Assembly (NCBI RefSeq): GCF_900291975.1
Contig: NZ_OMPN01000001.1
Coordinates: forward strand, 186,001 to 250,000
Reading direction: 5' to 3'
Length of the DNA stretch: 64,000 nucleotides
Source: Agathobaculum massiliense
GTDB taxonomy: Bacteria > Bacillota > Clostridia > Oscillospirales > Butyricicoccaceae
Numbering within the stretch: the first letter of the stretch is position 1; every line of letters starts with the position of its first letter. This document shows positions 1 to 64,000 of the stretch, piece after piece. Under the pieces are notes generated by a model that worked only from the letters and a program-made list of their open reading frames with translations, did not search any database and had not been told where the DNA came from. The position numbers and the translations under genes are program-made.

Positions 1-1
1 T

Positions 2-259
2 GTTGTTATCAAGATGATCGAGGCGGAGGAGACCACTGCCAGCGGCATCATCCTCACCGCGTCTGCGCAGGAAAAGCCGCAGGTCGCTGAAATCATCGAG
101 GTCGGCCCGGGCGGCGTTGTCGATGGTAAGGAGATCAAAATGGAGGTCCAGAAGGGCCAGAAGGTCATTACCAGTAAGTACACCGGCACAGAGGTCAAGC
201 TGGACGGCGAAACCTACATCATCGTTCGTCAGGGCGATATTCTTGCAATCGTAGAGTAA
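2..259 (+). CDS. groES: Co-chaperonin GroES (5' truncated)
   Basis: The 10-kDa lid of the GroEL folding chamber in the cytoplasm. The frame is open from base 2 (VVIKMIEAEE...), so the true start and about ten N-terminal residues lie outside the window; an internal ATG at 14 is unlikely to be the start because GroES is usually about 94 residues. The mobile-loop region (EETTASGIIL) and the C-terminal strand ending GDILAIVE are typical. It lies 19 bases upstream of groEL in the usual groESL order. The promoter and any CIRCE element would be upstream and cannot be seen. Confidence 0.95.
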   Translation, partial: VVIKMIEAEETTASGIILTASAQEKPQVAEIIEVGPGGVVDGKEIKMEVQKGQKVITSKYTGTEVKLDGETYIIVRQGDILAIVE

Positions 260-272
260 TTTGAGGAGGTAA

Positions 273-1904
<1,632 letters not shown>

Positions 1905-1924
1905 TCCAAATTCCCGTTCGGTTT

Positions 1925-1963
1925 AAAAAAATACTCCGACAATTAAAGTCGGAGTATTTTTTC
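1925..1963 (+). terminator. Intrinsic terminator of groESL
   Basis: The inverted repeat ATACTCCGAC / GTCGGAGTAT with a short AATTAAA loop is preceded by an A-run and followed by TTTTTT. It lies 20 bases after the groEL stop codon. Confidence 0.9.
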
Positions 1964-1996
1964 ATAGGCACGGACACGACCCTCATTTGTTTTTGC

Positions 1997-2025
1997 TGTA
2001 CTTTTACCGCCGGTCATGATATACT
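1997..2025 (+). promoter_or_regulatory. Putative extended -10 promoter for the nfeD-stomatin pair
   Basis: TATACT at 2020-2025 is preceded by TG at 2017, giving an extended -10 (TGATATACT). The -35 at 17-bp spacing (TGTACT) is poor. The ribosome site AAAGGAGGGG begins only 5 bases downstream of the -10, so the transcript would have almost no leader. Confidence 0.5.
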
Positions 2026-2049
2026 AGAGCAAAGGAGGGGATAGTAAAT

Positions 2050-2508
2050 ATGATTTTTGGCGTTGACAGTCTCTATATCTGGGTGGCTGTTATCATCATC
2101 GGCGTTGCGGTCGAAGCTTTTTCGCTGGACCTGTCGGCAATCTGGTTTGCGGTCGGCGGCGTTGCAGCGTTGATCGCCGCGAGTATTGGGCTGGAGATGT
2201 CCGCGCAGTTGGTCATCTTCGTTTTGTTCTCCGCGGTTTTGCTTCTGCTGGTCCGTCCGTTTTGCCGGCGCTTCCTCAAGACCAAAAAGGAAGCGACCAA
2301 TGCAGACCGCATCATTGGTCAATCTGCTATCGTAACGGAGGGGATTGACAATATCCGCGAAACTGGCGCAGTCCGTATATCGGGAAATATATGGACTGCA
2401 CGCAGCGCGGATGATTCCCTTGTCCCGCAGGGCGCAATGGTCGAAATTTTGGAAATCCGCGGCGTCAAGGTGATCGTAAAAAGGTTGGATAAAGATTCAG
2501 TTAAGTAA
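2050..2508 (+). CDS. NfeD-like membrane protein
   Basis: A 152-residue membrane protein of the NfeD (short form) family, whose members partner with stomatin/flotillin-type proteins. The first 80 residues form three or four hydrophobic segments, including VAVIIIGVAVEAF and LVIFVLFSAVLLLLV. The remaining 70 residues (from about NADRIIGQSAIV) look like the soluble OB-fold tail, with the typical GAVRISGNIWTARS pattern. It starts 9 bases after an AAAGGAGGGG site and ends 11 bases before the stomatin-like gene, so the two are cotranscribed. The exact role is not known; in related pairs it concerns membrane organisation. Confidence 0.85.
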   Translation: MIFGVDSLYIWVAVIIIGVAVEAFSLDLSAIWFAVGGVAALIAASIGLEMSAQLVIFVLFSAVLLLLVRPFCRRFLKTKKEATNADRIIGQSAIVTEGIDNIRETGAVRISGNIWTARSADDSLVPQGAMVEILEIRGVKVIVKRLDKDSVK

Positions 2509-2519
2509 AGGAGAACACT

Positions 2520-3431
2520 ATGCCTTATTTAGTTCCGATGATTTGGATTGTTTTGGCGATCCTGCTGATTGTTTTTCTGGGCAGCAATATTGTTATTGTA
2601 CCGCAGGCGAAAGCCTTTATCGTGGAGCGGCTTGGCACATACCGCGGCACATGGAACACAGGCCTGCATTTTAAGGTGCCGCTTTTTGAGCGGATCGCCC
2701 GCAAGGTGACGCTCAAGGAGCAGGTCGTCGATTTTCCGCCACAGCCTGTGATCACGAAGGATAACGTAACCATGCAGATCGATACTGTTGTCTATTTCCA
2801 GATTACGGACCCGAAGATGTTCACATACGGTATCGAAAGCCCGATGGCAGCGATCGAAAACCTGACGGCAACGACGCTCCGCAATATTATCGGCGATTTG
2901 GAACTGGACCAGACGCTGACCAGCCGGGACATCATCAATACCAAAATGCGCGCGATTCTGGACGAGGCTACGGATGCGTGGGGCATCAAGGTCAACCGTG
3001 TGGAGCTGAAGAACATCATCCCGCCGGCGGCAATTCAGGAATCCATGGAAAAGCAGATGAAGGCCGAACGCGAGCGCCGCGAATCCATCCTGGTGGCAGA
3101 AGGCAAAAAGCAGTCCGCTATTCTGGTAGCGGAAGGCGAAAAGGAAGCGACCGTTCTGGCGGCAGAAGCCAACCGCCTGGCAAAAATCAAGGAAGCGGAA
3201 GGCGAGGCGGAAGCCCTGCTGACCGTGCAAAAAGCGCTGGCTGATTCGATTTCCCTCCTAAACAACGCTGCTCCGACCGAACAGGTCATCAAGTTGAAAT
3301 CGCTGGAAGCGTTCAGCAACGCAGCGGACGGCAAGGCGACAAAAATCATTATTCCGAGCGAAATACAGAGCCTTGCAGGATTGGCAACTTCATTTAAGGA
3401 AGTTATGACTGATCCGAAAACCGAAAAGTAA
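2520..3431 (+). CDS. SPFH/stomatin-like protein (QmcA/HflK-C-like paraslipin)
   Basis: A 303-residue SPFH-domain protein with one N-terminal membrane anchor (residues 4-25, rich in I/L/V). An SPFH core follows (VPQAKAFIVERLGTY, VTMQIDTVVYFQITDP, ATTLRNIIGDLELDQTLTSRD). After it comes a long charged helical region, about 185-240, with repeated VAEGEKE-type segments that predict a coiled coil. This matches the YbbK/QmcA group that oligomerises on the membrane. It is encoded directly after its usual NfeD partner. The AAGGAG site is 5-8 bases before the ATG. Function is inferred from the family only. Confidence 0.9.
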   Translation: MPYLVPMIWIVLAILLIVFLGSNIVIVPQAKAFIVERLGTYRGTWNTGLHFKVPLFERIARKVTLKEQVVDFPPQPVITKDNVTMQIDTVVYFQITDPKMFTYGIESPMAAIENLTATTLRNIIGDLELDQTLTSRDIINTKMRAILDEATDAWGIKVNRVELKNIIPPAAIQESMEKQMKAERERRESILVAEGKKQSAILVAEGEKEATVLAAEANRLAKIKEAEGEAEALLTVQKALADSISLLNNAAPTEQVIKLKSLEAFSNAADGKATKIIIPSEIQSLAGLATSFKEVMTDPKTEK

Positions 3432-3440
3432 GCCGTGGCG

Positions 3441-3479
3441 GCCAGCCTGCCGGATATGCTCCGGCGGGCTGGTTTTTTG
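3441..3479 (+). terminator. Intrinsic terminator after the stomatin gene
   Basis: The GC-rich stem GCCAGCCTGCCGG / CCGGCGGGCTGG has a 7-base loop and is followed by TTTTTT. Confidence 0.92.
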
Positions 3480-3487
3480 CTGTATTC

Positions 3488-3516
3488 TTGACAGATTGGC
3501 TTTTGAATGATACTAT
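3488..3516 (+). promoter_or_regulatory. Sigma-A promoter of the arsR/cadC-type operon
   Basis: A perfect -35 TTGACA at 3488-3493 lies 17 bp from TACTAT at 3511-3516, which is preceded by TG (3508-3509). An alternative -10, TATACT at 3514-3519, would need a 20-bp spacer. The operator of the repressor probably overlaps this site, as in other cad operons, but I see no perfect palindrome. Confidence 0.75.
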
Positions 3517-3554
3517 ACTTTAATAGGTACTTATGTGTCTCGGGAGGGGTTTCG

Positions 3555-3929
3555 TTGGCAGTCAGAAAGAATCAAACCGAGGTGGAATGCTGCGAGGAGC
3601 ATATCGTCCATACGGATGCCGTACGGCAGGCGCGCAGCACGATGCCGGGAGATGAGATCACATCGGCCGCTTCAGATTTTTTTAAGGCGTTTTCCGATAA
3701 AACACGGCTGCGCATCCTGACCGCTCTGGCAATAGAGGAATTATGCGTTTGTGATATTGCGTCGCTGTTGGGGATGAGCCAGTCCGCGATTTCCCACCAG
3801 CTCCGCTTTTTGAAGCAGGCGCGTCTGGTAAAGAGCCGGAAAGATGGAAAAACCGTGTATTATGCGCTGTGCGATGACCACATTCAGACAATTTTGGCAC
3901 AGGGCATTGCGCATGTACAGGAGGGATAG
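3555..3929 (+). CDS. ArsR/SmtB-family metal-sensing repressor (CadC-like)
   Basis: A 124-residue winged-helix repressor that would release DNA on binding Cd, Pb or Zn. I chose the TTG at 3555, 5-8 bases after GGGAGGGG; an upstream ATG at 3507 overlaps the -10 region and is excluded. The metal ligands expected of CadC are present: an N-terminal CCEEH, ELCVCD in the recognition-helix region, and a C-terminal helix with DDH and IAHVQEG resembling the alpha-5 zinc site. The DNA-binding helix is SQSAISHQLRFLKQARLV. Only three bases separate it from the P-type ATPase, so it very probably regulates that gene and itself. Confidence 0.9.
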   Translation: MAVRKNQTEVECCEEHIVHTDAVRQARSTMPGDEITSAASDFFKAFSDKTRLRILTALAIEELCVCDIASLLGMSQSAISHQLRFLKQARLVKSRKDGKTVYYALCDDHIQTILAQGIAHVQEG

Positions 3930-3932
3930 ACG

Positions 3933-6383
3933 ATGGACGAAAAGAAAAACCGGCCGGAGGATCAGCCGGCTGGAAATCGTGAAGAAGGGCAAACGCCGCA
4001 GAATATGGGCGCGCCGGAAGAGCTTCTGGCGCAGGTTTCCGCAGGGCCGATCGCTTTTTCCGACGATTTTGTGGAAAATATTTTGTCCGATCTTGAAGAA
4101 AGCGCTTCTGATTTTCCAGAGCTTCCGGTAGAGCCGCTGACAGCGACACCGATTGCCGGTTCCGCGCCTGCACAGACTCCTCCGCAGGAGGCAGAGGAAA
4201 AAACAGATTCGGCGCCGCAGGAAGAACTGCCGCAGGACGAGGAGCAGCCGGAAGCGAAAGAGGACGTTCCTGAGGAGGGACAGCCGGAAGCCGCGGAAGA
4301 GGAGGAACTGCCCGAACCCGAGAGGGAGACGGCTGAAGAGGAGAATACCGAAGCGCTTCCTCCGCTGGATGAAAGCCTTGCTCTGGTGCAAAATGAACCT
4401 GAGCAGCCAGATGAGACAGAGGGCATGTCTCTGATCGAACGCGCGCGGTATCACGCCCGAATGCGGCGGCGGGAGCAGACCCGCCTGCGCAGGGAAAACG
4501 CGCGACGCGGCGGCGCGGAGCCTTATCAGCCCATGTCTATGATGGATGTTCGCTTTACGTCGGTCCGTTTGGCAGTGGCGGTGGTTTTCCTGCTGCTAGG
4601 GCTGCTTTTGCAGCGTACCAGCGACACGGTCGCGTTCATTCTGTATCTGATCGCCTATCTGATCACGGTTCTGCCGATCGCCGCGAATGTGGCGCGCAAC
4701 TTTACCCACGGGAAATATTTTGACGAATACCTGCTGATTCTGGTTTCTTCGTTCGGTGCGTTCCTGCTTGGGCTGCACGCGGAAGCGAGCGTGGTCCTGA
4801 TCCTGCATGGCGTAGGCAAAATGATCAGCGATCTGGTGCTCAGTTCCACGCACAAGTCGCTTTCCCAGCAGGTTGATTTCATCCCAGAACGGGCGTCGGT
4901 CGTCAATATGCAGGGAGAAGAACGGCAGGTCACACCCGCCGAGGTCCGTGTGGACGACTTTGTTCTGGTCCGGACGGGCGAGCGCATCCCGATTGACGGC
5001 ATTGTATTGCGCGGCGAAGGCATAGTGGATGATACGGTCTTGACTGGCGACAGCGAGCCGGCACCGGTGGTTAAAAACGCCAAGGTACTGGCCGGCAGCC
5101 TGTATACCGGTTCTTTGCTGCTGCTGCGGGCGACCGCAAAATTTGAGGACTGCGCGGTCAGCCAGATCATGCGTGTACAGGAGGAGGGGGCGGGCCGGAA
5201 AGCCTCTCTGGAGGACAGTGTGATGCATGGCGCGGCGCGCTTTATTCCGGTCATTGTCGTTTTGGCGATACTCCTTTCGGTCATCCCGCCTCTTTTCAAT
5301 TCCAGTACCCCGATGCAGAATTGGGTCTACCGCGCGCTGACGATTCTTGTGGTATGCTGCCCGACGGCGCTGGTAATTTCGGTCCCGCTCAGTTTTATGG
5401 GAGGAAGCGGCCGCCTGTCGCAAAAGGGCATCCATGTCAAGGGCAGTGAAGCGGTAGAGAAAATGGCCGAGTTGCGTATGGTTGTTTTCGATAAAACCGG
5501 AACCTTGACCGAAGGGAACCTGCGTGTCAAGGAGATCCACGGAACACAGGATTTTAATCAGGAAAGCATCCTTGCGCTGGCCGCCGCTGCGGAGCAGCTC
5601 TCCAAGCATCCGGTCGCCCGCGCGGTCGTTTCCGCTTATCAGAGCGTGCCGCAAAAGATCAGCGAATTTGAGGAGTTCCCGGGACGGGGCGTGCGCGCGC
5701 GCATCGGCAACCGGAACCTGCTTGTCGGCAACCGCCGGCTGATGGTATCGCGCGGCGTAAAGGGCGTGCCGGATATCCGCGGCACGGTCGTTTATGTCGC
5801 CTATGAAGGCGATTATGCCGGCGCGATCGTGCTTGAGGATACCGTCCGTCCGGAAGCGGCGGAGGCGGTTTCCGGCCTCAAGAGCCAAGGGGTCCTGCGC
5901 ACGGTCATTTTGACCGGCGATACCGAATCGCCTACCCAGCAGACCGCGGACGCAGTCGGAATCGATACGGTCCACTATGGCCTGCTGCCCGAGGAAAAGG
6001 CATCGAAAATGGAATTCCTGCTCCGCACGATCCCAACGGACGGTACGGCGGCTTATGTGGGTGACGGCGTAAACGATATCGAGGAGCTTAAGCTGGCGGA
6101 CGTCGGTGTGGCGATGGGTGTAGCCGGATCACAGGAATCCGCGGACGCCGCCAATGTGCTGATTATGACCAACAGCCTGACTCGCCTTTCCGACGCCATG
6201 CGGGTCTGCCGCAGAACACACAATATCGCGCTGCAAAACATGGTGCTGGTGCTGGCGATCAAAGTGATCCTGGTCCTGCTCACCATCCTGGGCGTGACAA
6301 GCATGTGGCAGGCAATCGCGGCAGATGTTCTGCTTACTATCCTGACCGTACTCAACGCGGCCCGCATTTTAGGCATCAAATAA
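3933..6383 (+). CDS. P1B-type metal-transporting ATPase with an acidic N-terminal extension
   Basis: An 816-residue heavy-metal efflux pump of the CadA/ZntA type. Catalytic features are intact: TGDSEP in the actuator domain, phosphorylation site DKTGT (Asp520), SKHPVARA in the nucleotide domain, and GDGVND at 710-715. The metal-site helix reads VVCCPTALVIS (Cys475-Cys476-Pro477-Thr478), so the usual CPC motif is changed to CCPT. The first 200 residues carry no HMA domain or CxxC motif. They are a Glu/Pro-rich low-complexity tail followed by a very basic stretch (ARMRRREQTRLRR). It is cotranscribed with the CadC-like repressor. Metal specificity cannot be told from sequence alone. Confidence 0.9.
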   Translation: MDEKKNRPEDQPAGNREEGQTPQNMGAPEELLAQVSAGPIAFSDDFVENILSDLEESASDFPELPVEPLTATPIAGSAPAQTPPQEAEEKTDSAPQEELPQDEEQPEAKEDVPEEGQPEAAEEEELPEPERETAEEENTEALPPLDESLALVQNEPEQPDETEGMSLIERARYHARMRRREQTRLRRENARRGGAEPYQPMSMMDVRFTSVRLAVAVVFLLLGLLLQRTSDTVAFILYLIAYLITVLPIAANVARNFTHGKYFDEYLLILVSSFGAFLLGLHAEASVVLILHGVGKMISDLVLSSTHKSLSQQVDFIPERASVVNMQGEERQVTPAEVRVDDFVLVRTGERIPIDGIVLRGEGIVDDTVLTGDSEPAPVVKNAKVLAGSLYTGSLLLLRATAKFEDCAVSQIMRVQEEGAGRKASLEDSVMHGAARFIPVIVVLAILLSVIPPLFNSSTPMQNWVYRALTILVVCCPTALVISVPLSFMGGSGRLSQKGIHVKGSEAVEKMAELRMVVFDKTGTLTEGNLRVKEIHGTQDFNQESILALAAAAEQLSKHPVARAVVSAYQSVPQKISEFEEFPGRGVRARIGNRNLLVGNRRLMVSRGVKGVPDIRGTVVYVAYEGDYAGAIVLEDTVRPEAAEAVSGLKSQGVLRTVILTGDTESPTQQTADAVGIDTVHYGLLPEEKASKMEFLLRTIPTDGTAAYVGDGVNDIEELKLADVGVAMGVAGSQESADAANVLIMTNSLTRLSDAMRVCRRTHNIALQNMVLVLAIKVILVLLTILGVTSMWQAIAADVLLTILTVLNAARILGIK

Positions 6384-6385
6384 AG

Positions 6386-6425
6386 AAAAAGACCATGCCA
6401 GATTCAAGATGGTATGGTCTTTTTG
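6386..6425 (+). terminator. Intrinsic terminator of the metal-ATPase operon
   Basis: The stem AAAAAGACCATGCCA / TGGTATGGTCTTTTT, with one G-U pair and a 9-base loop, is followed by a T-run. Confidence 0.88.
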
Positions 6426-6434
6426 CTCGATTTA

Positions 6435-6443
6435 TGTTATACT
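6435..6443 (+). promoter_or_regulatory. Extended -10 element upstream of the radical-SAM operon
   Basis: TGTTATACT at 6435-6443 fits TGnTATAAT closely. No good -35 is seen, and the -35 position falls inside the preceding terminator, so the extended -10 would have to carry recognition. Confidence 0.5.
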
Positions 6444-6474
6444 GATTCTGTATCTTGTTTTGGAGGAAAACGAC

Positions 6475-8310
6475 TTGCACAAAAAGATGGAAGCCATCCT
6501 GTCCCGCGTACAGAAGCCGGCGCGCTACGTCGGCGGCGAATGGGGATCAGTGATGAAAAATAAAAAGGACGTAGACCTCAGGTTCGCTTTCTGTTTTCCG
6601 GACACCTATGAAGTCGCCATGTCTCACTTGGGTTCCCGCATTCTGTACGGCCTGCTCAACGACCAGAAAGGAATCTGGTGCGAGCGCATCTGCGCGCCGT
6701 GGATCGACATGGAGGAGGAAATGCGGCAGGCGGACATCCCGCTTTACGGTCTGGAAAGCGGCGATCCGCTTTATGAATTTGATATCATCGCGTTCACCCT
6801 GCAATACGAGCTTTCCTTTACCAATATTTTGAATATGCTCGACCTCGGCGGTGTGCCGGTGCTGGCGAAAGACCGCACGGAGCTGAAACATATGGTCGCC
6901 TGCGGTGGGCCGTGTGCTTACAATCCAGAACCGCTCGCGGATTTTGTCGACCTGTTCATGATCGGCGACGGCGAGGAGATCATGCTCGAGTTCACCGACC
7001 TGTACCGCAGGGCCAAGCGCGAGGGCTGGACCAAGCAGACCTTCCTGATTCAGGCGACACAGATCGAGGGCATGTACGTTCCTTCGCTATACGAGGTCGC
7101 TTACCACGAGGACGGCACCATCGACCGCGTTACGCCCACGCATGGCGCGCCCGCGCTGGTGCAAAAACGCATCGTCAGTGATCTGGACACCATGTACTAT
7201 CCGGAATCCTTTGTTGTTCCTTCGACCGATATCGTGTTCGACCGCGCGATGATCGAGCTGTTCCGCGGCTGCCCGCGCGGCTGCCGCTTCTGCCAGGCAG
7301 GGCATACCTACCGGCCGCTGCGCACCAAGTCCAAGGAGGTGCTGCTGAAGCAGGCGGAGGCCGTGCTCAAAAACTCGGGCTATGAGGAGATTTCGCTTTC
7401 CTCGCTGTCCACCAGCGACTACGGCGACCTGTCCGGCCTGACCGAGTGCATGCTCGACTACTGTGAGCCGCGGCACATCAGCCTGTCGCTGCCCTCGCTG
7501 CGGGCGGACAGCTTCAGCGCCGAACTGATGCAGCGCGTGCAGAAAACGCGCAAAAGCGGCCTGACCTTTGCCTGCGAGGCAGGTACCCAGCGCCTGCGCG
7601 ACGTGATCAACAAGAACATCCGCGAGGAGGACGTGCTGCACGCGTGTGAAATCGCGTTTCAGGGCGGCTGGAACAATGTAAAATTATACTTCATGATCGG
7701 CCTGCCGACCGAGACTTATGAGGATCTGGACGGTATCGCGGAAATCTGCAAAAAGGTGGCCTACTGCTGGCGCATGAATACCAATAACCGTGCGCGCGGC
7801 GTGCGCATCACAGCCTCGGCCTCCTGTTTTGTACCCAAACCGCAGACCCCGTTCCAGTGGGACGCGCAGGATACGCTCGAGCAGTTCCGCGAGAAGCAGG
7901 CACATATGAAGGTCATCATGAAGACCAAAAACGTCACCTACAACTGGCACGACGCCGAGACTTCAGTGCTTGAGGGCGTGATCGCCCGCGGCGACCGGCG
8001 GCAGGGAAAGGCGATTTACCTCGCTTGGCAGCGCGGCTGCAAGATGGACAGCTGGGATCAGTGCTTTGACTATGAAAAATGGATGCAGGCCTTTGCCGAC
8101 TGCGGACTTGACCCTGCGTTCTACGCGTCCCGCCAGCGCCCGCTGGACGAGATATTCCCGTGGGACCACATCGGCTGCGGCACACGCAAGGAGCACCTCA
8201 AGCGCGAATGGGAGCTGTCCCGCGAAGCGGCGGTCACGCCCGACTGCATGCACAAATGCGCGGGCTGCGGCGCGAACGCCCTGCTGAAGGGAGGGAAGTG
8301 CTGTGTTTAA
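6475..8310 (+). CDS. Radical SAM protein, TIGR03960 family (B12-binding-like N-terminus)
   Basis: A 611-residue radical SAM enzyme of unknown substrate. The 4Fe-4S motif is seen in RGCPRGCRFCQAGH. The N-terminal 200 residues include FPDTYEVAMSHLGSRILYGLLN, typical of the cobalamin-binding-like domain of this family. I chose TTG 6475, eight bases after TGGAGG; it gives MHKKMEAILSRVQKP. The next ATG, at 6487, is too far from the site. The C-terminus ends in a Cys cluster (CMHKCAGCG, KCCV) that could hold a second metal centre. It overlaps the DUF2344 gene by 8 bases, its near-constant partner in other genomes. Confidence 0.88.
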   Translation: MHKKMEAILSRVQKPARYVGGEWGSVMKNKKDVDLRFAFCFPDTYEVAMSHLGSRILYGLLNDQKGIWCERICAPWIDMEEEMRQADIPLYGLESGDPLYEFDIIAFTLQYELSFTNILNMLDLGGVPVLAKDRTELKHMVACGGPCAYNPEPLADFVDLFMIGDGEEIMLEFTDLYRRAKREGWTKQTFLIQATQIEGMYVPSLYEVAYHEDGTIDRVTPTHGAPALVQKRIVSDLDTMYYPESFVVPSTDIVFDRAMIELFRGCPRGCRFCQAGHTYRPLRTKSKEVLLKQAEAVLKNSGYEEISLSSLSTSDYGDLSGLTECMLDYCEPRHISLSLPSLRADSFSAELMQRVQKTRKSGLTFACEAGTQRLRDVINKNIREEDVLHACEIAFQGGWNNVKLYFMIGLPTETYEDLDGIAEICKKVAYCWRMNTNNRARGVRITASASCFVPKPQTPFQWDAQDTLEQFREKQAHMKVIMKTKNVTYNWHDAETSVLEGVIARGDRRQGKAIYLAWQRGCKMDSWDQCFDYEKWMQAFADCGLDPAFYASRQRPLDEIFPWDHIGCGTRKEHLKREWELSREAAVTPDCMHKCAGCGANALLKGGKCCV

Positions 8311-8971
8311 GGCCAGAATGAAATTTGCCAAGGAGGGACGGGCAAAGTATATTTCCCACCTCGACCTGATGCACACTATGCAGCGAGCGATGGCGCGCTG
8401 TCAGATGCCGCTGTGGTTTACCGAGGGCTTCAACCAGCACGCCTATGTGTCGGTCGCCCTGCCGCTCTCAACCGGTTATTCGGGCGAGTGTGAATTCTTG
8501 GATTTCAATATCACCTCCGAAGTAGTGCCAGAAAACGCGGTGGAAGCGCTCAACGACGTGTTCCCCGCGGGATTGCGCGCGATTGAGATTTATCCCCTCG
8601 AGGATGGGGGAATGAAGGTCGGCGCGATTGCATGGTCGCAGTACCGCATCACCTGGGGCTTTGAGGATGCGGCTCCCGCAGGCTTTACCGGCGCAGTGCG
8701 CGCGCTGTTCTGTCGCCCGTCGGTCGAAATCATCAAGCGCTCCAAGCGCGGGGAAAAGACGGTCAATATGAAGGACCTGATGTGCGATTTAACCGTTTCC
8801 GAAAGCGGAGACGAGGTGACCGCCGTCGTCACCACCGCCGCGGGCAACAATAACATGAGTCCGGAATACCTGACAAGGGCGATCCGGCAGTATCTGCCGC
8901 AGTACGATATCCCGTTCAGCGCGTATCACCGCATGAACGTATTTACGGCTGACGGCACCCCATTCCGATAA
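8303..8971 (+). CDS. TIGR03936/DUF2344 protein, partner of the radical SAM protein
   Basis: A 222-residue protein that in many Firmicutes and Cyanobacteria is encoded with, or fused to, the TIGR03960 radical SAM protein. It starts at GTG 8303 after GAAGGGAGGG. The family signature is at the N-terminus (RAKYISHLDLMHTMQRAMAR, LWFTEGFNQHAYVSVALPLSTGYSGECE). The role is unproven. In many relatives this pair sits next to ribonuclease G and rplU; here miaB follows 13 bases later instead. Confidence 0.88.
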   Translation: MFKARMKFAKEGRAKYISHLDLMHTMQRAMARCQMPLWFTEGFNQHAYVSVALPLSTGYSGECEFLDFNITSEVVPENAVEALNDVFPAGLRAIEIYPLEDGGMKVGAIAWSQYRITWGFEDAAPAGFTGAVRALFCRPSVEIIKRSKRGEKTVNMKDLMCDLTVSESGDEVTAVVTTAAGNNNMSPEYLTRAIRQYLPQYDIPFSAYHRMNVFTADGTPFR

Positions 8972-8984
8972 GAGGAGGCATAAA

Positions 8985-10385
8985 ATGCCCGCTCCAGTTA
9001 CTGTTTCTAAAGAACAGCTTGATAAACAATTTACCTATATCGATGCGGTAGCGGGGCTGATCCGAGACAAACGCCCGCGCGCCTATACGCACACCTTTGG
9101 CTGCCAGCAGAACGAGGCGGACACCGAGCGCATCCGCGGCATGCTGCACGAAATGGGCTACGAGATGACCAACAATGCCGATGAGGCGGATTTTATCCTG
9201 TTCAACACCTGTGCGGTACGCGAGCATGCGGAGGACCGCGCGTTCGGCAATATCGGCGCGCTCAGCCACCTGAAAAAGCGCCGGCCGGAGGTTATCATCG
9301 CCCTGTGCGGCTGTATGGCGCAGCAGGAGAAAAACGTAGAAAAGATCAAAAAAAGCTATCCGCAGGTTAGCCTGCTGTTCGGTACGCACGCACTGTGGCG
9401 GTTCCCGTCGCTGCTGTACCGCGTGCTGACGGAAAAAAAGCGCGTGTTCGATATCGGCGGGGAGGACGATATCGCGGAGGGCCTGCCTGTGTTGCGCGCA
9501 CGCGGCGCGAAAGCGTGGCTGTCCATCATGTACGGGTGCAATAATTTCTGCACCTATTGTATCGTCCCTTATGTCCGCGGCCGCGAACGGAGCCGCCGGC
9601 CGGAGGAAATCGAAAGGGAACTGCGCGAGCTGATCGCCGCGGGATACAAGGAGATCACGCTGCTCGGCCAGAACGTCAACTCCTATGGTAAGGACCTGGG
9701 GCTAAATATCGATTTCGCCGGCCTGCTGCGAAGGCTGAACGCCGTACCCGGCGATTTCTGGCTGCGGTTCATGACCAGCCATCCCAAGGATGCTAGCCCC
9801 AGGCTGTTCGACGCCATGGCGGACTGTGAAAAGGTGGCAAAGCAGTTGCATCTGCCGTTCCAGTCGGGAAGTAACGAGATTCTGCGCCGCATGAACCGGC
9901 ATTACACTGCGGAAAGCTATCGTACCCTGATCCAAGACGCGCGGCAAAAGATGCCTGATATCACCCTTTCGAGCGATATCATCGTCGGCTTCCCGGGTGA
10001 AACCGAGCAGGACTTTGCACAGACCCTTGCGCTGGTCGACGAGGTGCGGTTTGATCTGCTTTTTACCTTCCTGTACTCCCCGAGAAGCGGCACGCCGGCG
10101 GCCTCGTACGAGGATCCGGTGACGCCGGAGGAAAAACAGCGGCGCTTTGAACGGCTGCTCCGCGTACAGGACGAGATCGTCGCGGAACGGCAGGCTGCCT
10201 ATCAGGGGAAGCGGCTCCGTCTGCTGGTGGACGGTATGGCCAAAGGCCCCGACTATCCCTATACCGCGCGCACGGAGGGGAACCTGCTCGTTTGCGTATG
10301 CGGAGACGGTATCCAAACTGGGGAATTTATCCAAGCTGAGATCGAAAAGACAACGCTTCGCTGCCTGTTTGCGCGAAAATTGTAG
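8985..10385 (+). CDS. miaB: tRNA-2-methylthio-N6-dimethylallyladenosine synthase MiaB
   Basis: A radical SAM methylthiotransferase that adds the 2-methylthio group to i6A37 in tRNAs reading U-starting codons. The 466 residues show the UPF0004 domain with its three cluster cysteines (FGCQQNEAD, NTCAVRE, LCGCMAQ). The radical SAM CxxxCxxC follows (GCNNFCTYC, then IVPYVRGRERSR), and a C-terminal TRAM domain runs from about residue 400. An AGAGGAGG site precedes the ATG. The substrate-making enzyme MiaA is encoded three genes further on, so the whole A37 pathway is in one gene run. Confidence 0.95.
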   Translation: MPAPVTVSKEQLDKQFTYIDAVAGLIRDKRPRAYTHTFGCQQNEADTERIRGMLHEMGYEMTNNADEADFILFNTCAVREHAEDRAFGNIGALSHLKKRRPEVIIALCGCMAQQEKNVEKIKKSYPQVSLLFGTHALWRFPSLLYRVLTEKKRVFDIGGEDDIAEGLPVLRARGAKAWLSIMYGCNNFCTYCIVPYVRGRERSRRPEEIERELRELIAAGYKEITLLGQNVNSYGKDLGLNIDFAGLLRRLNAVPGDFWLRFMTSHPKDASPRLFDAMADCEKVAKQLHLPFQSGSNEILRRMNRHYTAESYRTLIQDARQKMPDITLSSDIIVGFPGETEQDFAQTLALVDEVRFDLLFTFLYSPRSGTPAASYEDPVTPEEKQRRFERLLRVQDEIVAERQAAYQGKRLRLLVDGMAKGPDYPYTARTEGNLLVCVCGDGIQTGEFIQAEIEKTTLRCLFARKL

Positions 10386-10399
10386 AAAGAGGTACGATA

Positions 10400-12991
10400 A
10401 TGGCTGAACTCACGCCCATGATGAAGCAGTATTTCGAAATCAAAAACAAAAATAAGGACTACATCCTTTTTTACCGTCTGGGTGATTTTTACGAGATGTT
10501 TTTCGACGACGCCAAACTGGTTTCCCGCGAACTTGAGCTGACGCTGACCGGCCGTGACTGCGGCCTGGAGGAGCGCGCGCCCATGTGCGGCGTGCCGTAC
10601 CACAGCGCGGAGGGGTATATCGCAAAGCTCGTGCGAAAGGGGTACCGCATTGCCATTTGCGAACAGATGGAGGACCCCAAGCTGGCAAAAGGACTGGTCA
10701 AGCGCGAGATTATCCGCAGGGTGACGCCGGGTACGGTCGTCGAAGCATCAATGCTGGATGAAAGCCGCAACAACTTCCTTGGCTGCATCTACGCGGAACA
10801 GGGCGGTATTGGCGTATGCTTTGCGGATATCACGACCGGAGAGGTCTATGCGACCGGCTCGGAAAGCTGGCAGCATATTTTCAGCGAGCTGGGACGCTTC
10901 GGTCCGCGTGAGGTGCTGGTCGGCGGCATGGCAGTGGCTGACGCAACGCTTCTTTCTTTTTTGAAGGAACGGCTGGAAGCGCTGGTAGAGCCGATGCCGG
11001 AGGATTGTTTTGACGCGCAGCGTGCTTCCGAGCGCATCTCCCATTATTTTCGCATAGAGGATTTCGATGCGGCGGGCCTGACTGCCCTGCCTCGGGCCAT
11101 ACAATGTCTGGGCGGCCTGCTTGACTATCTGGAGCAGACCCAGCAGGCAAGCCTTGCCGCGCTCAATCATCTGGAGGTATACCACCAGGGGCAGTATATG
11201 GAACTGGATCTGATCGCGCGCCGCAATCTGGAGCTTTGTGAAACCATGCGCACCAAGGAAAAAACAGGGACGCTGCTCTGGGTGCTTGATAAAACACGAA
11301 CCGCGATGGGCTCGCGCCTTATCCGCCAATGGCTGGAGAAGCCGCTGTACAACCCGCTTCAAATCGTGCGCCGCCAGCAGGCGGTCGGGGCGCTGTGCGA
11401 CGATTTGATCGCCCGTACGGCGCTGGGCGACGCGCTTAAAAGGGTGTTCGACATGGAGCGGCTGATCGGCCGCGTGACATATGGCACGGCCAACTGCCGC
11501 GACCTGCGCGCACTTTCGTCCACGATCGCGTGCCTGCCTGCGATCAGGGAGCAGGCGGCGCTGTTCGGTCAGGCCATGCTGCAGGAGCTGACGGCCAACA
11601 TCGACCTGCTGGAGGATATCCGCGCGCTGGTCGAGACTTCCATTGTGGACGAGCCTCCCATCCTACTGCGCGAGGGCGGCCTGATCCGTGCTGGCTACCA
11701 TGAAGAAATCGATTACCTGCGCGACCTCGCCTCCGGCGGCAAGGGGAAGATCGCGGCGATCGAGCAGCGCGAGCGTGAAAGGACCGGTATCAGCAAGCTC
11801 AAGATTGGCTATAACCGCGTATTCGGCTATTACATAGAGGTCAGCAAATCCAACGCGGACGCTGTGCCGGAGGATTATATCCGCAAGCAGACGCTCGCCA
11901 ACGGCGAACGCTATATCACTGAGGAACTCAAGCAGCTCGAAAGCACCGTGCTGGGCGCGCAGGAGCGGCTGACAACGCTGGAATACGAGGTCTTCGTAAC
12001 GATCCGCGAACAGATCGCCGCCGAGGTGCATCGCGTTCAGAAAACCGCGCAGGCGGTCGCTGCGCTTGATGTGTTGTGCGCGCTGGCAGAGGTAGCCTGC
12101 GACAACAACTACACCTGTCCGGTCGTGGATTTTACCGACCGCATCGAGATCAGGGATGGACGTCATCCGGTGGTGGAAAAAATGCTGGCGGACAGCCTAT
12201 TCATCCCCAATGATACAGTGCTGGACAGCGGGGAAAACCGTGTCGCCATCATCACCGGCCCCAATATGGCGGGGAAATCGACCTATATGCGCCAGGTCGC
12301 GCTGATCACAATTATGGCGCAGATCGGCTCGTTTGTGCCCGCCTCCTCCGCGCATATCGGCGTGGCCGATCGGGTGTTCACACGCGTCGGCGCATCCGAC
12401 GACCTGGCCAGCGGCCAGTCCACCTTTATGGTCGAGATGAGCGAGGTCGCGGATATCCTGAAGCATGCAACCAAATCCAGCCTGCTGATTCTGGACGAGA
12501 TTGGCCGCGGCACCTCGACCTATGACGGCATGAGCATCGCCCGCGCGGTGATCGAATATGTCGCTGACAAGAAAAAGGTAGGCGCGCGCGCCCTGTTTGC
12601 CACACATTACCATGAGCTGACCGTTCTCGAAGAATTGGTAAAGGGCGTCAAAAATTATAACATCGCGGTCAAAAAGCGCGGTGATGACATCACATTCCTG
12701 CGCAAAATTGTGCGCGGTGGCGCGGATGACAGCTATGGCATCGAGGTTGCCAAGCTCGCGGGTGTTCCGAACGCGGTCATCAAGCGCGCCAAGGCCGTGC
12801 TATCGGACCTGGAAGCGACCATGCCCAAAATCGAGCTGCGCGCGGTCGCGGAAGAGGACGAAGTGCCGCAAATGACAATGGACAGCCTTTCCGGAAACGC
12901 GGTCGCCGAACGGCTGCGCGCGCTTCAGGTGGATACAATGACCCCGATCGAGGCACTGAACGCGCTGTATGAGTTGAAAAAGCTGGTTTGA
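10400..12991 (+). CDS. mutS: DNA mismatch repair protein MutS
   Basis: The mismatch sensor that starts replication-error repair with MutL. The 863 residues carry all domains: mismatch-binding FYEMF near residue 34, connector and lever regions, and the ABC-type ATPase with Walker A GPNMAGKST, the STFMVEMSE motif, Walker B LLILDEIGRG and a C-terminal helix-turn-helix region. Near the C-terminus the linker (about 800-830) is short. The gene is 14 bases after miaB and 47 bases before mutL, in the common mutS-mutL-miaA-hfq order. Confidence 0.97.
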   Translation: MAELTPMMKQYFEIKNKNKDYILFYRLGDFYEMFFDDAKLVSRELELTLTGRDCGLEERAPMCGVPYHSAEGYIAKLVRKGYRIAICEQMEDPKLAKGLVKREIIRRVTPGTVVEASMLDESRNNFLGCIYAEQGGIGVCFADITTGEVYATGSESWQHIFSELGRFGPREVLVGGMAVADATLLSFLKERLEALVEPMPEDCFDAQRASERISHYFRIEDFDAAGLTALPRAIQCLGGLLDYLEQTQQASLAALNHLEVYHQGQYMELDLIARRNLELCETMRTKEKTGTLLWVLDKTRTAMGSRLIRQWLEKPLYNPLQIVRRQQAVGALCDDLIARTALGDALKRVFDMERLIGRVTYGTANCRDLRALSSTIACLPAIREQAALFGQAMLQELTANIDLLEDIRALVETSIVDEPPILLREGGLIRAGYHEEIDYLRDLASGGKGKIAAIEQRERERTGISKLKIGYNRVFGYYIEVSKSNADAVPEDYIRKQTLANGERYITEELKQLESTVLGAQERLTTLEYEVFVTIREQIAAEVHRVQKTAQAVAALDVLCALAEVACDNNYTCPVVDFTDRIEIRDGRHPVVEKMLADSLFIPNDTVLDSGENRVAIITGPNMAGKSTYMRQVALITIMAQIGSFVPASSAHIGVADRVFTRVGASDDLASGQSTFMVEMSEVADILKHATKSSLLILDEIGRGTSTYDGMSIARAVIEYVADKKKVGARALFATHYHELTVLEELVKGVKNYNIAVKKRGDDITFLRKIVRGGADDSYGIEVAKLAGVPNAVIKRAKAVLSDLEATMPKIELRAVAEEDEVPQMTMDSLSGNAVAERLRALQVDTMTPIEALNALYELKKLV

Positions 12992-13038
12992 TAGGGTGTC
13001 TTATTATGCTTGACCTTGTATCCTGAAAGGAAGTAACG

Positions 13039-14970
13039 ATGGCAATTATCCATGAATTATCCCCGCATCTGGCCGACCTGATCGCGGCGGGCGAGGTGGT
13101 CGAACGACCGGCCTCCGTCGCCAAAGAGCTGATCGAAAACGCGATCGACGCGGGTTCGACCCGCATCACGGTGGAAATCGAAAGCGGCGGCATCACTTAT
13201 CTGCGCATCGCGGATAACGGCTGCGGCATGTCGGCGGAGGACGCCCCCATCGCATTCCGCCGACATGCGACCAGCAAGCTGCGAACAGAGGAAGATTTGG
13301 CCGCAATCGGCACGCTGGGCTTCCGCGGAGAGGCGCTCGCGGCGATCTCATCGGTCACGCGCATCGACCTGTTCACCCGCCAGGGGGGCGCGCTCGCCGG
13401 CCTCCATCTGCATCTGGAAGCAGGGGAAATACAGGCAAACGAGGAAGCGGGCTGTCCGGAAGGCACAACAATCGTTGTGCGCGACCTGTTTTACAACACG
13501 CCCGCGCGCATGAAATTCCTCAAAAAGGATTTCACCGAGGCAGGCTATATCCTTGGCGTGGTGCAGCATGCCGCGCTCTCCCATCCGGAAATCGCTTTTA
13601 CACTGATTCGGGACGGAAAACAGGTATTTTCCACGGACGGGAAAGGTAAGCTTCTTGCGCCGGTATTTTCTGTATTCGGTAAGGAGATGACCGCCAATAT
13701 GATCGAAGTGCCGAAAACCGAACGCAACGGCATGACCGTATACGGCTATATTGTGAAGCCGCACGCAGGACGGCCCAACCGATCGATGCAACATTTCTTT
13801 GTCAATGGGCGTTATGTCAAAAGCCGCTTGATGCAGGCCGCGCTGGAGGAAGCCTATCGCAACGCTATCATCACCGGCAAATATCCCTCCGGCGCGGTGT
13901 TTCTCGAGCTGCCGCTCGCAGCGGTGGACGTAAACGTCCATCCCGCCAAGACCGAGGTAAAGTTTTCACAGGAAAAGCCGGTGTTTGAGGCAGTTTATAT
14001 TGCCTGCAAAAACGCGATCTCGGCGAATGACAATATGCCGCGGCTCGAACACAGGGAAAAGGAGGCTCCCGCCAGACCAAGAGAGGACCATTTGACGCAG
14101 GAGCAGCAACGGTTCGCGGTTCCGGCCCCCTCTTTTTCCACTGCACCCGTATCCAAGGCCGCTGCCGAAGAACCGCCTGAACTGGAAGACTTTTTGGTTT
14201 CCGTGCCGCCGCGTGCGCAGAAGCCGCGCCCCTATACCGGCTATGCTGCCGCGCCGCGCATCTGGGAGGGAGACCCGCCGAAGCACACATTTCGTCCCTA
14301 TCCGGTCCATGAGCCTGCGCCTGCCGCTGAATCGCGTCCGGAAGCTCAGGAGCAGCAGTCCACCGCTCCCGCGCCGCAGGAGCCGCGCCTTGAACCGCTT
14401 GACACTGGCGCGCGTGTGATCGGAGAATGCTTTCAGACCTATCTGATCGCGGAGGACAAGGATGGATTGATTCTGATCGATAAACATGCCGCGCATGAAC
14501 GCATCCTGTTCAATAAAATGCGCGCGGAAACCGATATGCCGCAGCAGGAGCTGCTTGCGCCGGTAATCGTGGAGTTGACCGGAGAGGAAGCGGCGGCGAT
14601 ACAGGCTCGGCTCGGCGATATTCGGAAAGCGGGGTTTTCCATCGATCCGTTCGGTGAAAACAGCTTTGCCGTGCGCAGCGTACCGGCCTATCTGGACAGC
14701 GGAGACGTGCAAAGCGTGATCGGCGAGCTGGCTGAAAAGGCGATGAACAGCCGCGCAACCGTGCCGGACCAACTGGACGACCTGATCCATACGGTCGCCT
14801 GCAAGGCGGCGATCAAGGCTGGCAGGGCAACGACGCAGATTGAATTGCAAGACCTCTGCGACCGTGTTCTGGCAGACGAAAATATCCGCTCTTGCCCGCA
14901 CGGGCGCCCAACCACCGTGCGGCTAACGAAATACGAATTGGATAAGCTCTTCAAGCGCGTCAATCAATGA
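13039..14970 (+). CDS. mutL: DNA mismatch repair protein MutL
   Basis: Links MutS to strand incision. GHKL ATPase motifs are at the N-terminus: ELIENAIDAGSTRI, DNGCGM, LGFRGEAL. The middle (about 340-455) is a Pro/Ala/Glu-rich linker. The C-terminal dimerisation and endonuclease domain has DKHAAHE near residue 480 and CPHGRPT near 620. That endonuclease motif differs from the DQHA(x)2E(x)4E consensus at Gln to Lys and at the last Glu to Asn (HERILFN); the core D, H and first E are kept. The ATG has an AAAGGAAG site 7 bases upstream. The TGA stop is followed at once by miaA. Confidence 0.96.
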   Translation: MAIIHELSPHLADLIAAGEVVERPASVAKELIENAIDAGSTRITVEIESGGITYLRIADNGCGMSAEDAPIAFRRHATSKLRTEEDLAAIGTLGFRGEALAAISSVTRIDLFTRQGGALAGLHLHLEAGEIQANEEAGCPEGTTIVVRDLFYNTPARMKFLKKDFTEAGYILGVVQHAALSHPEIAFTLIRDGKQVFSTDGKGKLLAPVFSVFGKEMTANMIEVPKTERNGMTVYGYIVKPHAGRPNRSMQHFFVNGRYVKSRLMQAALEEAYRNAIITGKYPSGAVFLELPLAAVDVNVHPAKTEVKFSQEKPVFEAVYIACKNAISANDNMPRLEHREKEAPARPREDHLTQEQQRFAVPAPSFSTAPVSKAAAEEPPELEDFLVSVPPRAQKPRPYTGYAAAPRIWEGDPPKHTFRPYPVHEPAPAAESRPEAQEQQSTAPAPQEPRLEPLDTGARVIGECFQTYLIAEDKDGLILIDKHAAHERILFNKMRAETDMPQQELLAPVIVELTGEEAAAIQARLGDIRKAGFSIDPFGENSFAVRSVPAYLDSGDVQSVIGELAEKAMNSRATVPDQLDDLIHTVACKAAIKAGRATTQIELQDLCDRVLADENIRSCPHGRPTTVRLTKYELDKLFKRVNQ

Positions 14971-14981
14971 GGGAGAAAGCC

Positions 14982-15923
14982 ATGGAAAACCGTCTGATCT
15001 GCATCTGCGGCCCTACCGCGAGCGGTAAAACAGCGCTTTCTGTTGCACTGGCGGAACAACTGCATACCGAGATCATATCAGCCGATTCCATGCAGATATA
15101 CAGGGGAATGGACATCGGCACAGCCAAGCCGACCACAGGGGAGCGGAAGGGCGTTCCGCATCACATGCTGGATATCTGTGCGCCTGACGAGCCTTTTTCC
15201 GTTGCGCGCTATGTGGAATTGGCGGATGCGGCGGCACAGGACATTCTGGCGCGCGGCAGGATACCGATTGTCGCGGGCGGAACCGGTCTGTATATGGACG
15301 CGCTGATAGAATGCAGCACTTTTTCCGGCGACGAAACCGATCTTTCCGTGCGGGAAAAATATCAGAGGATGGCGCGGGAGCAGGGGAACGCGGCGGTACA
15401 TGCCTGCCTGTCCGCAGTTGATCCGGAAAGCGCGGGCAAGCTTCATCCCAATAACCTCAAGCGCGTGATCCGCGCGCTTGAGGTGTACGAACAGACCGGC
15501 ATGACGATCCAGCAATTGAACCGCCTGCATAAACGGTCCGCGCCAAAGTATCGGGCGGCCAAGATCGGCGTCTGTCCGGCAAGGCGGGAAACGCTGTATC
15601 AGCGGATCGACAGCCGCGTCGATCAAATGCTGATAGACGGACTGCTGGAGGAGACACGACGCCTCTGGATGCAGGGCGCGCTGACCGGAACAGCCGCGCA
15701 GGCCATCGGCTACAAAGAGCTTTTGGGATATCTGGAGGGTCTACAGTCGCTCGAGGAATGCGTTGCACTCCTCAAGCAGCGCAGCCGAAATTATGCAAAA
15801 CGGCAGTTTACCTGGTTAAAAAGAGATGACAACATCCACTGGATTTATTATAATAATAGCGAGGACTTTGCTTCCGTATTACAGGATGCGACAAATTATC
15901 TGCAAAAACTCGGTGTACAATGA
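14982..15923 (+). CDS. miaA: tRNA dimethylallyltransferase MiaA
   Basis: Transfers dimethylallyl to A37 of tRNA, making the i6A substrate used by MiaB. The P-loop GPTASGKTALS is at the N-terminus. DSMQIYRGMDIGTAKPT and VAGGTGLYMDALI follow, and the tRNA-binding end holds KQRSRNYAKRQFTWLKR. An ATG at 14967 overlaps the mutL stop, but the ATG at 14982 lies 7 bases after GAGGGA and matches the usual N-terminus, so I chose it (313 residues). Confidence 0.95.
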   Translation: MENRLICICGPTASGKTALSVALAEQLHTEIISADSMQIYRGMDIGTAKPTTGERKGVPHHMLDICAPDEPFSVARYVELADAAAQDILARGRIPIVAGGTGLYMDALIECSTFSGDETDLSVREKYQRMAREQGNAAVHACLSAVDPESAGKLHPNNLKRVIRALEVYEQTGMTIQQLNRLHKRSAPKYRAAKIGVCPARRETLYQRIDSRVDQMLIDGLLEETRRLWMQGALTGTAAQAIGYKELLGYLEGLQSLEECVALLKQRSRNYAKRQFTWLKRDDNIHWIYYNNSEDFASVLQDATNYLQKLGVQ

Positions 15924-15956
15924 TACCAGAAAATGTAAATTATTGGAGGAATCATT

Positions 15957-16205
15957 GTGCGAAACGAAATCAATCTGCAGGACAGGATGCTGAGCGTGCT
16001 GCGCCAGCAGGGACAAACGATAACGGTTTTCCTGACAAACGGTTTTCAGATGCGCGGAATCATCCGTGGATTTGATAATTTTATTGTCATACTGGAAACC
16101 GATGGGAAACAGCAGATGATCTATAAGCATGCAATATCAACGATCATTCCGCAGCGGCGTGTCGATCTGTTTACTCAGAGGGAGGAGCACCTGCCGGCGG
16201 AATAA
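15957..16205 (+). CDS. hfq: RNA chaperone Hfq
   Basis: A hexameric Sm-like RNA chaperone for small-RNA regulation. The 82 residues contain Sm1 (VTVFLTNGFQMRG-like, here ITVFLTNGFQMRGIIRGFDN) and the Sm2 core YKHAISTIIP. It starts with GTG 7 bases after TTGGAGGA. It lies directly after miaA, the order also known in other Firmicutes and in enterobacteria. The C-terminal tail is short (about 12 residues), as is usual in Clostridia. Confidence 0.96.
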   Translation: MRNEINLQDRMLSVLRQQGQTITVFLTNGFQMRGIIRGFDNFIVILETDGKQQMIYKHAISTIIPQRRVDLFTQREEHLPAE

Positions 16206-16223
16206 TACATATGAGGACTCAGC

Positions 16224-17480
16224 ATGGAAGAAGAAAGAATTCCCCAGCGAAAAAAGAAGAAACGCCGCAATTATGGAAACCGGCTCGCCTTTGTCATCGC
16301 CGGCGCCGTTATCTTTGCCTATGTGTTTTTTGAAATCTTTTCCGCTTATTTCGGCGGGCTGGAAACCGAGCCGGCCGTTCAGGTTTCGGTCAACGACAGC
16401 TTTAACGCAGTCGGTTGGTTTTTCCGCGATGAAGCGCCCATCGAGGGACGGACGGGGGAATCGGCCAAACATATCGTTTACAGCGGGGAGCGCGTCCAGA
16501 AGGACGCGCCGCTCGCAACCATCTATGCGGATGAAGCGGCGCTTGCCATCAGCCGGCAGCTGGAGCCTCTGGAAAATAAAATTGAGCTTTTGGATGCCGC
16601 GCTGCAATCGTCGAACGACGAAGCGGATTCGGCAAAGATTGACCAATTGATTACGCTTGCCCTGCAGCAGATGGCCGGCCAGGTCCGCAGCGGTTCGGGG
16701 ATATCGCTGTCCGCTTCTGCGGATTCCCTCCGTACCCTTTCACTCCGGCGGGAATCAGGGCATATCGATACCGCTGCAATTACTGCGGAGCGGGATGCGC
16801 TGGCAGCCGAACGGGACAGCCTGAACGCGCAGCTTTCCGGCAGGACAAGCCAGCTTACTGCACCGTTTTCCGGCTATTTTTCGGATAATGTGGATGGGTA
16901 TGAACAAATATTGACTCCGGAAGTGCTGGATGAGCTGACAATCGACACATTCCACGAGCTGACGCAGCAGGGAAAGGTACAGGCGGATTCCTCTTCCATG
17001 GGGAAAATCATTCAGGGATTCAGCTGGTATCTTGTTTCAGAGGTTTCCACCGAAGACGCGAACCGGCTTACAGAAGGGCAAAACCTGCGTATAAACTTCA
17101 CACAGGCCTCTATGGAAGCGCCGGTATCGGTATATTCCATCATCAAGGAGCATAACAGTGCAACCGCTCTGGTCGTGCTGGAGGGGACAAGCTTTGACAG
17201 TGAGATGGTTTCTATGAGGAGCCAGCCGATAGAGATCATTATCGCCTCCTATACTGGCCTGCGCGTTCCCAAGCAGGCGGTGCGCATGGATGGCAATGAA
17301 ATCGGCGTATACATTTTAAGCGGCTCGGTTGAAAAATTCAAAACGATCCATAAATTGTACGAAACAGATTCTTATTATGTTGTGGAGCAGAGCGCAACGG
17401 ATGCGGGCGCGCTGGTTGCAAAGGATCAAATCATTGTCCGCGGTAAAAATCTGCAAAATAATATGGTGGTGAGAACATGA
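16224..17480 (+). CDS. HlyD-like membrane-anchored protein of unknown role
   Basis: 418 residues with a basic cytoplasmic tail (RKKKKRRN), one membrane segment at about 23-43, then a large outer domain. It contains a biotinyl-lipoyl-like half (APIEGRTGESAKHIVYSGERVQKDAPLATIYAD, split here only for reading), a coiled-coil hairpin around residues 105-200, and a beta-rich C-terminal part ending in [19 protein letters not shown]. This is the architecture of an HlyD/MFP adaptor, yet no transporter gene is adjacent. Proteins of this shape next to yggS-sepF occur in other Clostridia. Its stop overlaps the yggS start (ATGA). Confidence 0.7.
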   Translation: MEEERIPQRKKKKRRNYGNRLAFVIAGAVIFAYVFFEIFSAYFGGLETEPAVQVSVNDSFNAVGWFFRDEAPIEGRTGESAKHIVYSGERVQKDAPLATIYADEAALAISRQLEPLENKIELLDAALQSSNDEADSAKIDQLITLALQQMAGQVRSGSGISLSASADSLRTLSLRRESGHIDTAAITAERDALAAERDSLNAQLSGRTSQLTAPFSGYFSDNVDGYEQILTPEVLDELTIDTFHELTQQGKVQADSSSMGKIIQGFSWYLVSEVSTEDANRLTEGQNLRINFTQASMEAPVSVYSIIKEHNSATALVVLEGTSFDSEMVSMRSQPIEIIIASYTGLRVPKQAVRMDGNEIGVYILSGSVEKFKTIHKLYETDSYYVVEQSATDAGALVAKDQIIVRGKNLQNNMVVRT

Positions 17481-18202
17481 CAGAACAGGAAAAAAGCGAG
17501 CTTTACAGCCGGATACAGGCCGTACAGGAAAGGATCGACACCGCAGCGGAAAAAGTCGGCCGCGACCCGAAGGATATCATTTTGGTTGCCGCGTCCAAAA
17601 TGAATGACGCTGAACGGGTGCGCACCGCTATCGCATGTGGCATCCGCGTCTGTGGGGAAAATCGGGTGCAGGAGCTGCTCGATAAATACGAGCAGAATGC
17701 CTATGCAGGGGCTGACCTGCAGTTTATCGGTACACTGCAGACCAATAAGGTCAAATACCTGATCGGCAAAGTATCCCTGATCCAGTCCGTTGGGTCGGTG
17801 CGCCTTGGCGAGGCGATCGCCAGGGAAGCGGAAAAGCGCGGCATCCGACAGGATATTCTTCTGGAGGTCAATATTGGCAGAGAGGCTGCCAAAAGCGGCC
17901 TGCTACTAGAAGAACTGGATGACGCGGTTTCCAGATTGTGTGAAAAAAAGTCGCTGCACATCCGCGGCCTGATGGCGATTCCGCCGATCGCTGACCAAAC
18001 ATCAAAAAACTTGAGCTATTTCACCGAAATGCACCAAGTATTTGTTGACATTTTGACGAAAAAATACGATAATGTAAATATGGATTATTTGTCTATGGGT
18101 ATGACAAATGACTTCGAAACGGCGATTGCGTGCGGTGCGAACATGGTTCGCATTGGCACGGCGATCTTTGGCGCGCGGCCTTATCAGATCGTCTCGCCTT
18201 AA
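17477..18202 (+). CDS. yggS: PLP homeostasis protein YggS/YlmE (PLPBP family)
   Basis: A 241-residue single-domain alanine-racemase-fold protein that binds pyridoxal phosphate and keeps vitamin B6 and amino-acid pools in balance; it has no known catalytic activity. The PLP lysine lies in [15 protein letters not shown]. Other family blocks are [16 protein letters not shown]-like [14 protein letters not shown], and [27 protein letters not shown] at the C-terminus. It is translationally coupled to the HlyD-like gene and followed by sepF, the ylmE-sepF-yggT order of Gram-positive division clusters. Confidence 0.93.
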
Positions 18203-18222
18203 AACGTAAGGAGGAACTTGGT

Positions 18223-18687
18223 ATGGGTTCGATCAAAGGCTTTATCGATTGGGTAAAGGGCGAGGAAATCGAAGATGAGTTCGAGGAGGAACTGCCCCGT
18301 AAGCGCAGCGAAGAGCCTGTGATGGGCAGCTCGCCTTCCGCTTATGACAGCATCGCTTCCGACACGGTTTCGTCCCGCCGCAGCAATAAAGTTGTCAATA
18401 TCAACGCCACAACGCAACTGGCTGTTGTTCTTGTAAAGCCCGACCGCTTTGAGAATGCGGCGGAGATCGCAGACCATTTGAAAGATAAGCGCACGGTTGT
18501 CCTCAATTTGGAGCAGACCAATAAGGATGTTGCCCGTCGTCTGGTTGATTTTTTGAGCGGCGTGGCATACGCAAATGAGGGGAAAATAAAAAAAGTTGCC
18601 AACAGCACATATATCATCACGCCCTATAACGTCGATATTATGGGGGACCTGATCGATGAGCTGGAAAGCAGCGGCATGTATTTTTAA
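18223..18687 (+). CDS. sepF: Cell division protein SepF
   Basis: A 154-residue FtsZ-bundling, membrane-tethering division protein. The N-terminal amphipathic membrane-binding helix is GSIKGFIDWVKGEE; an acidic linker follows, then the SepF core (TTQLAVVLVKPDRFENAAEIADHL, KRTVVLNLEQTNKDVARRLVDFLSG). I start at ATG 18223 behind AAGGAGGA; the frame is open further upstream but that region is the end of yggS. Confidence 0.95.
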   Translation: MGSIKGFIDWVKGEEIEDEFEEELPRKRSEEPVMGSSPSAYDSIASDTVSSRRSNKVVNINATTQLAVVLVKPDRFENAAEIADHLKDKRTVVLNLEQTNKDVARRLVDFLSGVAYANEGKIKKVANSTYIITPYNVDIMGDLIDELESSGMYF

Positions 18688-18699
18688 GGTTGGTCCGCT

Positions 18700-18969
18700 G
18701 TGATAAATCTTTTTATTTTGAATTTTGTCACGTCGATCGTTCGATGTTTGGAATTTTTGCTTTTCGCGCGGGCAATTATGTCTTGGTTCGCTCAGGGCAG
18801 GGATTCAAAGATATATGAATTCCTTTATACGGTCACAGAACCGCTGGTATTACCGTTCCGCCATTTGCTGGACGGGGTCCGGTCGTTGCGAAACGTTCCG
18901 ATTGACATTGCTTTTTTGCTCGCTTTTTTTACCCTTGAGTTGGTTTTGATGCTGCTTTACAGCTTGTAA
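18700..18969 (+). CDS. YggT/YlmG family membrane protein
   Basis: An 89-residue protein with two membrane segments (about 5-25 and 65-88) and the family motif between them (ARAIMSWFAQ, and TEPLVLPFRHLLDG resembling the EP.L.P.R consensus). It starts at GTG 18700, 12 bases after sepF. Family members work in cell division, chloroplast nucleoid partition or osmotic stress; the mechanism is not known. The division-cluster position supports a division role. Confidence 0.88.
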   Translation: MINLFILNFVTSIVRCLEFLLFARAIMSWFAQGRDSKIYEFLYTVTEPLVLPFRHLLDGVRSLRNVPIDIAFLLAFFTLELVLMLLYSL

Positions 18970-18974
18970 TTTAT

Positions 18975-19016
18975 GGGGAAAGCGAAGTGGTCGGGCAAAG
19001 CCCGGCCATTTTCCCG
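18975..19016 (+). terminator. Two-part hairpin between yggT and divIVA
   Basis: The inner stem TGGTCGGGC / GCCCGGCCA (AAA loop) lies inside an outer GGGAAA / TTTCCC stem. The following T-run is lacking (CCCGTAAAA), so it may slow or process the transcript rather than end it. Confidence 0.35.
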
Positions 19017-19054
19017 TAAAACGGCGGATATAGAATATAACGGAGGAAAACTAT

Positions 19055-19693
19055 ATGACGGTGCAGGAAATTCAGGAAATTGGTTTTGAAAAAGCGGTTT
19101 TCGGCGGATACGACATGAAATCAGTCGATACGTTCTTAGAGCGGGTCGCCGAAGAATTCGCCTCCATGCAAAAGGAAAACGCTGCACTCAAAGCGAAAAT
19201 GAAAGTGCTCGTCGATAAAATAGAGGAGTACCGCGGTGTGGAGGACGGCATGCGCCGGGCGCTGATGAGCGCGCAGACCATAGCGCAGGATACGATTGAC
19301 AGGGCGAAAAAGGAAGCGGAGGAAATCGTTTCCGTCGCCAAAAATGAAACCGAAAACAAGGTGAAAAGCACGCAGGACGAGATACAGCTTGAGGAGCAGA
19401 AGCTCGAGGCTGCAAAAAAGAACACCATCGAGTTCATAGCGCGCGTTTCCGCTGTTTATCAGGCGCAGGCCAAGGCGCTTGTAGAGCTGGCGAAGGGGGA
19501 GAAGTTAGTCCGTCCGCAGCCGGCGTCAGCCGAGCAGGCATCGGAAAAAGCACCGCAGGCTGCTGCGGCGCCATCCAGTGCGGAAGCGGCTCCGCTGGAA
19601 AAGGCTGATGCGCCGATCGCGGATGCGACACGCAAATTTGACTTTGGCGAGCTGAAATTTGGCGCGGATTACGATCCGAAAGAAGTAAAGTAA
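19055..19693 (+). CDS. divIVA: DivIVA-domain protein
   Basis: A 212-residue coiled-coil protein that marks curved membrane at septa and poles. The N-terminal DivIVA domain is clear: MTVQEIQEIGFEKAVFGGYD followed by VDTFLERVAEEFASM. Residues about 35-140 form a long charged coiled coil, then an Ala/Pro-rich tail of about 40 residues leads to a conserved-looking C-terminal end (RKFDFGELKFG). A CGGAGGA site precedes the ATG. In many Firmicutes ylmH lies between yggT and divIVA; it is absent here. Confidence 0.93.
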   Translation: MTVQEIQEIGFEKAVFGGYDMKSVDTFLERVAEEFASMQKENAALKAKMKVLVDKIEEYRGVEDGMRRALMSAQTIAQDTIDRAKKEAEEIVSVAKNETENKVKSTQDEIQLEEQKLEAAKKNTIEFIARVSAVYQAQAKALVELAKGEKLVRPQPASAEQASEKAPQAAAAPSSAEAAPLEKADAPIADATRKFDFGELKFGADYDPKEVK

Positions 19694-19717
19694 AAGCGAA
19701 AGGACTGACACTGCAAC

Positions 19718-22510
19718 ATGCAGCAGGATTACAATAAGACGATCAATCTTCCCAAAACCGATTTCCCGATGCGCGCCGGCTTGCCGAAGCGCGAACCTGG
19801 CTTTTTAGAGGGCTGGGAAAAGCAGGACATCTATCATGAGATGATGAAAAAGAACAAAGGCAAGCCGCTTTTTGTGCTGCACGACGGCCCTCCTTATGCC
19901 AATGGCAATTTGCATATGGGCCATGCGCTCAATAAGATCTTAAAGGATTTTATTGTGCGCTCCCGCAATATGATGGGGTATCAGGCGCCGTATATCCCGG
20001 GCTGGGATACGCACGGTCTTCCGATCGAGCGACAGGCAATCAAGGCATACGGCATGGACCGTGATAAGGTTTCCACTGCGGAATTCCGTTCCAAATGCGA
20101 GGAATTTGCGCATAACCATGTGAACACGCAGCGGACGCAGTTCAAGCGTCTGGGCGTAATCGGCGACTGGGAGCGTCCATACCTGACGCTGACACATGAT
20201 TACGAAGCCGCCCAGATTGAGATTTTCGGCGAGATGGCAAAGCGCGGGTACATCTACAAGGGCATGAAGCCGGTCTACTGGTGTCCGCACGATGAGACTG
20301 CGCTGGCTGAAGCGGAAATCGAATATCAGGATGAGCCCTGTTCCTCGATTTATGTCAAGTTTCATGTAACGGATGACAAGGGCGGCAAAATCGCCTCCAT
20401 TACCGGCGGGCTGGAAAATGTCTATTTTGTGATCTGGACCACAACCACCTGGACGTTGCCGGGCAACCTTGCGATCTCGGTCAATCCGGTGTTTGAATAT
20501 GATCTGGTCAAGGTTCCGTCAGGCGATATTTATGTGCTCGCCAAGGAACTGGTCGAAGCCGTTATGAAAGCAGCCAGGATTGATTCCTGGGAAGTGCTGG
20601 GTACGCTGCTGGGCTCCGATTTGGAGCTGATGCGCACCAAGCACCCGATCATGGATCGCGAGAGTCTTGTGATTTGCGGTAACCATGTTACACTGGACGC
20701 CGGTACTGGCTGCGTTCATACCGCGCCCGGCTTCGGCGCGGATGACTTCATTGTCTGCCAGAAGTACGATATTCCGATCATCGTACCGGTTGATGGCAAG
20801 GGGATGACGACCGCCGACGCGGGCAAATACGCAAATCTGTATTATGAAAAGTCCACGCCGGTCATCTTGGAAGATCTCAAGTCCTGCGGCGCGCTGCTGG
20901 CAATCGAAGAGATCGTACACAGCTATCCGCACTGCTGGCGCTGCAAGAACCCGATCATTTTCCGTACGACCGAGCAGTGGTTCTGTTCAGTGGATGCACT
21001 CAAGGATGATGCTGTCAAGGCATGCGAGCAGATCAAATGGATTCCGGCCTGGGGCGAAGAGCGCATGACTTCCATGATCCGCGAACGTTCGGATTGGTGT
21101 ATTTCCCGCCAGCGCGTATGGGGCGTGCCGATCCCGATCTTCACCTGCAAAAAATGTGGCAAGCCGCTGGTGAACGAGCGGACGATTCAGCTTGTTGCGG
21201 ACCTGTTCCGTGACAAGGGATCGAACGCCTGGTTCGATATGCAGGCATCTGAAATTCTTCCATCGAATATCAAATGCGAGTGCGGCTGCAGCGATTTTGA
21301 AAAAGAAACCGATACTATGGATGTCTGGTTTGACTCCGGCTCATCCTGGCGCGCAGTCATTGAAAACCGCGAGCATCAGGCGACACCGGTGGATGTATAT
21401 CTGGAGGGCAACGACCAGTACCGCGGCTGGTTCCAATCTTCCATGCTGACGTCGATTGCCACGCAGGGCAAAGCGCCCTATAGGACGGTTATCACCCACG
21501 GTATGATCGTGGACGAGGAACGGCAGAAAATGTCCAAATCGCGCGGCAACGGCATTTCGCCGGATGATATTCTGGCACAGTACGGCGCGGATGTAATGCG
21601 CCTGTGGGTTGCATCCTCGGATTACCGGCAGGATATGCGTATTTCCAAGGACATGCTGGGGCATTTGTCACAGAATTACCTGAAGATCCGCAATACAGCG
21701 CGTTATATCTTGGGCAATCTGTTTGACTTTAATCCCCAGACTGATAAGATTGCGTATACGGAATTGCCGGAGCTTGACAAGTGGGCGCTGATGAAACTGA
21801 ACGAACTGGTTGCCAAGGTTCGCGAGGGATACGATTCCTATGAGTTCCACACGGTATTCCATACAATCCATAAGTTCTGCGTTGTTGATATGTCCAATTT
21901 CTATCTGGACGTGATCAAGGACCGCCTGTATTGTGATGATACGACGGGCCTGAGCCGCCGTTCGGCCCAGACCGCAATGTATAATATCCTCAGCGCGCTG
22001 GTGCGCATGCTTTCCCCGATCCTGTGCTTCACTGCGGACGAAATCTGGCAGGCTATGCCGCACACAGAGGAGGACGACATCCGCAACGTAGCGTACAATG
22101 AAATGCCTGCTGTAGACGATTCCTTGGCGTTCAGCGAGGAGGATTGTGAAAAGTGGAACAAGCTAACCGCATTCCGCGATGATGTCAACAAGGCGCTCGA
22201 AGGCGCTCGGAATGAAAAAGTCATTGGCAAGCCGCTGGAGGCCAATGTCACTGTGTATGCAAACCAGGATACGGCGGCCTTCCTCATTGGCTGCGGCCAG
22301 GATTTGGCTGATCTGTGCATTGTTTCCGAGCTTGCTGTTGTCGCGGGTGAGGGAAGCGGCATGGTGAGCGAATACCTCCCTGGACTGAAGATTGCAGTCG
22401 GCCGCGCTGCGGGTGAGAAGTGCCTGCGTTGCTGGAAGCAGTCCCAGTCAGTCGGGGCCAACGCGAAGCATCCCGCCTTGTGCGCGCGCTGCGCCGAGGT
22501 TGTCGGCTAA
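19718..22510 (+). CDS. ileS: Isoleucyl-tRNA synthetase
   Basis: Charges tRNA-Ile. The 930 residues contain HIGH-type HMGH near residue 67 (PPYANGNLHMGHALNK), editing-domain motifs around 240-390 (TTTTWTLPGN, GTGCVHTAPGFG), KMSKS at about 605, and a C-terminal zinc finger (CLRCWKQS, CARC). The type is the bacterial IleS1 form with this zinc end. Only 24 bases separate it from divIVA, leaving no room for an Ile T-box; it probably depends on the upstream promoter. The ribosome site (AAAGGA) is rather distant from the ATG. Confidence 0.97.
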   Translation: MQQDYNKTINLPKTDFPMRAGLPKREPGFLEGWEKQDIYHEMMKKNKGKPLFVLHDGPPYANGNLHMGHALNKILKDFIVRSRNMMGYQAPYIPGWDTHGLPIERQAIKAYGMDRDKVSTAEFRSKCEEFAHNHVNTQRTQFKRLGVIGDWERPYLTLTHDYEAAQIEIFGEMAKRGYIYKGMKPVYWCPHDETALAEAEIEYQDEPCSSIYVKFHVTDDKGGKIASITGGLENVYFVIWTTTTWTLPGNLAISVNPVFEYDLVKVPSGDIYVLAKELVEAVMKAARIDSWEVLGTLLGSDLELMRTKHPIMDRESLVICGNHVTLDAGTGCVHTAPGFGADDFIVCQKYDIPIIVPVDGKGMTTADAGKYANLYYEKSTPVILEDLKSCGALLAIEEIVHSYPHCWRCKNPIIFRTTEQWFCSVDALKDDAVKACEQIKWIPAWGEERMTSMIRERSDWCISRQRVWGVPIPIFTCKKCGKPLVNERTIQLVADLFRDKGSNAWFDMQASEILPSNIKCECGCSDFEKETDTMDVWFDSGSSWRAVIENREHQATPVDVYLEGNDQYRGWFQSSMLTSIATQGKAPYRTVITHGMIVDEERQKMSKSRGNGISPDDILAQYGADVMRLWVASSDYRQDMRISKDMLGHLSQNYLKIRNTARYILGNLFDFNPQTDKIAYTELPELDKWALMKLNELVAKVREGYDSYEFHTVFHTIHKFCVVDMSNFYLDVIKDRLYCDDTTGLSRRSAQTAMYNILSALVRMLSPILCFTADEIWQAMPHTEEDDIRNVAYNEMPAVDDSLAFSEEDCEKWNKLTAFRDDVNKALEGARNEKVIGKPLEANVTVYANQDTAAFLIGCGQDLADLCIVSELAVVAGEGSGMVSEYLPGLKIAVGRAAGEKCLRCWKQSQSVGANAKHPALCARCAEVVG

Positions 22511-22518
22511 ATGAAAGC

Positions 22519-22550
22519 GAAAGGGGAACAGAATTTTCTGTTCCCTTTTT
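22519..22550 (+). terminator. Intrinsic terminator after ileS
   Basis: The stem AAAGGGGAACAG / CTGTTCCCTTTTT has a 6-base AATTTT loop and begins 9 bases after the stop codon. Confidence 0.88.
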
Positions 22551-22569
22551 ATGATAGGAGTCAATATGT

Positions 22570-23103
22570 ATGCCATTATTTGTCTTCGCGGCACTGATTA
22601 TGGTCGAAATTGACCAGCTTGTTAAATCTTGGGCGCTGAATGAACTGAAAGATCTGCGCACCCTACCGATTATTGGCGACGTATTCCATCTGACCTATGT
22701 AGAGAATCGAGGCGCCGCATTCAGCCTGTTCTCCCAGTTTGATTCCCGATGGATCTTTGTTGCGCTGGCTTGCGTTATCACCGTGGTCATTCTGGTTCTG
22801 CTGCAAAAAAAAGTAATGCAGACGCAGCTTGGACAATGGTCCCTGGTCCTGATTGCCGCAGGTGCGGTGGGTAATGCGATCGACCGTGTGATACACGGTT
22901 TTGTCGTGGATTTATTCGATTTTCGTCTGATCCATTTTCCAGTATTCAATGTCGCGGACATCTTTATTTGCACGGGCGGCGTGCTTTTCGTCCTGTATGT
23001 CATGTTCCAGCACAAAGAGAAAGAAGAACAGCCGCCGAAAGAAGCTGCAAAGCTCACAGAAGAGGACGAACAGACAATTTCGGAGCAGGCGCATGAAGAA
23101 TAA
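22570..23103 (+). CDS. lspA: Lipoprotein signal peptidase LspA
   Basis: Cleaves signal peptides of diacylated prolipoproteins in the membrane. Four membrane segments are visible. The aspartyl catalytic pair lies in GNAIDRVIHGFVVDLFDF and FPVFNVADIFI. YVENRGAAFSLF is the usual second block. The 177-residue product is longer than usual (about 150-165) because of a charged Glu/Lys-rich tail after the last helix. ATG 22570 was chosen; an ATG four bases earlier is out of frame. It overlaps rluD by 11 bases. The window's SsuA-like lipoprotein (61420-62448) is one likely substrate. Confidence 0.93.
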   Translation: MPLFVFAALIMVEIDQLVKSWALNELKDLRTLPIIGDVFHLTYVENRGAAFSLFSQFDSRWIFVALACVITVVILVLLQKKVMQTQLGQWSLVLIAAGAVGNAIDRVIHGFVVDLFDFRLIHFPVFNVADIFICTGGVLFVLYVMFQHKEKEEQPPKEAAKLTEEDEQTISEQAHEE

Positions 23104-24016
23104 CTTTCGGTTATCCGTACCGGATACGGAATCCGGTCAGCGGATCGACAGCTATTTGGCGGAACAGATTCCAGGCTTGACCCGCTCTACAGTGCAGAAC
23201 CTGCTTGCGGAACAGGCTGTCACCATTGCGGGCAAGGCTGTAAAAAAGAATTATAAGCTGTCGGGTGGAGAGGATATCCTGGTCCAGCTTCCGGAAGTGC
23301 GGGAGGTAGACCTGAGTCCCGAGGATATCCCGCTGGATATTATATATGAGGATTCAGACATCATTGTCGTCAACAAACCGCGCGGGATGGTCGTTCATCC
23401 CGCTGCCGGAAACTGGTCCGGCACTCTGGTAAACGCACTGATGTTCCATTGCGGGACCAGCCTGTCGGGTATCAATGGCGAACTGCGTCCCGGCATTGTA
23501 CACCGGATCGATAAGGATACCAGCGGGTTGCTGGTTGTGGCCAAAAACGACACCGCACATCAAAGCCTCGCGGCACAGATTGCGGCGCATACCGCGTTTC
23601 GTGGGTACGAAGCAATCGTCGTCGGATCCCCTAAACTGGACAGCGGGACCATCGATAAGCCGATTGCACGCCATAAAACCGATCGCAAAAAAATGGCTGT
23701 GATGGAAGGCGGACGGAACGCCGTGACCCATTATAAGGTGTTGCATCGTTTCCGCAGTTATTCCCATATGGCCTTTCAGCTCGAAACCGGACGGACGCAT
23801 CAGATCCGCGTGCATATGGCGTCGGTCGGGCATCCGATTATCGGCGATCCGCTGTACGGCCTTGCCAAAGACCGTTTCGCTCATATCGGCGGACAATGCC
23901 TGCATGCCGCGCGCCTTACCTTACAGCATCCGCGAACAGAGGAAGTCATGTGCTTTTCTGCACCGCTCCCTGACTATTTTACGGATATTATTGCAAAACT
24001 GGAGAAGATGGAATGA
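23093..24016 (+). CDS. rluD: 23S rRNA pseudouridine synthase, RluD family
   Basis: A 307-residue pseudouridine synthase. The S4 RNA-binding domain is at the N-terminus (GQRIDSYLAEQIPGLTRSTVQ). The catalytic motif is HRIDKDTSGLLVVAK, with its Asp as the nucleophile, and RTHQIRVHMASVGHPIIGDPLYG is the second family block. I chose ATG 23093 with CGGAG upstream; the frame is open for 48 codons further into lspA, but that is the lspA coding region. In the lspA-rluD gene order common in Firmicutes the exact rRNA target (1911/1915/1917-type) is inferred. Confidence 0.93.
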   Translation: MKNNFRLSVPDTESGQRIDSYLAEQIPGLTRSTVQNLLAEQAVTIAGKAVKKNYKLSGGEDILVQLPEVREVDLSPEDIPLDIIYEDSDIIVVNKPRGMVVHPAAGNWSGTLVNALMFHCGTSLSGINGELRPGIVHRIDKDTSGLLVVAKNDTAHQSLAAQIAAHTAFRGYEAIVVGSPKLDSGTIDKPIARHKTDRKKMAVMEGGRNAVTHYKVLHRFRSYSHMAFQLETGRTHQIRVHMASVGHPIIGDPLYGLAKDRFAHIGGQCLHAARLTLQHPRTEEVMCFSAPLPDYFTDIIAKLEKME

Positions 24017-24822
24017 ATAAATTTGAGGGAATGCTGCTGGCCTGTGATATGGATGGCACCTTACTTGACAGCAGCCGACGGATATCAGAACGGAATGAAC
24101 GCGCACTGCGGTATTTTACGGAGGAGGGAGGACGCTTTTCCTTAGCCACTGGGCGCGCGCCCGGGGCAATCCGCAGCTACCTGCCGCAGCTTCCGTTTAA
24201 TGCACCGTACAGCCTTCTCAACGGGTCGTTGATTTTAAACGAACAGCATCAGGTAATGCGCTGCGCCGGCATGCCGGTGGAAACAAAGGAATTGATTCAG
24301 ACAACTTTGTTAGAATTTTCACAAATAGGTTGCGAAATTTTTATTGGCGACCGTATCCTGGTATGCCAGTCAAGTGAAGTAACCGAACAGCATATGCGCA
24401 CCCTGCATTTGGATTTCGAGACGGTTTCTCCGAACCGTCTTCCGGATACTACAAATTGGTGCAAAATCAATTTTACAGGCGATCCCGCGCTTATGAATCA
24501 GGTAAAGGCGTTTTTGAAGCCATATCAGGATCGGTTTTGCATGGCATCAAGTATGCCTTCATTTTGGGAGGTTACGGCGCAGGGCGTCAACAAAGGAACC
24601 GCCCTGGAAACGATCGCACAAAACTGCGGAATACCGCACGACCGGATATTCGCCGTTGGAGACAGCTATAATGATGAGGATATGATCCACGCAGCATATC
24701 TGGGTTTTGCACCAGCAAATGCGGACGATGGGATATTACAGGCGGCAGACATCCATGTCCGAGAGAATGACCTGGATGCGGTCGCCGCAGTAGTCGAATA
24801 TTTGGAAGCGCATTATTCATGA
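24013..24822 (+). CDS. HAD-superfamily Cof-type sugar/nucleotide phosphatase
   Basis: A 269-residue HAD hydrolase of subfamily IIB (Cof). Motif I is DMDGTLLDS, motif II is near LATGRAP, and motif III/IV is GDSYNDEDMI. The central cap region (about 80-190) decides substrate and cannot be assigned from sequence. It overlaps rluD by ATGA, so it is the last gene of the lspA-rluD operon. A convergent hairpin follows. Confidence 0.88.
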   Translation: MNKFEGMLLACDMDGTLLDSSRRISERNERALRYFTEEGGRFSLATGRAPGAIRSYLPQLPFNAPYSLLNGSLILNEQHQVMRCAGMPVETKELIQTTLLEFSQIGCEIFIGDRILVCQSSEVTEQHMRTLHLDFETVSPNRLPDTTNWCKINFTGDPALMNQVKAFLKPYQDRFCMASSMPSFWEVTAQGVNKGTALETIAQNCGIPHDRIFAVGDSYNDEDMIHAAYLGFAPANADDGILQAADIHVRENDLDAVAAVVEYLEAHYS

Positions 24823-24844
24823 TGCGCTTCTTTTCACCCCCCTC

Positions 24845-24874
24845 AATTATACAAAACTTTTCTTTTGTATAATT
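24845..24874. terminator. AT-rich bidirectional hairpin between convergent genes
   Basis: A perfect 12-bp inverted repeat AATTATACAAAA / TTTTGTATAATT with a 6-base loop. The stem is wholly AT-rich except for one G-C pair, unlike the GC-rich terminators elsewhere in the window. It lies between the stops of the HAD gene (+) and the phosphoesterase gene (-). Confidence 0.6.
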
Positions 24875-24905
24875 ATATATATCTTCTTTTTAGAAAGCAC
24901 CCTCT

Positions 24906-25751
24906 CTATTGGGGAGCGATATCAACGACGACAATCTCCGGCGGATTAAAAACACGGGGCTTCCAATCCAATACCAGGCCGCGTCCCACAATTTCCGTCA
25001 TAGCACCAATTTGATACTGGCCACCGGCGTATTCCGGAAAAAAGCCTTGATTGGGCGCAATCAGACCATTCATGATATACGGGATTCTCCATTGGCCGCC
25101 GTGTGCATGACCGCAAAGCGTTAAATCAAACGGATGCGCAGCGTATTCCTCTATATATTCCGGACGGTGCGCCAGCAGGATATGAAACGCATCATCCTTG
25201 AACAGGTCGTCAAAACTTTGCAGCGCTTTCCGGTAGGACGCTGCATTCCCATATGAGCTTGGCACGCGGTCGCCATAGGCTGCCGGATCATCCACACCGC
25301 AGATCACATATTCTCGGCCGTCCACTGTTATACGCTCCCGTTCATTATGTAAGACGTGTATTCCATAGGACTCTATCATCCGGAATATCTGCTCCGGCTC
25401 ACTGCTCCAATATTCATGATTGCCGGATACATAATAGCATGGCGCGATTTCTGTAATCTGTTTTAGCAGCAGCTTTGCGCCGTCCTGCGGTTGTTTATCG
25501 TCAACAATATCGCCGCATAGTGCGATAATATCCGGCTGCAGCTCCTTCACCCTGCGAAGAAGCGGTGTCTGGTCATTTCCGTAAACATAGCTGTGCAGGT
25601 CGGAAAGCATGACGATGCGCAGCCTTTCCTCTGCGTTGAGTTTGGGCGTTGACACCGTATAGCGACGTGGCGTCAATCCGCAATATAGGCCGCATATCCC
25701 CACGCCGACCGCGCACATCAGGACAGCGGACAATATCCGTTTTCTTTTCAT
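24906..25751 (-). CDS. Membrane-anchored calcineurin-like metallophosphoesterase (YkuE/YaeI type)
   Basis: A 281-residue two-metal phosphoesterase. An N-terminal membrane segment (residues 7-27) anchors the catalytic domain, probably outside the cell. Metal-site motifs are complete: SDLHSY, CGDIVDD, SGNHEYW, and CGHAHGGQWR. YkuE/YaeI relatives act on lipid-linked phosphates such as UDP-diacylglucosamine; the true substrate here is not known. A strong AAAGGAG site lies upstream of the ATG. It stands alone after the ribU terminator. Confidence 0.88.
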   Translation of the reverse strand: MKRKRILSAVLMCAVGVGICGLYCGLTPRRYTVSTPKLNAEERLRIVMLSDLHSYVYGNDQTPLLRRVKELQPDIIALCGDIVDDKQPQDGAKLLLKQITEIAPCYYVSGNHEYWSSEPEQIFRMIESYGIHVLHNERERITVDGREYVICGVDDPAAYGDRVPSSYGNAASYRKALQSFDDLFKDDAFHILLAHRPEYIEEYAAHPFDLTLCGHAHGGQWRIPYIMNGLIAPNQGFFPEYAGGQYQIGAMTEIVGRGLVLDWKPRVFNPPEIVVVDIAPQ

Positions 25752-25781
25752 TACTGGGACTCCTTTTTTTCTTTATTTATT

Positions 25782-25819
25782 AAAAAAGCGCGGCAGGTCC
25801 TCTCCCCTCCGCGCTTTTT
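25782..25819 (-). terminator. Intrinsic terminator of ribU
   Basis: Read on the minus strand, AAAAAGCGCGG / CCGCGCTTTTTT has a 15-base loop and a following T-rich tail. It begins a few bases after the ribU stop. Confidence 0.88.
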
Positions 25820-25822
25820 GGT

Positions 25823-26440
25823 TCAGCCCACCTGCTGGCTTTTATGATGCAGGTCAATCTGTTTGGATTTAATAAATACGCTAAGCTTTTTGTAAGCCAG
25901 CATCGTAATCACCGTCAAAATTACACCCTTAATCAGATTGAACGGCAATATGCCAAACAACAAGTATGCACTCATCCCATCAATCGCAGGATTGACCGCA
26001 GCGCACATCTGGAATATCGCATCCAGATTCCACCCCATTCCGTTCACATAAAACGGAATAATGAGAAAATAGTTGGTCAGCATCCCCATGCAGGCCATGG
26101 CCACCGCGCCGACGGCGCAGCCGATAACCGCAAATTTACGGCTTTTGTGCATGCGATAAAGCAACACAGCAACAATCACCAGGGTGGAAAGCATCAGAAA
26201 ATCCGCCAATTCTCCCGAACCGGCCGTTTGGCTCTGTGTTAAATGGATCAGATCCTTGATACCGATCATGGTAATCGCCGGGCCAATTCCAAAAATAAAC
26301 GCGCCGATCAGGACCACCGCTCCGGAAAGGTCCACTTTGAGAAACGGCGGCATAAACGGGATCGGGAATTCAAAATACATAAGAACGGTAGCGATTGCCG
26401 CAAATACGGCGGTATAGGTGATCTTGCTTGCTTTTGTCAT
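25823..26440 (-). CDS. ribU: Riboflavin ECF transporter substrate-binding component RibU
   Basis: A 205-residue integral membrane protein with about six segments that captures riboflavin for uptake with the shared ECF module, which is not in this window. Family features are FPIPFMPPFLKVDLSGAV, with KVDLS typical of RibU, and the TQSQTAGSGELADFLM loop. I chose the ATG ending at 26440 behind AAGGAGAC. The frame extends upstream to 26644, but that stretch is the FMN riboswitch and is not coding. FMN should shut the gene off by forming the terminator next to it. Confidence 0.94.
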   Translation of the reverse strand: MTKASKITYTAVFAAIATVLMYFEFPIPFMPPFLKVDLSGAVVLIGAFIFGIGPAITMIGIKDLIHLTQSQTAGSGELADFLMLSTLVIVAVLLYRMHKSRKFAVIGCAVGAVAMACMGMLTNYFLIIPFYVNGMGWNLDAIFQMCAAVNPAIDGMSAYLLFGILPFNLIKGVILTVITMLAYKKLSVFIKSKQIDLHHKSQQVG

Positions 26441-26480
26441 GGTTCTGTCTCCTTTGTAAGGAGTTCTGTTTGGTTGGGTA

Positions 26481-26511
26481 AATAAAAAGCCCTTGGAAAT
26501 CTCCAAGGGCG
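26481..26511 (-). terminator. Expression-platform terminator of the FMN riboswitch
   Basis: Read on the minus strand: GCCCTTGGA GAT TTCCAAGGGC followed by TTTTTATT. It stands between the aptamer and ribU, so it is the off-state terminator. Confidence 0.92.
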
Positions 26512-26530
26512 TGCAGACGTACCGAGATAC

Positions 26531-26664
26531 ACCTGTTTCTTTCATCCGGACTATAACCGTCGGTTGGGATTCACACCCATCATGCCTTGCGGCTCGCAGA
26601 CTATCAGGAACGACGCCCTGTATACTGCCGGTGGAGACTTTCACTCCGCCCTGAAACAGAACTG
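26531..26664 (-). promoter_or_regulatory. FMN riboswitch (RFN element)
   Basis: The conserved RFN blocks are all readable on the minus strand: AGGGCGGAGTGAAAGTC, CCACCGGCAGTAT, GTCTGCGAGCCGCAAGG, GTGTGAATCCCAACCGACGG, and AGTCCGGATGAAAGAA. The P1 stem closes with CTGTTTC and GAAACAG. It precedes ribU, matching the usual FMN-controlled riboflavin uptake. Confidence 0.97.
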
Positions 26665-26681
26665 ATTTAATTTACGCTTTT

Positions 26682-26711
26682 ATTATAGGTCAATTAGGAT
26701 GGTTTTGTCAA
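26682..26711 (-). promoter_or_regulatory. Sigma-A promoter of the FMN riboswitch/ribU transcript
   Basis: Minus strand: TTGACA (26706-26711), an 18-bp spacer, TATAAT (26682-26687). The -35 overlaps the stop codon of the TOPRIM gene. Confidence 0.85.
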
Positions 26712-27319
26712 TGGTTTTCAGAAAAATGCTGCAGGATGGCCTCAATTTCCTGCCGTGTTCCGACTGCATTGATAAATTCCAGCAGTGCGTTGGCCGTCAT
26801 ATGCGCGGGCAGCGCCAGCTCCTGCAGGAGCCGCTGCCGCCGCGCCGCACTGTCAGTCCGACCGGTCAGTCCCCATGTATAGAAATCCGCTTTCGTGATC
26901 GGGCTATCGGAGGTATCCCTCCCTTTTTGCGCCTCCCCATCCAGAAAGGTCGCACCAGCCCTGCGCAGCGCGTCGCACAGAATATCCGGCCGCATTCCTT
27001 CGACGCCGAGTTTGCCCTCTTTGGAAGCGTGCCGCTTGCGTTTTTCCTTTCCCCAAACATCCGGTACATACGCCTGCTTGATGCGATCCCGAGGCAGTAC
27101 GCCTTTCAGATAATTCCGGATCACAAAGCCCGCTCCATCGCTATCCGTCAGGACAATCAACCCGCGTGCCTGCGCGATACGCCGCAGCAGCTTCAGCCGG
27201 TCCTTGTCATGGAAGATACGGAAGCCGCCGGTCTCTAATACAACGGTATCCACCACCTGTTTGAGCGTATTGATATCATATCGTCCCTCTACAAGGATCG
27301 CTTCCCGAATACGGATCAT
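26708..27319 (-). CDS. TOPRIM-domain protein with DUF4093 (RNase M5-related)
   Basis: A 203-residue TOPRIM protein like those Clostridia carry beside holA. The TOPRIM metal-site residues are seen: the Glu in ILVEGRYDI and the DxD in VLTDSDGAG. The C-terminal half, including GRDTSDSPITKADFYTWGLTGR and LELPAHMTANALLEFINAV (here LALPAHMTA), fits DUF4093. RNase M5, the 5S rRNA maturase, shares the TOPRIM half, so an RNA-cleaving role is possible but not shown. The ATG overlaps the holA stop (ATGA) with AAGGGGGAG upstream. The frame is open further upstream but only inside holA. Confidence 0.75.
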   Translation of the reverse strand: MIRIREAILVEGRYDINTLKQVVDTVVLETGGFRIFHDKDRLKLLRRIAQARGLIVLTDSDGAGFVIRNYLKGVLPRDRIKQAYVPDVWGKEKRKRHASKEGKLGVEGMRPDILCDALRRAGATFLDGEAQKGRDTSDSPITKADFYTWGLTGRTDSAARRQRLLQELALPAHMTANALLEFINAVGTRQEIEAILQHFSENH

Positions 27320-28371
27320 GCACGCTCCCCCTTCTGCGCGGATGCAAGCGCAAGCAGGGTCAGCTCGATCTGCTTCTGCCGGTCGACAGCGCTCCCTTTC
27401 AGCGCGGTATCCGTCTGCGCGCAAAGAGACGCCGCCTGTCGCAGCCAGTCGAGTGAAACGCGGCGCGCGGCATTCTGTATCTGTCGGGCATAGTACGGCG
27501 ATTTGGAGCCGATCAGCTCCATCAGCAGCCGCTCCCCTCCCCTTGCGCTCTCACACAGCTTAGCGCCGTATAGACGCTGAATGTGGCGCGTAATGGTCGT
27601 GAAAATCATAACCTCATTGTTTTTTTGCGCAATCAGCTCGCCTACCAGAGAAACCGCCCTGTCGAATTTACCCGCCGTGATCGCATCCGTCAGATCGAAA
27701 ATAACCGCGTCCAGAACCGGCGAGCATACCGCGTCGATATTATATTTGCGGATCTCCCCTGTTGTCGTATGCGCGGCCGCCTTATCGATTTCGCCGGCCA
27801 GATTGGTCATCGAATTTCCGCACAGGAATATCAGGTATGAAGCGTTATCCGAGGTAATCGTGCAACCAAGCGACCGGACCCGCCGCTCAATCCATGCAAC
27901 CAGCTCATTCTCCTCCAAACGGCTGCATTCCGCGATGCAGGCGGTTTTCTCAAGCGTTTTATAGAGCTTTGTCCGTTTATCGAGCTTGCCCTCCAAAATG
28001 TCATAATAAAACACCAAGCATACATAGTCCGGCAGATCGCTGAGCATCTCGGGCAGTAAATCACCAAATCCGGCCGGCGGCTTGGAAAGGTCAAAGTCGG
28101 TAATAATAATCAACTTTTTCTCCGACATGGCCGGATAACTGTCGATCGCCTCGGTAAGCTGCTCCGGAGTCAGGCCTTTCCCCTCATATTCCAGCAGATT
28201 AAAATCTGCAAAGGCAGCATCCACTACCTTTTCCTTGAGTTGGCGCAGGTAATGCGCTTTCATATAGTCCTCGTCACCAGTTATGATGTATAAAGGCGCA
28301 AAGGAACACTCTTTCAGATCGTGGATCAGCTTTGCCTTGCCGTTATTCGCGTTCTTTCTGGGTACAGCCAT
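27316..28371 (-). CDS. holA: DNA polymerase III delta subunit
   Basis: The clamp-loader delta subunit that opens the beta ring. The 351 residues show the AAA+-like N-terminus (FAPLYIITGDEDYMKAHYLRQL), a middle part with MSEKKLIIITDFDL, and the C-terminal collar domain (DRQKQIELTLLAL). As is normal for delta, a working Walker A is absent. It lies 3 bases after comEC on the same strand; comEC-holA is a conserved Firmicutes order. Confidence 0.93.
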   Translation of the reverse strand: MAVPRKNANNGKAKLIHDLKECSFAPLYIITGDEDYMKAHYLRQLKEKVVDAAFADFNLLEYEGKGLTPEQLTEAIDSYPAMSEKKLIIITDFDLSKPPAGFGDLLPEMLSDLPDYVCLVFYYDILEGKLDKRTKLYKTLEKTACIAECSRLEENELVAWIERRVRSLGCTITSDNASYLIFLCGNSMTNLAGEIDKAAAHTTTGEIRKYNIDAVCSPVLDAVIFDLTDAITAGKFDRAVSLVGELIAQKNNEVMIFTTITRHIQRLYGAKLCESARGGERLLMELIGSKSPYYARQIQNAARRVSLDWLRQAASLCAQTDTALKGSAVDRQKQIELTLLALASAQKGERA

Positions 28372-28374
28372 GCG

Positions 28375-30609
28375 CTATCCCTCCTTTTTGTAGCGTTCCT
28401 GCAGTTCGCCGGTGAAATATGGGCTTTCAATCGGCGTTCCCTCAAATTTATGCAGCACGTCCCCTGTGCTGGACTGCAAAATGATCCGCTGCGCGTTTGT
28501 ATCTGATATAAGCTGACGCAGCAGCACGGTATCCTCCATATTCCGTTGTGAGAGTACAATATCCGGTGCGGAATACGACTCGGTTTCAAAGAATGCCGCA
28601 AGCTGTTTTTGCGTAGGACTGTGCAGCACTAAAACATAACCGCCAATCTGCACGCCAAGCTTACCGTCACAGACAGGAAAAACCGTGACCGGCGCGGCGG
28701 CGTCCAACTGCACCGTATCCTCTACGATCTCCGCATCCGCCTCCGCAACCAATTGCAATAACTCTTTGTTGTGCTGCGTCTCTTTGCAGCCGTTCGGAAT
28801 CAAGATTTGTTCGACCGACGTATGCTGCAGCAGTTCAGGTAGATCGCGGGCATGCCCCTTATCCACCGCAGTCAAAACCAGTGTGTCAACCTGCCGGAAG
28901 CCGTTCCACTGCATCCATTCCCGCACGGATGCCGCAGCATTACGATATCCTCCGTCCCCCGCGCAATCGATAAGCGTCATGTTGCCAACAGCGTCGGATA
29001 CAATGATTGCCTGCCCGCTACCACACGGAAGATAGGTCACGGAGTAGTGCTGCCGGTTATAATATGCGCCCGAAGCCGTGATGCCAAACAGCACAAGGCA
29101 GAAAACAGGCAAAACATAGCGCCATTTGATATGAGCGCCTGCAAGCAGCCATGCTAAAATTCCAGCTAAGGACAAAACAAGCGCGGCAATACCAAAGCTG
29201 TCCGCCCAGTTAATCAGGCCGAACGGCAGGCCTGCAATCCAGTTGCAGATATCGAGGATATAGGTCAGCAATGGAGTGATCGCTTTTGCGAACAGCGTTG
29301 CTAAAAATGGGAAGAACACCGATGTCAGGCAAACCAGAAAACCGCCGATAAAACATACGGCAGTCACGCCGACGACCAAAAGATTGCTGAGTAGCGACAG
29401 AACGGAGACATAACCGAAAGCGCTGAGGATAATCGGTGTGGTAAAAATCGTCGCACATACCGTGCAAGAGACCGATCCGACAACTACGGACAGGATGCGG
29501 TACACCATTTTCGGAAAAGGCCGGAACGGCTTCATCATCCGCCGCTGCATTTTGCCGGCCAACAGGATCAGCCCCAGTGTGGCGCTAAATGAAAGCTGCA
29601 AACTGAGACTTGCGATTGCGTAAGGATTGAGGATGAGCAAAAGCGCGAGTGCTAAAAACAGGGAATTCAGACTGCTTGCTTCTTTGCGCAGCAGAAAAGC
29701 GCCGGCCGTGACCAAATACATGACCGCTGCACGGATTACGGACGGGCTCGCTCCGGCGATCGGCACAAATAAAAGGATGAACGGAATCGAAACCAGCGTA
29801 CCGATCCTGCGGCCTAACAACGAGCAAAACGCCACCAAAAAACCGATATGCAGACCGGAAACCGCGACAAGATGGCTCAGTCCAGCGATGCGGAGTGCCA
29901 GAGCATCCGCATCGCTGATCCCAGATTTGTCGCCCAATAAAAGTGCTGTGAGCAGACCCGCCGGCCGCTCCGGAAGTGCGCCCGCAATCGCCTGCTTGCA
30001 GTAGCGGGCAATCCGCTGCGGCAGAAAGCGCGGCGTGTCCCGTTCGGTACCGGTCATCTCAAACCGGACGGGCGTGTCTTCCTCCGTTTGGTTATAAGAG
30101 GACGCAATAAAACAGCGGTTAGATGCCTGATATACCGCACGGTCAAATCCCTCGGCAGTGCCCGGCAAATAAAATCCAACGTTGACCACAATATGATCCC
30201 CTGCATAGAGCGGGGTATCGGTCAGCGGAAGGTAGCAAAAGGTACGGAACGTCTGCTCCACCTCTCCGTTATGGGTGACGGAAAGCAGAGCACGCTGGCT
30301 GTCCTCATAAACGTCTGGATCTTCCAACAAAACAGCCTGGATATCCAGGCTTTGTCCATTCAGATGCCGGATTGGCTCGACAATATACAGGTTATAAATC
30401 GAGAAGCCGCAGAAAGCCAGATGCGCTGCGGCCAGCATGCCAAACAGCGCAAACGCCTTGTTCCGGTAGATGAATATACCGGCGAGCAGCAAAAACACGG
30501 CTAGCAAAAGCAGCGAAACCATCGGACTGGGAGCCCAGTCAAGGCAAACCGCGCAGAAAAGAGCCGCCGCAATTGCCGGCACCAAATAAATCAGCGGACG
30601 CTCCAGCAT
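28375..30609 (-). CDS. comEC: ComEC/Rec2-type DNA uptake channel protein
   Basis: A 744-residue membrane protein thought to pass single-stranded DNA in transformation. It contains an N-terminal membrane pair, the ComEC OB-like region (about 60-200), and the Competence domain of eight or so membrane segments (about 210-480, with SGLHIGFL). The C-terminal beta-lactamase-like domain spans about 520-740. In that last domain the usual HxDxDH-type ligands read LTAVDKGHARD and the later HHG motif is gone, so the nuclease site is probably dead. Starts are TTG 30639 or ATG 30609; I chose ATG 30609 behind GGAAGGGG. Confidence 0.85.
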   Translation of the reverse strand: MLERPLIYLVPAIAAALFCAVCLDWAPSPMVSLLLLAVFLLLAGIFIYRNKAFALFGMLAAAHLAFCGFSIYNLYIVEPIRHLNGQSLDIQAVLLEDPDVYEDSQRALLSVTHNGEVEQTFRTFCYLPLTDTPLYAGDHIVVNVGFYLPGTAEGFDRAVYQASNRCFIASSYNQTEEDTPVRFEMTGTERDTPRFLPQRIARYCKQAIAGALPERPAGLLTALLLGDKSGISDADALALRIAGLSHLVAVSGLHIGFLVAFCSLLGRRIGTLVSIPFILLFVPIAGASPSVIRAAVMYLVTAGAFLLRKEASSLNSLFLALALLLILNPYAIASLSLQLSFSATLGLILLAGKMQRRMMKPFRPFPKMVYRILSVVVGSVSCTVCATIFTTPIILSAFGYVSVLSLLSNLLVVGVTAVCFIGGFLVCLTSVFFPFLATLFAKAITPLLTYILDICNWIAGLPFGLINWADSFGIAALVLSLAGILAWLLAGAHIKWRYVLPVFCLVLFGITASGAYYNRQHYSVTYLPCGSGQAIIVSDAVGNMTLIDCAGDGGYRNAAASVREWMQWNGFRQVDTLVLTAVDKGHARDLPELLQHTSVEQILIPNGCKETQHNKELLQLVAEADAEIVEDTVQLDAAAPVTVFPVCDGKLGVQIGGYVLVLHSPTQKQLAAFFETESYSAPDIVLSQRNMEDTVLLRQLISDTNAQRIILQSSTGDVLHKFEGTPIESPYFTGELQERYKKEG

Positions 30610-30636
30610 AAAAATCCCCTTCCGGCTTTTCTGTTT

Positions 30637-30672
30637 CAAAAAAGAAGTGGCACGGTCGTGCCACTTCTTTGC
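30637..30672 (-). terminator. Intrinsic terminator of the HIT gene
   Basis: Minus strand: AAAGAAGTGGCAC / GTGCCACTTCTTT with a short loop and TTTTTT after it. It lies between the HIT stop and comEC. Confidence 0.9.
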
Positions 30673-30682
30673 AACTGCTGTA

Positions 30683-31021
30683 TCAGCCCGGCGGCCAAGT
30701 CATATCGCGGCCGGAAAGCACATGGAAGTGCAGGTGGAACACGCTTTGCCCTGCCTGTTCTCCGATATTGGATACGATGCGGAAGCTTTCCATGCCCTGT
30801 TCCTTCGCGACTTTTGCGATCACCTCAAAACAGTGGGCAACTACCGCGCTGTTGGAATCATCCACCTCCGCAGCGGAGCGGATGTGCTGCTTGGGAGTCA
30901 CGAGGAAATGCGTCGGCGCCTGGGGATCGATATCATAAAAGGCATAGCACAGCTCGTCCTCATAGACCTTTTTGGAAGGGATATCCCCGGAAATAATTTT
31001 ACAGAACAGACAATCGCTCAT
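30683..31021 (-). CDS. HIT-family nucleotide hydrolase/transferase (Hint type)
   Basis: A 112-residue histidine-triad protein that hydrolyses purine nucleoside phosphoramidates or similar adenylates. The histidine triad is HLHFHVL near residue 100. The N-terminus CLFCKIISGDIPSKKVYED is typical of Hint/HinT proteins. A good AAAGGAGAGG site precedes the ATG. It has its own promoter inside the end of alaS and its own terminator, so it can be expressed separately from alaS. Confidence 0.93.
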   Translation of the reverse strand: MSDCLFCKIISGDIPSKKVYEDELCYAFYDIDPQAPTHFLVTPKQHIRSAAEVDDSNSAVVAHCFEVIAKVAKEQGMESFRIVSNIGEQAGQSVFHLHFHVLSGRDMTWPPG

Positions 31022-31044
31022 GACGACCTCTCCTTTCTGATACC

Positions 31045-31073
31045 AGTATACCGACTTTACAACAGCGCGTCAA
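31045..31073 (-). promoter_or_regulatory. Sigma-A promoter of the HIT gene within the alaS 3' end
   Basis: Minus strand: TTGACG (31068-31073), a 17-bp spacer, TATACT (31045-31050). The alaS stop codon (31057) lies inside the spacer. Confidence 0.7.
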
Positions 31074-33684
31074 CAATGTTATTGACCGCTTCGAGCGCTT
31101 CCTCCAGTTTTTCTGGCTGCTTTCCGCCCGCAGTTGCACTGTCCGGACGCCCGCCGCCGCCGCCGCCAACGATCTTGGCGACTTCCTTGACAATCTTACC
31201 CGCATGCGCTCCCTTTTTGACCGCTTCCGCGCCGCAGACGCACAGCAAGCTTACCTTGCCGTCGTTGACCGAGGACAGTACAGCGACCATGTTCGGCGCT
31301 TTTTCCTTAATACCGTCGCCCATCGTACGCAGCACATCCGCTGAAGCGTCTTCCAGCTTGGTTGCGACCACGTTGACGCCCTTGACATCACGCGATACGT
31401 TGAACAGGTCGACCATCTGCATCGAGGCAAGCTTTCCGTTGAGCTTTTCCAGCTTTTTGGCCATCGTGCGCAGGTCAGCCATGGTCTGTTCTACCTTGGC
31501 CGCCAACTCGTTCGGGGAAGTTTTGAGCGCGGCTGCGGTTTCGTTCAATATATGCTGGCGCTCATTGAGGAAATCCAGCACCGCTCTGCCGGTCACGGCT
31601 TCAATGCGGCGTACACCGGCCGCAACGGAAGCTTCTCCAATAATTTTGAACATACCCGCCTTAGCTGTGTTATCCAAATGCGTACCGCCGCAAAGCTCAA
31701 TCGAATCGCCGGCCTGAACAACACGCACAACCGCGCCATACTTTTCACCGAACAGCGCCATCGCGCCCTTTTTCTTCGCCTCGTCAATGGACATTTCTTC
31801 CGTGACCACCGGATAGCCGGCAAGGATCGCGTCATTGACCAGCGTCTCCACCTGCTGCAGTTCGTCCGCTGTCAATGCCGCGAAATGCGTAAAATCAAAA
31901 CGCAGGTGATCGTTTGCAGTGTAGGAGCCTGCCTGCTCCACATGATCGCCCAGCACCTTGCGAAGCGCTTTTTGGAGCAGATGAGTCGAGGTATGCGCAC
32001 GGCAGATCGCCTGACGGTATTCCGCGTCCACCTTGGCCTCCACCTCGTCGTCCACGGAGAGCGCGCCCTCGGTAACTGTACCGATGTGCATATACTTGCC
32101 GTCCTTGGTCTTCTGCACGTCAGACACGGTCATCACGCCGTTTTTGCCGATTAGTACGCCGTGGTCGCCGATCTGACCGCCCATTTCCGCATAAAACGGC
32201 GTATGATCGAGCACGGCCGTAATCTTTTCGCCCTTTGCCGCCGCTCCGGACGGTTCGCCCTCATTGACGATCGCCAGCACCTTGGCGCTTTCTCCCAGTG
32301 TTTCATAACCGTCAAAACGGGTTTTGATCGCCTTGTCCAAGCCAAGATCCTCGCTCTGCCAGCCAAGGTCGCCCATTTTTTTTCGGTCCTCGCGGGCGCG
32401 CTCGCGCTGCTCGTTCATCAGGCGGTCAAATTCCGCGCGGTCGGTGGTCATCCCCTGTTCTTCCAGAATCTCAAGCGTCAGATCGATCGGGAAGCCATAG
32501 GTGTCATAAAGCTGGAATGCGTCCGCTGCGGGCAATTCCTTGCTGTTTGCCGCCGCAATGCGTTCGTTCAGAATAGACAGGCCGCTGTCAATGGTTTTGT
32601 TGAAGCTTGCCTCCTCGTTTTCAATTACCTTGTGGATATATTTCTGTTTTTCGACCAACTCCGAATAAGCGCCGCCGGATTCCTCAATAACAGTGGTCGC
32701 CACCTCGGACAGGAACGGCCGGTCGATACCGAGCAGCTTGCCATGGCGCGCTGCCCGCCGCAGCAGGCGCCGCAGCACATAGCCGCGCCCCTCGTTGGAG
32801 GGGATAACACCGTCGCAGATCATCATAACGGTCGAGCGAATATGGTCGGTGACCACACGGAGGGAAATATCAGTTTTCTCGCTTTCCCCATAATGCTTCC
32901 CAGCGATCTCGGATACCTTATTGGTGATATTCCGCACGGTATCCACGTCAAACAGGGAACCTACCCCCTGCACCACGCAAGCCAAGCGTTCCAGCCCCAT
33001 GCCGGTATCGATATTCTTCTGCTTTAATTCGGTGTAATTCCCCTGTCCGTCATTATCGAACTGGGAAAATACATTGTTCCAAACCTCCATATACCGGTCG
33101 CAGTCACAGCCGACCGTGCAGCCGGGCTTGCCGCAGCCGAACTCTGGTCCGCGGTCGTAGTAGATTTCCGAGCAGGGACCGCACGGGCCGGAGCCATGCT
33201 CCCAGAAATTGTCTTCCTTGCCGAAGCGGAAAATCCGCTCCACCGGAATGCCGATATCCTTGTTCCAGATTTCAAACGCCTCGTCATCATCCACATAGAT
33301 GGACGGATACAAAAGCTCCGGATCAATGCCGACCCACTCCGGACTGGTCAGGAATTCCCAGCTCCAGGCAATCGCTTCTTTTTTGAAATAATCGCCAAAA
33401 GAGAAATTGCCTAACATTTCAAAAAACGTGCCGTGCCGCGCAGTCTTGCCGACGTTCTCAATATCGCCTGTTCGAATGCACTTCTGGCAGGTCGTCACAC
33501 GATGGCGCGGCGGCTCCTGCTCGCCGGTAAAAAAGGGCTTCATCGGCGCCATACCGGAATTGATCAGCAGAAGCGACGGGTCGTTCTGCGGAATGAGCGA
33601 AAAGCTCGGCAAGCGCAGATGTCCCTTGGTTTCAAAAAACTTCAGATACATTTCGCGCAGCTCGTTCAAGCCTCTGTACTGCAT
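31057..33684 (-). CDS. alaS: Alanyl-tRNA synthetase
   Basis: Charges tRNA-Ala. The 875 residues show the N-terminal class II core (RLPSFSLIPQNDPSLLLINSG, GTFFEMLGNFSFGDYFK), the tRNA-binding middle, the editing domain with HTSTHLLQKALR and the CGGTH zinc motif, and the C-terminal glycine-rich domain (KIVGGGGGGRPDSATAGG). The ATG ending at 33684 has GGAGGA upstream. A T-box leader controls it, so uncharged tRNA-Ala should raise expression. Confidence 0.97.
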   Translation of the reverse strand: MQYRGLNELREMYLKFFETKGHLRLPSFSLIPQNDPSLLLINSGMAPMKPFFTGEQEPPRHRVTTCQKCIRTGDIENVGKTARHGTFFEMLGNFSFGDYFKKEAIAWSWEFLTSPEWVGIDPELLYPSIYVDDDEAFEIWNKDIGIPVERIFRFGKEDNFWEHGSGPCGPCSEIYYDRGPEFGCGKPGCTVGCDCDRYMEVWNNVFSQFDNDGQGNYTELKQKNIDTGMGLERLACVVQGVGSLFDVDTVRNITNKVSEIAGKHYGESEKTDISLRVVTDHIRSTVMMICDGVIPSNEGRGYVLRRLLRRAARHGKLLGIDRPFLSEVATTVIEESGGAYSELVEKQKYIHKVIENEEASFNKTIDSGLSILNERIAAANSKELPAADAFQLYDTYGFPIDLTLEILEEQGMTTDRAEFDRLMNEQRERAREDRKKMGDLGWQSEDLGLDKAIKTRFDGYETLGESAKVLAIVNEGEPSGAAAKGEKITAVLDHTPFYAEMGGQIGDHGVLIGKNGVMTVSDVQKTKDGKYMHIGTVTEGALSVDDEVEAKVDAEYRQAICRAHTSTHLLQKALRKVLGDHVEQAGSYTANDHLRFDFTHFAALTADELQQVETLVNDAILAGYPVVTEEMSIDEAKKKGAMALFGEKYGAVVRVVQAGDSIELCGGTHLDNTAKAGMFKIIGEASVAAGVRRIEAVTGRAVLDFLNERQHILNETAAALKTSPNELAAKVEQTMADLRTMAKKLEKLNGKLASMQMVDLFNVSRDVKGVNVVATKLEDASADVLRTMGDGIKEKAPNMVAVLSSVNDGKVSLLCVCGAEAVKKGAHAGKIVKEVAKIVGGGGGGRPDSATAGGKQPEKLEEALEAVNNIVDALL

Positions 33685-33715
33685 AACATTTATCCTCCAA
33701 AATTTAATATGACAA

Positions 33716-33949
33716 ATAAAAAAAGCCTCCGCCCAATCCTGTCAGGGGCGAAAGCATGCTTCCACGGTACCACCCTGATCTGCGCTGTAAAACGCATCTC
33801 AGCGGTTCGATATCGGGAACCTGACCGGCCTGTTTTTTACAGGCTGCTCGGAAGTGGCCGTTTTCCGGACTGAACAAGGGGTTGCACCAGATCCCTCTCT
33901 CTTTGGATCACTCCGTTGGAAAACTCGTTTCGTCATCGCATTTTCTATC
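33716..33949 (-). promoter_or_regulatory. T-box leader of alaS
   Basis: The T-box core AGGGTGGTACCGTGGAAGC is read on the minus strand near 33760-33778, followed by the terminator stem (GCCTCCGCCC with the matching part upstream) and TTTTTTT. The leader is about 230 bases, long enough for stem I. I did not resolve the specifier codon; alanine is expected from the gene. Confidence 0.9.
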
Positions 33950-33955
33950 GCGTAT

Positions 33956-33984
33956 ATTATACCGCTTTCCCAGCCTAATGTCAA
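33956..33984 (-). promoter_or_regulatory. Consensus sigma-A promoter of the alaS T-box transcript
   Basis: Minus strand: TTGACA (33979-33984), a 17-bp spacer and TATAAT (33956-33961), a perfect match to the consensus. Confidence 0.92.
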
Positions 33985-34135
33985 CAAAAACCGCCAAAGC
34001 TGACGACCTATAGGGGCATTTATTAAAGCAACAACACTCCCCCAAAAAATTTGCGATGCAACCGCCAGTTGCCATATAGTTGTAGCCAAAAACAATAATT
34101 TCCGGTATACTCTTGATTGAAAAGAGGTGTTTTCT

Positions 34136-34828
34136 ATGACAGTGGGAGAAAGGATCAAAGCCTGCAGGCAAAATACGGGAATGTCACAGGAGAAGGTCGC
34201 TGATCTGATCGGCGTAAGCCGTCAGGCCGTCACCAAATGGGAAGCAGACCAGTCAGCCCCTAACACAGAGAACCTGTTCAAATTAGCAGAGCTATTCGGC
34301 ACAACAGTCGATATGCTGCTCGATACAGGAAATGCTGCCAATTCATCTGCTGTTGAACAGTTTTATACTCTTTTCAGGATGGAAGACGAGAGGAAACGAG
34401 CAGACAAAAGGAAGAGACGGAAAGAGAACCTGGTTTCGGCCTTGATCGTTGTCTGCGCGTATCTCACGGTCTATCTGATTGGCCGTTTAATCTGGTGCGA
34501 CCGGTCCAATGTCAGCCTGCTTGGTTGGCTGGTATCTGCAAAACTATCCGGAAGCAATAGTTACCTTTATGGCTGGCTGCTCAGCAGCAATCTGTTCTGG
34601 ATTGCAATGGCAATTTCTGCTGTCCCTTCTCTTTTCGGCAAGCATCGGTTTTCATTTGTCACGCTGATTGCCTTTGCACTCGGTTTGCTCGCCGGCATTG
34701 TGTTTGGCCCTAATCCTGCGGGAGCGCCGTATGGACACGGCCATTACGGCTGGGCGATTTGGGGCGGTATCTATCTGCTATCCATTATTATTGGAATTGT
34801 GGCAGAACTGTACAATCGTAAAAAATAA
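34136..34828 (+). CDS. XRE-family regulator with a C-terminal membrane domain
   Basis: A 230-residue protein. Residues 1-60 form an XRE helix-turn-helix (GERIKACRQNTGMSQEKVADL, IGVSRQAVTKWEADQSAP, NLFKLAELFGTTVDMLL). A basic linker (KRADKRKRRKEN) leads to four hydrophobic segments, the last ending IIIGIVAELYNRKK. Membrane-bound XRE proteins of this shape are thought to couple an envelope signal to gene control; the ligand is not known. I chose ATG 34136, six bases after GAGGTG, over an in-frame GTG at 34127. It points toward the SLH gene's end, and no divergent partner is obvious. Confidence 0.8.
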   Translation: MTVGERIKACRQNTGMSQEKVADLIGVSRQAVTKWEADQSAPNTENLFKLAELFGTTVDMLLDTGNAANSSAVEQFYTLFRMEDERKRADKRKRRKENLVSALIVVCAYLTVYLIGRLIWCDRSNVSLLGWLVSAKLSGSNSYLYGWLLSSNLFWIAMAISAVPSLFGKHRFSFVTLIAFALGLLAGIVFGPNPAGAPYGHGHYGWAIWGGIYLLSIIIGIVAELYNRKK

Positions 34829-34838
34829 CCGTCTATCG

Positions 34839-34872
34839 GAAAAGGCTCCGCCAATGTGGCGGAGCCTTTTTA
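34839..34872. terminator. Terminator shared by the XRE gene and the SLH operon
   Basis: The strong stem AAAAGGCTCCGCC / GGCGGAGCCTTTTT with a 5-base AATGT loop has T-runs on both strands. It follows the XRE stop (+) and the SLH stop (-). Confidence 0.85.
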
Positions 34873-34925
34873 TCCAGCTTTGAAACGGGATGCTAACCGG
34901 CTATAAAGTGATGACCTTTAGCCTC

Positions 34926-37193
34926 CTAAGATGCGATAATCATGCGGATTTTCCCGCCATCCTCCGCATTTTTATTTGCGTACAGGCGGAAATTCGTATA
35001 ATTGCCTTTTGCATTTTGCAGGGAAATAAATTCCCTGCGGTCGGATACATAAACACCGATATCATCCGTCAGATTGTAATACCCGTCCCTGGTCCGAACG
35101 CCGGTAGCCCCGTCAAACGCGGAAACCGATACCGTATCGACCAGTTTGAGCGGAAGCGTTGAGAACGAGCGGTTCACAGCGCTGCTCCCGTTTTTATACC
35201 CCTTTGGTATGCCGATCGCACTCCCGTTCAAGCCGCCCGGCAGAGCGTCTACCCGATATTCCTCGGATACGGTTTTTGAGCCGTCCCAATACTTGATACC
35301 GGCATAGTATTCCTTGTTGTCATCCTCGCCGCGGCTGGAGCCGGAGCCGATACCATAAATCCAGCTATCGCCGGTTACGTCGCCTAAAATAATGTTGGTT
35401 ACAGTACCCGCGTTGTCGATCACCGTATAACGGATCTGACTGGACGACACCGAAGCCAGATCGATATCCGACTGGGCGATTGCTGACAAGGGCGCGCCCG
35501 GCGCAACCTCTTCATAAATCCGAACCTTGGGCGATACCACGGAATTTCCGATCTTGCCATCTGCAATCGACCAGTTTCCGGATACCCTGCCGGTAAGCGC
35601 TCTTTTTGTCAGATACGCCGAACCGTTAGAGGACTGTCCGACCGAAACCAAGCGGCCCATCAGTTCGTCCAGGCTCTCCGCTTCGGCCTGGATATGCAGG
35701 GTCAACCCATTGGTCAGTACGACCGTCACCTTTTTCCCATCTACTGCGGTAACGATCCCCTGCATGTCCGCGCTGACCATGTTTTTCGGATAGGCGGCGA
35801 TGACATCGCCCGCTTCGCTGAACAGCAGCGTGATATAATCCTTGAGCTTGATATCCTCGAACGAGGCAGCCGCGCGGTCGGAGATCGAATAGGACTGCCC
35901 GCCGAACAGCTCTACCGTCTGTGGATAGGCGAAAGACGGCTCGCCCTTAGTGTAGCATCCGCTGATCTTGGCATCCGAAACGACCGCCTGGCGATTTGCG
36001 GGATCGAGCGTAACCACATCGTATTTTTTAATCCTGGAGCGGTCGATCACCGCGCCGTTCTTGATGATCTGATATCCCTCCGGAATATTGACGGAGGTCG
36101 CAAGGCCGTAAACGAAAGAGGTGTCGCTGGACGAGGTCGCGGACGGCAGGACCGCCATCAGCTGCAGCGCGCCATACTCGTCGTAGTAGAGCGTCAGGGT
36201 GTCGCCATGTTGAATCCCCGCCCACATATTTGAAAACTTATCCAGCTTTTTCTCCCGTGCAACATAGAGATCTGTGTCTCGGTTGGGGCGGAGGGTCTGC
36301 GTGCTGGTCGAGATACTGTCGGCCGCCGCGCTCGTTACAGTGTAGCTCTCGATCTTATTATTGTTGGGAACGACGCCTACCGCGACCTTATCCCCTTCCT
36401 TGCCGATCACGATCGTTCCGTAAACGCCGATCAGGCTTTTGTCCAGCGTACCCGCGGTCTTGCGCGGGGACTCATTCAGAGAGCCGTTTTCATAGAAAAT
36501 CGCTTCATTGGGTGCCAGCGAGGAATCCGTTTCGCTGGTCGCCAGCAAAATACAGTTTTCAATGGTAGAAGAGGATATCTTATTCAGCAGCATGCCGGAG
36601 TTATCGCCTTTCAGTTCTGTCCCCAGCGTATTGAGTAGCAGGGTCGCCGCATCGCCGCGCTTCACGGCCGCTGTGGCGTTGGTAAGCGATACGTTTTCCG
36701 TCAGGCCGAGGGACTGCGCGCGGGCGATATAGTCCGCCGGCCAAAACGGGCCGATGTCGGCCTCCGTATAGCCCAGCATACGCAGCAGCATGGTGCAGAC
36801 TTCTCCGAAGTTAACAGTCTTGTCCGGACCAAAGGTGCCGTCCGCATAGCCGCGGATAATGGAGTATTCTTTCAGATCAGGATGGCGCACTGCGGCATTG
36901 ATATATTGCGCGGCCCAATGTGAGCTTTTAACGTCCGGAAAGATCGTATAGCTGCCATAGGCGCTTACATCGGAAACGCCCAGCGCGGTCACCGCCAGCT
37001 TACAGAACTGCGCTCTTGTCAGCGCGCTATTTGGATCAAACCGGTTTCCCCCCACCCCCTGCATGATCCCTAACGCGTCCAAGACGGAGACGGTCTGCGA
37101 AAGCTTGCTGTCCGTGATGTCGGTAAACGATGCCGAAGCAGGGGTGATCGCAAAAAGAAATGCCAGACACAGGCTGAGTAATCTTTTTTTCAT
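34926..37193 (-). CDS. Secreted SLH-domain protein of the MacAB-like operon
   Basis: A 755-residue exported protein. The signal peptide is residues 1-21 (MKKRLLSLCLAFLFAITPASA). Three SLH repeats (about 22-200) follow, with the typical DITDSKLSQTVSVLDALGIM, FDPNSALTRAQFCKLAV, and FGPDKTVNFGEVCTMLLRMLGY. These bind secondary cell-wall polymer. The remaining 550 residues (beta-rich, with several YVA-DG patterns) show no domain I can name. It is the fourth gene of the operon, 18 bases after the permease, and may be an envelope-fixed partner or cargo. Confidence 0.85.
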   Translation of the reverse strand: MKKRLLSLCLAFLFAITPASASFTDITDSKLSQTVSVLDALGIMQGVGGNRFDPNSALTRAQFCKLAVTALGVSDVSAYGSYTIFPDVKSSHWAAQYINAAVRHPDLKEYSIIRGYADGTFGPDKTVNFGEVCTMLLRMLGYTEADIGPFWPADYIARAQSLGLTENVSLTNATAAVKRGDAATLLLNTLGTELKGDNSGMLLNKISSSTIENCILLATSETDSSLAPNEAIFYENGSLNESPRKTAGTLDKSLIGVYGTIVIGKEGDKVAVGVVPNNNKIESYTVTSAAADSISTSTQTLRPNRDTDLYVAREKKLDKFSNMWAGIQHGDTLTLYYDEYGALQLMAVLPSATSSSDTSFVYGLATSVNIPEGYQIIKNGAVIDRSRIKKYDVVTLDPANRQAVVSDAKISGCYTKGEPSFAYPQTVELFGGQSYSISDRAAASFEDIKLKDYITLLFSEAGDVIAAYPKNMVSADMQGIVTAVDGKKVTVVLTNGLTLHIQAEAESLDELMGRLVSVGQSSNGSAYLTKRALTGRVSGNWSIADGKIGNSVVSPKVRIYEEVAPGAPLSAIAQSDIDLASVSSSQIRYTVIDNAGTVTNIILGDVTGDSWIYGIGSGSSRGEDDNKEYYAGIKYWDGSKTVSEEYRVDALPGGLNGSAIGIPKGYKNGSSAVNRSFSTLPLKLVDTVSVSAFDGATGVRTRDGYYNLTDDIGVYVSDRREFISLQNAKGNYTNFRLYANKNAEDGGKIRMIIAS

Positions 37194-37211
37194 TCCTACC
37201 TTTTCCTTTCT

Positions 37212-38462
37212 TTACTGGGTGCGCAGCGCGTCAACCGGCTGCAGGTTGGATGCCTTGTTGGCCGGATACAGGCCGAATATAATGCCGAGCAATGCAGAGA
37301 ACAGGAACGCCCCCAGAATCAGACCAATCGACGGCAGTACCGTAAAGTGCTCGATCGATGGTAGATAGGTGTTCTGCGCCATCTGCCGCGCGACCATGAA
37401 ATTGCCCAATATGGCCGACAGGAAACAGCCGACGATAATACCGATCACGCCGCCGCAACAGGATACGACAGCCGCCTCCACCAGAAACTGACCGATAATA
37501 TCGCGTTTCCGCGCACCGATCGCCATACGAATACCGATTTCGCGCGTGCGCTCCGTAACAGAAACCAGCATGATATTCATAATGCCGATGCCGCCGACCA
37601 GAAGCGAAATGCCCGCCACACCGCCGCCAAGCAGCGCGAGCAGGTTGGAAGACGCCTCCTGCTGCTCCTGATACTGGCTGTCTGAGTAGGCGGAAAAGGA
37701 TTCGCACCGGCTCTGCATATACTCCGGAAGCAGCGTTTCGGTAAGCTCTGCGATATCCTCGGTGGCGGCTGCTTTGATAATATAATTTTTGCTGTCGAAA
37801 TAGCTTGTACTCATCATGGAGCTTTGCAGGGTATATGGCATAACCAGCATCTGATCCTGCGTATTGAGCTTGCCGCTGAATTTCCCCTTGTACACACCGA
37901 CGATTTCAAAGCTTTTGCCACCGATACGCAGTTCCTGACCAATCGGACTCATAGCACCGAAAAAGTATTTGCGTAGCGTTTCGCCAATAACGCAGACCTT
38001 TGCGCGGTTATCGCAATCCGCTTTGGACAGGTCGCGTCCGGCTGAAATTGTGAGGTTGCTCACCTCTCCGTAATGCTCGTTGCCGAAATACATATTAGTC
38101 CAGCCGTTGTTATCGGAATCGTTGGAAAGCTTTTTCGTCCGGTATTGGACGCCGTCGCTCTGCCAGTCATAGTATTGGATCTGCGGCGACCAGGCGGAAA
38201 CCTTGTCCGCCAGCTCGGTATCCAGATATTCCTCGAAATCCTTCCAGTCCTTGCTGCGTCCGCCGTAACCGAATACATCGATACGGTTGACACCCATTGC
38301 TTCGTATTGCAGGCGCTGCAACTTACTCGTACCCTGAATGGAGGACACGATTGCGATGACCGAGGCCACGCCGATAATGATGCCCAGCATGGTCAGGATA
38401 GAGCGGACCTTATTGTTCAGGATGGACTTGAACGCCATGCGTACGGTTTGGAGCCAGTTCAT
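37212..38462 (-). CDS. MacB/FtsX-type ABC transporter permease
   Basis: A 416-residue MacB-family permease lacking a fused ATPase. One N-terminal membrane segment (VRSILTMLGIIIGVASVIAI) is followed by the MacB extracytoplasmic domain, about 45-275, and three C-terminal membrane segments with the FtsX signature (VTERTREIGIRMAIGARKRDII). In Gram-positive bacteria such transporters export peptides or lipids or pass an envelope signal. It overlaps the ATPase gene by four bases (ATGA), so the two are translationally coupled. Confidence 0.9.
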   Translation of the reverse strand: MNWLQTVRMAFKSILNNKVRSILTMLGIIIGVASVIAIVSSIQGTSKLQRLQYEAMGVNRIDVFGYGGRSKDWKDFEEYLDTELADKVSAWSPQIQYYDWQSDGVQYRTKKLSNDSDNNGWTNMYFGNEHYGEVSNLTISAGRDLSKADCDNRAKVCVIGETLRKYFFGAMSPIGQELRIGGKSFEIVGVYKGKFSGKLNTQDQMLVMPYTLQSSMMSTSYFDSKNYIIKAAATEDIAELTETLLPEYMQSRCESFSAYSDSQYQEQQEASSNLLALLGGGVAGISLLVGGIGIMNIMLVSVTERTREIGIRMAIGARKRDIIGQFLVEAAVVSCCGGVIGIIVGCFLSAILGNFMVARQMAQNTYLPSIEHFTVLPSIGLILGAFLFSALLGIIFGLYPANKASNLQPVDALRTQ

Positions 38463-39214
38463 TCGTCAAGCCCTCCCTTTCCCGCTTCGTCGGAAATGAT
38501 GCGGCCGTCCTGAATCGTTACGATTCGCCGCGCCATCTGCGCCAAATGGTTATCGTGCGTGATAAGGATAATGGACGTACCCTGCTCGTTGAGCGCGGTA
38601 AGCTTCTGCATGATATCCAGACCGGAGGCGGAATCCAGATTGCCGGTTGGCTCGTCCGCCATGATGATCGGCGGCTTTGCCGCAACAGCCCGCGCAATCG
38701 CAACACGCTGCTGCTGGCCGCCGGACATTTCCCCCGGACGGTGTGACATGCGTTTTTCCAGCCCTACCGATGTCAGCGCATCCACCGCGAGCTGGTGTCG
38801 CTCCTCCCGTCCAAGGCCGCGGTAGATCAGCGGCAGCTCCACGTTTTCCAGCGCTGTCAACGCGGGAATCAGGTTGAAGCCCTGGAAGATGAATCCGATC
38901 TCACGGTTGCGGATACCGGAAAGTACAGAGGGCTTCATGTCGCTGACCGCCTGGCCGTTCAGGTAATAGGTCCCATAGGTCGGAATATCCAGGCAGCCCA
39001 GAATATTCATCAGCGTGGATTTTCCCGAGCCGGACTGCCCAAGGATGCAAAGGAACTCCCCCCACGGCACGGTCAGGGATATATTATCAAGCGCACGTAC
39101 TTCGTTCTCCTTGCCTTCATTATAAATCTTGCTCATCTGCCGCACATCGATCAGCAGGTCGGAAGAATAATCCGTCTGCTGCTCGGCAATGGGCGGTTTG
39201 TTCTTTCCAAACAT
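38459..39214 (-). CDS. ABC transporter ATP-binding protein (MacB/LolD type)
   Basis: The 251-residue ATPase for the FtsX-type permease. Walker A is GQSGSGKST, the Q-loop is [13 protein letters not shown], the signature [14 protein letters not shown] and Walker [24 protein letters not shown] is the usual start. It has an extra N-terminal 25 residues ([19 protein letters not shown]) relative to typical LolD. It is 11 bases after the adaptor gene. Confidence 0.93.
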
Positions 39215-39225
39215 CGCGCCCTCCT

Positions 39226-41148
39226 TTAGCCTACGGCTACGCCCATACCCATTTCAGCGTACAGGTCCTGCGGGCCGGACAGATACACCGTCGTCCCTTC
39301 CTCGATCCCCCACAGGATCTCGGTATTGGAGGAATCGGAAATACCCGTTTCAACCGGAACGAGCTGGAATTCGGGCGGGATGCCCTCCGTCCCCTCCGGA
39401 ATAGGCAGCGTTTCGCTGAACGGAATCTCCTCGCCGTTTTCATCAACCAGCGGCTTGGCAAAAACCGCTGCGCCTTCTTCGGCGTATACGATCGCGGAGG
39501 ATGGGACCATCAGACAATCTGAGGAGGATGCGGTCGTGATCTGATATTCCACGCCCATGCCGATGGAAATGGACTGTCCCTCAATCGGATCAATGGCAAT
39601 TACAGCGGGGAACGTCGCCATGCTGCCCTGGCCGCCATTGTTGTTCTGAGTCGGTTCCAGCGCGATCGACTCCACGGTACCGGTCAGCGTCAGCGTGCCG
39701 TCGTTTGTATACATGGTCATCACCGCGGGCTGGCCGGGCTGTACGGCGGAAACGTCGGTGGACATGATATCCGCGTTTACAATGATATCGTTCAGGTCCG
39801 CGACCACGACGAGCGGCTCGGTGCCGCCGACATCCTGCTCCGTATACGCGTTCAGGCTGACGACCACGCCGTCGATCGGCGATTTGATGGTGGAATCCGC
39901 GATCAGCTTTTTCAGCTCCGTGATCCGCTCCTGCTTTGCCTGGACCTGCTTCTGCGCGTTTGTCACGCCGTTGCGTGCGGTCACCACGGTATTCTGCGCA
40001 TTTTTCAGTTCGTCCTGTGCGCTGTCGCTCGTTAAGGTCATAATCGTGGCGCCGCTGCTGTAGCTGTAGTAATCCAGACCGTTGAGCGTTTTGATCTCAC
40101 CGCCGGTCTGCACGGTCACCGCTTCCTCGCGGCTGTATTCCAGCGTTCCGGATTCAGCCGGATAAACCTCTCCCGCGGAGCTGGTGGATATCGTCGCGGT
40201 CGCCATCATGTCCTTGGTGAGCGTTCCGGGATTATCCATGGAAATGACGACACGGAACAGCTTGACGCCTTCTGCAGAAACCTTCTGCGCGCTTTCGACC
40301 GCGGAAACCGTACCCGAGACCGAACTCATCGCGGACGGAACAGAAACCGTCGCAGTCTGTCCGCTTTTGATATCGTTCGCATACGCCGCGCTGAAATACA
40401 GCGAAAGCTTCATTTTGCTGTCGTCGACCATATAGCCGACGATCTCCCCTTCGCTGAGCTGCTGCCCGACATGGTAGGTCGTGCTTTTACCCTCCGAGTC
40501 AGTGACCGGAATAATCTTTCCGGTAAACGGCGCGGTGATTGCCAGCTTGCCGATCCGCTTCTGGGCCGTGCTGACCGCGTTCTGCGCCTTGGTCACCTCG
40601 GCCTGCGCATCAGTGACACCACGGCGTGCGTCTGCCAGCTCATCCTCTGCAGTTTCCAGCTCCTTGCGGGTTTCGGTCGGGTTGACGACAACAAGCTTGT
40701 CCCCTTTTTTGACCTCATCCCCTACCTCTACCAGAACCTCGCTGACCGTTCCCTTCAAATCTCTGCCAAGCTCCTCGCGCTTTTTGGCGGCGGTGCTGCC
40801 GCTTCCCTCTATGTAGGTTTCCAGCATGCCCCGGCTGGCGGTCGCTGTTTGCGTAACCGTTTCCTCCGTCCCCGCATTGCGGGACTTCAGAACAAGGAAG
40901 ATGCCCAGTGCGATCAGAAGCACCACCACCGCAACGCCGATGCCAATGCGCACGCCTTTGTTGAGCCTGCTCTTTTTCTGATTCATTTTATCGGCATATT
41001 TGTTGCGTTTCGGCATGCCCGACGCCTCGCTGTCAGCCCCCGCGCTTCCCCCCTGCGCGGAAACCGTGGATACGTTGGAGCCGCTTTTGGCGACGTGTGC
41101 GCCGCCTTTCTGGACCGGCATGTTCTGCTGCTTTTTTTCTTCGCTCAT
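39226..41148 (-). CDS. MacA/HlyD-like adaptor (membrane fusion protein)
   Basis: A 640-residue adaptor, longer than usual MacA (about 370). The N-terminal 65 residues are cytoplasmic, Ser/Ala/Gly-rich and lack a signal peptide. One membrane segment follows (IGIGVAVVVLLIALGIFLVL). The outside part holds lipoyl halves (KKGDKLVVVNPTETR, FTGKIIPVTDSEG) and two coiled-coil hairpins, near 150-195 and 370-415. A beta-barrel part is at 450-560. Two lipoyl/hairpin units in one chain hint at an internal duplication. It is the first gene of the four-gene exporter operon. Confidence 0.85.
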   Translation of the reverse strand: MSEEKKQQNMPVQKGGAHVAKSGSNVSTVSAQGGSAGADSEASGMPKRNKYADKMNQKKSRLNKGVRIGIGVAVVVLLIALGIFLVLKSRNAGTEETVTQTATASRGMLETYIEGSGSTAAKKREELGRDLKGTVSEVLVEVGDEVKKGDKLVVVNPTETRKELETAEDELADARRGVTDAQAEVTKAQNAVSTAQKRIGKLAITAPFTGKIIPVTDSEGKSTTYHVGQQLSEGEIVGYMVDDSKMKLSLYFSAAYANDIKSGQTATVSVPSAMSSVSGTVSAVESAQKVSAEGVKLFRVVISMDNPGTLTKDMMATATISTSSAGEVYPAESGTLEYSREEAVTVQTGGEIKTLNGLDYYSYSSGATIMTLTSDSAQDELKNAQNTVVTARNGVTNAQKQVQAKQERITELKKLIADSTIKSPIDGVVVSLNAYTEQDVGGTEPLVVVADLNDIIVNADIMSTDVSAVQPGQPAVMTMYTNDGTLTLTGTVESIALEPTQNNNGGQGSMATFPAVIAIDPIEGQSISIGMGVEYQITTASSSDCLMVPSSAIVYAEEGAAVFAKPLVDENGEEIPFSETLPIPEGTEGIPPEFQLVPVETGISDSSNTEILWGIEEGTTVYLSGPQDLYAEMGMGVAVG

Positions 41149-41190
41149 ACTCGTATTCCTTTCTGTTCTCTATCCTGATGGGCATTAACC

Positions 41191-41212
41191 GTACCAGGCC
41201 GGTTATTGGTAC
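41191..41212 (-). promoter_or_regulatory. Inverted repeat downstream of the exporter promoter (possible operator)
   Basis: The perfect inverted repeat GTACCA-N10-TGGTAC begins 5 bases after the -10 and covers the expected transcription start of the MacA-MacB-SLH operon. A dimeric regulator binding here could block initiation. Confidence 0.45.
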
Positions 41213-41217
41213 GCTTC

Positions 41218-41247
41218 ACTATACCGTGTCCCGCACGGGATTGTCAA
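41218..41247 (-). promoter_or_regulatory. Sigma-A promoter of the MacAB-SLH operon
   Basis: Minus strand: TTGACA (41242-41247), an 18-bp spacer, TATAGT (41218-41223). It lies 70 bases before the adaptor start codon. Confidence 0.8.
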
Positions 41248-41280
41248 CCGATTCAACCAAACTGTAATAAAAATGCGCGC

Positions 41281-41793
41281 TTATCTCCCGAAAAAGGCAC
41301 GAAAAAAATCATGCACCTTTTCAGGCAGGCCGTCCAAGTCGCCGTCATTCTGGAAAACACCATCGTAGGAATATTCCAGTACGCCGTCATCCGAACGGTT
41401 TCCCAAAGCGCCGCGCGCCTGCTCCAAGGCAGGGCGCCGCACCAGAATTGTGGAGCAGCTTTCCCCAACAGCCGACCGGAATCGGTCGATTTCCTCCGGC
41501 TCCCGAATATGGACAAACAGGATTTGGGCGTCTCCCTGCAGAAAGCGGTGGTACCGCTCCATACAATAGGAGAACGGCAGATCGTTGAATTCCGTGCATA
41601 CCTCTTTTAAGCGGGACAGGAAGCGGCGCGCTTCCGGCGTTTTCCGTCCGTCCCATCCGGCCGCGTACGCGACATCCAGGATCGGAGTGATTGACGAGAT
41701 GTTTTCCGCTTTCCAAAATCGGGCCGCCGCCACGCAGACAGTGTCTTTCCCAACGCCTCCGCTGCCATTGATGACAAAAACATGCTTGTCCAA
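41281..41793 (-). CDS. P-loop nucleotide/nucleoside kinase-like protein
   Basis: A 170-residue protein with Walker A in INGSGGVGKDT, which resembles deoxynucleoside and nucleoside monophosphate kinases or dephospho-CoA kinase. ILFVHIREPEEIDRF follows near residue 95 and fits a Walker-B strand. I chose TTG ending at 41793, with GGAGGG 6 bases away; an ATG at 41835 is also in frame but lacks a site. No family assignment is firm and the substrate is unknown. It stands alone behind its own promoter. Confidence 0.6.
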   Translation of the reverse strand: MDKHVFVINGSGGVGKDTVCVAAARFWKAENISSITPILDVAYAAGWDGRKTPEARRFLSRLKEVCTEFNDLPFSYCMERYHRFLQGDAQILFVHIREPEEIDRFRSAVGESCSTILVRRPALEQARGALGNRSDDGVLEYSYDGVFQNDGDLDGLPEKVHDFFRAFFGR

Positions 41794-41830
41794 CAAACTC
41801 CCTCCAAGGTGTCGATATTCATACGGATTT

Positions 41831-41859
41831 ATCATAACACAATATATAGCGATTGGCAA
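41831..41859 (-). promoter_or_regulatory. Putative promoter of the P-loop kinase
   Basis: Minus strand: TTGCCA (41854-41859), a 17-bp spacer, TATGAT (41831-41836) with a TGT extension. Confidence 0.6.
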
Positions 41860-41891
41860 GGCTTCCGCCCTGCCTTATAAGGGGTTTGACA

Positions 41892-41927
41892 GAAAAAGCG
41901 CGCCCTCAGGAGAGGGCGCGCTTTTTC
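41892..41927 (-). terminator. Intrinsic terminator of spoIVA
   Basis: The very strong stem AAAAAGCGCGCCCTC / GAGGGCGCGCTTTTT with a short loop lies just after the spoIVA stop; T-runs are on both strands. Confidence 0.92.
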
Positions 41928-41936
41928 CAACATGAC

Positions 41937-43412
41937 TTACAGGATAATGCAGATCAAACCGCCTGCGCTTTCGTTAATGATTTTTTCCAGCGTTTCCCGT
42001 ATTTTCCCGCGTGCATCATCCGGCATGCGGCTGAGCTTATGCGATAATTCCTCCCGCACCAGCTCGTTGAGGGATTTCCCGAAAATATTGGTGTCCCAGA
42101 TTTTTTCCGGCTGCTCTTCAAATTCACTGAGCAGATAATGCACCAATTCTTCGGACTGTTTCTCCGTTCCTACGATTGGGTTGACCTCGGCTTTGATATT
42201 GGCGCGCATCAGATGGATCGAGGGGGCGGACGCACGCAGACGGACGCCGTACCGCCCTCCCTGCCGGACGATCTCCGGTGCCTCCAGGGAAAGCTCGTCA
42301 ACCGACGGCATGACAATTCCATAGCCGGTCTGATATACCTGATCCAGCGCACCTCGCAGACGCTCATACTGCTGCTTGACCTTGGAGAAATCATCGAGTA
42401 CGGAAATCAGGTCGGCCGCATCCCCAATATGGATACCGGTCTGTTCCCCAACGATACTGTAGAACACGCTTTCCGGAATATCCACCTTAAGGCGCGCCGC
42501 GCCGGTACCCAACGCGAGCTGGTCGATATCCACCCTTCCGATATAATCATTTTCCGCAATCGCCCCGCACATGGCGCGGACATCGCGCATCCTCTGTCCT
42601 GCACGCGCCGAGGAGCGGATGGAGCGGTAAACGCTGGATTGTACGGGGTGTCCGTCAGGCAGGGCGCCGATATATCTCGGCAGAACAAATCCGATCTCTT
42701 TCACCGGAAATTCATACAGCACCTGCTGCAGGATATCCGCGATCCCCTTGTCGTCCAGTTCCATGCAGTTGACTGCGACCGGTTCAACCTGGTACCGCTC
42801 CCTGAGCGTACTGCAGACTGTCTGCGCTGTTTCACCGCGCGGGTCAGCGGAATTCACCAAAACGACAAACGGCTTGCCCATCTGGGTCAGCTCCTCGATC
42901 ACCCGCCGCTCAGCCGGTTCATAGCTTTCCCTCGGTATCTCTGTAAAGCTTCCGTCGGTCGTAACGACAAGGCCGATCGTCGAATGCTCTCCGATCACCT
43001 TATGCGTGCCGACCTCGGCCGCCTCAGCCAGCGTCATCGGTTCCTCCCGCCACGGTGTGGATACCATGCGCGGCGCGTCGTCCTCCATGCTGCCCAGCGC
43101 GCCATCGACCAGATAACCGACGCAGTCTACCAGGCGGACCCGACAGGAGCCTCCGTCCGGAAGGGCGATCTCCGCCGCCTCCTCCGGAACGAATTTCGGT
43201 TCCGCGGTCATGATCGTCCGTCCGGTACCCGATTGCGGCAGTTCATCGCGCGCGCGTTCGCGTTTATAGACGTTATCCATGCCCGGCAGGACCATGGTCT
43301 CCATAAAACGCTTAATCAGCGTCGATTTGCCGGTGCGTACCGGTCCGACCACGCCGATATAAATATCGCCGCCGGTGCGGGCGCTGATTTGATTATAAAT
43401 TTGATTTTCCAT
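41937..43412 (-). CDS. spoIVA: Stage IV sporulation protein A, coat-basement ATPase
   Basis: A 491-residue ATPase that polymerises on the forespore surface as the base of the coat. The length matches B. subtilis SpoIVA (492). Walker A is GPVRTGKST (G23-T31, Lys29). The middle and C-terminal domains end in the short hydrophobic tail SAGGLICIIL. I chose the ATG ending at 43412 behind AAAGGCAGGG; the frame's TTG at 43430 lacks a site. It lies 14 bases after sipL and close to spoVM, its membrane recruiter, so anchor, adaptor and basement protein are together. Confidence 0.97.
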   Translation of the reverse strand: MENQIYNQISARTGGDIYIGVVGPVRTGKSTLIKRFMETMVLPGMDNVYKRERARDELPQSGTGRTIMTAEPKFVPEEAAEIALPDGGSCRVRLVDCVGYLVDGALGSMEDDAPRMVSTPWREEPMTLAEAAEVGTHKVIGEHSTIGLVVTTDGSFTEIPRESYEPAERRVIEELTQMGKPFVVLVNSADPRGETAQTVCSTLRERYQVEPVAVNCMELDDKGIADILQQVLYEFPVKEIGFVLPRYIGALPDGHPVQSSVYRSIRSSARAGQRMRDVRAMCGAIAENDYIGRVDIDQLALGTGAARLKVDIPESVFYSIVGEQTGIHIGDAADLISVLDDFSKVKQQYERLRGALDQVYQTGYGIVMPSVDELSLEAPEIVRQGGRYGVRLRASAPSIHLMRANIKAEVNPIVGTEKQSEELVHYLLSEFEEQPEKIWDTNIFGKSLNELVREELSHKLSRMPDDARGKIRETLEKIINESAGGLICIIL

Positions 43413-43426
43413 AATATCCCTGCCTT

Positions 43427-44905
43427 TCAAGCCTGTATCGGAATCAGGAGCATGGTTTTCGACGCGCTGACCGCATCCGGCGGTAAATCATTTGCCCGTC
43501 GGATTGCTTCCATGGTCGTGCCGCAGCTTTTGGCTACTTCCCAAAGCGCCTGCTCCTGATCGATGTAACGCAGCACCAATGTAACACCATCGTTGTTTTT
43601 TGGGGCTTCACTTTCCTCTAATGCGGTGATATTGCGGAACACGCAGCGCTCCTCCAGCGCTGCCATACCGGATACCGCCACTGATAGAAGCAGTCCGGTT
43701 TCGCCTGCTGCTGCGGCGCGGGCATTCAGTTCGATCTGGGACAGCTCGCCCATAGCGGTACAGGAGGCGGTCAAGGGCAGCGTGCGCTGCAACGCAGAAA
43801 GCTGCTGTTCATCGTTCAGATATAAAACCTGCACCGCCACCGTGAGCTGCAGCGTATTGGTCGTGGTATTTCTCTTCGCCCCGCAGCAGACAGCGCCGGC
43901 GTGTATGATATGGGACACATGCTGCGCGGTCTGCAGTGTTTCATTCACCTCCGCGGCAAACGGCGTCAGCGGCGGCATAGAATGGAGCGCCGCCTTTTCC
44001 TCTTGGATCTGCAACGTTTTCCCAGGGATATACATGTCGTCGATCTGCTGGATGCTTTTGGTGCCGCGCACCGTGAAAGCGGCCTCCGCCGATATCGTAT
44101 ACGAAAGCAGCCCATCCGACTCCAAACGGCAGTCGACCTCGTGCGCCGCCAAACGGACCGATACCGGATCGCTCTCTTCCAGGTCTGGGATCTCCAATAT
44201 CTGCGTAAACGGCGTGCTGTTTGAAAGCACGCGAACCGCATCATCCTCCTGCAGCGCAAGGCATTGCAGGACTGCCTCGCCTTTCAGCACAACTTTCCCA
44301 CGCATCGCGCGGCATTCCGTGCTTTTCAGCGTGCAGGCCGTATGCAGGAGCTGTAGGTCGTTCGCATCCTGCAGCGTCACGTCTTCCAAAATCGTAATCG
44401 GGCAGCTATGCGCCTGCTGTACAACGGTAACTGTATGGGGCGTGCGCAGCATCTGTATCTGCGGCAGCTCAACGCCCTCTGTAACCTGACAATCAGCCTT
44501 GCAATAGCATTCCACCTCAAAGCAGAGCTGAGCGCTGACGTTCAGTTTCCGGCTGTTGACCGGCACTGCGTCCACCGCCGCAACACGGCACGATACATAA
44601 CAGACGGCATCCGCATCCAGCCCGTCACACTCCTCTATATAGGCAAAGCTGATGGGAACGGACAGCCTGCGCAGCCCTTCCGCGTTTTCCGGCTGGTACA
44701 ATATGGTCGTCTGCACGGCACCGGAAATCAGCAGACGTCCGTTCTGCGGTGTGCGGTCCTTGACCGCTGCCGTTCCATACGCGCAAATGACCCTTCCGAT
44801 GTCCGGAAAGGTATCCGGAACGATCGAGTCGGAAGACTCGGTGCAGGAGGAAATCCCTGCAAGCCTTTTGTCATAGTAGCAGATGCTTGTTTGATTCAGT
44901 TCCAT
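43427..44905 (-). CDS. sipL: SPOCS-LysM coat morphogenetic protein SipL
   Basis: A 492-residue protein with SPOCS (DUF3794) segments, such as SIVPDTFPDIGRVICAYG and a repeat near 200-280. A C-terminal LysM domain follows, about 445-490 (LWEVAKSCGTTMEAIRRAND). In Clostridioides difficile SipL binds SpoIVA through LysM; it takes the place of SpoVID. The ATG ending at 44905 has AAAGGAGG upstream. The frame stays open to 45064, but that stretch crosses a terminator and spoVM. It is 14 bases before spoIVA. Confidence 0.93.
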   Translation of the reverse strand: MELNQTSICYYDKRLAGISSCTESSDSIVPDTFPDIGRVICAYGTAAVKDRTPQNGRLLISGAVQTTILYQPENAEGLRRLSVPISFAYIEECDGLDADAVCYVSCRVAAVDAVPVNSRKLNVSAQLCFEVECYCKADCQVTEGVELPQIQMLRTPHTVTVVQQAHSCPITILEDVTLQDANDLQLLHTACTLKSTECRAMRGKVVLKGEAVLQCLALQEDDAVRVLSNSTPFTQILEIPDLEESDPVSVRLAAHEVDCRLESDGLLSYTISAEAAFTVRGTKSIQQIDDMYIPGKTLQIQEEKAALHSMPPLTPFAAEVNETLQTAQHVSHIIHAGAVCCGAKRNTTTNTLQLTVAVQVLYLNDEQQLSALQRTLPLTASCTAMGELSQIELNARAAAAGETGLLLSVAVSGMAALEERCVFRNITALEESEAPKNNDGVTLVLRYIDQEQALWEVAKSCGTTMEAIRRANDLPPDAVSASKTMLLIPIQA

Positions 44906-44943
44906 TGATGCTGCCTCCTTTGTTTCACTGCTGCTCCTGTTTA

Positions 44944-44972
44944 ACGATATGTTCCCTTTTTGCTGAATATGA
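44944..44972 (-). promoter_or_regulatory. Sigma-E-like promoter of sipL-spoIVA
   Basis: Minus strand: TCATATT (44966-44972) fits the -35 consensus KMATATT exactly, with a 14-bp spacer to CATATCGT (44944-44951), which matches five of seven fixed bases of CATACAnT. In B. subtilis spoIVA is sigma-E-controlled. It lies right behind the spoVM terminator. Confidence 0.6.
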
Positions 44973-45004
44973 AAAAAGCAGAGGCTTTTCTGCCTCTGCT
45001 TTTC
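44973..45004 (-). terminator. Terminator between spoVM and sipL
   Basis: Minus strand: AAAAGCAGAGGC / GCCTCTGCTTTT with a short AGAAAA loop, then TTTTTT. It starts 3 bases after the spoVM stop. Confidence 0.88.
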
Positions 45005-45006
45005 CC

Positions 45007-45078
45007 TCATGTAATATGGAACAGCTTGCAAAGAATACCGCGCAGATATTTCGGGCTTTTCCAAATGACCACTTTCAT
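45007..45078 (-). CDS. spoVM: Stage V sporulation protein M (SpoVM), 23 residues
   Basis: A 23-residue amphipathic peptide that embeds in the convex forespore membrane and recruits SpoIVA. It begins MKVVIWKSPKYLRGIL and shares K2, K7, P9, K10, L12, G14 and I15 with B. subtilis SpoVM (26 residues), including the key Pro9. The ATG has a strong GGGGAGGTGG site. The neighbours are sipL and spoIVA, its known partners, which makes the call secure despite the short length. Its last residue is Thr and there is no basic tail. Confidence 0.9.
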   Translation of the reverse strand: MKVVIWKSPKYLRGILCKLFHIT

Positions 45079-45097
45079 GCCTCCACCTCCCCAGTTA

Positions 45098-45244
45098 TCA
45101 GCATTGAAACAAAAACACGCCTGCCGCGATCAATGCGAGCGCCAGCAGCCACAGCAGCAGGCCGGACGGACATATGCTGCCGACAAGCAGGCCAAGTCCC
45201 AAACTGATCAACGCCAAACCGATCGCTTGCCCACGGCAGAACAT
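45098..45244 (-). CDS. 48-residue hydrophobic membrane peptide upstream of spoVM
   Basis: Begins MFCRGQAIGLALISLGLGLL and ends GVFLFQC, with two hydrophobic segments (about 8-22 and 28-46) split by a CPSG turn. CAGGAG lies about 11 bases before the ATG. It ends 19 bases before spoVM, so both probably share a transcript and a sporulation role. I know no named family. A spore-membrane protein is inferred from position only; it was found by reading the frame, so the coding call is moderate. Confidence 0.6.
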   Translation of the reverse strand: MFCRGQAIGLALISLGLGLLVGSICPSGLLLWLLALALIAAGVFLFQC

Positions 45245-45296
45245 TGCACATCACGCTCCTGTCATCAGTATAAGCAGCGTATCCGGAGATGGTGAC

Positions 45297-45325
45297 AAAA
45301 AAGGGACCGCCAGCCGGCGGTCCCT
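45297..45325 (-). terminator. Intrinsic terminator after dut
   Basis: Minus strand: GGGACCGCC / GGCGGTCCC with a 4-base GGCT loop, followed by TTTTTT; it separates dut from the sporulation genes. Confidence 0.9.
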
Positions 45326-45328
45326 CTG

Positions 45329-45838
45329 TTATTTTGTTGTGCTGCCAAAGCCTCCGGTGCGTTCTCCGTCCGCGTCATCGTCTTCGGTTATGCCGAAAGG
45401 CAGGAAAATCCCCTGTGCGAACCCTTCTCCCCCCACGATGGAGAGCGTCTTCCCCTGTCGGTTGGAATTGGTCATTTTGATAAAGATATGTCCTTCATTT
45501 TTTGCCGTGAAGTAATCGCTGTCAATGATTCCCACCGTATTATCCATCTGCAGGCGGTATTTGAACCCCAGGCCCGAACGGGGATAGATTTGCAGGACCC
45601 ATCCTTCCGCGATTTCCGCGCGGATACCGGTGGGGATTTTTATGGTTTCATGCGGCACGAGCGAAAAGGCTTCGGGCGCAAAGAAATCATACCCCGCAGA
45701 GCCTACGGTCGCGCGGCGCGGCAGACGGATTTTCTGGTAGACCATTCTTGCCTCGGATACCGAACAGCCGGTTTCTGCGCACCAGTCATCGATAAATTGT
45801 TTCTCCGATACCTTGTAAAATTTCGCGATTTTCTGCAT
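45329..45838 (-). CDS. dut: Deoxyuridine triphosphatase (dUTPase)
   Basis: Hydrolyses dUTP to dUMP, which keeps uracil out of DNA. The trimeric dUTPase motifs are in order: GSAGYDFFA (motif 1), YPRSGLGFK (2), VGIIDSDY (3), and RTGGFGSTT (5). The product is 169 residues; a 40-residue N-terminal extension (up to about RRAT) is not part of the known fold. Its neighbours are the anaerobic ribonucleotide reductase genes on the same strand, 19 bases upstream. Confidence 0.92.
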   Translation of the reverse strand: MQKIAKFYKVSEKQFIDDWCAETGCSVSEARMVYQKIRLPRRATVGSAGYDFFAPEAFSLVPHETIKIPTGIRAEIAEGWVLQIYPRSGLGFKYRLQMDNTVGIIDSDYFTAKNEGHIFIKMTNSNRQGKTLSIVGGEGFAQGIFLPFGITEDDDADGERTGGFGSTTK

Positions 45839-45857
45839 ATCTGCTCGCTCTTCCTCT

Positions 45858-46355
45858 CTATGTGTTTTCTTTCAGCAAAACGGGAACACGCTGCGTCAGC
45901 GACCGCCGTACATCGATCAACCGCTGATTGGCGCTTCCTCGCCAATGGAGCTGCGGATCCGCCCGCTCCTGCACAAAGCGTCCGTCCACGACAACATCTA
46001 CTGCGTCCAAAAATGGCAGGTTCTCGATTTCCTCCCACTGATAGCCCGTATACAGCCAGATGGTTTTTTTCGGAAAACGCCGCCGGATCTCGCGGCACAG
46101 CGCCCCCACCGTATCACGGTTCACCGGAAAAAGCGGATCGCCGCCCGAAAAAGTGGCGCCCGAAACATAATCCTTTTCCAACTCGGCAAACAGCTCGTTT
46201 TTTGCCGCCTGATCGAACGGAATGCCTCCCTGCGCGTCCCACGTCACCGGATTATGGCAGCCGGGGCATGCATGGCCGCAGCCAGCGACCCACAGCACGA
46301 CGCGCAGGCCCTCTCCATTGAGCATATCGTCCTTTGTGATGTTGTGGTAGCGCAT
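45858..46355 (-). CDS. nrdG: Anaerobic ribonucleotide reductase activase
   Basis: A radical SAM enzyme that makes the glycyl radical on NrdD. The 165 residues carry the CGHACPGCHN cluster motif, CxxxCxxC. TFSGGDPLFP follows. The start ATG overlaps the nrdD stop by one base (TAATG), a close translational link. Confidence 0.95.
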   Translation of the reverse strand: MRYHNITKDDMLNGEGLRVVLWVAGCGHACPGCHNPVTWDAQGGIPFDQAAKNELFAELEKDYVSGATFSGGDPLFPVNRDTVGALCREIRRRFPKKTIWLYTGYQWEEIENLPFLDAVDVVVDGRFVQERADPQLHWRGSANQRLIDVRRSLTQRVPVLLKENT

Positions 46356-48478
46356 TACATGCTTTTCCTTTCCGCGATCTCCGCCATTTTTGCGTCGTTC
46401 AGGCGGGTGTCGCCCTTGACGCGTGAATAGGAAAGATATCCGTTCATACGGTCGATCTTGGTCAGGTTGCGGCTGCCGCACTTGGGGCATACATCCATCG
46501 CCAGCTCCTCGTGTCCGCAGTCGTCGCAGTAGGACAGGGACAGGTTGACGCCTTCATAATATCCCAGACGCATCGCGCGGCGCACCAGTGTGCGGATAGC
46601 CTCCAGATTATAATCGATCGGGTATTTTACATACTGGATCTTGCCGCCGTTGCACAGGTTCCAGAAGCGTCCCTCCAAGTCCTGTTTTTCGATCGGGGTC
46701 AGTTCTTCGGTCACATGGCAGTGGAAGCTGTTGGACACATAAGGCCGATCGGACACCCCTTCGATTATACCATACTTTTTCCGAAATTGCTCTACCTGAA
46801 GTCCGCAAAGGCTTTCGGCGGGCGTTCCGTAAATCGCGTAGAGGTTTCCGTCCTCCTCCTTGAACTGATTGACCCTCCGGTTAATGTATTCCAGGGTTTC
46901 GAGCGCAAAAGCGCCGTCCTCCACTAGGGATTTTCCGTTATACAGCTCCTGCAGCTCATTGAGCGCGGTGATACCGAACGAGGCAGTCGCGGTTTTCATG
47001 ATGGGCTTGATCTTGTCCGACGGCTTGAGATGGCCGCCATAAAAGCCGCCCTCGCAGTAGGCCAGCGGGTTGGTGGAGGCGCGCATCTCCCCCAGGTACG
47101 CATATGTGCGGATATGCAGCTTACGGATCAGTTCGAGATAGTAGTCCAGCACCTCATGGAATGGGCGATTCTCCTGCTGCGCTCTGGCGTAAATCATCGG
47201 CAAATGCAGTGATACCGCGCCGATATTCCAACGACCGATGAATACCGGCTTATCCTCTTCATCCGCCGGCTTCATGCCGCCGCGCTCATACCACGGGGAA
47301 AGGAAAGCGCGGCACCCCATCGGGCTGACGATTGCGCCGTATTTTTGATACATGCTGGGAACATACCCTTCCCCCGAAAGCGAGAGCCAGTCCGGATACA
47401 TGGCCTTGGAGGAGCATAATATCCCCGCCTCAAACACATCCTCCAGCGGTTTGTCGGGGCCGTGCAGCTCCTCATCGTAAAGAAAAACGATTTTAGGGAA
47501 CAGCACCGGCTTTTTCTGCCCCTTTTTTCCCTGCCCTTTCCGGCGGACATGCAGCATTGTGATCGAAGCGAGCTTAGCAAACCGGCCCGTACCGGTACCC
47601 ATGGTCATCGTGATGAACGGATAGTCGCCGCGACTAGAGGCCACCGTGTTGAATTTGTACTCCCAGCCCTGGAACCCCTGTTCGAAATCATTCAGTATAT
47701 CCGCCATGACCTCTTTTTCGACTGCATCCGCAGCCAGCCCCAAGCGGCTGTATTTTTCAGTCAGCAGGTTGTAGCTGCGTTCCGCGTACGGTTCCAGCAA
47801 AAGATCGACCGAGGGTACGGTAAAGCCGCCATATTGCTGACTGGCAGCGGACAGCACGATGTCCCCGATCACATCGAACGCCACGTTGAGCGTTTTCGGT
47901 TCGTTATACCACAGGTTTCCCATTTCAAAGCCGCCTTTGAGTACATGTTCTACGTCAAACAGGCAGCAGTTCATCGTATCGCGGCGCGCGGACATATCGT
48001 GAATATAAATATAACCGTCTCGGCAGGCCTGCAGCTCCTCCGTATTCATGAAAAACTTCTGGTACAGCTCCTTATTGAGCTGGTTGAAAATCAGGCTGCG
48101 CTTGGTGGAAACCAGCGCGGAATCCGTATTGGAGTTCTCCTTGTCCCCGATATACATGATGGACTGGCTCTTCTGATACACACTATCCAGCATGCCGACA
48201 AAGTCCTGCTTGTAGTTGCGGTAATCGCGATAGCTTTTGGCGACTTCCGGCCGCACGGCCTCCAGCGCAGCCTCCACAATATTGTGCATCTGCCAAATCT
48301 GCACCTCTGTCATGCCGTGATCTCGGATGTATCCTTCCACATGGCCGCAGATCGCTTTGAGCTCATCCTCCGTGAAGGTATACAGCACACGGTTTGCCGA
48401 TTTATTAACGGCAATAACAACCTTTTGTATATTGAATGCTTCTTTGGTGTGATCCTTTTTGATAACGCGTACCATCAT
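46355..48478 (-). CDS. nrdD: Anaerobic (class III) ribonucleoside-triphosphate reductase
   Basis: Reduces ribonucleotides to dNTPs under anoxia. The 707 residues start with an ATP cone (about 1-90, MMVRVIKKDHTKEAFNIQKV). The glycyl radical site is RMNGYLS near residue 685, and the C-terminal zinc finger is CDDCGHEE...CPKCG. The Met at 48478 is followed by a second Met; the first has GAGGAAAA. Cotranscribed with nrdG and dut. A possible NrdR box overlaps its promoter. Confidence 0.96.
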   Translation of the reverse strand: MMVRVIKKDHTKEAFNIQKVVIAVNKSANRVLYTFTEDELKAICGHVEGYIRDHGMTEVQIWQMHNIVEAALEAVRPEVAKSYRDYRNYKQDFVGMLDSVYQKSQSIMYIGDKENSNTDSALVSTKRSLIFNQLNKELYQKFFMNTEELQACRDGYIYIHDMSARRDTMNCCLFDVEHVLKGGFEMGNLWYNEPKTLNVAFDVIGDIVLSAASQQYGGFTVPSVDLLLEPYAERSYNLLTEKYSRLGLAADAVEKEVMADILNDFEQGFQGWEYKFNTVASSRGDYPFITMTMGTGTGRFAKLASITMLHVRRKGQGKKGQKKPVLFPKIVFLYDEELHGPDKPLEDVFEAGILCSSKAMYPDWLSLSGEGYVPSMYQKYGAIVSPMGCRAFLSPWYERGGMKPADEEDKPVFIGRWNIGAVSLHLPMIYARAQQENRPFHEVLDYYLELIRKLHIRTYAYLGEMRASTNPLAYCEGGFYGGHLKPSDKIKPIMKTATASFGITALNELQELYNGKSLVEDGAFALETLEYINRRVNQFKEEDGNLYAIYGTPAESLCGLQVEQFRKKYGIIEGVSDRPYVSNSFHCHVTEELTPIEKQDLEGRFWNLCNGGKIQYVKYPIDYNLEAIRTLVRRAMRLGYYEGVNLSLSYCDDCGHEELAMDVCPKCGSRNLTKIDRMNGYLSYSRVKGDTRLNDAKMAEIAERKSM

Positions 48479-48512
48479 TTTTCCTCACTCATATTATTTA
48501 GTAGCAAAAATA

Positions 48513-48541
48513 ATTATAGCATACCATATATAGTAGGAAAA
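48513..48541 (-). promoter_or_regulatory. Promoter with an NrdR-like box upstream of nrdD
   Basis: Minus strand: TATAAT (48513-48518) preceded by TGC, an extended -10; the -35 (TTTTCC) is weak. Between them an imperfect palindrome CTACTATATATGGTAT (48521-48536) resembles the NrdR box ACACTATATATAGTGT at about 11 of 16 bases. The gene for NrdR is not in this window. Confidence 0.45.
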
Positions 48542-48610
48542 GAGGTGCACAGCCAAAAATATTCCACAAAAACAGCCGGCTGAATTTGACGGTTTTTGTC
48601 ATGGTTCAGG

Positions 48611-49975
48611 TCACCCTTTCCGCGGAAAGCTGAGCGTCGCCAACAGCCCCGGCTGGGTATTGACAAACCGCGCCTTGCCTCCGTGTGCGCGGGTGATCTG
48701 GCGCACCAGCACAATCCCAAGGCCGTGCTGCGGCAGCTGCTCCCCAGCGGGGCGCCGCATCTGCGCCAGTGCCGCCTGCGGAAGACCGGCACCGTTATCG
48801 GCAACCGAGACCGACCAGGACTGCGCAGAAACGGAAAGGGACAGCTTGATATGAACGCTTCCAGCGTTGTGAAAGACGCTGTTGCGCAATAAATTATCCA
48901 CCGCACGCCGGAGCAGCGTTTCGTCTCCTGTCACCGTCAAGGCGCCGGCCTCGGATGGGATATCCACCTCCAGCGATACCCGATCGTCTGACAGCATATT
49001 GAGCAGTTCGGCCGCCGCTGCGCGCAGCATCGCCGCTGGCCGAAAACTTCCCTGGTGCAGTGGTTGCAGCTCGTATTCCAGTTTGGAGGCCAGGTTCAGA
49101 TCGCTCACCAGGCGACCAATCCGCTGGCTCTGTTCACGGATGATGCGCGCTTTGCGCCGCGCCTCCTCCGGCAGCACTCCGCTGCTTTCCAACTGCGCCG
49201 CATTCCCCTGTACCAGGGACAACGGGGTGCGGATATCGTGCGAAACGCCTGCGATCCACTCGGTACGTGTCCGGTCGCGCTTCTGCAGCATCGTCCGCTG
49301 CGTGGAAAGCTGGCGGGAGACCCGATTCAAGTCGGCGGAAAGCTGTCCCAGCACACCTCGTTCAGCAAGCTGCGTTCCCTCCCCCTTTGCCAGCGCGCCG
49401 ATGCCCTCCGCAAGCGGCGCGGCGGCGCGGTACATGCGCCAACCAAGCAGCAACGCAAGCGCTAGCGCGACCAGCAGGTTCAGCGCCAGTACGCCGGGCG
49501 CCCATACCGACAATTGTTCGATCGTATAGGCGGAGGCCCGCATCAGGTATTTCCACTCGCTGCCCGGCTCACTGGCAAGTACCAGCAATCCATCCTCATC
49601 CGACCAAACATAAACCGGATAATCCTTCAGGTACCAGCGGGAAAAGGAGGCGATCTCTCCCGCCGTATACTGCCGGGGCAGGTTTTCCGGCATGCGGTCG
49701 CTCCAAACAACAGCGCCACTGTCGTCAAGCTGCATTGCCCAAGCATAACGCTCCTCCATTGCCCGACGCGCTTCTGCGGAAACAGCAAAGCATCCGTCCG
49801 TCTGACGCTCAATCCCGTCAGCGATGACCTCGACGCGGTCCTCCGGTCTGGGTTTCTCATCCGAACAATGCAAAATGAAGCCCAGCATCACACCCAGATT
49901 CAAGATCAACAAAAACAGCCCCACGCCGATTGCCGCGCCTACATACCGTCCGAGTATCCTGCCAAGACCCTTCAT
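48611..49975 (-). CDS. Sensor histidine kinase of the CprABC-linked two-component system
   Basis: A 454-residue membrane kinase. The first segment is about 10-35 and the second about 160-185; between them is an outer sensing part of about 125 residues. The HisKA box is GVSHDIRTPLS, the ATPase has VDNLLRNSVFHN, DNGAGLPQ and HGLGIVLV. The stop of the response regulator overlaps its start (ATGA). The partner transporter (50828-53229) is divergent, as in antimicrobial-peptide-sensing systems. Confidence 0.9.
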   Translation of the reverse strand: MKGLGRILGRYVGAAIGVGLFLLILNLGVMLGFILHCSDEKPRPEDRVEVIADGIERQTDGCFAVSAEARRAMEERYAWAMQLDDSGAVVWSDRMPENLPRQYTAGEIASFSRWYLKDYPVYVWSDEDGLLVLASEPGSEWKYLMRASAYTIEQLSVWAPGVLALNLLVALALALLLGWRMYRAAAPLAEGIGALAKGEGTQLAERGVLGQLSADLNRVSRQLSTQRTMLQKRDRTRTEWIAGVSHDIRTPLSLVQGNAAQLESSGVLPEEARRKARIIREQSQRIGRLVSDLNLASKLEYELQPLHQGSFRPAAMLRAAAAELLNMLSDDRVSLEVDIPSEAGALTVTGDETLLRRAVDNLLRNSVFHNAGSVHIKLSLSVSAQSWSVSVADNGAGLPQAALAQMRRPAGEQLPQHGLGIVLVRQITRAHGGKARFVNTQPGLLATLSFPRKG

Positions 49976-50685
49976 TGCCTATCCTCCCGTGTGAGCTTGT
50001 ACCCAAGGCCGCGCACCGTCAGCAGCCAGCGCGGCTTGGAGGGATTATCTTCAATTTTTTCCCGCAGCCGGCGGATATGCACCATAAGCGTATTTTCGTA
50101 TCCAAAATTTTCCTCGTCCCACACGGCGCGGCACAGCGCGTCTATGGTAACAATATTGCCCCGATTATCCGCGAGCTTGCGCAACAGCGCGTATTCCTTT
50201 GCGGTCAGCGGCGTGGAGTTCGCGTCACGAAGCACCAGCCCGCTGCCCCAATCCACAACCGTTTCCCCCAGCGATAGACACTCCCCCGCATTTTGCAGAT
50301 TTGCGGCATAGGAACGCCGGAGCACCGCGGTCAGCCGCAGCACCAGTTCCTGCGGAAGAAAAGGCTTGGCGATATAATCATCCGCCCCTAAACCGAGTCC
50401 GTGCAGACGATCCGCATCCGCATCGCGTGCGGAAAGGAACAGAATAGGGATATCTCTTTCCTGCCGCAGCTCCTGCAGCAGCGAAAAGCCATCGCCGTCC
50501 GGCAGCATCACATCCAGCAGGATCGCCTCCGGCCTGATATCGCCCACCGCCCGCCGCGCCTCCGTACAGCTTTGCGCGGTATATACCGCGAGGAAGCCCG
50601 CCTGCATTAAAATCTCCTTTATCATATTGCAGAGCGCCGCCTCGTCATCCACAATTAATATTTTGCAGCTATAAATATCCCGCAT
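49972..50685 (-). CDS. OmpR-family response regulator
   Basis: A 237-residue regulator with a receiver domain (ILIVDDEAALCNMIKEIL; phosphoryl Asp in LLDVMLPDGDG) and a winged-helix DNA-binding domain (AKEYALLRKLADNRGNIVT, VWDEENFGYENTLMVHIRRLR). The TTGTAA repeats between it and the divergent transporter are its candidate binding sites. GGGGTGA lies upstream of the ATG. Confidence 0.92.
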   Translation of the reverse strand: MRDIYSCKILIVDDEAALCNMIKEILMQAGFLAVYTAQSCTEARRAVGDIRPEAILLDVMLPDGDGFSLLQELRQERDIPILFLSARDADADRLHGLGLGADDYIAKPFLPQELVLRLTAVLRRSYAANLQNAGECLSLGETVVDWGSGLVLRDANSTPLTAKEYALLRKLADNRGNIVTIDALCRAVWDEENFGYENTLMVHIRRLREKIEDNPSKPRWLLTVRGLGYKLTREDRQ

Positions 50686-50702
50686 ATTGCATCACCCCAG
50701 CT

Positions 50703-50732
50703 ATGATAACACATATTTCGGTCTATTTGTAA
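50703..50732 (-). promoter_or_regulatory. Promoter of the two-component operon
   Basis: Minus strand: TTACAA (50727-50732), an 18-bp spacer, TATCAT (50703-50708) with an upstream TGT. The -35 is itself one of the TTGTAA repeats read on the other strand. Confidence 0.6.
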
Positions 50733-50745
50733 AAAAGTAAGGTAA

Positions 50746-50795
50746 TTGTAAGGTAGGCTTCATCTTATTGTAAACTTCTCATTGTATCATTGTAA
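50746..50795 (+). repeat. Three TTGTAA direct repeats at 22-bp spacing (candidate response-regulator operator)
   Basis: Identical TTGTAA hexamers start at 50746, 50768 and 50790, each 22 bp apart or two helical turns. A further copy is at 50727 and a near copy (TTGTAT) at 50782. The array lies between the divergent two-component genes and the ABC transporter. Sites on the same face of the helix suit an OmpR-type regulator, but this is not shown. The copies at 50768 and 50790 also overlap the likely -35 and -10 (TAATAT, 50793-50798) of the transporter, with a 19-bp spacer. Confidence 0.6.
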
Positions 50796-50827
50796 TATAA
50801 CAAAAAAGAGAAATGGAGTGTTCCCCT

Positions 50828-51745
50828 ATGACGCAAAATCTGGTTGAAACAAAAGGGCTTTGCAAGAGCTATGGCGGTGCGCTGCGCGTCAAGAACCTGC
50901 ACATGCAGGTGCCAGAGGGCGCGATATACGGCTTTCTCGGCCCCAACGGCGCCGGAAAGTCCACCACCTTGAAAATGATCCTCGGCCTGGCGCATCCTAC
51001 CGGCGGCGAAATAGACGTATTCGGCAAACGGATGAATGCGAAAAACCGACTGGATATCTTAAAGGATATTGGTTCCCTGATCGAATCCCCTTCTTATTAT
51101 GGCCATTTGACCGGCGAGGAAAATCTGAAGATCCTGCAGACGCTGCGGAAGGTTCCGGAACAGAATATTCGCGAGGCGCTCGAAATCGTTCGCCTGACCA
51201 GCCAAAAGGACAAGCAGGTCGCACATTACTCCCTCGGTATGAAGCAGCGGCTCGGATTGGCCGCCGCACTGCTTGCGCATCCCCGCCTGCTGATACTCGA
51301 CGAGCCAACCAACGGTCTGGATCCTGCGGGGATTCAGGAAATGCGTGAGCTGATCTGCGACCTGCCGCGCCGCTTTGGCATGACCGTGCTGGTATCCAGC
51401 CACCTGCTCAGCGAGATCGATCAGATGGCGACCCATGTGGGCGTAATTGCGGATGGCGCCCTGGTCTACCAAAATACGATCGACCGTCTCCACGAGAAAA
51501 GCGAACATCATTTGGCGCTTCGTACGCTTAACAACCCGCTGGCGCAGGCGATCCTGACCCATGACGGCGTAATTAATGACTTGGACGCCGACGAGATTAT
51601 TCTGCCGCCGCTGGAAAACGAAGAAGTCGCGCACTGCGTCGCCCTGCTGACTGACAGCGGGATTGGCGTGCTCCGTATTGAAGAACGCCGCAAAAACCTG
51701 GAGGATATTTTCCTGGAACTGACGGAGGGGGCGGCAAGCTTATGA
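50828..51745 (+). CDS. ABC transporter ATP-binding protein (LanF/CprA type)
   Basis: A 305-residue ATPase of the bacitracin/lantibiotic resistance class. Walker A is GPNGAGKST, the signature YSLGMKQRLG, and Walker B LLILDEPTNGLDP. The C-terminal 90 residues are the usual accessory domain of this class. I chose ATG 50828; an in-frame ATG at 50813 is possible. Two small permeases of about 245 residues follow, the LanFEG layout, and the two-component system next door fits the CprABC-CprKR type of Clostridioides difficile. The peptide substrate is unknown. Confidence 0.88.
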   Translation: MTQNLVETKGLCKSYGGALRVKNLHMQVPEGAIYGFLGPNGAGKSTTLKMILGLAHPTGGEIDVFGKRMNAKNRLDILKDIGSLIESPSYYGHLTGEENLKILQTLRKVPEQNIREALEIVRLTSQKDKQVAHYSLGMKQRLGLAAALLAHPRLLILDEPTNGLDPAGIQEMRELICDLPRRFGMTVLVSSHLLSEIDQMATHVGVIADGALVYQNTIDRLHEKSEHHLALRTLNNPLAQAILTHDGVINDLDADEIILPPLENEEVAHCVALLTDSGIGVLRIEERRKNLEDIFLELTEGAASL

Positions 51746-52491
51746 AAGCGCTCAAAATGGAGTTTTTCAAATGCAGGCGCCGCCGGATATGGCTCCCCCT
51801 GCTGGTTATGCTGGCGGCGCAGCTCGCCTGGGGGCTGTACAGTCTCCGCGCGCTGTCGGAGCGGGAGCTGCAGCAGGGCTGGGCGATGATCCTATATAAT
51901 TTCCCCATGCTCAACGCAATGATGACGCCTGTAATCGCGGCCGTGGTTGCCTCCCGTCTGGCTGATATTGAGCATAAGGGGCAAACCCTCAAGCTGCTTG
52001 AAACCGTGCAGCCAACCGGTTCGCTGTTCGACGCGAAGCTGATCTGCGGTGCTGCATACATGACCGGTTTTCTCGCCGTGCAAATGGCGGTCGTCCTGCT
52101 GTTCGGCATCTGCAGCGGTTTTGCCGGAAACCCACCGGTGACAAAGCTGACGGAATATTTTTTCTCCAGTTTGGTCACAACCCTGGCGATCCTGCTCTTA
52201 CAGCTTGTCCTGTCTTTGCAGATCCAAAATCAGATGATCGGCATGATCGTCGGGCTGATCGGCTCGTTTATCGGACTGTTCTCCCTGTTTTTCCCGCCCA
52301 GCTTTCAAAAGGCTTTCGTATGGGCGTATTACGCGCTCCTGTATAACACCGGCATGGCGTGGGACGCATCGACCCATATCTCAGACTATTACTTCATCGA
52401 TTTCAATCTCAGCGGCTTTCTTTGCCTGATCGCATATTTTCTGGTGATTTATGGGGTTGGCCGCGTGCTTTTTATCCGGAAGGAGGTCTAA
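51742..52491 (+). CDS. ABC transporter permease, LanE/CprB-like
   Basis: A 249-residue permease with six membrane segments. The first cytoplasmic stretch is KALKMEFFKCRRRRIWLPL, typical of lantibiotic-immunity permeases. It overlaps the ATPase stop by four bases (ATGA), which ties their production together. The partner permease follows 3 bases later. Confidence 0.85.
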   Translation: MKALKMEFFKCRRRRIWLPLLVMLAAQLAWGLYSLRALSERELQQGWAMILYNFPMLNAMMTPVIAAVVASRLADIEHKGQTLKLLETVQPTGSLFDAKLICGAAYMTGFLAVQMAVVLLFGICSGFAGNPPVTKLTEYFFSSLVTTLAILLLQLVLSLQIQNQMIGMIVGLIGSFIGLFSLFFPPSFQKAFVWAYYALLYNTGMAWDASTHISDYYFIDFNLSGFLCLIAYFLVIYGVGRVLFIRKEV

Positions 52492-52494
52492 ACC

Positions 52495-53229
52495 ATGCTG
52501 TTACGCACAATCTATGCAGAATTTTGCAAGCTGCATCACTCGTTTATCTGGCTCGCGCTTATCATTCTCCCCATCGTGTCCGCAGGATTGGGTACGGCGA
52601 ATTATTTGAATAACCTGGGTCTGCTCACGGACCAATGGTATTCGCTCTGGACACAGCACGCCCTGTTTTACTGCACGCTGTTCGCTCCTGCCCTGACCGG
52701 CGTCTACTGCGCTTACGTCTGCCGTCTGGAACACCTCAACCGCAACTGGAACACCGTGATGACCCAGCCGATCCCTATCAGCGTCATGCTGGTTTCCAAG
52801 CTTTCCGTCGTATCCTTTTTGACGCTGCTCACGCAACTTTTCATCGGTATACTGTTCCTGATTAGTGGTAAGCTTGCAGGGCTGACCGCCCCTGTTCCAT
52901 TTGCGCTTGTCTACTGGGTATTCCGCGGCTGGTGGGCGCTCACGGTGCAGGCGGCGCTGCTGCTTTGCGTTGCGCTGGTCATCCGGTCGTTTGCCGTTCC
53001 CGTTGCCACAGGCATCCTTGGTGGATTTTGCGGATTACCCGCGCTGGTCAAAGGCTTCGGCGTGTACTTTCCTTTTTCTCTGCTCAGTCTTGGGATGTGT
53101 TCCCACCATCCGACCGAGCCAATGGACTGCAGTGCGGCGGCATTCCTTATCAGCTCGTGCTTTTACCTGCTCCTGGGTCTTACTGCCAGCCTGCTTTGGC
53201 TGAAAAAAAGAGATATCAAAACAACATAA
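52495..53229 (+). CDS. ABC transporter permease, LanG/CprC-like
   Basis: A 244-residue permease with six hydrophobic segments, the last (YLLLGLTASLLWLKKRDIKTT) ending in a basic tail. AEFCKLHHSFIWLALIILPIV near the N-terminus is like the first permease. Both permeases and the ATPase form one LanFEG-type unit. A terminator follows at once. Confidence 0.83.
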   Translation: MLLRTIYAEFCKLHHSFIWLALIILPIVSAGLGTANYLNNLGLLTDQWYSLWTQHALFYCTLFAPALTGVYCAYVCRLEHLNRNWNTVMTQPIPISVMLVSKLSVVSFLTLLTQLFIGILFLISGKLAGLTAPVPFALVYWVFRGWWALTVQAALLLCVALVIRSFAVPVATGILGGFCGLPALVKGFGVYFPFSLLSLGMCSHHPTEPMDCSAAAFLISSCFYLLLGLTASLLWLKKRDIKTT

Positions 53230-53260
53230 AAAGGAAGCGCGGCACGCCGCGCTTCCTTTT
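53228..53260 (+). terminator. Intrinsic terminator of the ABC operon
   Basis: AAAAGGAAGCGCGGC / GCCGCGCTTCCTTTT has almost no loop and is followed by a T-rich run. It begins at the last permease's stop. Confidence 0.88.
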
Positions 53261-53272
53261 CCCTTATTTACA

Positions 53273-53303
53273 AAGAAAAGCCGTTTCTGAAGAAACGGCT
53301 TTT
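53273..53303 (-). terminator. Intrinsic terminator of tRNA-Val
   Basis: Minus strand: AAAAGCCGTTTCT / AGAAACGGCTTTT, then CTTTG. It begins 2 bases after the encoded CCA. Confidence 0.85.
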
Positions 53304-53304
53304 A

Positions 53305-53380
53305 TGGTGGACATTGACGGGTTCGAACCGCCGACCTTCCGCACGTCAAGCGGATGCTCTTCCAGCTGAGCTAAATGTCC
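53305..53380 (-). tRNA. tRNA-Val (anticodon GAC), CCA encoded
   Basis: 76 bases. The acceptor stem GGACATT pairs with AATGTCC, followed by A and an encoded CCA. The D arm is GCTC-AGCTGGA-AGAGC. The anticodon stem TCCGC / GCGGA holds loop TTGACGT with anticodon GAC, reading GUC and GUU. The T arm is GGCGG-TTCGAAC-CCGTC with one G-U pair. It is a single tRNA between a terminator and efp. Confidence 0.95.
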
Positions 53381-53423
53381 ATGGAAAGGACGGTAAGCGT
53401 ACCGTCCGTATTCGCTTGTGCAA

Positions 53424-53984
53424 TCAGTTCTTGCAGCGCTCGAGATACTCGCCTGTACGGGTATCAATCTTGATGCGTTCGCCCTGTTCGATAAACAGCG
53501 GAACCTGCACCGTAGCGCCGGTCTCAACCACTGCGGGCTTGAGCGTATTGGTCGCCGTGTTTCCCTTGAAGCCCGGATCGGTCTCGGTGATCTCTAACTC
53601 GACGAAGAGCGGGGCTTCTACCGCAAACACGCTGCCTTTATAAGAGCAAACCTTGACGTTTTCATTTTCCTTGACAAAACGGAAATCATCACCGAGCGTG
53701 TCCTTGCCAATCGGGATCTGCTCGTAGGTTTCATTATCCATGAAGTAGTAAAGGTCGCCCTCGTTATAGAGATACTGCATATCGCGGCGCTCTACATATG
53801 CGGTTTCATATTTATCAGTCGGATTGAAAGAACGCTCGGTGACAGCGCCGGTGATCACGTTCTTCATCTTGACGCGAACAAAAGCAGCACCCTTGCCCGG
53901 CTTTACATGCTGGAACTCGATAACCTGCTGCACCTGACCGTCCATTTCAAAAGTAACGCCATTACGAAATTCGCCTGCGGTCAT
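53424..53984 (-). CDS. efp: Elongation factor P
   Basis: A 186-residue factor that helps ribosomes pass polyproline. The KOW-like N-terminal domain has [15 protein letters not shown], with the Lys at the tip (about Lys32) that may be modified. [23 protein letters not shown] and the C-terminal GEYLERCKN region are typical. The ATG has GGAGGA upstream. The promoter is about 60 bases before the ATG. The P-rich proteins around it (MutL linker, P-ATPase tail) are likely clients. Confidence 0.96.
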
Positions 53985-54045
53985 AATCGGTATTCCTCCA
54001 AAGAAAAAATCCTCGTTTTGCTGTCCTCACGAACAGCGCTTATTT

Positions 54046-54074
54046 ATATTACCCCAATTTTCCCGTTTTGGCAA
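54046..54074 (-). promoter_or_regulatory. Promoter of efp
   Basis: Minus strand: TTGCCA (54069-54074), a 17-bp spacer and TAATAT (54046-54051). A small hairpin (GCTGTTC / GGACAGC) lies in the leader. Confidence 0.65.
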
Positions 54075-54124
54075 GAGGATTTTTCAATTTTTATTAAAAT
54101 TTTTTTCACCCCACAAAACAGGCA

Positions 54125-54152
54125 AACGGCGCCGTTTATGAAACGGCGCCGC
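54125..54152 (-). terminator. Hairpin after the Cys-rich micropeptide gene
   Basis: Minus strand: CGGCGCCGTTT CAT AAACGGCGCCG, followed by TTTGCCTGTTTT, an imperfect T-tract. Confidence 0.55.
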
Positions 54153-54185
54153 GCAGGCCCTATTCCCTTATATGTCGTGGCAGGT

Positions 54186-54332
54186 TCAGCAGCAGCAACC
54201 GCAGTTGTTTCCGCAGTTGTTCATATCGCTGTATCCATTATTGTTCTGGCAGCAGCAGATCCAGATCAGGATGACCACGATAATGATCCACCACCAGTTG
54301 TTTTCGCCCCAAAGAGAATTAGAAGAACACAT
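54186..54332 (-). CDS. 48-residue Cys-rich membrane micropeptide
   Basis: Begins MCSSNSLWGENNWWWIIIVV, has one membrane segment (WWWIIIVVILIWI), then CCC and an Asn/Gly/Cys tail ending GCCC. AGGAGG lies 7 bases before the ATG. Small Clostridial proteins of this look often belong to the spore. The upstream stretch holds CATAGTATG, partly like a sigma-K -10, which weakly supports this. No named family is recognised. It follows mtaB on the same strand. Confidence 0.68.
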   Translation of the reverse strand: MCSSNSLWGENNWWWIIIVVILIWICCCQNNNGYSDMNNCGNNCGCCC

Positions 54333-54390
54333 AAGTTATTTCCTCCTATCAAAGATTTCACTTCATACTATGGAGGAAGCAGCGCGTTGG

Positions 54391-55680
54391 TTACACGGCG
54401 TCAGAAATTTTTCCCAGCAGTCCGTCCCGAAACAGCCCCCGCACCTCTACGGCTACCGGCGTATTCTTGCAAATCCCCCCCCCTTCTATATAGATAGGAA
54501 AGCCATATTGTCCATGCGACATCCAGCGTCCGCCCACACAGTGTTCCGGCAGGACCTCCAGCGTTTTCCCCACAAACCGTCCAAGGTATTTCTCTGTGAG
54601 CGCAGCCGCAGCCTTTTTAGCACGCGCGGCTCGTTCCGCCTTCACCGCTTTCGGCAGCTGCCCGTCCATTCGGGCGGCGCGCGTCTTTTCACGGATTGAA
54701 AACGGGAACACATGTACTGCGGAAAACGCGCATTTTTCCAAAAACGTAAGCGTTTGTGCGAACTCCTCTTCGGTCTCCCTGGGAAAACCAACGATCAGGT
54801 CGGTAGTCACCGAGCAGTCCGGAAAATATTTTTTCAGCAGTTGTACTTTATCATAATACGCTTCCGTTGTGTATTTCCTTCCCATACGCTGTAGCACACT
54901 GTCGCACCCGCTTTGCAGGGACAAGTGAAAATGGCGTGCAAGGTTGGAAAATCCTGCTGACCGCTCGCAAAACTCCCTGTCAACAATGCGTGGGTCGAGA
55001 GAACCCAAGCGGAAACGCATCGCGGGATTGGCGGCCAGAAGCCGGCACAGCAGATCGGTCAGGGACACCGGCGGAACCAGGTCGCGGCCATAAGAGGCGA
55101 TCTCGATCCCTGTCAGGACGATTTCATGCACGCCCTCCCGCAAAAGGCGGGCGGCTTCCTGCAGAGCCTGCTCCGGCACCATGGAGCGTACCCTGCCGCG
55201 AGCATAGGGAATAATGCAGTAGGCGCAGAAATTGTCGCAGCCGTCTTCGATCTTCAGCAAGGCCCGTGTGCGCCCATCCGGCACACCGGCAGGCAGATAT
55301 TCAAAGCAGCCCTGTCCGTCCCGTTCCTCTCCTGCCGGCGGCAAATGGAGAACCGCATTTTCACACAGGCCGATCACCGCGGCTCGGTCGCGCGTGCCGC
55401 ATATGATATCGACCTCCTCTGTTTTTCGGATGCGCTCCGGATCGATCTGCGCAAAACAGCCGCACGCGGCAATCACGGCATGCGGATTTTCCTTGCGCAG
55501 CTTATGAAAAGCACGGATATTTTTGTGGTCCGATACCGAGGTGACCGTGCAGGTGTTAACAATGACAGCGTCAGCACCATTTTCCACAATTTCATGCCCA
55601 CGTTCTTGTGCAAGCTGCTGTAACGCTTGCGTCTCAAACAGATTTACTTTGCAGCCCAACGTAAAAAAAGCAAATTTCAT
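54391..55680 (-). CDS. mtaB: tRNA t6A37 methylthiotransferase MtaB
   Basis: A radical SAM enzyme that turns t6A37 into ms2t6A37 in tRNAs reading ANN codons. 429 residues. The UPF0004 cysteines are in TLGCKVNLFE, NTCTVTS, and ACGCFAQ. The radical SAM CxxxCxxC is in GCDNFCAYCIIPYARG. The C-terminal TRAM domain starts at about 370. It complements MiaB in this window. A promoter lies just upstream, divergent from that of the 99-residue protein. Confidence 0.94.
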   Translation of the reverse strand: MKFAFFTLGCKVNLFETQALQQLAQERGHEIVENGADAVIVNTCTVTSVSDHKNIRAFHKLRKENPHAVIAACGCFAQIDPERIRKTEEVDIICGTRDRAAVIGLCENAVLHLPPAGEERDGQGCFEYLPAGVPDGRTRALLKIEDGCDNFCAYCIIPYARGRVRSMVPEQALQEAARLLREGVHEIVLTGIEIASYGRDLVPPVSLTDLLCRLLAANPAMRFRLGSLDPRIVDREFCERSAGFSNLARHFHLSLQSGCDSVLQRMGRKYTTEAYYDKVQLLKKYFPDCSVTTDLIVGFPRETEEEFAQTLTFLEKCAFSAVHVFPFSIREKTRAARMDGQLPKAVKAERAARAKKAAAALTEKYLGRFVGKTLEVLPEHCVGGRWMSHGQYGFPIYIEGGGICKNTPVAVEVRGLFRDGLLGKISDAV

Positions 55681-55719
55681 ACAGCACTCCTACTGGGTAA
55701 ATTGGTATATTTTTTCTGT

Positions 55720-55749
55720 ATTATAGCATAAAATCGGTCGCTTTTCCAA
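55720..55749 (-). promoter_or_regulatory. Promoter of mtaB
   Basis: Minus strand: TTGGAA (55744-55749), an 18-bp spacer, TATAAT (55720-55725) with a TGC extension. Confidence 0.65.
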
Positions 55750-55766
55750 GGAAACTTAAATTTAAT

Positions 55767-55795
55767 TTGACAAATCCAGGCATACATGATATACT
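55767..55795 (+). promoter_or_regulatory. Consensus sigma-A promoter of the 99-residue protein
   Basis: TTGACA (55767-55772), a 17-bp spacer, TATACT (55790-55795) and an upstream TGA; this is one of the best promoters in the window. Confidence 0.88.
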
Positions 55796-55854
55796 GTTTC
55801 CGTAATGTAACCTGATACTGTAATCACTTTGTAACTATTAAGGAGTGCATATCT

Positions 55855-56154
55855 ATGCCTACCACCGCCAAGAAGAACGATCTTCTGGAATATAAAGGCC
55901 ATCCGCTGATGCGCAAGGAGAATATCATTTACTATGGTTCCATGAGCGACTCTCACATCATTATGATGCAGATCTTGGATGCCGGCGAGGTCAAAGGGCT
56001 TCCTGTCGCAAAGCGCGTTTCCGTACAGCTCCAGCAGACAAACCCCAATGTTCGCATGAAAGAGCGTATTGTGAAAAAAACCGAAAAAGACAGCCTGTGG
56101 GCGGCGATGGATATCGCCTCGATTTGGCTCGGACGTGCGCTCAACAGCAAGTAA
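55855..56154 (+). CDS. 99-residue cytoplasmic protein of unknown function
   Basis: Begins MPTTAKKNDLLEYKGHPLMR. It has no membrane segment or signal peptide; the middle (IIYYGSMSDSHIIMMQILDA) and the basic stretch (NVRMKERIVKKTEKD) suggest a small folded beta/alpha protein. AAGGAG lies 8 bases before the ATG. The sigma-A promoter is close to consensus. I recognise no domain. Such short conserved-looking proteins with strong promoters deserve a search. Confidence 0.7.
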   Translation: MPTTAKKNDLLEYKGHPLMRKENIIYYGSMSDSHIIMMQILDAGEVKGLPVAKRVSVQLQQTNPNVRMKERIVKKTEKDSLWAAMDIASIWLGRALNSK

Positions 56155-56188
56155 AAGCCGAAGCATGGTAAAACGAAGGAGCTTATCC

Positions 56189-57109
56189 ATGAATTCACCA
56201 AAAAAACTGATTCGGATCGCTGTCTCGGCCGCTTTAGCGGCTTCAATGCTTCTGCCGAACGCTTTCGCATTGTATCCCGCAAAGGTCAAGGCGGACGCCC
56301 TGTATCTCCGTGAGGCCCCTGAGGGAAACATTATTGCAACCCTGCCGCAGGATACGGTGCTTGCCGTGGTCAACAACAGCAACAGTTGGTTCAAGGTCGT
56401 TGTAAATGGCCGCGAGGGTTATGTCAGTGGCGAATACCTGACCGGTACGCTGACCAGCGACTTTAATTTAGGGACCGGCCATATCGTCTGCGATACGACC
56501 GTCAACCTCCGCGAACAGCCCAACACCTCCTCCTCGGTTCTTGCCTCCCTGTCCAACAGTACCGCCGTTTCTGTGACTGGCGTATACCAGGGATGGTATA
56601 AGGTGTCCTGTAATGGCAAAAACGGATACGTCCATCCGGATTACATAACGTTTGCCGCAGTGCAGACGCCGGCTCCGGCAGAGAACAAGGCTCCGGTCAC
56701 CCCAGATTCCAACGTTGTTTCCTATACCGGAACAAGTGAAGCGCGGGCTGAGGTTCTGGAATACGCAGCCCAGTTCCTCGGGACGCCCTATGTTTACGGC
56801 GGAAGTTCTCCCAGCGGTTTTGACTGCTCCGGCTTTACCTCCTATGTATTTAACAATACGGTAGGATCCATCCCCCGGGTGGCGCAGTCCCAGTTTAACG
56901 CCACAACGCATGTTTCCCGTGAGGAGCTGTTGCCCGGCGATCTGGTGTTCTTTGGGAGCAGCGCTTCTTCCATCAGCCATGTCGGCATCTATGTGGGAGA
57001 CGATACGTTTATCCACTCCCCCCACACAGGCGATGTGGTAAAGTATGAATCTCTCTCCGGTAACTATGCGTCCCGTTTCCAGGGCGGCGGACGAGTGATT
57101 TTCGATTGA
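56189..57109 (+). CDS. Secreted SH3b x2-NlpC/P60 cell-wall hydrolase
   Basis: A 306-residue exported peptidoglycan hydrolase. A signal peptide covers residues 1-30 (LIRIAVSAALAASMLLPNAFA). Two SH3b domains follow, about 32-95 and 100-165, with VNLREQPNTSSSVLASL. NlpC/P60 is C-terminal, with catalytic Cys in FDCSGF and His in SHVGIYV. I chose ATG 56189 after GAAGGAG; the open frame upstream is part of the previous gene. Confidence 0.92.
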   Translation: MNSPKKLIRIAVSAALAASMLLPNAFALYPAKVKADALYLREAPEGNIIATLPQDTVLAVVNNSNSWFKVVVNGREGYVSGEYLTGTLTSDFNLGTGHIVCDTTVNLREQPNTSSSVLASLSNSTAVSVTGVYQGWYKVSCNGKNGYVHPDYITFAAVQTPAPAENKAPVTPDSNVVSYTGTSEARAEVLEYAAQFLGTPYVYGGSSPSGFDCSGFTSYVFNNTVGSIPRVAQSQFNATTHVSREELLPGDLVFFGSSASSISHVGIYVGDDTFIHSPHTGDVVKYESLSGNYASRFQGGGRVIFD

Positions 57110-57111
57110 TC

Positions 57112-57147
57112 AAAAGCCTTTCGCTGTATACAGCGAAAGGCTTTTTC
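57112..57147. terminator. Bidirectional terminator after the NlpC/P60 gene
   Basis: The stem AAAAGCCTTTCGCTG / CAGCGAAAGGCTTTTT has a TATA loop and T-runs on both sides. The stop of the next minus-strand gene touches its end. Confidence 0.88.
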
Positions 57148-57731
57148 TATGCCTCCAGGGAAATGGCTCCATCCGCAAAACGGATTGCTTTCGGTTCTAT
57201 CCCCCATGTCATGAGCTGACGGTTCAGGCTGTCCGCTATTTGCTCGGATATCTTTGCTGCGGTTTCCTCTGGTAAAACAATCCCGGCAATTTCCATCGTG
57301 GCGCAGTCCAGCTTTATACTGCCTGATTCCGCGGATATATTCCAAACGCTATACACCTTGCAGGGGTCTGGCAGAAACAATACCGCCGTTCTCATCCCCC
57401 CTGTTGCAAGCCCGCTGTCCACCAGGCTCTGCTTCTGCACGGACGCCCCCAGGGATACGATTCCATCCTTGCTGATTTTTGCAGTGATGCCGTCCGGTGA
57501 AAACGGAAGCGCCTGCACGATCATCGTACACAGGTCATCCTCGCTGAGCTGCATTTTCATCTGGAGATCCTCCTCTTCTTCTGTTTGCGGCGCCGGAGCC
57601 GGATTTTCCGGCTCCTTTGTCTCTATTTGATCGGCAGGGTGACCAAGCAGCATCCTGCCGATCATCAGCAGGCACAGCAGCATGCAGACACCCAATATCA
57701 GCGTATATACGAAACTGCGTTCCTCATCCAT
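57147..57731 (-). CDS. Membrane-anchored protein of unknown function
   Basis: A 194-residue protein with one N-terminal membrane segment (FVYTLILGVCMLLCLLMIGRML), then an acidic Pro-rich linker (ENPAPAPQTEEEEDL). A beta-rich outer domain follows (residues 58-194, KMQLSEDDLCTMIVQALPF...). The shape is like YpmS-type extracytoplasmic domains but I cannot assign it. It is on the same strand as the Cys-rich gene, which ends with its own terminator about 110 bases upstream. Confidence 0.6.
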   Translation of the reverse strand: MDEERSFVYTLILGVCMLLCLLMIGRMLLGHPADQIETKEPENPAPAPQTEEEEDLQMKMQLSEDDLCTMIVQALPFSPDGITAKISKDGIVSLGASVQKQSLVDSGLATGGMRTAVLFLPDPCKVYSVWNISAESGSIKLDCATMEIAGIVLPEETAAKISEQIADSLNRQLMTWGIEPKAIRFADGAISLEA

Positions 57732-57794
57732 AAGGTGTTCCCGCCTCTTTTCATTCTGTCGTTACCGAATTATATGCATATACACCGCAGCATA

Positions 57795-57833
57795 TGAAAA
57801 AAACCTGCTGGGAGCATCCCAGCAGGTTTTTCC
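57795..57833 (-). terminator. Intrinsic terminator of the Cys-rich protein gene
   Basis: Minus strand: AAACCTGCTGGGA / TCCCAGCAGGTTTTTTT with a short loop. Confidence 0.9.
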
Positions 57834-57840
57834 ATTTTAC

Positions 57841-58758
57841 TCAGTTGCAGCACTTAGAGGAATTCTTATTCCCGCAGCCGCAGCTTCCGCAGGCGTTGCC
57901 GCCGCCGACATTGCCGGTCATGCAGTCCGAAAACTCCTGCTTGGGCGGGAAGAATTCATCGATCGGGAACTCAAAGTTCGCAAAGATCGCACACGGATCC
58001 TGCGCTTCACCAGCACCGCTGTTCGAGCAATCGCGGCGCGGCAGGCAGATATCGTAAGCCGGCATCAGCAGTTGGATATCACGTTCCAGACGAATGATCG
58101 AGAACTGGCCCAGCGTAATGAACAGCTGGTAGCCATCGGTACCCAGAACAAGATCGTCGCCCTGGAAGCAGCCGCCGATCGCGCGCGGCACTTCGTTCAA
58201 TGCACAGCAGCAGCAGTTGCAGGAAACCTCCGGCGCTACGACGCGGGCGTCCAGCAGGATCGGGTCAACAACCTCCACCACCGCGGTCGGTTTGTTGCTG
58301 TCCGGACAGAGCTGGACATCCATGCCATCCTCTACAAAACGGGACGAGAAAATGCGTGCGCCGCCCTCGCCGCCGAACAGAACAACGCGCTTATCAAAGA
58401 CGGACAGACCATCGATGATGCGGGGGCGTCCGACCAGGCAGCTGACTTCGCACTTGATCTTATAGAAGAATCGAATATCAATCGTGTAGAACCCGCGGTT
58501 GAACTGCACCTTCTCCACATCGATCTTGACGCAAAGCAGCTCTGCGGAACGCGGCTTCACCGATACGATGCCGCCGGAATTAAGCAGTTCCTGCGCATCG
58601 CGGCACAGATATACCCGAATATCGCGCAGGCATTCCTTGCTGCGGCAGGAATCATAAACTTTACTGGTGTGAACACAAACCGCCTCACGGATACCGCCGG
58701 CAACGTTATTATTACCATTGCCGCAGATCGGGCCGGGGCAGCAGACTTTATCAGCCAT
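57841..58758 (-). CDS. Cys-rich protein, possibly spore coat-associated
   Basis: A 305-residue soluble protein. The N-terminus is MADKVCCPGPICG, and residues 34-48 (TSKVYDSCRSKECL) are a pattern I associate with Clostridial spore-surface-like proteins. Twenty-odd cysteines include CNCCCCALNE and a C-terminal Gly/Cys tail (CGSCGCGN). GGAGGTAA lies upstream of the ATG. There is no signal peptide, consistent with assembly from the mother cell. The coat role is inferred; it could instead be a metal-binding storage protein. Confidence 0.6.
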   Translation of the reverse strand: MADKVCCPGPICGNGNNNVAGGIREAVCVHTSKVYDSCRSKECLRDIRVYLCRDAQELLNSGGIVSVKPRSAELLCVKIDVEKVQFNRGFYTIDIRFFYKIKCEVSCLVGRPRIIDGLSVFDKRVVLFGGEGGARIFSSRFVEDGMDVQLCPDSNKPTAVVEVVDPILLDARVVAPEVSCNCCCCALNEVPRAIGGCFQGDDLVLGTDGYQLFITLGQFSIIRLERDIQLLMPAYDICLPRRDCSNSGAGEAQDPCAIFANFEFPIDEFFPPKQEFSDCMTGNVGGGNACGSCGCGNKNSSKCCN

Positions 58759-58824
58759 GTATATTACCTCCAAATAGTGATTGAAGAGACTTCAATACCA
58801 GTCTATTCAAAGGTACGCCGTGTG

Positions 58825-60027
58825 TTACTGCACCAAATCCTCGTCTGTGACAAAGAACTCCTGATCCATATCCATGCAGCGGCGGTCCAGCTCGGAGGTC
58901 GTGCCAAGCCGCCGCCGCACAGCGTCATATTCCTGCCTTGCCCTGGGATTCTCTTTCCCTGTGCGTACCGCGCGTATCAGCAGGTTTTTCGGCGTATCGA
59001 GCGGCGAAATATATTCAACCACAGAAACGCGGTAGCCCTCCGCCTCCAGTTTGAGCGCGCGCATACTATCGGTCAAAACATCGTTGAATCGTGCTTTGAA
59101 TACCCCGTGTTTGGTCAGGGGGGCGAGGTCGGGCAGACGGTACTGATCCAGCAATTCCTTGTGGCAGCACGGCACACAGGCAATATATCTTGCCCGCGCG
59201 CGTATCGCGGTCGCCAATGCAAGGTCGGTCGCGATATCGCACGCATGCAGTGAAATCACCGCCGTTACATTCTTCGGCGGCTGGTAGGCTCTCAGATCCG
59301 CGCACTGGAATACCATATTATGATAACCGAGCCGCTTTGCCATTGCCCTGCTTTCTTCAATAACATGCTCATTAATGTCAACGCCGATCACGCGGCACCG
59401 CCGCCGCAGCACATTGTGCAGGTAATAATTCATCACAAAGCTGAGATAAGATTTTCCGCAGGCGCAGTCCAGAAGGACGATTTCCTCCCCGTCGTCTTTT
59501 TCGAACATGGGGGCAACCAGTTCAACATAGTGGTCTATCTGGTTATATTTACGGATCATATCGTTTTTGAGCTTTCCGTCTGCTGTGAGGATGCCTATTT
59601 CCCGTAAAAGCGGCGCTGCATGGTCAACGCGGATCAAATACTGCCGACCGCTGTCCAGCAGGGGATTCGCCGCAGTCGCCTGCTCTTCGGTTGTCGCTTC
59701 CCGCTCCGCCTGCTTCATCTGTACGCCGCGCGCGTCTACCGTCAGCGACACGACGGTACCGCGTTCGGTGTAGGACAAACGTGCTTCGTCGAATTTCTCC
59801 GCCTGCTGGGAGAAAAAAGCACAGAAAGCCACGGAGTCGACCGCCGTCTCCGTCCCTTGGAAGCGGAGCGTATAGCCTGTCTCCGCCCGTGCCAGGCTGG
59901 CGTCAAATTTCTTTTTCCCAGATAGGAATATGCAGTCTGCCCGCACAAAGTAATCCCTGTTTTTTGTCAGCCGCGCCGCAATACCGGTCAATAACAGCTT
60001 CAGCTTGGCCTGATCGCCTTTTTGCAT
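58825..60027 (-). CDS. Class I SAM-dependent methyltransferase (Methyltransf_32-like)
   Basis: A 400-residue protein. The SAM site is LLDCACGKSYLSF near residue 190, then VIGVDINEHVIEES and the HACDIATD stretch. CVPCCHKELLDQY near residue 285 is typical of the group that includes METTL25-like proteins. The first 150 residues are an added beta-rich domain. The substrate may be RNA or protein; it is not known. It stands alone between the Cys-rich gene and the ABC operon. Confidence 0.75.
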   Translation of the reverse strand: MQKGDQAKLKLLLTGIAARLTKNRDYFVRADCIFLSGKKKFDASLARAETGYTLRFQGTETAVDSVAFCAFFSQQAEKFDEARLSYTERGTVVSLTVDARGVQMKQAEREATTEEQATAANPLLDSGRQYLIRVDHAAPLLREIGILTADGKLKNDMIRKYNQIDHYVELVAPMFEKDDGEEIVLLDCACGKSYLSFVMNYYLHNVLRRRCRVIGVDINEHVIEESRAMAKRLGYHNMVFQCADLRAYQPPKNVTAVISLHACDIATDLALATAIRARARYIACVPCCHKELLDQYRLPDLAPLTKHGVFKARFNDVLTDSMRALKLEAEGYRVSVVEYISPLDTPKNLLIRAVRTGKENPRARQEYDAVRRRLGTTSELDRRCMDMDQEFFVTDEDLVQ

Positions 60028-60120
60028 ACTATTCGCACCTCTTGCCCGCCCTGGCCGGCGGTGTTTTCCATTGTTTTAATATAACATATCACGCTGGTTT
60101 TTGCCACGCTGAAAACCGTT

Positions 60121-60681
60121 TCACAACGACAATGTGTGCCAATCTGGAAACAGCTTTTCGGTCTCGTGGGAAACCAGAACAACCGCGCGCCCCCTCCGGT
60201 ACCGGCGCAACGCTTCTGCCGCATGCCAGAGGGTCTGCGCGTCCAGACCGGCAAACGGTTCATCAAGCACCAGGATATCTCCCTGCGCCGCAAGCGCCCG
60301 TGCCAGCGCGACCCGTCGACGCATCCCGCCGGAAAGCGTACAGACCGGCTGTTCCAGAGCACTGTCGGGAAGCAGCGTGTTCAGAATGCGGAACGCGGAT
60401 GGACTGTCGTCGCAGACCAGCGCTACGTTCTGCAAAGCACTCCAATTTTCGACCAGACGGTCCTCCTGAAACACTGGGCAAAAGCGAACCGCAGCTGGTA
60501 TGATCCGCTTTCCGCTATCGGGTTGCTCCAGCCCCATCATCAGCCGCAGAAGCGTTGTTTTTCCAATGCCGGAAGCGCCGGTTACCTGCCAGCACTCCCC
60601 TGGCCCGAGCGTCCAGCACAGGTCATGAAGCACCGCGTTTCCGTCAAACGCCTTATCAATATGCTCCATCCGCAGCATCAT
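60121..60681 (-). CDS. ABC transporter ATP-binding protein (SsuB/ThiZ-like)
   Basis: A 186-residue ATPase, shorter than the usual 240-260 for NitT/TauT systems. Walker A GASGIGKTT, Q-loop VFQEDRL, signature LSGGMRRRVALARA, Walker B ILVLDEPFAGLD and the switch His (VSHE) are all present, so it should work. The C-terminus ends right after the switch. The ATG overlaps the permease stop (ATGA). The longer upstream frame is permease coding. Confidence 0.87.
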   Translation of the reverse strand: MMLRMEHIDKAFDGNAVLHDLCWTLGPGECWQVTGASGIGKTTLLRLMMGLEQPDSGKRIIPAAVRFCPVFQEDRLVENWSALQNVALVCDDSPSAFRILNTLLPDSALEQPVCTLSGGMRRRVALARALAAQGDILVLDEPFAGLDAQTLWHAAEALRRYRRGRAVVLVSHETEKLFPDWHTLSL

Positions 60682-61445
60682 GCGGCGATCCCCCATTTCC
60701 TTTGCACAGTGGCAAGCGCGAAAACCAGCAGCCGCTCCAGCGCCAGGCTGAGCAGGATGATCACCAGCGACCACGCAAACAAATCCGCCGTATTTAGATA
60801 GAGCTTGGATAAATAAAGCTGCTCCCCAATCGACCAGCGCGGAAGCCCGATGATTTCACCCGCAACGCCAGCCTTCAGCGCCATACCGACGGATACACGG
60901 CAGGCGGACAGCAAATACGGCAGACAGGCGGGCAGCCACACGGCCCGCAGGCGTTTGGCTGGCGTCAAATGAAAAAGCTGCGCCATTTCCAGCATCCCCT
61001 GATCGGTCTGCTGCAGACCCTCGCCCAAATTGATGTATACAGCGGGAAAAACAACAAAAAATGCGGTTAAGACGGAAATCCATTCCGAACGGACCCAAAT
61101 CAGCGCCACCACGATGAAACACGCCACCGGAAGGCTTTTCATCACCTGTATCAGCGGCCCGAGCAGCATACGGAGAACCGGCATCCGGCGGCAGGCGATG
61201 GCAAGCAGACAGCCTGTGCTAAAGGCCAGCAAAAAACCCGATGCGATTTTCCCCAACGAATGCGCGATCGAAAACCAGAATTCACTGTTCCGCAATAGGG
61301 AAAGCAGGCTCCGCACCGTCGGTACGGGACCTGCAAATAACAGCTTGGGCAAAAGCACAGCCGCCGCCTGCCAAACAGCCAGCCAGAAAAGCGCGGTCAC
61401 ACCGATGCGAAACCAGCGCTTAGCCCAAATAGTAGAAACCTTCAT
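60678..61445 (-). CDS. ABC transporter permease (NitT/TauT type)
   Basis: A 255-residue permease with about six membrane segments. The EAA loop is visible in EMAQLFHLTPAKRLRAVWLP near residue 150. It overlaps the substrate-binding gene by 26 bases. Its substrate would be a small anion or organic molecule such as those of the TauT/NitT/ThiXYZ class. Confidence 0.87.
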   Translation of the reverse strand: MKVSTIWAKRWFRIGVTALFWLAVWQAAAVLLPKLLFAGPVPTVRSLLSLLRNSEFWFSIAHSLGKIASGFLLAFSTGCLLAIACRRMPVLRMLLGPLIQVMKSLPVACFIVVALIWVRSEWISVLTAFFVVFPAVYINLGEGLQQTDQGMLEMAQLFHLTPAKRLRAVWLPACLPYLLSACRVSVGMALKAGVAGEIIGLPRWSIGEQLYLSKLYLNTADLFAWSLVIILLSLALERLLVFALATVQRKWGIAA

Positions 61446-62448
61446 CGGGCAGCGTTCCCCCTACCGCGTCCGGCGCGATCCCGTAAAGCATTTCCAGATA
61501 ATCCGAAACCCAGCCCTTCATCTCCTGTCCCGACGCTGCCGCCACAGGGTTGAAATTGGTCAACACGAGCTGTGCTACTGGCGCCTTGACGATACCGTAT
61601 GCTTCGATCAACTGCGCGCCTGCCTCCGGATCGGAAACAACCGTTTCAACAGACTGCTGATGATCCTGCACGAACTGCGCCACCGCCGCAGGATGCTCAT
61701 CCGCAAACGCCTTGCGGACGACCGTGACGCCGGTCGCGATCCCCTGCCCATTCGGGCTGTACGTTTTCCATGCGTCTTCCAGCGGGAAATTAATTGATAG
61801 TTCCTGATCCTGCATCAATGCAACGGTTGCGAAAGGCTGCGGCAGGATGCCGACCGCTTCTGCATCCTGCGACAGTGCGGATACCACCTCGGTCGCCTCG
61901 CTTTTGAATGCAATCGTCAAATCGCTTTCCTCGATACCGCTTTTGTCAAGCAGGTAACGCAGCGTCCACTCCGGCGTAGTCCCCTTGCCGGTCATATAAA
62001 TGGTCCTGCCCGCTAAGCCCTCAAGCGTATTCAGGGCTTCGTCGTGAGAAACCGCGTATAATACGTTTCCGGCGTTGACGTCCAACACCTGCACGCCGCC
62101 CTCGGTCCTCTGGTACAGGGTTGCCGCCAGATTGGTCGGGATAAGCGCGATGTCCACCTCGTCTTTACCGATCAACGGGACGATCTCGTCCGCAGAGGTA
62201 TAGAGATCGAACTGGTAATGTGTCTCGTCCCCCTCGTTATCCTTCATCATCTGAACCAGCCCCATGGCTGTAGGTCCTTTCAAGGCGGCGACGCGGATAC
62301 TTACCCCGTCTTCGTAACCAGCTTCCACCGTCGCTGTTTGCTGCTGCTCAGGCTCCTGCAGCGCCGTATCGCCCTGTCCACAGCCCGCAAGCAGGGATAA
62401 CGCCATCACTGACGCCACTAAACCGGATAAAATACGTTTCATTTCCAT
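61420..62448 (-). CDS. Lipoprotein substrate-binding protein (NMT1/SsuA type)
   Basis: A 342-residue lipoprotein. The signal ends in a lipobox, LLAGC, with Cys23. The mature part has a NitT/TauT periplasmic-type fold; the segment DVNAGNVLYAVSHDEALNTL is near 120 and SEATEVVSALSQDAEAVGIL near 190. The ligand is unknown. It follows the TM1266-like regulator by 7 bases in the same operon. Confidence 0.87.
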   Translation of the reverse strand: MEMKRILSGLVASVMALSLLAGCGQGDTALQEPEQQQTATVEAGYEDGVSIRVAALKGPTAMGLVQMMKDNEGDETHYQFDLYTSADEIVPLIGKDEVDIALIPTNLAATLYQRTEGGVQVLDVNAGNVLYAVSHDEALNTLEGLAGRTIYMTGKGTTPEWTLRYLLDKSGIEESDLTIAFKSEATEVVSALSQDAEAVGILPQPFATVALMQDQELSINFPLEDAWKTYSPNGQGIATGVTVVRKAFADEHPAAVAQFVQDHQQSVETVVSDPEAGAQLIEAYGIVKAPVAQLVLTNFNPVAAASGQEMKGWVSDYLEMLYGIAPDAVGGTLPDEGFYYLG

Positions 62449-62455
62449 TCTCTCC

Positions 62456-62698
62456 TTATTTTGCCATCATGGATTTGACCTGAACATGCTTCAGCCGGCC
62501 CAGCTTGCCGCACAGTGCGTTGATCGTATCGATCGTGCTGTCCATCACGATCGTAATAATCGAACAGCTTTCACGATAATGCGGAAGCCCCATGCGCCCA
62601 ATGATCGAGGCACCATATTCGTGAAGCAGGGCGTTGACTTCGCCGCTGGATTCGCGGTCCTCGACAATAATGCCCAAAATCGCAATACGGTTTTCCAT
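62456..62698 (-). CDS. TM1266-type iron-only hydrogenase system regulator
   Basis: An 80-residue ACT-like protein of the TM1266 family, named for its link to [FeFe]-hydrogenase maturation. It reads MENRIAILGIIVEDRESSG at the start, and IIGRMGLPHYRESCSII and LCGKLGRLKHVQVKS are family blocks. I chose the ATG ending at 62698 behind GGAGGAA; the open frame upstream covers the attenuator and is not coding. No hydE, hydF or hydG gene is visible here; the gene leads an ABC-transporter operon instead. Confidence 0.85.
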   Translation of the reverse strand: MENRIAILGIIVEDRESSGEVNALLHEYGASIIGRMGLPHYRESCSIITIVMDSTIDTINALCGKLGRLKHVQVKSMMAK

Positions 62699-62714
62699 TT
62701 TATTCCTCCTGCAA

Positions 62715-62750
62715 CAAAAAACGTCCTGCATCCACACGACACAGAACGCC
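62715..62750 (-). promoter_or_regulatory. Terminator-like attenuator hairpin in the regulator leader
   Basis: Minus strand: GTTCTGTGTC / GATGCAGGAC with a 5-base GTGTG loop and three G-U pairs, followed by GTTTTTT, then the ribosome site. It lies about 110 bases after the promoter, with a folded leader in front (ATGCGCT / AGCG...CAT hairpin). A riboswitch or other attenuator is plausible. I recognise no known aptamer. Confidence 0.5.
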
Positions 62751-62865
62751 CGTTTTATGGTTTTTCGCTCTTTCATCGCAGATCGAATCTTTGACAGCAG
62801 ACACTGATTTTATGCAGACGCTCGCCCGGCAGCGCATGCTTTCGGGAAAGGAAGTCCTTGAAAAA

Positions 62866-62895
62866 AGTATACCCCAGTTTGCTCGATTTTGTCAA
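62866..62895 (-). promoter_or_regulatory. Promoter of the TM1266-ABC operon
   Basis: Minus strand: TTGACA (62890-62895), an 18-bp spacer, TATACT (62866-62871). The resulting leader is about 160 bases, longer than most here. Confidence 0.82.
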
Positions 62896-62955
62896 TGTAT
62901 ATTTCGCCCGTGATCGGAGAGACTAATGGGGAAATCAAAAAAGGAGGTCTTTCTT

Positions 62956-63129
62956 ATGGATCGTTCAAACTGCAACAAGGCAATCCGCTGCACTGTCAAT
63001 CAGTGCGCCAATCACAGTGACGGTGCAGAGTATTGCGCGCTGGACTGCATCACCGTAGGCACGCATGAGGCCAACCCGACGGTCGATCAGTGTACTGACT
63101 GCAAATCTTTCCAGAGAAAGTGCTGCTGA
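62956..63129 (+). CDS. DUF1540 Cys-rich protein
   Basis: A 57-residue protein with the DUF1540 pattern: CTVNQCANH, YCALDCITVGTHE, and CTDCKSF. The spaced cysteines suggest metal binding. It is common in Clostridia; the function is not established. I chose ATG 62956 after AAAGGAGG. The frame opens at 62926, but that ATG has no site. Confidence 0.88.
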   Translation: MDRSNCNKAIRCTVNQCANHSDGAEYCALDCITVGTHEANPTVDQCTDCKSFQRKCC

Positions 63130-63141
63130 TCTCGATTTCCC

Positions 63142-63190
63142 GATGGAAAGGAGCGGATGCCGACTGGTGCCCGCTCCTTTCCATTTATTT
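63142..63190. terminator. Terminator between DUF1540 and the antiporter
   Basis: ATGGAAAGGAGCGG / CCGCTCCTTTCCAT has a loop of about 14 bases, followed by TTTATTTTTTT. It also covers the antiporter stop on the minus strand. Confidence 0.75.
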
Positions 63191-64000
63191 TTTTCGCAGC
63201 AAAACCTTATATGTGCGCTCAACGCCAAATGCGCCGAGCGGGGCGGTTATCAGGATCGACAGCACCGCGACGGTCAAAACAATCTGTCCGCACGCCAGGC
63301 CCATAGAAAGCGGCACGGCGCCGATCGCGGCCTGCACCGTTGCCTTCGGCATATAAGCTATCATACAGAACAGCCTCTCCTTTGCGTTCAGCACAGTTCC
63401 CAGCATACAGCAGAATACGCCGGCCATCCGGAATAAAAGCACACAACATAGCAGTAATACAACGGCAGGGCCAGCCTGCGCTGCATAGCGGATATCGACA
63501 GCGGCACCCACCAGCACAAACAAAAGCACCTCTGCCGCGACCCATAGCCTGGAAAACTTGGCCGACAGACGCACCGCGACTTCAGGCCTGTTACGCTGCA
63601 GCAAGATGCCAAGGCACATAACAGCGATCAGGCCGGAAAACGGAACAATGCCTTTCACACGGTTTTCCAATGCCACCAGCAGGAATGCGGCGCTCAGGAT
63701 TATCAGCACCTTTGCCGTATCGCGCATATGCTTTTTTCGAAAAAGCAATGCAAGCAGGTGCCCCAGCGCTGCGCCGCACGCTATGCCGAGCAGGATCGAC
63801 AGCGGGACCTGTAAGAAATCCATCACGGCAACCGTATCTCCTTGGGAAATGCCTGTGAAAGCGGTAAATAGCACAATGACAAAGACATCGTCCACCGATG
63901 CACCCGCGAGAATCATCTGCGGTATGCTTTTGGCTGTCCCATAGCCTTCCTCCATCAGCCGGAGCATTTTAGGTACAATAACCGCGGGCGATACCGCCGC
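63185..64000 (-). CDS. Cation/proton antiporter (CPA family), N-terminus outside the window
   Basis: The 272 visible residues form at least eight membrane segments. At the window edge is AAVSPAVIVPK, a CPA antiporter signature; the frame is open to base 64000. GASVDDVFVIVLFTAF carries the ion-site Asp pair (VDD). It exchanges Na+ or K+ for H+ at the membrane. The C-terminus is short, without a RCK domain. The promoter and start lie outside. Confidence 0.87.
   Translation of the reverse strand, partial: AAVSPAVIVPKMLRLMEEGYGTAKSIPQMILAGASVDDVFVIVLFTAFTGISQGDTVAVMDFLQVPLSILLGIACGAALGHLLALLFRKKHMRDTAKVLIILSAAFLLVALENRVKGIVPFSGLIAVMCLGILLQRNRPEVAVRLSAKFSRLWVAAEVLLFVLVGAAVDIRYAAQAGPAVVLLLCCVLLFRMAGVFCCMLGTVLNAKERLFCMIAYMPKATVQAAIGAVPLSMGLACGQIVLTVAVLSILITAPLGAFGVERTYKVLLRKK

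Follow-up and report, generated by a model that had tools for sequence, protein, structure and literature searches.

Two small reading frames precede sipL and spoIVA on the minus strand of a 64,000-nucleotide stretch of DNA from Agathobaculum massiliense; this whole stretch is referred to as the window. The question raised by the locus is whether the four genes constitute one unit, made together, or whether the two small frames are a unit of their own. An earlier note on the same DNA had favored the former: it described a hidden spoVM and a 48-residue membrane peptide, the latter as a candidate undescribed part of forespore membrane remodelling, and it placed a complete initiation set in one block. 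The features of the locus, listed in the direction of transcription, are as follows.

45297..45327, minus strand: terminator hairpin with T-run, 3' of a dUTPase-like gene and upstream of the pair (RNA fold, z -4.3, 56 nt folded).
45267..45294, minus strand: predicted mother-cell promoter of the pair, of the sigma-K type (-35 CAC(C); 17 nt from AC to the -10 element CTTATACT).
45256..45260, minus strand: ribosome site AGGAG of the 48-aa frame (from the sequence; AGGAGCGTGATG in 22/22 genus genomes).
45098..45244, minus strand: 48-aa two-segment membrane micropeptide of the CD25622 type, a predicted helical hairpin (ATG at 45244).
45086..45092, minus strand: ribosome site GGGGAGG of spoVM (from the sequence and relatives).
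45007..45078, minus strand: spoVM, 23 aa, MKVVIWKSPKYLRGILCKLFHIT (NCBIfam NF033436, E 9e-4, and relatives).
44971..45006, minus strand: terminator hairpin in the spoVM/sipL interval (RNA fold, -24.7 kcal/mol, z -6.2).
44944..44971, minus strand: sigma-E-type promoter of sipL, CATATT-N14-CATATCGT (conserved in the genus).
43427..44905, minus strand: sipL, start at 44905, a predicted separate transcription unit (Pfam SipL, E 2.8e-22).
41937..43412, minus strand: spoIVA (TIGR02836, E 1e-198).

Read along the minus strand, the order is nrdD, a radical-SAM activase gene (Pfam Fer4_12), the dUTPase-like gene, a terminator, the 48-aa frame, spoVM, a second terminator, sipL, and spoIVA. The first gene of this row was taken to be nrdD from a reading of its frame. 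The two small frames are separated by 19 bases, and the family matches of the last two genes uphold the earlier placement of sipL-spoIVA next to the pair. In the sipL leader (44905-44943), a second recurring stretch, CAGGAGCAGCAGTGAAA, is located between the promoter and the ribosome site in many of 20 genus loci. Downstream of spoIVA, a 192-aa frame (41281-41859, minus strand) contains a P-loop-like GGVGKDT stretch, as judged by eye; it had no NCBIfam match.

The 23-aa frame was claimed as a hidden spoVM behind a strong ribosome site, and this assignment held. SpoVM is reported to be seldom annotated in genomes (Galperin et al. 2012, PMC3533761). The window copy matched NF033436 with 19.2 bits, below the curated cut-off of 31; the same family was matched at E<=0.01 by 26 of 30 aligned order members (window copy included), with a best value of 1.9e-13. 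The pN/pS of the frame was 0.09 (19 sequences). With 23 residues and Pro9, it lies inside the range applied to SpoVM (22-30 residues, Pro9), and Pro9 was invariant across the 30 aligned order sequences; this proline was the only fully conserved SpoVM residue in a 2017 alignment (PMC5607322). With regard to an amphipathic helix behind Pro9, the moment of residues 10-22 was 0.54, a value reached by 464 of 5000 shuffles. At two loci (L294 in G123 and L240 in G101), SpoVM-like frames that follow a two-TM peptide are devoid of Pro9 (MKVVVMKSTGF... and MKIVVVKCKGV...).

The 48-aa frame is a real, conserved gene that is tied to sporulation via SpoVM. Its pN/pS was 0.39 (21 sequences), compared to 0.87 and 1.91 in the other two sense frames; one antisense frame gave 0.50, yet it contained stops in 18 of the 21 sequences. 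Variation was maximal at codon position 3 (0.36) and minimal at position 2 (0.10). An overlapping 59-aa GTG frame in the +2 frame was dismissed (stops in three of 21 relatives, pN/pS 1.91). The hydropathy of the window peptide reached 2.56 in 17-residue windows, and it has the two membrane segments and the length (45-55 aa) used to define such peptides. AlphaFold2, supplied with three sequences of the 47 residues that follow Met1, placed helices at 3-23 and 27-46 in a helical hairpin (mean pLDDT 74, pTM 0.38). The two-segment pattern and the glycines were retained in 36 diverse order members. Compared to Pfam and NCBIfam, the window peptide gave nothing but matches far below the cut-offs. Membership in a known family was considered and dismissed, as the 36 aligned members gave scattered weak matches in these databases, the commonest being Pfam DUF6249 (three members, best E 1.4e-4) and NCBIfam YtaF (four members, best E 0.0053), from match tables that carry no cut-offs. 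A search for related loci started from the window peptide yielded no relatives.

Profiles were used to establish the distribution of both frames. Separate searches per frame in 25 genus genomes found the same 22 genomes. In all 22, the two frames are located together on one contig and strand, with a spacing of 15-19 nt. Both were found in all 15 genus genomes that were >=90% complete and <=5% contaminated; the three genomes devoid of the pair were 78-81% complete, and the sipL match was absent from them as well. The earlier description of a two-segment peptide 19 bases before spoVM is therefore sustained, and a lack of conservation of the small frames, which would have counted against it, was not observed.

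Among 297 order genomes, the micropeptide profile found 100 places in 98 genomes, and 60 of the 65 places wanted were examined. Where spoVM matches were listed, 51 of 56 micropeptide places were directly upstream of spoVM, and the other five matched only in part, within much longer frames (326-910 codons). At 16 of 35 order places, the SpoVM-like frame downstream was judged by pattern and by eye. Conversely, of the 96 listed order spoVM loci that had no profile match to the micropeptide, 60 were examined; 36 of these 60 have a diverged two-segment frame upstream (38-75 aa, two segments, with its end between -70 and +25 nt relative to spoVM), a rule satisfied by five out of 165 control ORF starts and by 31 out of 1200 positions chosen at random. 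By the same rule, the remaining 24 loci had no two-segment frame, although at least two of them have one about 105 nt upstream. In several of the 24, spoVM is located right behind a gene that was read by eye as, presumably, rsgA.

The order-only profile was also applied to 343 class genomes and found 141 micropeptide places in 137 genomes. Of the 81 micropeptide matches whose genomes also gave a SpoVM match, 72 were directly upstream of SpoVM (17-115 nt), although class SpoVM matches that are weak (E near 0.01) could be spurious. These 72 adjacent pairs span 25 families, and 66 of them are outside the order that made the profile; the adjacent pairing is thus class-wide in Clostridia. Of 63 class spoVM loci that had no adjacent match (five order genomes set aside), 40 were sampled; a two-segment frame was located within 120 nt in 12 of these, and 28 have none by the rule. 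Of 60 micropeptide places in class genomes with no SpoVM match, 25 were sampled: a SpoVM-like frame (14 + 5, judged by pattern and by eye) followed in 19, and none in six. In one family, four genomes (G363, G515, G334, and G467; loci L295, L296, L248, and L308) have the micropeptide beside a convergent rpmB; the interval contains no SpoVM-like frame, and none of the four gave a SpoVM profile match at E<=0.01 genome-wide.

One class match (G565, E 1.6e-6 with the order-trained profile) is 50 aa long, and four Clostridioides difficile records carry this peptide with 100% identity; it is located 35 nt before spoVM, with rpmB opposite. Because its length and position agree, it was assigned to CD25622, which it fits. 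CD25622 is cotranscribed with spoVM in C. difficile, an insertion in it was no worse than the spoVM mutant, and the authors ascribed little impact to it (Ribis et al. 2017, PMC5607322). The insertion is likely polar, and the strain is therefore in effect a double mutant; that its defect does not exceed that of the spoVM mutant is compatible both with one pathway and with dispensability. SpoVM itself was described as nearly dispensable in C. difficile, and sections 6 and 7 of that paper describe no deletion of CD25622 alone (PMC5607322).

Taken as a whole, the pair is probably a small mother-cell sporulation operon composed of a CD25622-type two-helix micropeptide followed by SpoVM. In B. subtilis, SpoVM is described as bringing in SpoIVA and beginning the coat base. 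The micropeptide may be located at the coat-membrane interface, in the mother-cell membrane. The predicted hairpin would enter the outer forespore membrane from the side of the mother cell. Its glycine-lined helices might there help to anchor both SpoVM and the coat base, or might keep SpoVM stable. The micropeptide could also have some role of its own, because it is retained at places that have no visible SpoVM frame next to it.

How far that role extends bears on the alternative that survives best: the micropeptide would perform its own mother-cell membrane job (e.g. membrane or cortex homeostasis) and share only a transcript with SpoVM. Two observations do not sit easily with a simple accessory role and agree with such a job, namely the double mutant of C. 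difficile, in which no phenotype was added to that of spoVM loss (PMC5607322), and the four genomes that keep the micropeptide by rpmB without SpoVM. However, the pair has been kept through many gene neighborhoods, which shared timing alone would hardly enforce. A fully separate job is accordingly considered plausible but appreciably less than an even prospect.

The timing of the predicted operon was addressed through its promoter. Promoters of sigma-E and sigma-K have very similar -10 elements and are distinguished by the -35 element, ATA versus AC (Saujet et al. 2013, PMC3789822); many endospore formers were expected to share these consensus sequences (Eichenberger et al. 2004, PMC517825). 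In all 22 genus pairs, AC is found 17 nt before an eight-base (C/A)(T/C)TATANT box. A stricter promoter rule was applied to the 130 nt upstream and compared to the means of shuffled sequences. AC-type sites were found before 19 of 22 genus pairs (shuffled 0.5), 53 of 96 order loci among the matches listed (shuffled 2.8), and 13 of 46 class-sample loci, four of the 46 being from the order (shuffled 1.2). For ATA-type sites, the respective counts were 0/22, 4/96 among those listed, and 5/46 (shuffled 0.2, 2.3, and 1.7). In the sipL regions, the same rule gave 21 of 23 ATA-type sites and none of the AC type. It classed the C. difficile pair promoter as ATA (sigma-E) type, in line with the published sigma-E control of spoVM in that species (PMC5607322).

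To check the sigma-E assignment at the genome level, CATATT-N14-CATANNNT was sought; it was found at five sites in the window's genome and at one in a reversed control. The sites precede sipL, spoIIIAA, and three further genes: one is spoVB-like, one encodes an M23 peptidase that matches SpoIIQ below the cut-off, and the last (L324) is mntP-like, a putative manganese efflux gene. The canonical sigma-K pattern was not enriched in the window's genome (six matches, compared to 18 in the reversed control), nor was a stricter one (three, compared to nine). These patterns are therefore no evidence for or against sigma-K at other genes, and for the pair we infer sigma-K from the -35 rule established in C. 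difficile and B. subtilis. By that rule, the pair in this order would be transcribed by sigma-K RNA polymerase, after sipL-spoIVA, which has the sigma-E type.

Alternatively, the pair could be under sigma-E, the conserved AC belonging to an activator site and not to a -35 element of sigma-K. This accords with the sigma-E control of spoVM in C. difficile (PMC5607322) and in B. subtilis (Eichenberger et al. 2004, PMC517825), and with the fact that nearly the same -10 is read by both sigma factors (PMC3789822). We consider it rather unlikely: AC stands at one exact spacing throughout the genus pairs, and in the order the AC type far exceeds its shuffled mean whereas the ATA type is near chance (4 versus 2.3).

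The relation of the pair to sipL-spoIVA was examined at the sipL loci of 20 genus genomes, over 900 nt upstream of the sipL match. The pair was just upstream on the same strand in ten, inverted in one (G008), and not within 900 nt in nine. The two frames are nevertheless together elsewhere in those nine genomes: in two (G024 and G011) about 1.7 kb upstream of sipL on the same strand, and in the other seven on another contig or far from sipL. At the inverted locus of G008 (L023, L042), sipL keeps its sigma-E-type promoter. In two further genomes (G001 and G014), the pair is present and the sipL match is absent. Over 78 pair loci, the downstream neighbors fell into 50 clusters, a number that is an overestimate because some of the longest ORFs are spurious. 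SipL was the commonest single class (at least 16), and the pair-sipL arrangement therefore recurs. The expectation that the two frames would be conserved before sipL in related genomes was accordingly borne out for the frames themselves (22 of 25 genomes) and for their position in only half of the sipL loci.

These data bear directly on the idea that all four products (curvature sensor, micropeptide, adaptor, and ATPase) are made together as a single module for early initiation, which is what the earlier note had proposed. The physical order of the genes in the window speaks for it, as do the ten genus loci with the pair just before sipL, the two at about 1.7 kb on the same strand, and the prominence of sipL among the downstream neighbors. 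However, terminators are located on both sides of the pair, sipL has a separate sigma-E-type promoter behind the second of these, the pair is not within 900 nt (nine) or is inverted (one) in half of the genus sipL loci, its own promoter is of the sigma-K (late) type, and its neighbors are many even when the overestimate is considered. The conserved unit is the pair, not the four-gene block, and by prediction there is no single initiation operon; a module of four is quite improbable. A leader function, in which the 48-aa frame is translated only to set the output of SpoVM, is the least probable reading of all, and very much so. Its 5' position and the short gap (15-19 nt in the genus) might argue for it; amino-acid constraint (pN/pS 0.39), a two-segment pattern with glycines kept in 36 diverse order members, and retention of the micropeptide where SpoVM is absent argue against it.

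The preferred reading, a mother-cell operon of micropeptide and SpoVM, may be extended. The micropeptide would be a class-wide SpoVM companion that outlived SpoVM in some lineages and, in this order, moved with it to late sigma-K control; there the two would lock or finish the coat-membrane junction, SipL and SpoIVA having started coat assembly without them. This extension is offered tentatively, as it falls a little short of an even prospect. For many spore-forming Clostridia, a long-missed companion of SpoVM in spore formation is suggested. A conserved membrane peptide next to SpoVM, absent from Pfam and NCBIfam, and a predicted late shift would provide two testable reasons for a possible difference of coat assembly in Clostridia.

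Compared to known systems, the window SpoVM resembles the NF033436 family in its length, Pro9, Lys2, Ile15, and sporulation setting. It differs in having Trp6 for Ile6, in its sub-cut-off score, and in its predicted sigma-K timing; in B. subtilis SpoVM, the I6A change is reported to block SpoIVA binding (Ribis et al. 2017, PMC5607322). SpoVQ of C. difficile (CD3457; PMC8265636) is described as bitopic and Peptostreptococcaceae-specific, and by that description it was set apart from the micropeptide. The closest counterpart is CD25622. Like the window micropeptide, it is a two-segment hydrophobic peptide directly upstream of spoVM; the profile links the two, and a three-row alignment has G, P, ALxLI, and a C-terminal C in common. 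The two differ in sequence (26% identity), and CD25622 is further distinguished by its rpmB locus and sigma-E-type promoter. Among the papers searched for CD25622 and related tags, the only one to come up was Ribis et al. (2017, PMC5607322), and among titles on SpoVM none was found that concerned a wider family of the micropeptide. The description of the peptide as undescribed consequently holds only in part: since the C. difficile match fits CD25622, the micropeptide is not wholly new, and it was its range that had been missed. CD25622 was described as "primarily conserved among the Peptostreptococcaceae" (PMC5607322), whereas the adjacent pair was found here in 25 families. The cotranscription of the C. 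difficile member with spoVM was known; the class-wide range of the CD25622-type peptide is new.
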